Virus record (IMG/VR): IMGVR_UViG_3300042314_002741
Location: 1-30,121 of that record
Length of the DNA stretch: 30,121 bases
Reading direction: 5' to 3' (one strand)
Source of the DNA: a virus
Part shown: one piece after another, positions 1 to 30,121 of the stretch
How positions within the stretch are numbered: position 1 is the first letter of the stretch
Layout of the letters: each line of letters starts with the position of its first letter
Program-made: the position numbers and the translations under genes
The notes under the pieces: model-generated
The model's database searches: none
The model's input: the letters and a program-made list of their open reading frames with translations, nothing else
What the model was told of the DNA's origin: nothing

Positions 1-1192
1 AGGTTGGTACTTTAAGTGATCTATATAACTTCTTGATAAAGTACATTAAATCAGCTAATTCGCCTAAATTCTGACCTCCTGCTAGTTGAGATACACTTGA
101 CCCTTCCGACCCAGTTCTTTTCGGAAACCAAAATGCATCGAGCATGGATTGCGGATTGAACTTTTTAACAACATCAGCCTGATCAATATCAAACGTTTTA
201 GATGACCAGTAATTACTAATTAACTTCTTAAGATATGCTTCTGCTTTAGGAGCAGGCATATTACCTACATCAACGTTAAATACAAGACGCTCAGGAGCTC
301 TTACCAGGCGATAGATTACAATAGCGTCTTCAATTAATGAAAGCTGTCTATAAGCGCGGCGAGCGTTTTCTAAGAACGGTAAAACCATGTTCTTAGTTTC
401 ATTCATTACTCCTGAGTTAATATACACTACCTGATTTTCATCAAGAGGTATAAATTCAATTTTTTCTTGCTTGTCGGGTCTCGTGGGATCAAAGATAGGC
501 TTCTTGTAGATAAAGCCTTTAACCATCATATTTTGTATATTATTATATACAGGATCTATAAGTTCGGAAGGAAGATTTACAACACCTAATACACCTTCAT
601 TTAAATAATCCTTATGGATAATAAGCTCAAAAAACAGCTCACCTTCAATTAAAAATTGTCTAAAATACTGCCATCCTCTATTTTTAAAATCAAAATAATT
701 AGCAAACTTACTAAACTCTTCATCAAGCATTGTTTTATCTTTACCTGATATATCTATGTTTTTATACTTAATGTTTACTTCATTACCATTTTCATCTGTG
801 TTTATTGCCTCGTCGCAAATCTCGTCAAGAGCGTCAGCCACATCAGAATAAGCAGCCATCACTCTGTAGTCTCTCATTCTTGCTCCTTTATTCTCCTGTA
901 TATTAGCATACATCACCTGACCAAACGATGTATCTTTACCCATGGAGCCAATAGGCATATTGTTATACTCGTTCGATATAGATATAGAGTGCTTAGTGAG
1001 AGCCTCTGAGCGACGCATACCTGTGTCAGCGAATGTTTTATATTTTGGATTTAATTCATTATTTTCCGTATCAACTATATTTGAGTAAGGTAGCTTATTT
1101 TGAATATAGGACATTAAATTCCTACCGAAGGTAGATGATCTTCCGTCATTAGAAGTATAATTTTTATTCTGATTTGAGGTAGTATCGGCCAT
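1..1192 (-). CDS. 20: Portal vertex protein gp20 (T4-like), C-terminus cut off by window edge
   Basis: The frame opens at ATG 1192 and stays open to base 1, giving 397 codons without a stop, so the C-terminal part lies outside the window. The protein reads MADTTSNQNKNYTS at its start and contains the segment LADLMYFIKKLYRSLKVPT at the edge, which is characteristic of T4-type portal proteins. Regions around residues 80-150 (MRDYRVMAAYSDVADALDEI and GWQYFRQFLIEGELFFE) also match the family as I know it. The portal forms the dodecameric ring at the capsid vertex through which DNA is packaged, and nucleates head assembly. It follows gene 15 by 19 bases on the same strand, fitting a late structural unit. 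No Shine-Dalgarno is seen; AT-rich boxes (ATTAAATA at 1205-1212, TATATATA at 1199-1206) precede the start. Confidence 0.93.
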   Translation of the reverse strand, partial: MADTTSNQNKNYTSNDGRSSTFGRNLMSYIQNKLPYSNIVDTENNELNPKYKTFADTGMRRSEALTKHSISISNEYNNMPIGSMGKDTSFGQVMYANIQENKGARMRDYRVMAAYSDVADALDEICDEAINTDENGNEVNIKYKNIDISGKDKTMLDEEFSKFANYFDFKNRGWQYFRQFLIEGELFFELIIHKDYLNEGVLGVVNLPSELIDPVYNNIQNMMVKGFIYKKPIFDPTRPDKQEKIEFIPLDENQVVYINSGVMNETKNMVLPFLENARRAYRQLSLIEDAIVIYRLVRAPERLVFNVDVGNMPAPKAEAYLKKLISNYWSSKTFDIDQADVVKKFNPQSMLDAFWFPKRTGSEGSSVSQLAGGQNLGELADLMYFIKKLYRSLKVPT

Positions 1193-1211
1193 CTTTAGTA
1201 TATATATTTAA

Positions 1212-2321
1212 TCAAGATTTTGTAAAAGTAAAGCTATTTATAGAATAAGTGCTAGCCCAACCTACAGGGTTATTAATTACTATATTAAAGGTACCTGCAC
1301 CTGTTAACCTAGATAAGTCCAGACTTATCATATTGTCATTTAAAATTGAATAATATGAAGACTGTAGTACATATCCTGTCGTTCCTCCAGTATATTTTGA
1401 TGAAATGCTTGTCTGTGTAGTTGTTAACGAATCTAAAGTAGAAGAACTTAAAAGTATTAAATTTGTATAATTAAAATTTGTACCATATATAACAAATGTG
1501 TTATACGCTGTTATAGTTTCGTTAAGAGTAAAACCAGAGGTTATTTCCAATAAACCACCTGATGTATTATAATATACATTACTTATACTAGGTATAGCAG
1601 AAATGCTAACAGTCTCAGTAATTTCTGATAATGAATTGAAGAAGGTATCGTAATTTGTATCAGTTATAATCATATCGCCCCTCATAGGTATAAAATTTGC
1701 GTCTATAAAATAAATCTGGTTAGATATTTCGTTTCTATTTCTAAATAACCATCCCTTAATAGTAAAGGTAGTATCTGCAACAACTCTAAATTTATCTGAG
1801 TAAGATAAATCGGTAGGCTCATTTATTGATATATTACCACTCCATAGTACTTCAGATCTTATCTCTACTACTTGCGAGTCTATATTAGTAGGCTCCTTCC
1901 AGGAAATTATAATGTAAGGATTATTATACGGTACAAAGTTTGAAAGTATTTGATCCATGTCTTGCAGATATCTTGCAAGTATCGACATGCTAACTTCAAT
2001 ATTAATAGGTACAGGCATTAATAAGCTACTTTTTGCCCGATCACCCGTTTTAGTATATAGACTATCTAACTTATTAAAGACTCTAGAATTATCTCTACTT
2101 ATACCTGTTATATTAACCGCTACTACAGGAAGGGTTAAGTTTTGCGCTTTATTAACTATATCATACATTACGCGCTGTTTAGGAGCTAGCACGTATCTAA
2201 CCTCTATTGTTTCCTTCGGATTTCTATCTTTATCATATCTTTTAATAACAACATCATCGAAAGCTGCTATAAATTGAGTCAATAGATCTTTAATCTCAAA
2301 GTTAAAACTTTGGTCATTCAT
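1212..2321 (-). CDS. 15: Proximal tail sheath stabilisation / tail completion protein gp15-like
   Basis: This 369-residue protein resembles T4 gp15 over its first 200 residues. Matching features include the opening hydrophobic segment ending FDDVVIKRY, a strand followed by APKQRVMYDIV, the block LPVVAVNITGISRD, the signature VPINIEVSMSILARYLQDMDQILSNFVPY, and FTIKGWLFRN near residue 190. gp15 caps the tail tube and sheath and joins the tail to the head. T4 gp15 is about 270 residues; the extra 100 or so here are a Ser/Thr/Tyr-rich beta-looking tail (residues about 215-369), perhaps an Ig-like domain. The gene lies between the helicase and portal genes. A late-type box (ACTAAATA) ends 5 bases before ATG 2321 and no Shine-Dalgarno is present. 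Confidence 0.8.
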   Translation of the reverse strand: MNDQSFNFEIKDLLTQFIAAFDDVVIKRYDKDRNPKETIEVRYVLAPKQRVMYDIVNKAQNLTLPVVAVNITGISRDNSRVFNKLDSLYTKTGDRAKSSLLMPVPINIEVSMSILARYLQDMDQILSNFVPYNNPYIIISWKEPTNIDSQVVEIRSEVLWSGNISINEPTDLSYSDKFRVVADTTFTIKGWLFRNRNEISNQIYFIDANFIPMRGDMIITDTNYDTFFNSLSEITETVSISAIPSISNVYYNTSGGLLEITSGFTLNETITAYNTFVIYGTNFNYTNLILLSSSTLDSLTTTQTSISSKYTGGTTGYVLQSSYYSILNDNMISLDLSRLTGAGTFNIVINNPVGWASTYSINSFTFTKS

Positions 2322-2326
2322 TCTTA

Positions 2327-2334
2327 TATTTAGT
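2327..2334 (-). promoter_or_regulatory. Putative late promoter box for gene 15
   Basis: ACTAAATA on the minus strand, 5 bases before ATG 2321 and just downstream of the helicase stop codon. It matches 6 of 8 bases of the T4 late consensus TATAAATA. In T4 that box spans -13 to -6, which would put the start codon at +1. Confidence 0.45.
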
Positions 2335-3975
2335 CTACATAAACCTCTCTAAAAAGTATTTTGGAATTTTGTGTTTATTCTTAATAATAGCCTCAACTAT
2401 AGCTGCATCTAGTATATACGTAACACAATGATCTTTATGAGATCTAACACCTCTACCACAAGACTGAATTAGTGAACTTAGCATTTTATTCATATACCAG
2501 TTAAAGTCTAATTTCATCATCTTTTCAACACGCTTATCTGTCATGGGCAAATAAGGAGCCTTAATAATAATCTGAAAGCGTGCTAGATCATCTTTTAAGT
2601 CTACACCATGAGACATTGACGGTGATGCAAGAACGGTAGGTATACTACTGTTTAGGTGCATCTCTAAAATATCCTCATTCCTTACTCCCGGCTCTCTATA
2701 TAGAATCCTGTTATCGCGTAGATTATCTTTAAGGTAGTTAGTAATAGTATTGGTTTGAGTATGAATAATGCCTTTTTCGTTACCGTGTTGATTGCATATA
2801 TCTTGAATTTGTTTTGCGATCTTTGGTAGATTGGCCTGCATATTGTTATAGTTAAGTTTTACTTTTGTATTAGCATAGATAGGAGACTTACAAGCATCAA
2901 AAGTAGAGTCCGCTTCAATATATTTAAATTTTGTAATACCAAGAGTCTTACAGAAATTAGCAGGATCAATAATAGTAGCAGACATTAATACTACTTTATC
3001 TGCATAGTCAAAAATATGACTTGATAATTTATCAACCTTTAGAGGCATAAAATTAACACCTTTAGGTAATCTCTCTGTAATGTACTCACTATCATGCCAC
3101 GTATCAATTAACGTCTTAACCTTAGATTGGAGGTTTAGTAACGAAATAAGCTCTGCTTTTTTATCACTAACAAAAAGAGTTGATTTACCACTATCTGACT
3201 TACTAGTAATTTCTTTTAGCTCATCTACTCTACCCTCAATATCTCCCGAAAGTGTACTCAACCACCTACCCAACTTACCGTAATCACTATCACTAGGAAG
3301 CGGTCTAATAACTACTTCTGATTTTTTTAATGATTCAAAATTAATCTGACAGGAGAACTCTTTCACTAGTTGATCCTCTAGCTCAGATGCTTCATCGCAA
3401 ATAATATACTGTTTACGCTTTACGTGGTGCGGTAGAGCAAAAAACATATTATAATTAAGAGTAGCGAAGTTTGAAACTATAGCTTTGTTACGCGCTTCAT
3501 AATACGGGCATGAGTTTTTAGACCAGCAGTCATCTTTAATTTTTTTAGTAAGAAGACAGGGAGCATGTTCTACAGAATAGTTCTGATCGTAGGAGCATTG
3601 ATAATTAGATTTACCCTTTAATACATCAACATCAGAAAAAAGATCTTTATATTGATCTTGCAATGCTTTTGTAATTGTTAAAGCGAAAGCACCGAAGGGC
3701 TTTTGATCTTCCATTTCATCCTCATACTGATAGCTACCCGTCTGTGTTCTTTTAAAGATGTGATACGTGTTTACTGTATCTCTAAAATCTTTAGTGCACG
3801 ACCGAGATTCATTACCTAGTGTCTTTGAGATAAATGACTTACCAGAGCCGGTAGGAGCGCTACACACTACAAACTTATACCCATCTTCAAACGCTTGCTC
3901 TATGTTTCGTAGTAATTTAACTTGCTGCTTGTTAGGTGTAAACGAATCAGGAAATTTACTAAGAATATTTATCAT
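2335..3975 (-). CDS. SF2 DNA helicase with XPD/DinG-type iron-sulfur cysteines
   Basis: This 546-residue protein is a superfamily 2 helicase. Walker A APTGSGKS lies at residues 40-47, the DEAH-type box DEAS at 194-197 and motif VI (QSCGRGVR) at 504-511. Four cysteines at 127, 140, 150 and 156 sit between motif I and the DEAS box, where XPD and DinG carry their 4Fe-4S cluster. A SATI segment (about residue 330) is motif III-like. Family members unwind DNA 5' to 3'. It is separate from the UvsW helicase at 27079 and lies between structural and replication genes. TATAAT ends 7 bases before the ATG and no Shine-Dalgarno is adjacent. A role in replication or in removing R-loops or displacement loops is inference. 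Confidence 0.85.
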   Translation of the reverse strand: MINILSKFPDSFTPNKQQVKLLRNIEQAFEDGYKFVVCSAPTGSGKSFISKTLGNESRSCTKDFRDTVNTYHIFKRTQTGSYQYEDEMEDQKPFGAFALTITKALQDQYKDLFSDVDVLKGKSNYQCSYDQNYSVEHAPCLLTKKIKDDCWSKNSCPYYEARNKAIVSNFATLNYNMFFALPHHVKRKQYIICDEASELEDQLVKEFSCQINFESLKKSEVVIRPLPSDSDYGKLGRWLSTLSGDIEGRVDELKEITSKSDSGKSTLFVSDKKAELISLLNLQSKVKTLIDTWHDSEYITERLPKGVNFMPLKVDKLSSHIFDYADKVVLMSATIIDPANFCKTLGITKFKYIEADSTFDACKSPIYANTKVKLNYNNMQANLPKIAKQIQDICNQHGNEKGIIHTQTNTITNYLKDNLRDNRILYREPGVRNEDILEMHLNSSIPTVLASPSMSHGVDLKDDLARFQIIIKAPYLPMTDKRVEKMMKLDFNWYMNKMLSSLIQSCGRGVRSHKDHCVTYILDAAIVEAIIKNKHKIPKYFLERFM

Positions 3976-3982
3976 TAATAAT

Positions 3983-3988
3983 ATTATA
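3983..3988 (-). promoter_or_regulatory. Putative -10 element for the Fe-S helicase gene
   Basis: A perfect TATAAT on the minus strand ends 7 bases before ATG 3975. No convincing -35 is seen at 15-18 bp. If used, the transcript would start on or next to the start codon. Confidence 0.4.
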
Positions 3989-3999
3989 TCGTAGTTCCT

Positions 4000-4344
4000 T
4001 TAATTTAAAGGTATAATACTTACAATATTATCATAAATTTTACTAGAGGTACTTTTATTAACACCTTTCAACGTATTAGTTGTGATGGAGTGGTTATTAC
4101 ATAGAGAGGTCAATTTATAATTGAGAGTGCATCCTCCAGCAGCGTTTTTATCCATTAAAAAAGGATAAGGCAACTCTAAAACCTTATTTGTTTTTTTATC
4201 TGTCTCAATATAAAATCTAATGAAATATTGCTTTATATTAAACAATGTGAGCTTACCAGTCTTTAAAACCTTATTATTACATTTAATGGTTACCTTTGAC
4301 TGTAAATAGGACTGAAGTATTTTTGTGTAGAGCTCTATATTCAT
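4000..4344 (-). CDS. Small protein of unknown function
   Basis: A 114-residue protein that I do not recognise. It is basic and rich in beta-branched residues, with no signal peptide, membrane segment or known motif; the central part (FLMDKNAAGGCTLNYKL) is the most distinctive. Its ATG overlaps the stop codon of the upstream gene (ATGA arrangement), so it is translated from the same message, with only a GGA as possible ribosome site. It ends 24 bases before the start of the helicase gene. Translational coupling and matching base composition argue that it is real. Confidence 0.65.
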   Translation of the reverse strand: MNIELYTKILQSYLQSKVTIKCNNKVLKTGKLTLFNIKQYFIRFYIETDKKTNKVLELPYPFLMDKNAAGGCTLNYKLTSLCNNHSITTNTLKGVNKSTSSKIYDNIVSIIPLN

Positions 4345-4718
4345 GATTCCATGTACAGAATTTTCTGCTCTGTATTAAGAGTATATATCTCATTATTGAA
4401 AAAAGTCCAGAACTGCTCATTAGCAGGTATCTGTCTTATTATAGTAACTTGATCTGCAGATACTATTCTATAATCTTGCATTAGTATATCCCATACTATA
4501 CACGCATTTTGTCTAGCTTCATTAAACTGTTTATTTTGACGTGGTGGGGTATAATTTAATACAATACGACCGTTTGTAGAGTTTAAGAGATCGTAAGACT
4601 TTGTACATAGCATTCTACGCGTAGCTGGTTTATTAGCTAGTGGTATGCGCCGTACAAATCTCAAATCGAGAACATTATTGAGGAGAAGATTCTCCAGTGC
4701 TTGTATCGATACTGCCAT
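4341..4718 (-). CDS. DUF2693/WYL_2-like small beta-barrel phage protein
   Basis: A 125-residue protein resembling the small proteins found in many T4-like marine phages and grouped as DUF2693 (Sm/SH3-like fold). It shows the usual order: an N-terminal helix (ALENLLLNNVLDLRFVRR), a variable Arg-rich strand (TRRMLCTKSYDLL), then VWDILMQDYRIVSADQVTII, where the conserved 'vWd...W/YR.f..d.i' pattern is seen. Function is unknown. I place the start at ATG 4718 rather than at an in-frame TTG eight codons earlier. The gene overlaps the end of the GroES-like gene by 44 bases and the start of the next gene by 4, so it is part of an operon. Confidence 0.6.
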   Translation of the reverse strand: MAVSIQALENLLLNNVLDLRFVRRIPLANKPATRRMLCTKSYDLLNSTNGRIVLNYTPPRQNKQFNEARQNACIVWDILMQDYRIVSADQVTIIRQIPANEQFWTFFNNEIYTLNTEQKILYMES

Positions 4719-5115
4719 TTTGCTTTGGTTTACAAATTCCAAAAATTCTACTTTCGTTAAGGAAGACTGCTCCGTTTGCCTTGCCGTAACCGGTTATATC
4801 TACATTTGATACAGTAATGCCTAGGTTGTTTGGAAACACTACTATATCACCTACCTTGGTGTATTTTACTTGCGGTCCTGCTAAAATAACCTTAGCCTTT
4901 CTCCATGCCTTGGTTAGTGTATTAGTTGGAATATATATACCGTTTCTAACAATACCGTCTCTATCCTCTGTCATATCTACATACTCCACTAGTACAATAT
5001 CATCAAAAACAAAACTTAATTCATAATCTTCAAGACCAAAATCTCCATTGGAATGGGAGGACAGGTCAATAAGGCTTCTTGTAGGTGCTAACTGATCGAT
5101 ACTTGCTTGTGCCAT
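4675..5115 (-). CDS. GroES-like co-chaperonin (gp31 analogue)
   Basis: A 146-residue protein whose core (about residues 33-130) follows the Cpn10 pattern: FDDIVLVEYVD, a mobile-loop region DRDGIVRNGIYIPTNT, AKVILAGPQVKYTKVGDIVVFPNN, and a C-terminal strand FLNESRIFGICK. T4 gp31 replaces GroES in folding the major capsid protein, and cyanophages carry comparable genes. The ILAGP and VGDIVVFP segments are the best match to GroES (VVAVGPG and VGDIVIF). The N-terminal 30 residues and the polar tail (SIDTSTGESS) are extra. The gene starts 4 bases after the gp62-like gene; AGTAAATA ends 5 bases before its ATG. Assignment rests on fold pattern, not on close identity. Confidence 0.75.
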   Translation of the reverse strand: MAQASIDQLAPTRSLIDLSSHSNGDFGLEDYELSFVFDDIVLVEYVDMTEDRDGIVRNGIYIPTNTLTKAWRKAKVILAGPQVKYTKVGDIVVFPNNLGITVSNVDITGYGKANGAVFLNESRIFGICKPKQNGSIDTSTGESSPQ

Positions 5116-5119
5116 GCTG

Positions 5120-5491
5120 TTATTTACTTGTATTATTTGTTAAATCAATGTACTGTAATATTTCTCTTTTTGAGAGCATATTGTTTTTCGCTATGACACC
5201 TACACTAGGATCTTCGTCTTGCGTTTCTTTTTTCTTTTTTATATAATTAATTTTTTTAAACTTACTCTGCGGAATTAAGTTAAAGTATAATTTATACATT
5301 TCATTTTTATCTTCAAATAGAGAAGCAAACTTATTAAATGTTTCATTAATAAAAATAGTTTTAGAATTATCATAAAACGAAATCCATCTATTTACCATGT
5401 AAGGAGTAAACTGCTGAAGTCCCTCACTACAGAGATCTTCAGCAGTTTTTTTTGCAAATAGAAGTGATCTTAGTATATCAAAGAAATTCAT
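5120..5491 (-). CDS. 62: Clamp-loader small subunit gp62-like
   Basis: A 123-residue protein with the arrangement seen in marine T4-like gp62 proteins: an N-terminal helix ending in a KK motif (LLFAKKTAEDL), then FTPYMVNRWISFY, and YKLYFNLIPQSKFKKINYIKKKK. In T4, gp62 joins the gp44 ATPase to load the sliding clamp gp45. T4 gp62 itself is 187 residues and very different, so this call rests on the shorter marine versions as I remember them. The gene overlaps the upstream DUF366-like gene (ATGA), with AAAGG eight bases before the ATG, a clear Shine-Dalgarno. A 12-bp inverted repeat lies inside it (5408-5448). Confidence 0.6.
   Translation of the reverse strand: MNFFDILRSLLFAKKTAEDLCSEGLQQFTPYMVNRWISFYDNSKTIFINETFNKFASLFEDKNEMYKLYFNLIPQSKFKKINYIKKKKETQDEDPSVGVIAKNNMLSKREILQYIDLTNNTSK
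5121..5128 (-). promoter_or_regulatory. Possible late promoter box for the GroES-like gene
   Basis: AGTAAATA on the minus strand, ending 5 bases before ATG 5115. The box overlaps the TAA stop of the preceding gene, so it could arise by chance. Six of 8 bases match the T4 late consensus, and the spacing is the same as at other late-type boxes in the window. Confidence 0.35.
5408..5448 (+). terminator. Intragenic hairpin with T tract, terminator-like on the plus strand
   Basis: AAACTGCTGAAG at 5408-5419 pairs perfectly with CTTCAGCAGTTT at 5437-5448 around a 17-base loop. On the plus strand the stem runs into eight consecutive T (5446-5453). This is the form of a Rho-independent terminator, but it lies antisense inside the gp62-like gene and no plus-strand gene precedes it. 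It could stop antisense transcription or act as an RNA structure in the minus-strand message. Confidence 0.5.
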
Positions 5492-6072
5492 ACAATTACC
5501 TTTGTAGTGGCGATTTGCATGTCCTTAATTTCATCGTTAAAGTAGTTAATAGCGCGATGCATTAGTTCCTGAACCTGTCCATCGTTAAGTTTTGAACTAT
5601 ATGCAAACCCTGGTGCCTTATTACCTGCGTTAATATTAATACCAGTATGTCCGATAGCTACATTATCTTTGGAGTAGGTAATTGAAACGCTGACCTTACC
5701 TACTTCATACTGCTTTTTATCCTTACCTCCTATAAAGGAATCATGTACCATAATATCATCACCTTTCATCTCCAACGGCTTGTTAATAAGCATGGCAAGA
5801 ATATTAGCGATAGCTGCATTAAAGAGACGTTGAAAAGCTACTGCACCTATAGGACAGAGATTTGGAATTTCCCAACATAAATTAATAGCATCATCGCTAA
5901 AAATATAATCTTTACTAAGAGAGTCTTCCAAGTCAATAAGATTGTCACTTACATACATAGGAGCTCTAAAAGCTACAATATCACCATAAGGTGATACGTC
6001 TTTTTTGAAGAACTGATAAGCAAAGCGCTTGTGAATTAGATCGCCATTATAGATTGGTTGTTCGATTATCAT
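5488..6072 (-). CDS. DUF366-like protein, possible biotin/lipoate-ligase-like fold
   Basis: A 194-residue protein matching the DUF366 pattern I know from archaea and marine phages: YNGDLIHKRFAYQFF, then GDIVAFRAPMYVSDNLIDLED (the conserved DsiVaFrGp...mvDleD block), a helix at about residues 85-100, and GKVSVSITYSKDNVAIGHTGINI near residues 125-150. The fold is reported to be related to biotin and lipoate ligases, but no reaction is established. It heads an operon with gp62 and the GroES-like gene, and a TTGATT promoter lies upstream. A link to replication is suggested only by its neighbours. Confidence 0.6.
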   Translation of the reverse strand: MIIEQPIYNGDLIHKRFAYQFFKKDVSPYGDIVAFRAPMYVSDNLIDLEDSLSKDYIFSDDAINLCWEIPNLCPIGAVAFQRLFNAAIANILAMLINKPLEMKGDDIMVHDSFIGGKDKKQYEVGKVSVSITYSKDNVAIGHTGININAGNKAPGFAYSSKLNDGQVQELMHRAINYFNDEIKDMQIATTKVIV

Positions 6073-6081
6073 ATTTTATAA

Positions 6082-6109
6082 ATGGTATGATATGGACTTT
6101 TAAAATCAA
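6082..6109 (-). promoter_or_regulatory. Putative sigma70-like promoter for the DUF366-gp62 operon
   Basis: TTGATT at 6109-6104, 16 bases, then TACCAT at 6087-6082 on the minus strand, 9 bases before ATG 6072. The -35 hexamer is identical to that of the folE and uvsY promoters; the -10 matches only 4 of 6 bases. It occupies the 46-base gap after the glycan operon. Confidence 0.4.
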
Positions 6110-6118
6110 CCTAAAAAA

Positions 6119-6538
6119 CTAAATCCAATCTACACAGACACCGAAGCACTCATAATTTTTATCTCTCCAATTTTTATTAACATCTACAATAACACTGTTA
6201 TCTGTTGTTTTCTTACCTGGAAACGTCCATATAATGTTTTTTGATGTGAGCGTGTAATCATCGTTTTCATGCCAAAAGAAGTGAACGTTAGTTTGATAGG
6301 TCATTTTATATAGAGCTTCTAAATTTTTAGCATGGCACCATAAACCTCTCTTTAATATAAAAGATTCTTCAACCTCATACTGAGGAAGATCATGACCTAG
6401 ATAAAATTTATCATCTACAAACCAAACATCTATCTCACAGTCGATGTTTTTTTCTAGAAGACTCGAGATTACCTCAGGGTGGTTTTCAAGTTCTTTATTA
6501 GGTCCTTCTGTATTACCTCTATGTGATATAATTTTCAA
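6119..6538 (-). CDS. GDPD-like phosphodiesterase (TIM-barrel, shortened)
   Basis: A 139-residue protein with the catalytic layout of glycerophosphodiester phosphodiesterases: HRGN at residues 6-9, EID at 35-37 and GHD with His49. The later segments CHAKNLEAL and HFFWHENDDYTLTS resemble small GDPD-like proteins in polysaccharide clusters. It is much shorter than full GDPDs (about 250 residues), so only half a barrel or a compact variant is present. The start is TTG, overlapping the TGA of the upstream gene; no in-frame ATG would keep the HRGN motif. It is the last gene of the glycan operon, so it may act on a phosphodiester in a glycan or its precursor. Confidence 0.65.
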   Translation of the reverse strand: MKIISHRGNTEGPNKELENHPEVISSLLEKNIDCEIDVWFVDDKFYLGHDLPQYEVEESFILKRGLWCHAKNLEALYKMTYQTNVHFFWHENDDYTLTSKNIIWTFPGKKTTDNSVIVDVNKNWRDKNYECFGVCVDWI

Positions 6539-7899
6539 TTTTTAAACGATTCCAAAAAATAATTAAGATCTTCTGGAGTTCCCAATCCCCACATTTTTTC
6601 AATATTAAATGTTTTAATTTTTTTACCATCCTCAATTGCTTCGTTAAAGGTTGGACAGGTATAAAATTCATTATTAGTTCTGATATTCTTGTCAATCATT
6701 TGCTCTGCATACTTTACATAGTCGCTTCCTTTAGACCAGTAATAAATACCTACCGTAGCTGTGTCGGAAATTGGATTTTTTTCTGCTACTTCTGTAACAT
6801 ATCCATAATCATCTACTTTAGCAAAAGACCATTTAGGGTGTGTGGATGTAAATGTAAGAATGCCTCCATCTACCTTCTGCTCAATCATCTTATACATGAA
6901 TTCATTTGAATCCCACTCAACGAACTGATCAGAATTTGCCATAACTAGCGGCTCATCATTGTTTATATATTCTTTAGCTAGGAGCGTTGTACAAGCAGCC
7001 CCTCCCGTCATACCATCAACTTCAACTATTTTACAATTAGGTGTAATTAAATTTAAAAGTGTATCTAAATTGTACTTCGTTCTATGTTCTTTCTGAACAA
7101 CGTAAATATATGTAGCGTCTATATTTAGATTGTCTACCACGACTTGAATCATTGGCTTACCCTCTACGTCTATTAGCGGTTTAGGAAACGTATATCCTGC
7201 TTGCTGAAATCTACTCCCTGCACCCGCCATAGGGATGAGAACATTCATTTTACCACCTTGCCATTTTGGTTTATTCATAATTTTTTTCTCGTTTAATTTA
7301 TTTGTTATTTTTTCTAAAGTTAAATCGTTTGGATTATCTACTCTTAGTACACTAGCTCTGCTTCTGCTGGCTGCTAATAATCCATGCGGTGAATCCTCTA
7401 CGATTAAAGTTTCTTCAGGTAATACCCCCATAATACTCATAGCCTTCCAGTACATTTCAGGGTGAGGTTTAGAGTTCTTAACATCTTCGTTGGATATAAT
7501 TAAATCCATATATTCAATTATACCAATTTTAGCTAACATAACAAGTACCGATCTTCTAATGGAGTTTGAAGCAACTGCTAGCTTATATCCCTTATCTCGT
7601 AGTTCTTTAAATAATTGAATTTTTTGTATATCATGTTCTAATTTTGAGATAGCTTCTATTGTTAATTCCTGCTTTCGATTCCAAATAGTCTCATGTTTAT
7701 CTAAACTTAGACCCTTCTTCTGAGATAGTAATTCTAATTTTTGATAGGTTTTTAAGCCATCATAAACCGATATATGTTCAGTCTCAGTTATAACATATTT
7801 TTCTCCTATCTCTCTAAGAGATTGATTAAGGGAGTAAAAGTGTATTTGCTTAGCATCTACTAATACTCCATCCAAATCAAATATTATTAACTTTTTCAT
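6535..7899 (-). CDS. HAD phosphatase fused to sugar-phosphate nucleotidyltransferase
   Basis: A 454-residue two-domain enzyme. Residues 1-205 are a HAD hydrolase of the beta-phosphoglucomutase/phosphatase type: DLDGVLVD with nucleophile D8 and D10, SNS at 111-113, KPHPE from K144, and VEDSPHG at 167-173. Residues 218-454 are a nucleotidyltransferase of the GlmU/RmlA class: IPMAGAGSRF at 222-231, FPKPL at 238-242 and ANSDQF about residue 319. Together they could dephosphorylate and activate a sugar or polyol phosphate. It overlaps its upstream neighbour by 4 bases. A Shine-Dalgarno-like AAGGTGG sits just before internal ATG 7248, so the second domain may also be made alone. The substrate cannot be told. 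Confidence 0.85.
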   Translation of the reverse strand: MKKLIIFDLDGVLVDAKQIHFYSLNQSLREIGEKYVITETEHISVYDGLKTYQKLELLSQKKGLSLDKHETIWNRKQELTIEAISKLEHDIQKIQLFKELRDKGYKLAVASNSIRRSVLVMLAKIGIIEYMDLIISNEDVKNSKPHPEMYWKAMSIMGVLPEETLIVEDSPHGLLAASRSRASVLRVDNPNDLTLEKITNKLNEKKIMNKPKWQGGKMNVLIPMAGAGSRFQQAGYTFPKPLIDVEGKPMIQVVVDNLNIDATYIYVVQKEHRTKYNLDTLLNLITPNCKIVEVDGMTGGAACTTLLAKEYINNDEPLVMANSDQFVEWDSNEFMYKMIEQKVDGGILTFTSTHPKWSFAKVDDYGYVTEVAEKNPISDTATVGIYYWSKGSDYVKYAEQMIDKNIRTNNEFYTCPTFNEAIEDGKKIKTFNIEKMWGLGTPEDLNYFLESFKN

Positions 7900-8630
7900 T
7901 TTCTTATAATTTCACTTAAAAGATTATTTTCAATATATCTAACTATCTTAGGATAACAATATTTTTTTGCAAGAGCTATTTGTTTAATTTCCTCTATACA
8001 TAGACTTTCACACTCTTTTAGAGATTCTTCAATATCATTAAAAATCCTACATCCATCTGCAAGTTCTGGATCTAATATATGAACATAATCATTAAATCCC
8101 GGGTAATATCCTCCTACATTATTGTAACCACCTATATAGTATTTTCCTCTTTCTAAATTTTTTAATACTGGAAAAGACCATATAATAACATCATATCTAG
8201 TTAAGATTAGGAAATCATATTCTTTAGACTCTGTTTTACAAAAATCTTGAAATAATTCTACACTCTTATGTATTGAGTAAAGCTGTGAATAAATATTAAA
8301 AATATTTTTATCATTATTAAATCTTTGATCTTTTAATCTATTGACTATCTCTTTTACTTTATTTGAAGGTGTAAAGTCTCTCTGAGGTTCAAATATTATT
8401 TTTTTAGGAGAATATCTCGACTCTATTATTTCTATACTATTTTTATTTACTACTAGATCTTTAGAGTAACTCCAATCAGACTGATCGAAGGTTTCCTTCT
8501 CTCTATCAAACCAAAAATGCGTAAAAACATCAACATCACCTTGAGAGTATATTGCTCTTTTATGATGTTCGAATATTTTATCGTTTGCTATATATCTAGG
8601 CTGTCCAAATAAACAAAGTGCTATTTTCAT
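7896..8630 (-). CDS. Putative glycosyltransferase (GT-A-like)
   Basis: A 244-residue protein starting MKIALCLFGQPRY, a signature of a poorly characterised glycosyltransferase-like family found in polysaccharide clusters and large viruses. A metal-binding-like segment FLILTRYDVIIW lies near residues 144-155. It has no signal peptide or membrane helix, so it would be cytoplasmic. It overlaps both neighbours by 4 bases. Donor and acceptor are unknown. Confidence 0.6.
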   Translation of the reverse strand: MKIALCLFGQPRYIANDKIFEHHKRAIYSQGDVDVFTHFWFDREKETFDQSDWSYSKDLVVNKNSIEIIESRYSPKKIIFEPQRDFTPSNKVKEIVNRLKDQRFNNDKNIFNIYSQLYSIHKSVELFQDFCKTESKEYDFLILTRYDVIIWSFPVLKNLERGKYYIGGYNNVGGYYPGFNDYVHILDPELADGCRIFNDIEESLKECESLCIEEIKQIALAKKYCYPKIVRYIENNLLSEIIRK

Positions 8631-9328
8631 GTATTATCGTGTTGCTTAAGTAGTCTTAGTTTTGATTTTGTATTCATCTTATATATCCACGTCGGTCTAC
8701 ATCTCGCAGACCACTCACAATCTTCTCCTTGCCCCCATACTAAATTTTCATCGAGCTTATTATTCATAAGATACCTCTTCTTACCTATAATAACGGTTCC
8801 ATTTATATACATATCATTATGTACAAATCTATAATCATCGTATAGAAGTCTATTAGGAGGTAGTAAAACATTATTAAATTCTATACGATAGGGCGCTTCA
8901 CCACACCACCACAACACCCAGTCACGCCACCTAATACCGTCTTTATTGTGTATCTTACACATACTAACGTCCCACTCTGTATCAAACTCTAAGAACCCAC
9001 TGTACCAATTTTTGTCAAAACTGACATAGTCGTGTACTAATACTATATTCTCAAACTTAGCTCTATCTATAATGATGTTTTTTTTCTTCGTAATCCATTT
9101 TGGCTTAATACTCTCATTAAAATTAATATAAATTATATCATCTTGTTCTAAATCCCTATTAGCGGAATTAGACCCAACAACAATAATCTCATATTTACTT
9201 TTATCTATATTAAGATTTTTTATACTCTCTATAACACGTATAAGATGCGACTCCCTATCCTTACTTTCAACATCAATATTAGTCGAAACTATACCGAATG
9301 TCCATTTATCATTTGATGAAGTATTCAT
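8627..9328 (-). CDS. Glycosyltransferase family 2-like protein
   Basis: About 233 residues. The opening strand WTFGIVSTNID, the segment KYEIIVVGSNS, and FENIVLVHDYVSFDKNWYSGF (a DXD-equivalent HDY) show a GT-A fold. WGQGEDCEWSARCR near the C-terminus matches the acceptor-side ED motif of GT2 enzymes. I take ATG 9328 as the start; a TTG two codons upstream is the alternative. It overlaps the upstream gene by about 20 bases. Confidence 0.7.
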   Translation of the reverse strand: MNTSSNDKWTFGIVSTNIDVESKDRESHLIRVIESIKNLNIDKSKYEIIVVGSNSANRDLEQDDIIYINFNESIKPKWITKKKNIIIDRAKFENIVLVHDYVSFDKNWYSGFLEFDTEWDVSMCKIHNKDGIRWRDWVLWWCGEAPYRIEFNNVLLPPNRLLYDDYRFVHNDMYINGTVIIGKKRYLMNNKLDENLVWGQGEDCEWSARCRPTWIYKMNTKSKLRLLKQHDNT

Positions 9329-10889
9329 GAGCAAAAAACTTATCGGAAATTTGTTTATAGTCTACGCCGAATATTCCTAATGTATTATAGGAAGGGTGTA
9401 CAGCAAATCCATTCTTTATAAACACCATATTAAGATTGTTTTGCTTCATATATAGATTTAGCGGTACCTCTTCAAACTCATCTTTGAACAAACTTTCATC
9501 TGAAAGAATCTTCAACCAAGTAGATCTTTTTATAGCAAACACGCTATTGCAGATATAAGGTTTTTTATCAGTAAATGTTGAAAAGTTTTTTTCTGTTACC
9601 AACTTTTCAAGTTTATTACACACGCAGCTATTAATAAATGTTTGAGCTTCAGAGGAAAATCTAACAGGGTGTACTCCTCTATAATGATGCTCGAGTTTAT
9701 TAACTGAATTATAGAAATTGACTGAATTCCAGGAAGAAGCATTAATTGTATGTTCTGCTAGTGTTGAATAATCTGCCCCCCATATAGAAGAAGGTATATT
9801 TGTTTTGAGGTATATTTTATATAGAGTATTTCTTTCTTCATCACTTAGAAAGCCTTCACTAAAATAATCTACAGTAGGTATTCCAGTAGATAATAAAGGT
9901 GAAAAAAGAATATTACTATCGTCTTGTAGCACGTCTATATTCTCTAAAAAGAACTCCCATAAGTTAGCGGGTAAAAATATATCTTCATCAAGCTTCACAC
10001 AGTATTCTGTTTCAGTAGAAACACCTTGCTTAATTTTAGTCATGTATGCGCCGTTTGTTATCGAGAAGCAATTTGTTTTAATGCCTGCTTCACGTAATTG
10101 CTTTACTTCGCTTTCCCAGTCCTTACCAGTAGGAGTCGTGAGTAAATTAACAACTATTTCTTCTTTAAGAGATTTTTTAATCTTTACTATCTCTCTTATA
10201 AAGGTATGTGCATAGTTTGGTCTATCATGTAATATGTAATTAATTGACGTTTTCATTTTTTTATAATTGTTAGGTGGATAGCGATGTAGATGTCTAGAAT
10301 ATACATCAATGTTACTATTATGAAGTGTTTTATATTTACCTTTATCATAGCTACAAATCCAGAACTCTCCCTTATGCCTATCGCTAATAATACAAGGTAG
10401 CTCCTCTGGATAGGGTAATTTCTTAACATGCGAGGCCTTCGCCCACCACATATTACCAGAAAAATGACGTGTAGGTTCATTTACCAGATCTACTCCGATA
10501 GCATCGTAATTTTTTAAAACTTGTATAGCTTTGTCTGCTTTACCTATATTAAAATAAAGCATATATTCTCTCCAATCGCTAATGCATAAGTTACTACTAG
10601 CAGTTACGCCCTTAGTATGAACATAAAGAATATTAGCTTCATCACTGCAGTTATCAGCAAAATCTTTTAATTTGTTTAGAGTGGAAAATTCAAATTCCTC
10701 TAATTTAGCTCTCTCTGGAAAAATGTAAAGTGATGAAATCTTTGGAATATTTACTACTCTATCTCCCGCTATATTGACGTATATTGCATTAAAGTTTAAT
10801 TTACAGTTAGTAATATATGAGAATATTTCATTAACCACATCCTGATAATTACCTATTGTGGCAATATGTATAAAACATATATTATTCAT
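9309..10889 (-). CDS. Two-domain glycosyltransferase
   Basis: A 526-residue protein with two apparent transferase modules. The N-terminal half (about 1-225) has the YVHTKGV and WREYMLYF motifs and GNMWWAKASHV of a family of glycosyltransferase-like proteins. The C-terminal half (about 240-526) looks GT-A: EIVVNLLTTPTG, then YCVKLDEDIFLPANLW with an acidic DED, and FAIKRSTWLKIL later. The order suggests a bifunctional enzyme adding two sugars. TAGG eight to nine bases before the ATG may serve as ribosome site. The gene overlaps the methyltransferase gene by 8 bases. A 10-bp inverted repeat lies at 9578-9610. Confidence 0.65.
   Translation of the reverse strand: MNNICFIHIATIGNYQDVVNEIFSYITNCKLNFNAIYVNIAGDRVVNIPKISSLYIFPERAKLEEFEFSTLNKLKDFADNCSDEANILYVHTKGVTASSNLCISDWREYMLYFNIGKADKAIQVLKNYDAIGVDLVNEPTRHFSGNMWWAKASHVKKLPYPEELPCIISDRHKGEFWICSYDKGKYKTLHNSNIDVYSRHLHRYPPNNYKKMKTSINYILHDRPNYAHTFIREIVKIKKSLKEEIVVNLLTTPTGKDWESEVKQLREAGIKTNCFSITNGAYMTKIKQGVSTETEYCVKLDEDIFLPANLWEFFLENIDVLQDDSNILFSPLLSTGIPTVDYFSEGFLSDEERNTLYKIYLKTNIPSSIWGADYSTLAEHTINASSWNSVNFYNSVNKLEHHYRGVHPVRFSSEAQTFINSCVCNKLEKLVTEKNFSTFTDKKPYICNSVFAIKRSTWLKILSDESLFKDEFEEVPLNLYMKQNNLNMVFIKNGFAVHPSYNTLGIFGVDYKQISDKFFAHEYFIK
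9578..9610. repeat. 10-bp inverted repeat in the two-domain glycosyltransferase gene
   Basis: TTGAAAAGTT (9578-9587) and AACTTTTCAA (9601-9610) are exact reverse complements around 13 bases. It is AT-rich and about as long as chance would allow in a window of this size, so no role is claimed. Confidence 0.3.
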
Positions 10890-11520
10890 TATTTCTACCT
10901 ATATATGTTAATTGTAACTTATCATCCTCAATGTTATCAACAAATACTTCTGTAAAACCGGAAAAGAAATGCATTTCCGAAAGAACTGACTTACTATAAA
11001 CGTGATGGTGTATAATACGCGCTTCATTACAGGCACCTACATCGCTATAATATGAAGGTCGGGTTTCTACCATACAGGAGGATTCATCAACATGCGTCAT
11101 ATCCGACTCAGGGGTATCGTTATTGTAATCACTAATAATATGATTAAGTGTTGTGTAGTTTCTATCTCTATCCCAGCAATGATACTTACAAGGAACTATG
11201 TTAATTATTACGCCTCCTGGAGTTAATAGCTGCTTCCATATTTTTAGAGCTTTAATAGGGTTAGCTATATGTTCTAATGTGTGAGAGGTGATCAGTAGGT
11301 CGAATTTCGTGTCCAGCTGCTTAATTATATTCGGATTTGTTGCATCTCCTGTTACTATGTTATAATCACCCTCTTGCGAGTGCTTACTCATAGCTGGCTC
11401 GTAGTTAAAAACTGTATAATCTGCCAAAAGACTGTAAAAAGATTTCAGTAGAGCGCTAGGTCCTCCTATTTCTAGAGCTTTTTTTTGTTTAAAAAATTGA
11501 CCTAAATCATTAAATTTCAT
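10882..11520 (-). CDS. Class I SAM-dependent methyltransferase
   Basis: A 212-residue protein with the Rossmann methyltransferase order: ALEIGGPSALL (motif I, residues 15-25), a nucleotide-binding acidic strand, FDLLITSHTLEHIANPIKAL (motif IV and the HxxEH segment typical of methyltransferase type 11), and LLTPGGVIINIVPC (motif V/VI). In a glycan cluster such enzymes usually methylate a sugar or cap a chain, so a role in finishing the glycan is the simplest inference. It overlaps the next gene by one base and has no ribosome site of its own. Confidence 0.8.
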   Translation of the reverse strand: MKFNDLGQFFKQKKALEIGGPSALLKSFYSLLADYTVFNYEPAMSKHSQEGDYNIVTGDATNPNIIKQLDTKFDLLITSHTLEHIANPIKALKIWKQLLTPGGVIINIVPCKYHCWDRDRNYTTLNHIISDYNNDTPESDMTHVDESSCMVETRPSYYSDVGACNEARIIHHHVYSKSVLSEMHFFSGFTEVFVDNIEDDKLQLTYIGRNNE

Positions 11521-12122
11521 TATACAAAAGCTTCTGTTATTTGATCATTATAAATATAAGTGCGCATAAACTTATCTATATGATGAGATGAAGTTGCGAA
11601 TTTATTTATTTCAGATACCCAAGCCCAGTCTTCTCCATACATACTATCAGGAAAATGAAATTGTTGCGCTAGCTTTCTTTTCCAAAAACAACAATGCCAC
11701 GGCGGCCTTTTAGCATTAGGCTCTGCAAAATGATCATTTTTAGGATGACCTAGTTCAAAAGTTAATTCATAGGGACCACCACCGTTTACATAGATTTTTT
11801 CTTTAAAGGTAATAACATCTACCTCTGCAGAATTATCAATTGCTTTAATGGCCTCCTCTACATAATAATCTTCAATCAAATCATCATCATCTGCGAAAGC
11901 TATATATTTACCTCTAGCAATATAGAGCAATGATTCCCTCTTGTAGCCGATAGATCTTCTCTTATTGTCTAAGAAGACTAAAACTTCAACATCTTTCGGA
12001 TTAGTTAGTTTTGAGATTTGATCTTCAAATTTATTATAAAGAGGTAGCATCTTATCAGCCACTCTACTCGGTACAGAAGGTATTAATATAGATAGCTTAG
12101 GAGTTTGGGAATATTTGCTCAT
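11520..12122 (-). CDS. Family 2 glycosyltransferase
   Basis: A 200-residue GT2 protein. LSILIPSVPSR is the first beta strand, EVLVFLDNKRRSIGYKRESLLYIARGKYIAFADDDDLIEDYY carries the nucleotide-sugar site with the DDDD metal motif near residue 95, and YGEDWAWVSEI is the acceptor-side ED motif. It is a compact soluble enzyme without membrane helices. It begins 5 bases after the upstream gene and overlaps the downstream one by one base. Confidence 0.8.
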   Translation of the reverse strand: MSKYSQTPKLSILIPSVPSRVADKMLPLYNKFEDQISKLTNPKDVEVLVFLDNKRRSIGYKRESLLYIARGKYIAFADDDDLIEDYYVEEAIKAIDNSAEVDVITFKEKIYVNGGGPYELTFELGHPKNDHFAEPNAKRPPWHCCFWKRKLAQQFHFPDSMYGEDWAWVSEINKFATSSHHIDKFMRTYIYNDQITEAFV

Positions 12123-12127
12123 ATAGT

Positions 12128-12871
12128 TTAATCGACTTTTGACCAGTCAGGTTTAATATTAAGATATTCGGATAATTTTTCCACATCTTTTTCACGTTGA
12201 GGTCTAAGAGTATACCATAAATTATCACTTATTTTATCCTTATTATCAGACAGCATTCTATCTGCTACAGTATCTTTATTACGTTGACCGTAAATCCAAT
12301 GATTATGAAATATACATATATCTGATCTGTATTTAACTCTATCAAATGCTTTAAAGGTCTGATACATCCATTGATCTGACCAATTAATTAAGAAATCCTC
12401 TCTACACATATATCCTATGATATCAGTATATTTTTTATGCATAAAGGCATTCACGCATATTTCGTCTCTTGTTCTAAAACCATCAAAGCAGTGCACTAGC
12501 TTAATATTATCTAAAGGACAATTTTCCTTATTGAATTCTTTTTGAATTTCTATATCCCAGTTCTGAGTCTTAAAGATCATATCATCTCCAACATAACCTA
12601 ATATATCGCCTTCAGCGTGCGGAAAAAGCAAATTCCATATTTTATTTATACCTATAAACTTACCTTCATTCTGTATATCAATAATCTTTATAAATGGTAT
12701 AGCTTTAGATATTTTATATACAATATCACGAGTAGGATCATCTTCATCAATACCAAATATTAACTCAACGTTATTAATATCGCTTACTGTAGTTATAATA
12801 GAGCTAATTAAAGTTAATTTTAAATTAAGGCGCTCCCTACTTGGTACTAATAAACTAATTTTATTATTCAT
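12128..12871 (-). CDS. Glycosyltransferase-like protein (GT-A)
   Basis: A 247-residue protein beginning ISLLVPSRERLNLKLTLISSI, followed by VELIFGIDEDDPT and GDILGYVGDDMIFKTQNW, where GDD is the metal-binding motif of a GT-A enzyme. The second half is Trp- and Tyr-rich (DQWMYQTF, FHNHWIYGQRNKDTVADRML), resembling phage and marine bacterial relatives. It overlaps the upstream gene by 4 bases with no separate ribosome site. The sugar is not predictable. Confidence 0.7.
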   Translation of the reverse strand: MNNKISLLVPSRERLNLKLTLISSIITTVSDINNVELIFGIDEDDPTRDIVYKISKAIPFIKIIDIQNEGKFIGINKIWNLLFPHAEGDILGYVGDDMIFKTQNWDIEIQKEFNKENCPLDNIKLVHCFDGFRTRDEICVNAFMHKKYTDIIGYMCREDFLINWSDQWMYQTFKAFDRVKYRSDICIFHNHWIYGQRNKDTVADRMLSDNKDKISDNLWYTLRPQREKDVEKLSEYLNIKPDWSKVD

Positions 12872-13686
12872 TTTATTTGCTTTAAATTTTTAAGAATGGA
12901 TATAACTTCACTCACAGATGTATCAGGTACATGATTTTCCCACGCAGGCATATAACCGTGTTTCTTTTGAAAAAGAAGTGCGCTCCATTTTAATTTATCA
13001 ATCCAATCCTCTCTTTTACCTCTTCGAATAGCTGTAGAATCTTCACTGCAAGCCTGCTCTTCAATAAAGTCTGTGCTATTTGCAAGATCTGCCCACCACC
13101 AGTAAGGAGTACTGTAACCTGCTTTTGCTAATCTATAAGAATGTTCTACATGTTCAAAGTTGTTCTTATCAAACTCCTCATCATATAGTCCCTCTTTTAC
13201 GAGAGACTCTCTTGTATAAAAGCAAAAAGAACCGACGCAATGTCCATTTAAAGCTATTTTTATATCGCCGTAATCAAAGATTTTACGTGGTTGCGGCTTA
13301 CCATAACTTATGTTACCTTTATTAGCTGGACCATGATACCCGAACATCATATGCTGTATACCTGTTTTTTTATAGGCATTAATATATTCAGTAAATATAT
13401 TAATATCTTTAATTTTCATATCATCTTCAATAATAAAAATATAGTCACTACCCTCCTCAAGAAGATAGTTCATTGCTTTGTTCTTCGATTTACAAACGCC
13501 AATATTTGTAGAATTATGTATATATTTAAAGTTTGAAGAAATTTTAAGATTTTCTATTTCTCGACCATCATTTATTACTATACAATTATCTATTTTACAA
13601 GCTGAGATAGAGGATAATAGATTATTTAAAAAATCTGGTCTATTACATGTAATAATACCAACACCTATTTTTTCTACCTTACTCAT
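12868..13686 (-). CDS. Family 2 glycosyltransferase, first gene of the glycan operon
   Basis: A 272-residue GT2 protein. VGIITCNRPDFLNNLLSSI forms the first strand and helix, CIVINDGRE follows, and YIFIIEDDMKIKDINIFTEYI carries the EDD metal motif near residue 92. FDKNNFEHVEHSYRLAKAGY is the acceptor-side region. It is the promoter-proximal member of nine genes that run to 6119. Upstream are TTGATT and GATAAT, with 10 bases from GATAAT to the ATG and no Shine-Dalgarno. It diverges from the fibre-like gene at 13741. Confidence 0.8.
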   Translation of the reverse strand: MSKVEKIGVGIITCNRPDFLNNLLSSISACKIDNCIVINDGREIENLKISSNFKYIHNSTNIGVCKSKNKAMNYLLEEGSDYIFIIEDDMKIKDINIFTEYINAYKKTGIQHMMFGYHGPANKGNISYGKPQPRKIFDYGDIKIALNGHCVGSFCFYTRESLVKEGLYDEEFDKNNFEHVEHSYRLAKAGYSTPYWWWADLANSTDFIEEQACSEDSTAIRRGKREDWIDKLKWSALLFQKKHGYMPAWENHVPDTSVSEVISILKNLKQIK

Positions 13687-13696
13687 TATATATTTA

Positions 13697-13723
13697 ATTA
13701 TCTTACATGTAGGAAAAAATCAA
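13697..13723 (-). promoter_or_regulatory. Putative sigma70-like promoter of the glycan operon
   Basis: TTGATT at 13723-13718, 15 bases, GATAAT at 13702-13697 on the minus strand, ending 10 bases before ATG 13686. The leader would be about 3-4 bases. It lies back to back with a late-type box for the fibre-like gene. Confidence 0.5.
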
Positions 13724-13727
13724 CTCT

Positions 13728-13735
13728 AATAAATA
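13728..13735 (+). promoter_or_regulatory. Putative late promoter box for the fibre-like gene
   Basis: AATAAATA, 7 of 8 bases of the T4 late consensus, ends exactly 5 bases before ATG 13741. With the T4 geometry (-13 to -6) the ATG is at +1. No Shine-Dalgarno is present. This box does not overlap any coding sequence, so it is one of the better late candidates. Confidence 0.6.
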
Positions 13736-13740
13736 TAAAT

Positions 13741-14913
13741 ATGGCAAGTTGTGATTCAAAGACATACACCAATATTAGAGATCTACCTCAAACCTTTAAT
13801 ATTACAAGTGGAGATTACCTTATCGTAGAAAATCCTCAAGGTACTAGCATTATAGACTTTAAGGATGTTATACTTCCAATTGAACAGTCAACTTATGCTA
13901 GCAATCTATCAGCCTTAGAGGTAAATGTTGCAGCATTAAGCGCTGAACTCAAGATAGTTTCTAACGCTGCTCTTCCGAGCATTATGAACGTTAGAATGTC
14001 ATTAAGCCCTACTACACCTACACCTACTACAAGCCTTTCCGGTAACAATGCTAGTACCTTGTACGTACATCCTTTCAAAGGTGATACGGTTACTCTCTAC
14101 GATACAGCGCTATCTGCGTGGAAGGCTTATACTTATAACACCGTAGTAGGTACCTCACTAGTTAATATTTGTAATACTGCAAACACATGTTATGATATAT
14201 ACCTAGGTATTAGAGGTGGAGCGTTTGAGATTACTTCTAGACCCTGGGTTAACAGTAATCCTCAAGATATTAATTTTAATGCAGCTACCGAAACTCAATA
14301 TTTAGATGGAATACCACTTCACCCAACAGATAGGAGTAGGCGTCTTATAGGATCTATTAGAACTGTTGCTGCTGGACAATCTGAAGTAAGCCTGGGTACA
14401 GTATCTAGGTTGGGAGGAAGTCACCCAAAGGTATTTTTATGGAATCAGTATAATCGCGAGCCTCTGACATTTTCAATTCTCGAAACAGGAGTATTATCAG
14501 GTGGAATTAATAGATGGACTTGCACTACTCAGACAGGTAATACTAATGGCCCATTCGGTATGTTTGGTGGTGGAGATAATAAGCTTAGCTTTATTACTCG
14601 GGAGAAAAATACTATAGGTATGAACTCAATTATGTATACAGTAAGTTCAAATTGCTGGTACTTTGGATACTCGTTAGATCTCGAGACACCTACATGTGCG
14701 GAACTAAGACAGAAGTTACCAGGAATACCTATAGCTGAAACTTGTACTGCAGGTGCTGCAATAAACTCTTTTAACGCTACAATTAATCCAGGATTTCACT
14801 TTATACAGCTTGTGGCAATGGTTTATGTTAACACAACTCAAACATTCCTCGTATGGACAGGTGACGGTGATAGACATTCATATGGCACTACTGGAGTATT
14901 GTTCGGTTATTGA
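13741..14913 (+). CDS. Tail-fibre-like virion structural protein
   Basis: A 390-residue protein. The N-terminus (TYTNIRDLPQTFNITSGDYLIVENPQGTSIIDFKDVILP) matches the attachment module common to fibres of marine T4-like phages, where 'sgDyliVe..dgT..idFkD' recurs. A short helical stretch follows (residues about 55-80, ALEVNVAALSAELK), probably a trimeric coiled coil, then a beta-rich, Gly/Thr/Asn-rich C-terminal part with many Cys. It likely attaches to the baseplate or head and contacts the host or displays decoration. It stands alone on the plus strand, divergent from the glycan operon, and its end overlaps the end of the kinase gene by 7 bases. Confidence 0.65.
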   Translation: MASCDSKTYTNIRDLPQTFNITSGDYLIVENPQGTSIIDFKDVILPIEQSTYASNLSALEVNVAALSAELKIVSNAALPSIMNVRMSLSPTTPTPTTSLSGNNASTLYVHPFKGDTVTLYDTALSAWKAYTYNTVVGTSLVNICNTANTCYDIYLGIRGGAFEITSRPWVNSNPQDINFNAATETQYLDGIPLHPTDRSRRLIGSIRTVAAGQSEVSLGTVSRLGGSHPKVFLWNQYNREPLTFSILETGVLSGGINRWTCTTQTGNTNGPFGMFGGGDNKLSFITREKNTIGMNSIMYTVSSNCWYFGYSLDLETPTCAELRQKLPGIPIAETCTAGAAINSFNATINPGFHFIQLVAMVYVNTTQTFLVWTGDGDRHSYGTTGVLFGY

Positions 14914-15641
14914 GATAATCCAAACTTCTTAAACAACTCTTTCTCCTTCTCTTCTTGTTCAAGAGCAGCTTTTTGCTGTCTAACAAGAGCTTCAAGCTCA
15001 TCCAGCTTCTCAGGGTTGAAAAGAGAGTGCTCATCACCATAGAGCTCACCATCAGTATCAATATACTCCGAAATAATATCAATACGTCTTTGCGGATTAG
15101 CAGGTAATACTATTATACCGGGTGAGTCATCTTTCGGGAAGAAGATATCAGCGTCGTAATTTTGCTCGTACTGTGCAAATAGAGCTTTAAATATATTATC
15201 TATTTCTTTAATGTACTCTATATTTGTATCTCTTAACTCATCATCCTGTATTTTAATAGAAGAATCATATTCGAGTAAAAAGATAATATCTAAATGTCTC
15301 ATTGACTCCTTTGTTAGGGTGATACATTTATCGACATATTTTTTATCAAAGCCTTCAATACCCTTATCATGTGCCCATAGTGTATAGGCAAGATTATCTA
15401 ACGGACATCTATCAAAAACTACTTTAGAGTTTTTATCATATGATTGAAGTTGGTCAATCATAAAGTTTAGAATCTCCCACTGCGTATCCGTGGTTGTAGC
15501 AGACGAGTGAGCTAGATTTTTTTCTTTTATTAGATCTCTATATGTTTTCTCTGGAGTAGTATATTGAGACCAAACTGCCAAAAAGTTGTTAATAAGAGTT
15601 GTCTTGCCTGTGTTTGCTGTACCAGAAAAAGCTATTCGCAT
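14907..15641 (-). CDS. P-loop kinase/ATPase of the AAA_28 (NadR kinase-like) type
   Basis: A 244-residue protein. Walker A GTANTGKT is at residues 7-14; TYRDLIKEKNL (33-43) and DTQWEILNF follow, and FDRCPLDNLAYTLWA with D77-R78 gives the substrate-side DR motif of nucleoside kinase relatives. This pattern fits the AAA_28 family, which includes the nicotinamide riboside kinase domain of NadR. The substrate is not certain; thymidylate or other nucleotide kinases are alternatives. The last 40 residues form a charged coiled coil (EKLDELEALVRQQKAALEQ). It has its own promoter, TTGAAA-16-TATATA, ending 5 bases before the ATG. Confidence 0.65.
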   Translation of the reverse strand: MRIAFSGTANTGKTTLINNFLAVWSQYTTPEKTYRDLIKEKNLAHSSATTTDTQWEILNFMIDQLQSYDKNSKVVFDRCPLDNLAYTLWAHDKGIEGFDKKYVDKCITLTKESMRHLDIIFLLEYDSSIKIQDDELRDTNIEYIKEIDNIFKALFAQYEQNYDADIFFPKDDSPGIIVLPANPQRRIDIISEYIDTDGELYGDEHSLFNPEKLDELEALVRQQKAALEQEEKEKELFKKFGLSQ

Positions 15642-15646
15642 ACTGT

Positions 15647-15674
15647 TATATATGCATTATTAGCAATTTTTCAA
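15647..15674 (-). promoter_or_regulatory. Putative sigma70-like promoter for the P-loop kinase gene
   Basis: TTGAAA at 15674-15669, 16 bases, TATATA at 15652-15647 on the minus strand, 5 bases before ATG 15641. It overlaps the last codons of the HNH gene. No Shine-Dalgarno is present. Confidence 0.5.
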
Positions 15675-16262
15675 GAAAGAAGACCACTCATCTTTGTAAA
15701 TATCAAATGTAAGACCGTTATTTGGCTTATATGGTCTATATCTTAGTTTGAGTCCCGCTTCACTCAAATATTTGTTACTCTTCTTTGAATTTAAAAGTCT
15801 GTCACATGTGACTAAATTTTCCCAGGTATCCTTACCACCTTTACTTTTAGGTACGACGTGATCAACACTAAGCTCTTCTTTAGATAGTTTCTTTCCAGTA
15901 TATAAGCAAGTATAATTATCTCGTTTATATATATTATGCTTTGTAGGAAATTGTACGCGATTAAAGATAACTCTATCGAAGTTTGTACATATTACTACCT
16001 GTGGAATTCTTACAGGTCCACGCGCTGTGTGTAGATAATCATCGTACGGTCTTATAGGCAAAGACAACCAGTCTTCGACACGAGGCACGGTGGTAAAATA
16101 TTCTACATTCTCTAAATTTACACTAGCATCATCTCCCTCTTCGTATGTTATATCCAAAGGTATTACTGCACCGGAAAAAATATTTCCGAATGTTTTTTGA
16201 ACACCCTCAACGGCAACAGGAAAATAATACTTGTTTAGTACTAAAGTTTTATAGGCTTTCAT
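15660..16262 (-). CDS. HNH endonuclease-like protein with degenerate zinc knuckles
   Basis: A 200-residue protein with an HNH core at about residues 112-165. YTCLYTGKKL, LSVDHVVPKSKGGKDTWENLV and CDRLLNSKKSNK match bacterial and phage HNH nucleases, with D134-H135, N149 and a final N158 present. The usual CxxC pairs are CLYT (119-122) and CDRL (153-156), so the second Cys of each zinc knuckle is missing. The N-terminal 100 residues (PVAVEGVQKTFGNIFSGAV) match the upstream part of the larger HNH family. It may be a homing-type or DNA-processing nuclease. AGG seven bases before the ATG may serve for ribosome binding; the gene follows 16281-16913 by 18 bases. Confidence 0.75.
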   Translation of the reverse strand: MKAYKTLVLNKYYFPVAVEGVQKTFGNIFSGAVIPLDITYEEGDDASVNLENVEYFTTVPRVEDWLSLPIRPYDDYLHTARGPVRIPQVVICTNFDRVIFNRVQFPTKHNIYKRDNYTCLYTGKKLSKEELSVDHVVPKSKGGKDTWENLVTCDRLLNSKKSNKYLSEAGLKLRYRPYKPNNGLTFDIYKDEWSSFLKNC

Positions 16263-16280
16263 TATTTACCTAAAAATTAG

Positions 16281-16913
16281 TTAATATGCCCACTTAGCAT
16301 CTCCGAGAATTTCGTTTGAATCGTCCCACCAGTCATCCCATTTTTCGTTTGATGCAACTTCCCAGTTAGGTATCTCTTTTATAGCGCTTTGTGTTGTAAG
16401 AGATATAGGGAGCCATTTAAGTCTATTATTAGGGTAAATAGCTATTTGTCCATTCTCTAATTTAATTACATTGCCCTCCTTATGCTCTTCTAGCAGCTCG
16501 ACATCACCTACATCGAGCAAACCTAAGGAATTGCCTTCCGGTAAGAAATCTATTGTAAACCAATAATGGCCTGTAACAGGTTGTTCCCCTTTACCAAGAT
16601 TAACAAGCATAGGTACATCAACTAGTTGTAATTTTTGCCAGAGCTCTACAGATCCACTTAAACATTCCCACATTTGAATTTTATGTAGAGGTAAAGCGTT
16701 ATGATACGTTTCAGGCTCGCGCCAGTATACACATTGAGGTGGTATTTTATCATAGCATGCCGCATAAGCATCTACCCATACCTGAAATACGAAAGGGCGA
16801 TTTCTTAATGCTCTAACAGATACCAGCCATGCTGGCTCAAATTCTTCTACACTACCACCAAAAGCGTCTTTACGGATATAAACTCGAGATTTAGGAAGAT
16901 TAACATTTCTCAT
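16281..16913 (-). CDS. Conserved-looking protein of unknown function
   Basis: A 210-residue, Trp-rich protein that I do not recognise. It begins MRNVNLPKSRVYIRKDAFGG and contains VFQVWVDAYAACYDKIPPQCVYWREPETYHNALPL, with no known catalytic motif, signal or membrane segment. The C-terminus is acidic and Trp-rich (WDDWWDDSNEI). I use ATG 16913, which gives no overlap with queE; a GTG ten codons earlier would overlap it by 25 bases. It sits between queE and the HNH gene and is probably co-transcribed with queE. Confidence 0.6.
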   Translation of the reverse strand: MRNVNLPKSRVYIRKDAFGGSVEEFEPAWLVSVRALRNRPFVFQVWVDAYAACYDKIPPQCVYWREPETYHNALPLHKIQMWECLSGSVELWQKLQLVDVPMLVNLGKGEQPVTGHYWFTIDFLPEGNSLGLLDVGDVELLEEHKEGNVIKLENGQIAIYPNNRLKWLPISLTTQSAIKEIPNWEVASNEKWDDWWDDSNEILGDAKWAY

Positions 16914-16918
16914 AACAA

Positions 16919-17680
16919 TTATACTCGGAGAGCTAAATTCCACAACAAAAGATGCAGTCTAGGACTGAAATTAACATGCATTGCTTTAGCGTATTCAGCT
17001 ACAGCTGGTGCCTTTTCTATATGCTCTTCACGTGAACCGCAGCAAGGCATAAACCATACACGACTAAGCGGTACGTTAATATTTTCCTTATCGTTTACAT
17101 ATTTACGCCAGATTTCTTCAATGTCTTCTGATCTGCTAATTACAAATTTGAATCCAGAGTTATGATCTTTATGCCATTTCAGTACTTCTGGCTTATAGGT
17201 CTTTTCCTCTGGATCGCCGTTAGTGGTAAGTTTAGGTGAGGTAGTAAAAGTAGCATTAAATTCTGTAACCCAACGCTCATCAGGCATTAAAGTAGCATTA
17301 GTCTCGAAATCGATCCGAGGTGTAAAATTATATCGATCTCTAAACGCCTCAACAAATTTAAGCAATTGTTTCTGCTGAATCATAGGCTCACCACCAGTTA
17401 GCTTCCAAATAGCACCCTCACGCAAGTGAGTGACGTGATTACCGGTCTCCATGAGTTCGAAGATTTCATTAAATGACTTCTTATTCTTTACTGACCAAGA
17501 AATAAACGAATCACAACCATTAGGAGAATCTTTTGACGCAAACCCGGAACAACTCAAATTACACATGGACATCCTCATAAAGACAGAAGGTTGACCGATA
17601 TACTCACCTTCCCCTTCTAGGGTGTAGAAGATAAGATCATCACTTAAAAAGATAGTTTCCGTGTCACAGTCTATACTCAT
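16919..17680 (-). CDS. queE: 7-carboxy-7-deazaguanine synthase QueE
   Basis: A 253-residue radical-SAM protein. IFYTLEGEGEYIGQPSVFMRMSMCNLSC is the QueE N-terminus, with TLEGEG for substrate and SAM binding. WKLTGGEPMIQ is the GGEP SAM motif, and FETNAT and TSPKL are also family motifs. QueE converts 6-carboxytetrahydropterin to 7-carboxy-7-deazaguanine using a 4Fe-4S cluster. The cluster motif is unusual: C40-NLS-C44, then an 11-residue stretch before C56-D-S, rather than CX3CX2C. With folE and queD here it forms a 7-deazaguanine route, used by phages for DNA base modification or by cells for queuosine. The end overlaps nothing; the promoter is upstream in the divergent gap with phoH. Confidence 0.88.
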   Translation of the reverse strand: MSIDCDTETIFLSDDLIFYTLEGEGEYIGQPSVFMRMSMCNLSCSGFASKDSPNGCDSFISWSVKNKKSFNEIFELMETGNHVTHLREGAIWKLTGGEPMIQQKQLLKFVEAFRDRYNFTPRIDFETNATLMPDERWVTEFNATFTTSPKLTTNGDPEEKTYKPEVLKWHKDHNSGFKFVISRSEDIEEIWRKYVNDKENINVPLSRVWFMPCCGSREEHIEKAPAVAEYAKAMHVNFSPRLHLLLWNLALRV

Positions 17681-17689
17681 ATACAGTAT

Positions 17690-17717
17690 ATTATGCCATA
17701 GTTCCTACTAGAATCAA
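17690..17717 (-). promoter_or_regulatory. Putative sigma70-like promoter for queE
   Basis: TTGATT at 17717-17712, 16 bases, CATAAT at 17695-17690 on the minus strand, 9 bases before ATG 17680, giving a leader of about 2-3 bases. No Shine-Dalgarno lies between. It shares the 61-base divergent gap with a late-type box for phoH. Confidence 0.5.
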
Positions 17718-17726
17718 GTGTTTTTG

Positions 17727-17734
17727 AATAAATA
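17727..17734 (+). promoter_or_regulatory. Putative late promoter box for phoH
   Basis: AATAAATA, 7 of 8 bases of the T4 late consensus, ends 7 bases before ATG 17742, so the predicted start site is within 2 bases of the ATG. It lies wholly in the noncoding gap. Confidence 0.45.
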
Positions 17735-17741
17735 CTAATGC

Positions 17742-18491
17742 ATGACTCACAAGTCCCCTACGCGTAAGCGTAAAAATGCAGGTTTGGATGAATTAGTAGA
17801 TATCGAAGATTCTATCCAAAAAAACTGGCTTTTTAATTTTAAAATTAAAAAGCCCTTCTACTTCAATACCAACCACAAAGCGTTTTATGAATGCATAAAG
17901 CGTGAAGAGACTAATATGGTCTTTGTTGATGGACCAGCGGGTAGTGCAAAGTCATATATTGCCGTACTTGCAGGTTTAGAGCTCATTAAAGATCAAAAGA
18001 CGCGAGGTATTACCTACATTAGATCTGTTATTGAGTCTGCGTCAAGATCTATTGGTGCACTTCCAGGTGAGGTAGATGATAAATTCTTACCTTACGCAAT
18101 GCCTTTAATTGAAAAGGTTAGAGAGGTTACCGATGATGGTACATGCGGGTTACTACAGTCTAGTAACATTATACATGCAGTGCCTGTTAACTTTGTTAGA
18201 GGACTTACATTCAACGATAGTGTTGTAATAGTAGATGAAGCACAGAACTTAACCAAGGGTGAGCTTGTTACAATATTAACCCGCTTTGGTAAAAATACAA
18301 AATATATTGTTTGTGGAGATTTAAAGCAATCTGACATTGGTAAAGCTTCGGGATACGAAGAGATATTTAAACGCTTTAACAATGAAAAATGCGTAGATAA
18401 TGAAATCTACGCATTTAAATTTGGCGAAACAGAAATCGTAAGAAGTAAAATTTTACGATTTATTGTTGATGTTTTAGAGGCAAAACATTAA
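17742..18491 (+). CDS. phoH: PhoH-like P-loop ATPase
   Basis: A 249-residue PhoH family protein. Walker A GPAGSAKS is at residues 64-71, GITYIRSVIESASRSIGALPGE at about 89-110 is the conserved PhoH block, Walker B VVIVDEAQN ends with DEAQ at 165-168, and CGDLKQSD lies at 191-198. PhoH is widespread in marine phages; its role is unsettled (RNA-linked ATPase or helicase activity is reported for relatives). The N-terminal 30 residues are basic. Two perfect inverted repeats lie inside the gene, at 17827-17854 and 18387-18416. It ends directly against queD (convergent). Confidence 0.92.
   Translation: MTHKSPTRKRKNAGLDELVDIEDSIQKNWLFNFKIKKPFYFNTNHKAFYECIKREETNMVFVDGPAGSAKSYIAVLAGLELIKDQKTRGITYIRSVIESASRSIGALPGEVDDKFLPYAMPLIEKVREVTDDGTCGLLQSSNIIHAVPVNFVRGLTFNDSVVIVDEAQNLTKGELVTILTRFGKNTKYIVCGDLKQSDIGKASGYEEIFKRFNNEKCVDNEIYAFKFGETEIVRSKILRFIVDVLEAKH
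17827..17854. repeat. 28-base perfect palindrome inside phoH
   Basis: GGCTTTTTAATTTT at 17827-17840 is followed directly by its exact reverse complement AAAATTAAAAAGCC. It begins 85 bases after the phoH start and encodes WLFNFKIKKP. As RNA it would fold into a stem with a small loop; as DNA it could be a dimer-binding site. Confidence 0.7.
18387..18416 (-). terminator. Putative terminator for the leftward queD transcript, inside phoH
   Basis: AAATGCGTAGAT (18387-18398) and ATCTACGCATTT (18405-18416) form a perfect 12-bp stem with a 6-base loop. Read on the minus strand the stem ends in ATTTTTC, a T tract, as in a Rho-independent terminator. It lies 76-105 bases beyond the queD stop, antisense to the phoH 3' end. 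On the plus strand it is followed by AAATTT, so termination there is less likely. Confidence 0.55.
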
Positions 18492-19118
18492 TCAGCCCCA
18501 GCTAGTACCAGCAAACGGATTGCCCATACCTTGAGATACATGAGACCCAACTCTCGCTCCGTTAGTATGAGTATAGCTCTGCTGTGTATGTACTGGATCT
18601 GCTGTTGGTCGTACTTCTACTGATGCGTCAATCTGTTTATCTTCTGTGGCTAATGGAACAGCAGCTAATGATATACTGTTTTCATCATATACGGCTGAGT
18701 TTTCTTCATGCTCGAATACCTCAACTTTATCAACCCAGCATCTACCATTAGTAAGAGATTTAATATAGTTATTTGCAATGCTATGAACAACCTCTGCAAC
18801 TCTTTCAATTCCAGCACCTTTTTCTAGAACGCGGAGCTGAATAATACCTTTACGATCTAGTTCTTCGAATGTTGCTAGTTCTGGATCATCGGCCGCGACG
18901 GTAGTTGTATGATCAAATACATGCTGTAATTTAGCTTTAAGCTCTTTCAAGCCACCAAAATCTACACACCAGTTTTTATCGTCAAGAGACGAACAACCAA
19001 ACCAAAGCTTAGCTTTAAGTTGATATCCATGCAAGAATCTGCAGTGTGAATGGGTAGCACGCCATTGTCTAAACGCACATGAACCTAGTTCAATAATTTT
19101 AGTGCTTTGATAACTCAT
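18492..19118 (-). CDS. queD: 6-carboxytetrahydropterin synthase QueD-like, with C-terminal tail
   Basis: A 208-residue protein of the QueD/PTPS family. Counting from ATG 19118, CAFRQWRATHSHCRFLHGY gives H23, catalytic-type C26 and H30, and FDHTTT supplies the catalytic Asp-His; VDFGGLKELK and ADDPE are also family motifs. The usual third zinc His (HGH) is Tyr (Y32), which may be typical of this branch. It converts 7,8-dihydroneopterin triphosphate to 6-carboxytetrahydropterin for QueE. Residues about 150-208 are an extra polar tail (VHTQQSYTHTNGARVGS). I prefer ATG 19118 over ATG 19139, because TATAAT ends 7 bases before it and includes codons of the longer form. Confidence 0.78.
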   Translation of the reverse strand: MSYQSTKIIELGSCAFRQWRATHSHCRFLHGYQLKAKLWFGCSSLDDKNWCVDFGGLKELKAKLQHVFDHTTTVAADDPELATFEELDRKGIIQLRVLEKGAGIERVAEVVHSIANNYIKSLTNGRCWVDKVEVFEHEENSAVYDENSISLAAVPLATEDKQIDASVEVRPTADPVHTQQSYTHTNGARVGSHVSQGMGNPFAGTSWG

Positions 19119-20091
19119 ATGTTTTATTATATGAGTCATTTAGATTTTTCAACTGTAAAAGTAACTCTGTCTGTGTATTTTTTTCTGATATTAACATATG
19201 ATCATCTTTGAGAGATTTCTTCAATGCTGCAATGTCGGTAGGTGTTAGTACATAAGTATCATTTCCCACTGCAGCTGGTACAGCTGCATCGATTATATCA
19301 CGGTAGGTTTGATTATTTCCTTTATTAAAAGCTCTTAACAAAGCTACTGACCACTGTTTAGCTGTAGAGTTATTTGGTTTAAATTGGGGTATCTTCTGTA
19401 GTAATATATCTAACTTAGGTTGAATTTCTTTTTCTGTAGTACTAGGCCGTATAAACTGACCTTCACCGTCACGGACTGTTATTTCATATGGAGTTTCTTT
19501 ATTACCGGTTTTTTTAACGTAGCCAAAAAAAGATCCTTCCTTAGAGTTTTTTGCATTTGTTGTAAATTGTGTAAGGGGTGACATAAACCTACCACTCATA
19601 CCGGTTGTAGGGTAGGGTGTATTATTTACTCCACCCGAACTACCTGTGGTATTATTAGAAGATGGAGTTAAAATAGTAGGGTCACCTAGCTTTCTAGCTG
19701 TAAAAGGAACTATTGTAATATTCATGTTGCTAGGGTCTGGCTGACCTCTTCCAATTTTTAAAGATATAGTTTGAAAGATATCTCTATATTTTGATTCAAG
19801 CTCTTTTCTTAATGCAGCCTCTTCCTTACCCATAAAAGCTTCACGAGCTTTATTTGCAATAGAAGCACCAGTTTTAGCGCCTTGTACGGCACCTGACGCT
19901 ATGCTTGAAAAAGGATTAGCATTAACATCTGCTTTTGCTAAATCTCTTACAATGTTTTTAGTAGCACCAAGCGCTGCTCCCACTGAACCGCCTACTGCTT
20001 TAACAGCTCCTCTACCAAGCGTCCTAGCTGAAGCACGTACTGCATCTAAGAATCCTTCTTTTAGCATCTCTTTTTGAGTTAGCTTACTCAT
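19099..20091 (-). CDS. Glycine/alanine-rich putative virion protein with capsid-targeting-like N-terminus
   Basis: A 330-residue protein of no recognised family. It starts MSKLTQKEMLKEGFLDAVR, where LKE-G matches the (L/I)xE cleavage rule of the T4 prohead protease gp21. Residues 25-55 form a Gly/Ala-rich, amphipathic, glycine-zipper-like stretch (GAVKAVGGSVGAALGATKNIV), and a second lies at 62-75, which could insert in membranes or oligomerise. A Ser/Thr/Asn/Gly linker (140-170) leads to a helical C-terminal domain (250-330). A late-type box CATAAATA ends 6 bases before ATG 20091. Internal-head or ejection protein is an inference from these features. Its 3' end overlaps queD. Confidence 0.6.
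   Translation of the reverse strand: MSKLTQKEMLKEGFLDAVRASARTLGRGAVKAVGGSVGAALGATKNIVRDLAKADVNANPFSSIASGAVQGAKTGASIANKAREAFMGKEEAALRKELESKYRDIFQTISLKIGRGQPDPSNMNITIVPFTARKLGDPTILTPSSNNTTGSSGGVNNTPYPTTGMSGRFMSPLTQFTTNAKNSKEGSFFGYVKKTGNKETPYEITVRDGEGQFIRPSTTEKEIQPKLDILLQKIPQFKPNNSTAKQWSVALLRAFNKGNNQTYRDIIDAAVPAAVGNDTYVLTPTDIAALKKSLKDDHMLISEKNTQTELLLQLKNLNDSYNKTYELSKH
19126..19152 (-). promoter_or_regulatory. Putative sigma70-like promoter for queD
   Basis: TTGAAA at 19152-19147, 15 bases, perfect TATAAT at 19131-19126 on the minus strand, 7 bases before ATG 19118. It lies in the overlap with the end of the upstream structural-like gene. Confidence 0.5.
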
Positions 20092-20097
20092 ATCATA

Positions 20098-20105
20098 TAT
20101 TTATG
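20098..20105 (-). promoter_or_regulatory. Putative late promoter box for the 330-residue virion-like protein
   Basis: CATAAATA on the minus strand, 7 of 8 bases of the T4 late consensus, ends 6 bases before ATG 20091. It lies in the noncoding divergent gap next to the folE promoter, and no Shine-Dalgarno is present. Confidence 0.55.
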
Positions 20106-20106
20106 G

Positions 20107-20135
20107 TTGATTTACCATTATCCTTATAATATAAT
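20107..20135 (+). promoter_or_regulatory. Sigma70-like promoter for folE
   Basis: TTGATT at 20107-20112, 17 bases, TATAAT at 20130-20135, then 6 bases to ATG 20142. Since a -10 hexamer spans -12 to -7, the A of the ATG is the predicted +1. Identical hexamers and spacings occur at uvsY. Confidence 0.7.
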
Positions 20136-20141
20136 TCTCTT

Positions 20142-20810
20142 ATGGATGATTTAGATGAACATGATGTAACAGGAGAAGAGGTTAAGCTTCCTAATGCTAA
20201 TGGTAATGCTCCGCGATCAGATAGAGAAAAGCAGACTATTATTAAGAGAGCTGCTAAGGCTTATGAAAAATATCTAGATGCACTTGGCTTTGATTGGAGA
20301 AACGATCCTAATTCCTCTAATACTCCTATGCGAGTAGCTAAGGCTTTTGTTAATGACATTGCATCGGGATGCTATAATGAACCACCGTCTGTTACAGCGT
20401 TTCCAACTGATGGATATGATGGGGTCATTGCTCAATGTAATATTCCTGTTAAGTCTCTTTGTTCTCACCACCATCTAGCATTTACTGGAGTAGCGCATGT
20501 AGCGTATATACCTTCTCTTGATGGTAAAGTAATCGGATTAAGTAAACTCAATCGTATTGTAGAGTTTTACGCTCGGCGTCCTCAGATACAAGAAGGTCTA
20601 ACAAAGCAGATTGCTGAGGCAATTGATAAGGTTTGTGAGAAGAATAGAGGAGTCGCAGTAGTTGTAAAAGCTCAGCATACCTGCGCTTGTCATAGAGGAG
20701 TAAAGCATGAAGGTTGCTTTATGATCACATCTAAACTAACAGGGGACTTTATGGATGATGAAAAAACTCGAACCGAGTTTTATAAATTTATTGATATGGC
20801 TTCTAAATAG
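20142..20810 (+). CDS. folE: GTP cyclohydrolase I
   Basis: A 222-residue FolE. Zinc ligands are C107 and H110 in LCSHHHL and C171 in [31 protein letters not shown] and [10 protein letters not shown] are family signatures. It converts GTP to 7,8-dihydroneopterin triphosphate, the first step toward 7-deazaguanine and also toward folate. With queD and queE nearby the deazaguanine route is the likely one, feeding DNA base modification or queuosine-type chemistry. The N-terminal 25 residues are acidic and Asn-rich and lie outside the core. It diverges from the 330-residue virion-like gene. Confidence 0.92.
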
Positions 20811-20831
20811 GAACTTTATCATACTAACTGT

Positions 20832-21431
20832 ATGAATATTTTTGTAACTGATGAAGATCCCGTGTTAGCAGCACGGGATCTTTGTGATAAGCATGTAAGA
20901 TCCAAAATGCAGATTGAAGGAGCTATTATGCTAGCGCATGCATTTCCTCAAGAGATATTAAACCATCCATCAACACCGAAAACAAAATCAGGTAAATCGC
21001 GAAGATCAGGGAAAGGTTACTCTAGACATCAGTGTTCTATATGGGCTCGCGAATCAAAAGAAAATTTCCTTTGGCTAGTAAATCACACATTAGAGCAATT
21101 TACTGAAAGAATGTATAGATGGCCCGCTTCAAACGAACACTTTACAAAAGAATTTATCGTTTGGTGTAGTAAAAATATTCATAATACTTTTATAGAAAAA
21201 AATTCACTTACTCCTTTTGCTGTAGCTATTAGTGAGGATTGTGTTTGTAGAAAAGTTATACCTAATTTTGAATCACTTAGTACTATCGATAAGTATAGAG
21301 CTTATATAATTTACGATAAAGACTTTGCAACCTGGACTAAAAGAGAATCGCCTAATTGGTATAATCAACTTCAATCTGATCACCAGCTATATGATTCGAG
21401 TTTACATCAATCAAAGCGTCAAGCTGCTTAA
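20832..21431 (+). CDS. Conserved phage protein of unknown function (DKHV family)
   Basis: A 199-residue protein starting MNIFVTDEDPVLAARDLCDKHVRSKM, followed by HQCSIWARESKENFLWLVNHTLEQFTERM. I know this order, 'MNIF..D.DP..aa..l.DKHV.Km', 'H.C..W...s..N..WL..H', from many phage proteins without an assigned role. The His/Cys pattern suggests a metal site. The family tends to end near W..r..PnWY; here about 20 further residues run into the convergent protease gene, overlapping it by 80 bases. CATACT ends 6 bases before the ATG as a weak -10. A strong hairpin lies inside codons 8-17. Confidence 0.7.
   Translation: MNIFVTDEDPVLAARDLCDKHVRSKMQIEGAIMLAHAFPQEILNHPSTPKTKSGKSRRSGKGYSRHQCSIWARESKENFLWLVNHTLEQFTERMYRWPASNEHFTKEFIVWCSKNIHNTFIEKNSLTPFAVAISEDCVCRKVIPNFESLSTIDKYRAYIIYDKDFATWTKRESPNWYNQLQSDHQLYDSSLHQSKRQAA
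20854..20882. repeat. 11-bp perfect hairpin at the start of the DKHV-family gene
   Basis: AAGATCCCGTG (20854-20864) pairs with CACGGGATCTT (20872-20882) around a 7-base loop. It is GC-rich for this genome and followed by only three T on the plus strand. It lies 44 bases past the folE stop and 22 bases into the next gene, so it may be a folE terminator or an RNA structure controlling the downstream gene. Confidence 0.65.
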
Positions 21432-21792
21432 TAAAGTCCTTACCAATAAGAACTTTATATTCGTTCTGCGACCTGTTACCAATACTAAAAGGTATATTAT
21501 CAAACTCTGTACCTGCAAATTTCATTCTAAATGTAACAACTGGTCTTTCTTCGACATGACCGGCACCTACATTAATATTAATTGTATCGTGAACGTCTTT
21601 TATAATTCTTTTACCATCTATGGTTGTAAAGGTAACCTTATTGCCTTGTTTAGTAATATTCTCACCATGCAATACATTATAAGCGCCGTTACCTGAGTCA
21701 ATTTTTGCTTCAAGAGAACCGATTCCAGCTAGTTCTATTTTTTCAATTAGACCTATAACTGTAGCCTCGAAGAATTTCTTAAAGCTTTTCAT
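21352..21792 (-). CDS. Retropepsin-like protease (RimB / 'ATP-dependent zinc protease' family) with capsid-targeting-like N-terminus
   Basis: A 146-residue protein matching PF05618 (RimK-associated retropepsin-like proteases): IGLIEKIELAGIGSLEAKIDSGNGAYNVLH, with D32 in AKIDSG at the place of the catalytic Asp (family AKIDTGA.TSALHA), then VEERPVVTFRMKFAG and NRSQNEYKVLIGKDFI, the NR...y..LIGR.f block. Family enzymes act as dimeric aspartyl proteases. The first ten residues, MKSFKKFFEA, resemble the T4 capsid-targeting sequence MKTYQEFIAE. It may therefore be packaged in the head, or be a prohead enzyme. The 3' end overlaps the DKHV-family gene; the start directly abuts the stop of the upstream gene. 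Confidence 0.72.
   Translation of the reverse strand: MKSFKKFFEATVIGLIEKIELAGIGSLEAKIDSGNGAYNVLHGENITKQGNKVTFTTIDGKRIIKDVHDTININVGAGHVEERPVVTFRMKFAGTEFDNIPFSIGNRSQNEYKVLIGKDFIKQLDALIDVNSNHIAGDQIEVDYTN
21431..21458. repeat. Imperfect hairpin in the convergent overlap
   Basis: ATAAAGT and CTTA pair with TAAG and ACTTTAT with one C-A mismatch and a CCAA loop, directly at the stop codon of the plus-strand gene. There is no T tract. It could end transcription between the convergent genes, but it is weak evidence alone. Confidence 0.3.
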
Positions 21793-22283
21793 TAGTTACA
21801 ATCTGAGCAACCTCCACAAGTACAACCTTCTCTAGCATAAGAACAACCTGTATCTTCATGACCTGTATTATACATGTCTCCTTCTTCATGATTACAACTA
21901 CCGGTTTCGCTACCCTCGTGTTGTTGATACTCCAACCAGTGATAGACGGATGATATATAGTCTGAAGCCTTAGTAATTTTTGACGCAATCCAACCCTCAA
22001 GGCCCTGCATTTGACTTACCATTTCTTTTAATTTTGGTGCGTACTCTGCAAGCTTATGAAGCTCTGCTGATGCCATTTCAATCTCACTAGGATCATTTTC
22101 ACCCTCGTGCTCCATGTGTTCCTCTTCATGAGATTTATGACTTTCATGGTCTACTTCTGCACCTGGCATATCCATTGTTATCATTACAGGCTTACCTCCT
22201 AACATGTTAGAGGGTGTAAGTGACATACCGCCTACATCACTATAAGCTTCTTCTAGCATTTTAAAATCTTTTCTAGTAGACAT
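21792..22283 (-). CDS. Small His/Glu- and Cys-rich protein with capsid-targeting-like N-terminus
   Basis: A 163-residue protein. The N-terminus MSTRKDFKMLEEAYSD has a FKMLEEA segment with a candidate gp21 site. Residues 46-59 are a His/Glu cluster (HESHKSHEEEHMEH). Residues 70-120 hold a helical domain (ASAELHKLAE to GWIASKITKASDYISSVYHWLEY) that I know from many cyanophage proteins of unknown role. The C-terminus is Cys-rich, with C130, C147, C154, C156, C159 and C162 ending GCTCGGCSDCN, probably metal-binding. Late-type box CATAAATA ends 5 bases before ATG 22283. It may be a head-packaged metal-binding protein. Confidence 0.65.
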   Translation of the reverse strand: MSTRKDFKMLEEAYSDVGGMSLTPSNMLGGKPVMITMDMPGAEVDHESHKSHEEEHMEHEGENDPSEIEMASAELHKLAEYAPKLKEMVSQMQGLEGWIASKITKASDYISSVYHWLEYQQHEGSETGSCNHEEGDMYNTGHEDTGCSYAREGCTCGGCSDCN

Positions 22284-22288
22284 ATTAT

Positions 22289-22296
22289 TATTTATG
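22289..22296 (-). promoter_or_regulatory. Putative late promoter box inside the capsid-targeted cluster
   Basis: CATAAATA on the minus strand ends 5 bases before ATG 22283. It overlaps the TAA stop codon of the upstream gene, so part of the match may be fixed by that codon. Confidence 0.45.
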
Positions 22297-22825
22297 CTAT
22301 ACCTAGTATCTTCTTAATTCTTTCTTTATCTGTCTGATTAATTATTTCAGGTACAAAGAAATCTAAAGAAGAGGGATCTTTACTCATAATCATTTCTCTA
22401 GTTTGTGTACCACGTACCCCTTCACCGCTTAATGGTATATCTATTATTTGAACGTTAGGATATTTTTCAGGATTTTTTCGAAAGGAATTATATCTAGCAC
22501 TATCTTCCGGACCAGCTCCTACAATAATATTTAAGCTAGGATTATCTAAAGCATAGTCGTAAGTAGAATTTAGAGGTGTAGCAGGGCTCTTGTAAATCTC
22601 TATAGGCTTAGATAAATACGGTGCATAAATGGTCCATATTTGATATGCCATATCTTGATCTATACCATCACGTGGACTTTTACCTATAAAAACAACACCT
22701 CTATCAGCATTTTTTAATAACTCGTTCAACGCTTCAAAGTGACCTTTTGTAGGGGGCTTAAATCCTCCCGGAAAGATAGCTACCGATTCTTTATTTTGCT
22801 CGAAAAATAATTTAAAGTTTATCAT
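22292..22825 (-). CDS. NMN-adenylyltransferase-like nucleotidyltransferase with capsid-targeting-like N-terminus
   Basis: A 177-residue protein of the cytidylyl/adenylyltransferase (HxGH) superfamily. FPGGFKPPTKGHFEALNELL (residues 18-37) carries the nucleotide-binding GFxPxTxGH motif, and VRGTQTREMI (137-146) matches the ISGTxxR loop. The size and order fit NMN or other adenylyltransferases, but the substrate could be a different nucleotide or polyol phosphate. Residues 1-10, MINFKLFFEQ, precede the catalytic strand and match the capsid-targeting pattern. AAGGG eight bases upstream is a good Shine-Dalgarno, and the start overlaps the ligase gene by 4 bases. Confidence 0.75.
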   Translation of the reverse strand: MINFKLFFEQNKESVAIFPGGFKPPTKGHFEALNELLKNADRGVVFIGKSPRDGIDQDMAYQIWTIYAPYLSKPIEIYKSPATPLNSTYDYALDNPSLNIIVGAGPEDSARYNSFRKNPEKYPNVQIIDIPLSGEGVRGTQTREMIMSKDPSSLDFFVPEIINQTDKERIKKILGIA

Positions 22826-24519
22826 ATACGACCCTTATTTTTATGAAAAGTTGGAGATATAACTTTAAATGTAAACGGTTCATTATTAGGTTGCTGTATT
22901 TTTATTACAATACCTTCGTAGTCACCTAGCTTACCAGCCAGTTTACCTAACTTGCGAAGGATCTTCGTATGCATTCTTTTTTGATATGGTAAGAGAATGT
23001 TAACTAAATGACCTCTCATTGCTTTTTTAGCCCGCTGATGCTCAGGCTTCCTCGAAGTGTTATATAATACCTCCTCATAATTAGGATTTTGCATCTCGAA
23101 GGTTTTTATTTCCTGTATGCTATTTTCTGTTTCGTAACTTAGATTGATTGATTCAAATACATCAATGTTGAGAGGTATAAACTTTACATCGTTATTCGTT
23201 AGATCTGTTAGTGTTCTAGTAATGTCATTAACTAAATCCGCATTTAGTTCCCTACCGTTATAATCCGTTATGTTAATAATAGGGAACGTCGACCATGAAC
23301 CTAATTTATCTCGCTCATAATTAGTACCTACAAAGTATACAATCCCCGGTTTATCTTCACGTGATAAAGCAAACGGTGAGTATAACCATTCAGCTTGTAC
23401 TCTCAATCCGTCTATCTTTAGATCCTTTTTATATCTTAATAAAGATTTATAAACTAACTTTTTAATTTTGTTGAAATTATCTTCAAAAGCCTTCCTAACA
23501 GGTTCGTAAGTTATTTTATTTTTAAAGTTACCATCCGTGGAAGGACTCCCACCACTCCCCTGTAAGAAAAACCTATCATCTTGAGTTATACCAAACTTGA
23601 CCGACAGGCCGTCAGCTTTTTCGGAAATACTCGAATTACCTGGTTGTATTATACCATTGGTAGTTTCAAGAGCATCAAGAAGTTTAACAAAATTTTCAAA
23701 ACTCATGGAATACGATTCTGGTTTATACAGCGAGTAAAGATGCTGTACACCTACTCGTCGACCCTCCTTGTCAGCACTCTCTTTTATAACACCGCTACTA
23801 CTAAAAATATCTATACCCTCTCTGTTAATAGTTTGTCTAGCTTCATCTAAAAGCGACATTACTATGTTTATATCTTTATATTTTTTAACCAAAAAAGATA
23901 TAATGGATTTTATGTTTAAAAGATTTCTTGTACGAGCATTAGAATCACCTAACAATATTTGAGCAACTCTATCTGTATCTTTATTTTCAATAGTATTTCC
24001 TGTTTGTCTATCTGTAATACCCTTTAAGCCACTCCATCTTAAATTAAGATTTTTTGCTAGGTTGGATAAAACTATACTTCTATATGCACCCTTCAAAGGA
24101 AAAGGCTCATCATTTGCTAGTACAAATTTTGCAAAGCTAATGTCAGGCACTAACATGAAGTCAGTCTGTACATATTCTCCATCTTTATTATATATAGGAG
24201 TTCTAAAATGAACGCTTATACCTGATCTTGCAATATAATTCTTAGGATTTAAATTTCGCTCCATACACCAGTTAGCTAAGATATCATAGAGTTGAACTTT
24301 AGATATTTTATTTTCATTTATAGCTATATCTAAGTCGCCAGAGGACTCTCGCTTACCTGTACTACCTAACAGATTCTTCATTAAATTAGTACCTACAATA
24401 TTAGATAAAAAACTAACTGTAGGCTCAATGTCTGATAAATTTATGCGCTGGGTAGGGTGTTGCTTAAAGACATTACCACCCTCAAGCAGAATGTTAAAAT
24501 ATTGACGGAAATTAATCAT
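22822..24519 (-). CDS. Pol-beta-type nucleotidyltransferase fused to ATP-dependent polynucleotide ligase
   Basis: A 565-residue protein. Residues 40-130 hold a nucleotidyltransferase: GS at 52-53, DLD with D62 and D64, and D120 in YVQTDFMLV, a complete three-carboxylate site. Residues 290-565 are a covalent nucleotidyltransferase/ligase: EKADG with Lys301 (motif I), AEWLY with E377 (motif III), GIVYFVG (IIIa), EGIVIKI at 535-541 (IV) and FKVIS with K552 (V). It would seal RNA or DNA nicks with ATP after an end is extended or modified. The N-terminus MINFRQYFNILLEGG looks like a capsid-targeting sequence with cleavage after LLE. TATTAT ends 6 bases before the ATG. Confidence 0.78.
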   Translation of the reverse strand: MINFRQYFNILLEGGNVFKQHPTQRINLSDIEPTVSFLSNIVGTNLMKNLLGSTGKRESSGDLDIAINENKISKVQLYDILANWCMERNLNPKNYIARSGISVHFRTPIYNKDGEYVQTDFMLVPDISFAKFVLANDEPFPLKGAYRSIVLSNLAKNLNLRWSGLKGITDRQTGNTIENKDTDRVAQILLGDSNARTRNLLNIKSIISFLVKKYKDINIVMSLLDEARQTINREGIDIFSSSGVIKESADKEGRRVGVQHLYSLYKPESYSMSFENFVKLLDALETTNGIIQPGNSSISEKADGLSVKFGITQDDRFFLQGSGGSPSTDGNFKNKITYEPVRKAFEDNFNKIKKLVYKSLLRYKKDLKIDGLRVQAEWLYSPFALSREDKPGIVYFVGTNYERDKLGSWSTFPIINITDYNGRELNADLVNDITRTLTDLTNNDVKFIPLNIDVFESINLSYETENSIQEIKTFEMQNPNYEEVLYNTSRKPEHQRAKKAMRGHLVNILLPYQKRMHTKILRKLGKLAGKLGDYEGIVIKIQQPNNEPFTFKVISPTFHKNKGRI

Positions 24520-24549
24520 TTTGTGATAATAAGTTTTTCAAGATTCCAA

Positions 24550-25251
24550 TTAGGCATTGCTTAGGTTGTCTTCTACTTCTTTATCTTCTAGGGATTGACT
24601 TAGAATACTCTGAATAGTTTCTACTATTTTTTCTGGATCTGAATCAGCAAACTCATTTACAACGGGCTTTATTATCATTAATTCTTCTTCAGAAGGAGTA
24701 TGTCTAAGAGCTTTTAAAATTAATTCTTGGTAAAGAGGAAATATCTCCGCTAAATTTAATTTATTTTCTGAATTTTCTACTTGACCTCCTGCAGGCTGTC
24801 TTGGTGTTGTATCTTGAGTTGAAGGTTCAGTTTGCGGCTCAGTTGCATCAGCTGGCTGCTCTAATAAAAATATATATTTATTTATTATTTTAAGAGTTTT
24901 AGACTCTATTCTTAAACTTTTATCTAAAGCAATAATTTTTTTAATTTCTCTTATAATTTCAGATACAGGTACGTTTACCATTTTCCCTATAGAATCTATT
25001 TTATTAAAAATATACTTATACTTCTGTATATCTTCTTTAAACTTGTTAGGGTTAAATATAAAAGCATTAGTTAGTATCTTTATTATATACTTTTCATTTT
25101 CATCAATATTACCAACCTGCTCCTGAGGCTCAGCTGGTGGTGCTGAAGCCGCTGCAGTCGCAGGCTCTACCCCAGCTGCTGGGTCACCTTCAGGAGCTTG
25201 CTCTTCAAGCACTTTAAGGTATTTTGCAAAAAGTTTATTTGTTTTATACAT
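24550..25251 (-). CDS. Helical virion-like protein with Pro/Ala linkers and capsid-targeting-like N-terminus
   Basis: A 233-residue protein of unknown function. From ATG 25251 it begins MYKTNKLFAKYLKVLEEQ, with a candidate gp21 site at VLEE. Two low-complexity Pro/Ala/Thr/Gln-rich linkers (about residues 21-45 and 133-160) separate two helical blocks, the first with ENEKYIIKILTNAF and the second with LAEIFPLYQELILKALRHTP. I choose ATG 25251 over an upstream start at 25305 because it avoids overlap with the previous gene and starts at the targeting-like motif. No nuclease or enzyme motif is seen. Confidence 0.6.
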   Translation of the reverse strand: MYKTNKLFAKYLKVLEEQAPEGDPAAGVEPATAAASAPPAEPQEQVGNIDENEKYIIKILTNAFIFNPNKFKEDIQKYKYIFNKIDSIGKMVNVPVSEIIREIKKIIALDKSLRIESKTLKIINKYIFLLEQPADATEPQTEPSTQDTTPRQPAGGQVENSENKLNLAEIFPLYQELILKALRHTPSEEELMIIKPVVNEFADSDPEKIVETIQSILSQSLEDKEVEDNLSNA

Positions 25252-25258
25252 AAACAAA

Positions 25259-25663
25259 TTAGTATTGAGCTGCTGATTGTACCTTTTTGTTAAAATCGTC
25301 TGCAAATTTTAAAGCTGCATCCGCCATCTTCCTCTTAGCCATCTGCATCTTACGAGCTGAAGAGCTTGTTAGTTGTTTACCAAACCCTTGATCAGGTATA
25401 TTTGCTATAGCTGTCATAGCTGATATAGCGTTACCAGGATCTTCTGCTTCTTCTTCTGAACTTTTGTTTACAACTTTCTTTACTTCAAGCTCAACCACGC
25501 GACCATCAGTGAGTTCAACATATAATATATCCTTAAAGGTGGGAGCTTTTACTTTAATATCACAGTCCATTAACATACGCTGAAGGTGTCTTTTTGCTGC
25601 TGTTTTGATATCAATATCACTCTCGGGCGTATTATCCTCTACAATATTTAAAAATTTGCTCAT
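25259..25663 (-). CDS. Small protein with capsid-targeting-like N-terminus
   Basis: A 134-residue protein of unknown function beginning MSKFLNIVEDNTPESD, a short version of the targeting motif with IVE as a candidate cleavage site. It continues with a helix (KTAAKRHLQRMLMD), a small beta section (ILYVELTDGRVVELEVKKVV), and a basic, Met/Ala-rich C-terminal helix (ARKMQMAKRKMADAALKFADDF). The start is ATG 25663, not ATG 25669: the latter lies inside the late-type box GATAAATA. Confidence 0.6.
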   Translation of the reverse strand: MSKFLNIVEDNTPESDIDIKTAAKRHLQRMLMDCDIKVKAPTFKDILYVELTDGRVVELEVKKVVNKSSEEEAEDPGNAISAMTAIANIPDQGFGKQLTSSSARKMQMAKRKMADAALKFADDFNKKVQSAAQY

Positions 25664-25668
25664 AAACA

Positions 25669-25676
25669 TATTTATC
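25669..25676 (-). promoter_or_regulatory. Putative late promoter box that fixes the start of the 25259-25663 gene
   Basis: GATAAATA on the minus strand, 7 of 8 bases of the T4 late consensus, ends 5 bases before ATG 25663. It overlaps the TAA stop of the upstream gene and an alternative in-frame ATG at 25669. Confidence 0.5.
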
Positions 25677-26094
25677 TAAAAAGCGCTAATTTATTAGGAG
25701 CTTGCTTAAAGTAAACAGTTGCCAGATAGGTTAGCTCGTACTTTTTTATATATTTTAAAAAAGATTTAAAAAAATTATGACTCTTTTCTGCTTTAAATAC
25801 TTCCATTTTTTTAAGAACTTCACATATTATATCAAGCTGCTCATTATTATAATCCTTCTTATCTATAAGAAATAACGGAGTTAGTATTTTACACTCCTTT
25901 TTAAGATTACAAACCTCTAAAATTATATTATTAATAATAATTTTTTTTATATCAATATTGTTCAAGTCGTAGTCAATATTGTATTCTATTGCTTTTTTTC
26001 TTGAATTGTGTATAGCCTTATTAATAGAGCTATTAAGGTTTATAGTTCTTTGGCTTTGACACTCGGAGATTAATGATTCCGTTATAATAGTCAT
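25672..26094 (-). CDS. Protein of unknown function
   Basis: A 140-residue, Lys/Ile/Asn-rich helical protein from ATG 26094 that I do not recognise. AGGAGG lies 12 bases upstream of this ATG, inside the end of the GIY-YIG gene; a TTG eight codons earlier is the alternative start. It overlaps the GIY-YIG gene by 62 bases, a larger overlap than usual here. It lacks the targeting-like N-terminus of its neighbours (MTIITESLISECQ). It is AT-richer than its neighbours, which may mean it was acquired together with the GIY-YIG gene. Confidence 0.55.
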   Translation of the reverse strand: MTIITESLISECQSQRTINLNSSINKAIHNSRKKAIEYNIDYDLNNIDIKKIIINNIILEVCNLKKECKILTPLFLIDKKDYNNEQLDIICEVLKKMEVFKAEKSHNFFKSFLKYIKKYELTYLATVYFKQAPNKLALFR

Positions 26095-26443
26095 CTCGTA
26101 ATAGTACCTCCTCTTCAAATTGAATTTTAGCCTCTCTATATGCTAGTGCAAATTTTGAGTCGCAAATCTCAATAATCTCAAAACTAAAGCTATCTTTACC
26201 ATACTTTAAGATATCTTCGTTAAGCTCTCTTGAAGAAGATGTATAAGTCTTCCAGTCAGTCTCTATTACCTCGTGTCTTTTATTCTTCTTTCCTTTAAGT
26301 GGACGCCTTTTAAGTATAGATTTACACTGTTTTTTACCAATATACTTTTTTCCTGTGGGTATACAGGTTATTTTATATAAAAACCCGTAAGGTATATTAC
26401 CTTCTTCAATTATAAGACTAGTATTCCAGTGACCTAAATCCAT
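26033..26443 (-). CDS. GIY-YIG endonuclease-like protein
   Basis: A 136-residue protein. GFLYKITCIPTGKKYIGKKQ (residues 20-39) is a GIY-YIG first block (GFLY and YIG), followed by a basic stretch, DWKTYTSSSRELNEDILKYGKDSFSFEII, and an acidic YREAKIQFEEEVL segment with a candidate catalytic Glu. Such modules occur in homing endonucleases and in T4-like Seg proteins. Its position inside the capsid-targeted cluster and overlap with the next gene suggest a mobile or recently inserted gene, but no insertion boundary is visible. Confidence 0.7.
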   Translation of the reverse strand: MDLGHWNTSLIIEEGNIPYGFLYKITCIPTGKKYIGKKQCKSILKRRPLKGKKNKRHEVIETDWKTYTSSSRELNEDILKYGKDSFSFEIIEICDSKFALAYREAKIQFEEEVLLRDDYYNGIINLRVSKPKNYKP

Positions 26444-26661
26444 TATTTTTTAGATTTATTTTTCTGCTTACGTTTTCTACGTCTTAACTTACCAGCTCTG
26501 GTGTATACTGCACCACCTTTTGGTATTCTAGCATCACCCGGTGCATAAAAATCAGAGCCAGATATATTATCAGGTGAAAATCCTCCACTACTACCGCCTA
26601 GTGCTGCACCTACAGTCATATTTTCATAAAAATATTGTTTAAATGTTACAGTTGATTTCAC
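26443..26661 (-). CDS. Small basic protein with capsid-targeting-like N-terminus
   Basis: A 72-residue protein starting at GTG: MKSTVTFKQYFYENMTVG, a targeting-like N-terminus, a Gly/Ser-rich middle, and a strongly basic tail (RRRKRKQKNKSKK). It resembles T4 internal head proteins in plan (targeting peptide plus basic DNA-binding part), though not in sequence. The box TATAAATA, a perfect match to the T4 late consensus, ends 9 bases before the GTG. Its stop overlaps the GIY-YIG gene start by one base. Confidence 0.6.
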   Translation of the reverse strand: MKSTVTFKQYFYENMTVGAALGGSSGGFSPDNISGSDFYAPGDARIPKGGAVYTRAGKLRRRKRKQKNKSKK

Positions 26662-26680
26662 TTCAATAAGTATTTATAAT
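26652..26680 (+). promoter_or_regulatory. Sigma70-like promoter for uvsY
   Basis: TTGATT at 26652-26657, 17 bases, TATAAT at 26675-26680, then 6 bases to GTG 26687, making GTG the predicted +1. It supports GTG as the true start. The -10 overlaps the late box of the divergent gene. Confidence 0.7.
26671..26678 (-). promoter_or_regulatory. Late promoter box, perfect TATAAATA
   Basis: TATAAATA on the minus strand, identical to the T4 gp55-dependent consensus, 9 bases before GTG 26661, giving a leader of about 4 bases. It shares bases 26675-26678 with the -10 hexamer of the uvsY promoter on the other strand. Confidence 0.65.
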
Positions 26681-26686
26681 AATTCT

Positions 26687-27082
26687 GTGGAATTGCTAAA
26701 AAGATATAAAGAAGAAATCGGTACTGATTTACTAATTACTGATTTCAATATAAAAGATATACAATTAAAGTTACCATCACGTAAGCATTTTTGGGCAGCA
26801 AGACTAATTGATGCAAAAATAACCCTACAATCCTTACATAAAAAGAAAAAAAACCTTAAAAAAACTCTTGTAACAAAGATTATAGCTGAAGCTCCTGTTA
26901 AATTAACACAACAAACAGCAGAAATAGCTGCAGAAGCTACTGATGAACTAACAAACATAACAGATTCTATAAAAGAATACGAGTTTATAGTTGAGTATCT
27001 TGAAAAAGTAGAAAAGATTATGTCAGGAATGGGATATGACATAAAAAATATTATAGAGATACAAAAGTTAGAGCAGTTATGA
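26687..27082 (+). CDS. uvsY: Recombination mediator UvsY-like
   Basis: A 131-residue protein starting at GTG. LKRYKEEIGTDLLITDFNIKD at the N-terminus, a central SRKHFWAARLIDAKITLQSLHKKKK (corresponding to the T4 stretch with YSKWLNK), and a C-terminal EYLEKVEKIMSGMGYDIKNIIEIQKLEQL match T4 UvsY in order and length (137 residues). UvsY loads the UvsX recombinase on gp32-coated single-stranded DNA. It overlaps uvsW by 4 bases, the same order as in T4. Confidence 0.8.
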   Translation: MELLKRYKEEIGTDLLITDFNIKDIQLKLPSRKHFWAARLIDAKITLQSLHKKKKNLKKTLVTKIIAEAPVKLTQQTAEIAAEATDELTNITDSIKEYEFIVEYLEKVEKIMSGMGYDIKNIIEIQKLEQL

Positions 27083-28530
27083 TTACTTTTGATTATACTA
27101 AAACAAATCGTAAGCTAATTATTAAGTGTGACGATAGAAATATTTACGAAAACTTACGTGAACACTTTAGTGTAGAGGATAAAAACGCTTCTTTTATGCA
27201 AAGAAGGTTTAATTCGAGAAGAATTAAGTTACCAACGCGTAAATATGCTATTACTCCTACAGGTCTTTGCGACTTAGGCTTGTTTTGGGAAATAAAAAAG
27301 TATTTAATAGCTAATCAGATTACAGAACCTGTTACATACACAGAAAAATTTAAAGAATCAATTAATTGCGGGTCAACTAATGCAATTTTTAAAGACTTTG
27401 CTCTTAAATTACGTGACTATCAAGAGGAGGTTATTGAAAAAGCCATAAAAAACGGATGGGGTACATGTGTTTTAGGTACCGGTGCTGGTAAAACCCTAAC
27501 AACTGCTGCATTAATTGAGAATTTTTATAGAAACTCACCTAATTCTACTACTTTTAAGTGTATTATGATTGTACCAGACCTTGGTCTCGTGCAACAAACG
27601 TATGATGAGTTTATAACTAGTGGTATTTCATTTAAAATAACAAAATGGACAGGTAACAACAAGCCTGATCTTACTAGTAATGTTGTAATATGTAACATTC
27701 AAATCCTCTTATCGCAATTTAAAGACAACGAATGGGTTAAATATGTTGATTTACTAGTAGTTGATGAATGTCACAAGGTAAAATCATCTAATGAGATAAG
27801 TAAAATAATTTCCGCAATTAAAACTAGTAATAGATATGGTTTTACCGGTACTCTTCCTGAGGATAATTTAGATAAATGGTTTATTATAGGTAAGCTTGGA
27901 CCTGTTCTATATGAAAAGAGTAGTCATGACCTTCGGTTAGAGAGTTACCTCACTAATGTTGAGGTTAAAATACTTAAATTAAACTATAACGCGCCTATAA
28001 TTGCAAATATTACCGATAGTGAGTATAGAAATGAGCTTAATTTTTTGTATACGCACGAAAAGCGAAATAAGTTTATTGGTCAATTAAGTAATAAGCTTAA
28101 TAATAACACCTTAATACTAGTAAATCATATTGTTCACGGTGAAGGTCTATTAGAAGTAGTAAAAAATACATGCACTAATAAAAAAGTATTCTTTATTAGG
28201 GGAGATGTAGAAATAGAAGAGCGAGAGAAAATTAAAAAGTTAATGGAGAGCAGTAATGATGTAATTTGTATTGCAATAAGCGCTATTTTTTCAACTGGTG
28301 TTAATATAAAAAACCTTCACAATATTCTTTTTGTTTCAGGAGGTAAATCGTTCATTAGAACCGTACAATCTATAGGTAGAGGTTTAAGATTACATAAAGA
28401 TAAAAGTAAGCTTATTATTATAGACCTAAGTGATAACTTACACTACGGTAATAAGCACTCTGAAAAAAGAAAACAAATTTACAATGCTGAAAAAATAGCA
28501 TATACAGAAAAAGATATTGATATATCTTAA
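27079..28530 (+). CDS. uvsW: UvsW-like RNA-DNA/DNA-DNA helicase
   Basis: A 483-residue SF2 helicase. An N-terminal domain (1-95, KLIIKCDDRNIYENLREHFSV) matches T4 UvsW. RDYQ is at 112-115, GTGAGKT (Walker A) at 133-139, DECH at 229-232, TGT at 256-258 and QSIGRGLR (motif VI) at 430-437, with FSTGVNIKNLHN before it. UvsW rewinds and branch-migrates DNA and unwinds R-loops, switching the mode of replication late in T4 infection. It is translationally coupled to uvsY. Confidence 0.92.
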   Translation: MITFDYTKTNRKLIIKCDDRNIYENLREHFSVEDKNASFMQRRFNSRRIKLPTRKYAITPTGLCDLGLFWEIKKYLIANQITEPVTYTEKFKESINCGSTNAIFKDFALKLRDYQEEVIEKAIKNGWGTCVLGTGAGKTLTTAALIENFYRNSPNSTTFKCIMIVPDLGLVQQTYDEFITSGISFKITKWTGNNKPDLTSNVVICNIQILLSQFKDNEWVKYVDLLVVDECHKVKSSNEISKIISAIKTSNRYGFTGTLPEDNLDKWFIIGKLGPVLYEKSSHDLRLESYLTNVEVKILKLNYNAPIIANITDSEYRNELNFLYTHEKRNKFIGQLSNKLNNNTLILVNHIVHGEGLLEVVKNTCTNKKVFFIRGDVEIEEREKIKKLMESSNDVICIAISAIFSTGVNIKNLHNILFVSGGKSFIRTVQSIGRGLRLHKDKSKLIIIDLSDNLHYGNKHSEKRKQIYNAEKIAYTEKDIDIS

Positions 28531-28544
28531 TAGTAATATATTAT
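28517..28544 (+). promoter_or_regulatory. Putative sigma70-like promoter for gene 55
   Basis: TTGATA at 28517-28522, 16 bases, TATTAT at 28539-28544, then 6 bases to ATG 28551. The -35 is in the last codons of uvsW. Confidence 0.55.
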
Positions 28545-28550
28545 ACAGTT

Positions 28551-28988
28551 ATGTCTAAAGAAAATTACTACGTAGATCCAGTCGAATTTAAAGAATCTTT
28601 ACGTAAGTATTATGAAACTGATATTTTAACTGACGACCTTGCTGAAAATATTAAAAAAATTGCTTATGGGTTAAGCTATAATAGCTCATTTATTAATTAT
28701 ACTTACAAGGATGACATGATAGGAGACTCTCTTATTAAAATGTACTCTGCACTTAAGGGTAAAAAATATAAATTTGCTGCCGAGTCAAATCCTTTCTCAT
28801 ATTTTACAACGATTGCATTTAATGCGTTTGTTAATCGTATTAAAAAAGAAAAAAGACATCACGAAGCGGAAAAAAATTATAGAGAAAAAGTGTATGAGGA
28901 TATCATGAATGATCCAAAGACTTGTAACAATCTCATTTATGTTAAGCCCGTAGGTGGTGATGATGATGACTTCTATGATCAAGATTAA
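28551..28988 (+). CDS. 55: Late transcription sigma factor gp55
   Basis: A 145-residue protein. The region KDDMIGDSLIKMYSALKGKKYKFAAESNPFSYFTTIAFNAFVNRIKKEKRHH follows T4 gp55 ([40 protein letters not shown]), the sigma region 2-like part that binds RNA polymerase and the late promoter box TATAAATA. It is shorter than T4 gp55 (185 residues) and has an acidic tail (GGDDDDFYDQD). It overlaps gene 47. TTGATA and TATTAT lie before it, with 6 bases to the ATG. Confidence 0.88.
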   Translation: MSKENYYVDPVEFKESLRKYYETDILTDDLAENIKKIAYGLSYNSSFINYTYKDDMIGDSLIKMYSALKGKKYKFAAESNPFSYFTTIAFNAFVNRIKKEKRHHEAEKNYREKVYEDIMNDPKTCNNLIYVKPVGGDDDDFYDQD

Positions 28989-30024
28989 TAAACCGAGAGT
29001 TGCTATTATATCAGACCTTCATTTAGGAGTTCATACTAATAGTGCTCAGTGGCATGACATTGCTATAACTTGGGCAAATTGGCTAAGTAAAGAGCTTAAG
29101 AGGCAAAATATAAAGGATATTATATTTTGCGGTGATTGGTATCATAATAGAAGTGAAATATCTGTAAATACACTTCAGATCTCAGCTGATATATTACAAA
29201 TATTTGACGATTTTAATATTATAGCTTTAGTAGGTAATCATGACATCTATTATAAACATAGAACAGATGTAAATTCGCTTTCTATTTTTAAAAATAGCAA
29301 AAATATAACAGTAGTAGATAAGGTCGCTACGTTAAACGTATTTGATAAAGTTATAACGCTGTGCCCTTGGGGTACTTCTACTAATCAAATAGAAAAAAGC
29401 GATATTATCTTTGGTCATTTTGAAATAGAAACCTTCAAAATGAATTCTTACAAGGATTGTGAAGAAGGTCTAAGTGTAAAAGAGCTTTTAAGTAAGAGCT
29501 CTTTAGTTATTTCTGGTCACTTTCATTTTAGACATGAAAAAAAATACGGAGCAGGTACAATTCTATATGTGGGTAATCCGTTTCAAATGGACTTCGGTGA
29601 TTGTGATAACATAAAAGGTTATCACATACTTGATATAGATACGCAAGAATATGAGTTCTTTGAGAATACCGTTTCACCTCATTATAAAAAGGTCAGTCTT
29701 AGTGAACTTGCAGAAGCTACTACTATTACACCTGAGATAAAAAAATTATTTATAAACAATATTATTAAATTTAAGGTAGATAAAAATATCTCCCAGGAAG
29801 ATTTAGCTATACTTACTTCAAAATTAAATTTATTGAGACCAGAAGCGTTGCAAATAGAATATGATCTTAACTATAATAAAATTAGTAATGACAACAGTGA
29901 TAAGGATCTCTCAGGTATCGATATTACCTGTGCTATTGAGGAGTTTGTAAATCTTCTTGAAATAGAAGATAAAAGTGATATACTTAGCTATACGTTAGAA
30001 CTTTATAAAAAGTGTATTGCATGA
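28975..30024 (+). CDS. 47: SbcD/Mre11-like recombination endonuclease subunit gp47
   Basis: About 349 residues. VAIISDLHLGVHT, CGDWYHNRS, LVGNHDIYYKH, FGHFEI and SGHFHFRHE are the phosphodiesterase motifs of the Mre11/SbcD nuclease family and match T4 gp47 in order. With gp46 it resects DNA ends for recombination-dependent replication. I choose ATG 28975 (MIKINKPRVAIISD); ATGs up to 28954 are in frame but lie in the poly-Asp end of gene 55. The stop overlaps gene 46 (ATGA). Confidence 0.9.
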   Translation: MIKINKPRVAIISDLHLGVHTNSAQWHDIAITWANWLSKELKRQNIKDIIFCGDWYHNRSEISVNTLQISADILQIFDDFNIIALVGNHDIYYKHRTDVNSLSIFKNSKNITVVDKVATLNVFDKVITLCPWGTSTNQIEKSDIIFGHFEIETFKMNSYKDCEEGLSVKELLSKSSLVISGHFHFRHEKKYGAGTILYVGNPFQMDFGDCDNIKGYHILDIDTQEYEFFENTVSPHYKKVSLSELAEATTITPEIKKLFINNIIKFKVDKNISQEDLAILTSKLNLLRPEALQIEYDLNYNKISNDNSDKDLSGIDITCAIEEFVNLLEIEDKSDILSYTLELYKKCIA

Positions 30025-30121
30025 AGAAAGTAACATTTACTAAAATAACAATTCAGAATTTTCTATCAGTTGGCAATGAACCAGTTTCGGTTGACTTTCG
30101 CAAAGGGTTACACATTATTAC
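30021..30121 (+). CDS. 46: SbcC/Rad50-like recombination endonuclease subunit gp46, N-terminus only
   Basis: The frame runs from ATG 30021 to the window edge without a stop. The 33 or so residues start MKKVTFTKITIQNFLSVGN and continue to GLHIIT, matching the N-terminus of T4 gp46 (N.MSVG), just before the Walker A, which is cut off. Order 47-46 with a 4-base overlap is that of T4. Confidence 0.85.
   Translation, partial: MKKVTFTKITIQNFLSVGNEPVSVDFRKGLHII

Follow-up and report, generated by a model that had tools for sequence, protein, structure and literature searches.

Using a 30,121-base IMG/VR virus record (IMGVR_UViG_3300042314_002741; the whole of this stretch is referred to as the window), we observe a cohort of about nine minus-strand genes whose products begin with short peptides of one general plan, and we conclude that these shared N-termini are probably T4-type capsid-targeting sequences (CTSs) carried by a packaged set of enzymes. 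The eight N-termini listed in an earlier note on this DNA were all found to be encoded where that note had placed them, and our analysis adds a ninth, that of the 140-aa gene, which was absent from the list and is conserved in relatives (Table 1).

The window is one fragment of the genome of an uncultured T4-like phage: the T4 core genes for gp15, gp47, gp55, UvsW, UvsY and a clamp-loader subunit are recognizable in it, as is a GroES-like protein, and gp21 and gp23, both absent from this 30-kb record, are encoded by its relatives. Megablast of the window against phage records gave 0 matches, and a scan of bacterial genomes for a host found none. An operon-like run of minus-strand genes, from 26661 down to 21352, adjoins uvsY; two opposite-strand genes lie between this run and the 330-aa gene. 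The same operon was found in dozens of marine virus contigs.

Table 1. Tagged genes and associated features of the window, in the order of the minus strand; a slash marks the predicted cut.
Feature	Position	Strand	Remarks
Late promoter sequence (T4-type)	26671..26678	-	TATAAATA; 9 nt upstream of the operon's first start codon
72-aa gene	26443..26661	-	Tag MKSTVTFKQYFYE/N, then Gly-rich stretch and K/R-rich C-terminus; operon's first gene
GIY-YIG (SegE-like) endonuclease	26033..26443	-	PF19835, E=7e-30; within operon; no clear tag
140-aa gene	25672..26094	-	Ninth tag, MTIITESLISE/C
134-aa gene	25259..25663	-	Tag MSKFLNIVE/D
233-aa gene	24550..25251	-	Tag MYKTNKLFAKYLKVLEE/Q, then A/P-rich linker
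565-aa protein	22822..24519	-	Tag MINFRQYFNILLE/G, then Pol-X-like nucleotidyltransferase region and KxDG ligase-like region
NMNAT/cytidylyltransferase-like protein	22292..22825	-	Tag MINFKLFFE/Q; TxGH motif
Cys/His/Glu-rich 163-aa protein	21792..22283	-	Tag MSTRKDFKMLEE/A
Retropepsin-like "ATP-dependent zinc protease" domain	21352..21792	-	PF05618, E=1.5e-7; DSG motif; tag MKSFKKFFE/A
330-aa Ala-rich protein	19099..20091	-	Tag MSKLTQKEMLKE/G

Domain searches against Pfam and PHROG confirmed the claim that the bodies behind the peptides are unrelated, with distinct assignments for the PF05618 protease, the cytidylyltransferase/NMNAT-like protein and the GIY-YIG endonuclease (itself without a clear tag), and with several unknowns among the remainder. 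For the 565-aa protein, the AlphaFold model was poor (pLDDT 57, and about 24-30 over the first 20 residues), and Foldseek on this poor model returned a weak Pol-X match (E=2e-3). tblastn of the 330-aa protein gave 0 matches. An NMNAT-like domain also lies inside a 907-aa NadR-like protein of Flavobacterium phage immuto, an arrangement that says nothing on the tag.

Examination of the start codons showed that the 72-aa gene begins with GTG at 26661, and we regard this tagged start as real, since two related contigs (L010 and L008) have an ATG at that position and lack the internal ATG. The 134-aa gene starts with ATG at 25663, with an alternative start two codons upstream, and the 233-aa gene with ATG at 25251. 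An apparent loss of the tag from the NMNAT of two further contigs (L168 and L169) proved to be a start-site artefact, the true start being MKTFKEYFEQ.

The statement that the eight N-termini share the same plan holds with a qualification. The T4 motif (L/I)xE ends five of the eight (MLKE/G, LEE/A, LLE/G, LEE/Q and IVE/D), to which the ninth tag adds a sixth case, while the other three have F at P3 and fall outside this motif, i.e., FFE/A in the zinc protease, FFE/Q in the NMNAT-like protein and FYE/N in the 72-aa protein (among the tag sequences of the window proteins are MINFRQYFNILLEGG and MSKLTQKEMLKEG). All three FxE tags contain an aromatic pair, F-x-x-[FY], corresponding to residues 4 and 7 of the T4 CTS, which are needed for targeting, residues 8 and 10 being those needed for processing (PMC9026906). 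Aromatics occupy exactly positions 4 and 7 in the zinc protease, the NMNAT-like protein and the 565-aa protein, and are shifted in the 72-aa protein, making four proteins in all. The other tags have a looser hydrophobic spacing, so that a T4-type aromatic pair is present in about half of the cohort.

Our comparison of first residues across relatives demonstrated that the tags are kept wherever the gene is found, both in close relatives (79-100% identity) and in a clade at 59%. This also holds for families gathered by body alone, i.e., with the tag removed from the query, where homologues are still tagged even at 24-60% body identity. The NMNAT and protease families retain the tag to about 41-47% identity (MRTFKEYFE, MKTFKEYYE, MITFKKFFE and MKKFKQFFVE), and in most of contigs L145-L171, where the pattern search had hit the tag of another, neighboring gene (usually DUF6267, MKNFKLYFE...), the NMNAT is tagged too. 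Within the 330-aa family, conservation is highest in the tag, and in the 134-aa family the tag is conserved while the bodies diverge almost beyond recognition. The idea that unrelated bodies sit behind one tag in the 134-aa slot was weakened, as some pairs are distantly homologous (26-31% identity, E about 1e-5); judged by these alignments, the slot is a fast-diverging family.

Three families allowed the predicted cleavage site to be read position by position. P1 is E in all distinct N-termini of the 330-aa (17/17), 233-aa (34/34) and DUF6267 (15/15) families, P2 is free (entropy 2.3-2.9 bits), P3 is mostly L or I, and P1' is mostly one residue per family, i.e., G, Q or A, with the family sites reading LSQxELLxE/GF, KTxxLxxxYxxLxE/Q and FKLYFExYxLLxE/A, respectively. 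The gp21 motif is (L/I)-X-E (PMC9026906), and the variation in these three families is the signature of this motif, whereas a conserved helix would vary otherwise. Exceptions occur in the Cys-rich family, which has LxE/AY in most relatives and K, R, N or Q at P1 in 7 of 17 distinct site hexamers.

The shared part also behaves as a tag separable from the body, as had been claimed. In relatives, the slot of the 565-aa protein is taken by a DUF6267 protein (PF19782), which is tagged (MKNFKLYFEQYELLNE/AKANTHLTHLEE), whereas cyanophage DUF6267 proteins begin right at the domain, without a tag (MAKNTHLEHLEDD, MATQNKHLEHLED), and that of HTVC008M has a short tag, MYNDLLVE/D. In the Pelagibacter phage Mosig, the zinc-protease domain has no tag and lies at the C-terminus of an annotated glutathione synthetase. 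Homologues lacking the N-terminal segment, which the earlier note had counted in advance against its proposal, therefore do exist, but those of DUF6267 start at the point where the tag would end, which supports the view of the tag as a removable module.

The relatives also encode the expected processing machinery. Three of 6 near contigs and 10 of 14 far contigs encode a gp21-type prohead protease (PF03420), and the gp23 precursor of relatives carries a T4-like site, CLTE/A or CMTE/A; protease and cut site were thus found in relatives' contigs, the window being a fragment. The late promoter sequence before the operon is conserved in seven contigs (L003, L005, L006, L010, L012, L162 and L146), and further late-promoter sequences precede, by 5-9 nt, a number of tagged genes at other places in the genomes of relatives, although this association is modest (p=0.0015 and 0.042 in two genomes, and not significant in shorter genomes).

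Cyanophages provide virion data for one enzyme family of the cohort. Mass spectrometry (MS) detected the cytidylyltransferase T4-GC190 in S-SM1 virions (PMC3037559) and an NMNAT in S-SCSM1 virions (PMC9602691), and we find that these proteins begin with the T4-register tags MKKFSAFLNE/A and MKSFLQFLKE/A, respectively. The enzyme in the NMNAT slot of the related contig L109, tagged MRTFKKFFE/Q, shares 53% identity with that of S-SCSM1 and 50% with that of S-SM1; for the NMNAT of the window itself, identity to the S-SCSM1 enzyme is only about 24%. The authors leave open whether such proteins are cargo or contaminants, and allow for co-purification of highly expressed enzymes (PMC3037559, PMC9602691).

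Similar N-termini could arise by chance or from a shared translation-start preference, and a loose rule, i.e., [ILVMFY]xE at residues 8-20 behind a short basic/hydrophobic stretch, does fire on 5-6% of ordinary genes. With this rule, 6 of 41 window ORFs matched against 2.0 expected, and in 22 loci of other virus lineages 76 of 275 cluster-strand ORFs matched against 12.2 expected when residues 2-40 were shuffled, a count inflated by about one gene per locus since some of these loci were retrieved via the tag pattern; the excess is still large after allowing for this bias, and only 5 of 76 ORFs matched on the opposite strand of the same loci. A stricter pattern built from T4 internal proteins, ^M.{2,6}[FY]..[FY][ILVFMY].?E, matched 3 ORFs of the window where 0.13 were expected (at most 1 in 300 shuffles); among 282 T4 ORFs it matched IPII, IPIII and gp61.1 only. 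These shuffle controls, together with conservation in families selected by body, refute chance at the level of the cluster, and we give this explanation next to no credence. As a genome-wide predictor of virion proteins the loose rule failed in S-SCSM1, where it did not separate MS-detected from undetected proteins (4/48 vs 13/236, p=0.32). Nor did MS detect the only other protein of that phage with a T4-register tag. The rule was not enriched in HTVC008M and weakly enriched in P-HM2. Because of these results, the motif alone is not diagnostic and needs operon context.

Two further explanations accept the peptides as functional and differ on what they do. The tags may target the prohead while the proteins act in assembly only, as core, scaffold or maturation proteins that are broken down or expelled afterwards, as happens to most of T4 gp22, gp67 and gp68, leaving no payload. 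T4 gp21 substrates do include core proteins (PMC9026906), and the 233-aa protein contains a second, internal LLEQ site; however, several of the bodies belong to enzymes whose motifs (TxGH, DSG and KxDG) are intact, which makes little sense for a scaffold, and finished cyanophage virions contain NMNAT (PMC9602691). We therefore consider an assembly-only role unlikely. Alternatively, the N-termini could dock elsewhere, as peptides or amphipathic helices on a membrane, the replisome or a common partner, with the proteins acting in the infected cell. Short tags of this kind could form amphipathic helices, and some homologous domains of other phages are untagged and lie among replication genes, but the tags vary as a protease site does and not as a helix face, they agree with the T4 targeting positions, and late promoters accompany the genes, which makes docking elsewhere quite improbable. 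Head packaging through a CTS is favored because the aromatic pair is present in four proteins and LxE or IxE in six.

Under head packaging, the aromatic/hydrophobic patch (F4 with F or Y at 7 in the T4-like tags) would attach to the scaffold core of the prohead and, as the head matures, the gp21-type prohead protease of the phage would cut the (L/I)xE site behind the E. In this way, the products of about nine unrelated genes in an operon with a late promoter (the NMNAT-like enzyme, the nucleotidyltransferase/ligase, the retropepsin-like protease, and the Cys-rich and basic proteins) would be loaded into the head and, on the T4 precedent, be delivered together with the DNA. For the window phage itself, we infer both packaging and cleavage by a gp21-type protease from sequence; targeting is predicted for the three FxE tags too, although these may stay uncut. 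If cut behind the E, the mature window proteins would begin at G13 (330-aa), A10 (zinc protease), A14 (Cys-rich), Q10 (NMNAT), G14 (565-aa), Q18 (233-aa), D10 (134-aa), C12 (140-aa) and N14 (72-aa), and the cyanophage enzymes at A11 (AERSFAAK... in S-SM1 GC190 and AAESGAS... in S-SCSM1 ORF91). We lean, with confidence only a little above even, towards the broader proposal of a dedicated "payload operon" common to many uncultured T4-like phages of marine origin: almost all of its genes would be tagged, enzymes (NMNAT, nucleotidyltransferase/ligase or DUF6267, and retropepsin-like protease) would be pre-loaded and act on the host before phage gene expression, and bodies would be swapped behind constant tags. 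As to what such a payload would do, our guess is NAD or RNA/DNA repair, or the countering of host defense in the first minutes; speculatively, NAD supply plus nucleic-acid end repair would fit an NMNAT-like protein alongside a nucleotidyltransferase/ligase.

Virion proteomics repeatedly finds metabolic enzymes in marine phage particles, with cargo and contamination left undistinguished by the authors, and a readable N-terminal tag supplies both a mechanism and a prediction, namely which proteins are carried and with which new N-terminus. It would let candidate injected proteins be read from sequence alone, provided that operon context joins the motif. A review has already suggested the CTS as a means by which T4-like phages package varied proteins (PMC9026906). 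Two points are new, as far as the literature we searched shows: a conserved operon in which about nine genes, some of them for enzymes, are tagged, and the presence of the tag on cyanophage NMNATs detected by MS.

Three known systems resemble the one described here. The cyanophage virion NMNAT/cytidylyltransferase (T4-GC190; S-SM1, S-SCSM1 and S-CREM2) belongs to the same enzyme family and occupies the same slot in L109, and the enzymes of S-SM1, S-SCSM1 and P-RSM6 carry exact T4-register tags; in the sections of those papers accessible to us, presence in virions is described (S-SM1, S-SCSM1 and S-CREM2) with no mention of a targeting tag or of an operon of tagged partners. In the giant phages phiKZ and SPN3US, too, a set of head proteins have propeptides that are cleaved after E, and some of these proteins are delivered to the host (PMC9026906), but the phiKZ cleavage motif, S/A-x-E, differs from that of the window. 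The third parallel is T4 itself, where IPI, IPII, IPIII and Alt carry a short N-terminal peptide of the same plan (MKTYQEFIAE/A in IPII and IPIII, MKTFKEF... in IPI), with aromatics at 4 and 7, an (L/I)xE cleavage motif and unrelated bodies among the internal proteins, and where gp21, a protease type encoded by the window's relatives, cuts the targeting sequences of the internal proteins and Alt. The window tags differ from those of T4 in that P1' is often Q and P3 is sometimes F. Whereas the T4 internal protein bodies are small proteins, IPI being anti-restriction, the window has about nine tagged genes, some for enzymes, in one conserved operon by uvsY. The internal-protein system of T4, with its few small proteins, would thus be broadened to include a conserved payload of several enzymes.

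The late promoter sequence TATAAATA (positions 26671-26678 in the window; L018-L033 among the sequences compared) lies just 5-9 nt upstream of the codon at which head genes and tagged genes start, a gap short enough to suggest that late transcripts in this phage group are near-leaderless. Tagged late genes also occur in relatives outside the operon.

Tagged late genes of relatives located outside the operon (/, predicted gp21-type cut site)
Sequence compared	Coordinates	N-terminus
L028	2209-2613	MITFKEYLVE/Y
L029	1793-2395	MAKKYLTLVE/A
L022	15219-16706	MSSFTKLLSRLSSLHE/A

DUF6267 homologues (L169, a relative: 4161-5375) carry a KWDG motif, and since this resembles ligase motif I, the family may be nucleotidyltransferases/ligases; no mention of DUF6267 was found in the literature searched. 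In the window, a DUF366 protein gene (5488-6072; PF04017, E = 4e-18) adjoins a clamp-loader-like gene.

In Flavobacterium phage immuto (L081-L089), at least two proteins share a different N-terminal motif, MKKQILSE/QFxRMQxLAGI, possibly a second type of head tag. Cyanophage S-SCSM1 (L192:44215-44535) encodes a 106-aa hypothetical protein with the T4-register N-terminal tag MKTFKQFMSE/S; its gene is flanked by two genes for virion proteins detected by MS, and the protein itself is absent from the list of MS-detected virion proteins. T4 gene 61.1 (L054:18966-19130) encodes a 54-aa hypothetical protein with an internal-protein-type tag, MKTFKEFIKE/DM, and the 72-aa protein of the window is similar to this gp61.1, both being Gly-rich with PENIS or PDNIS, IPK and a basic tail.
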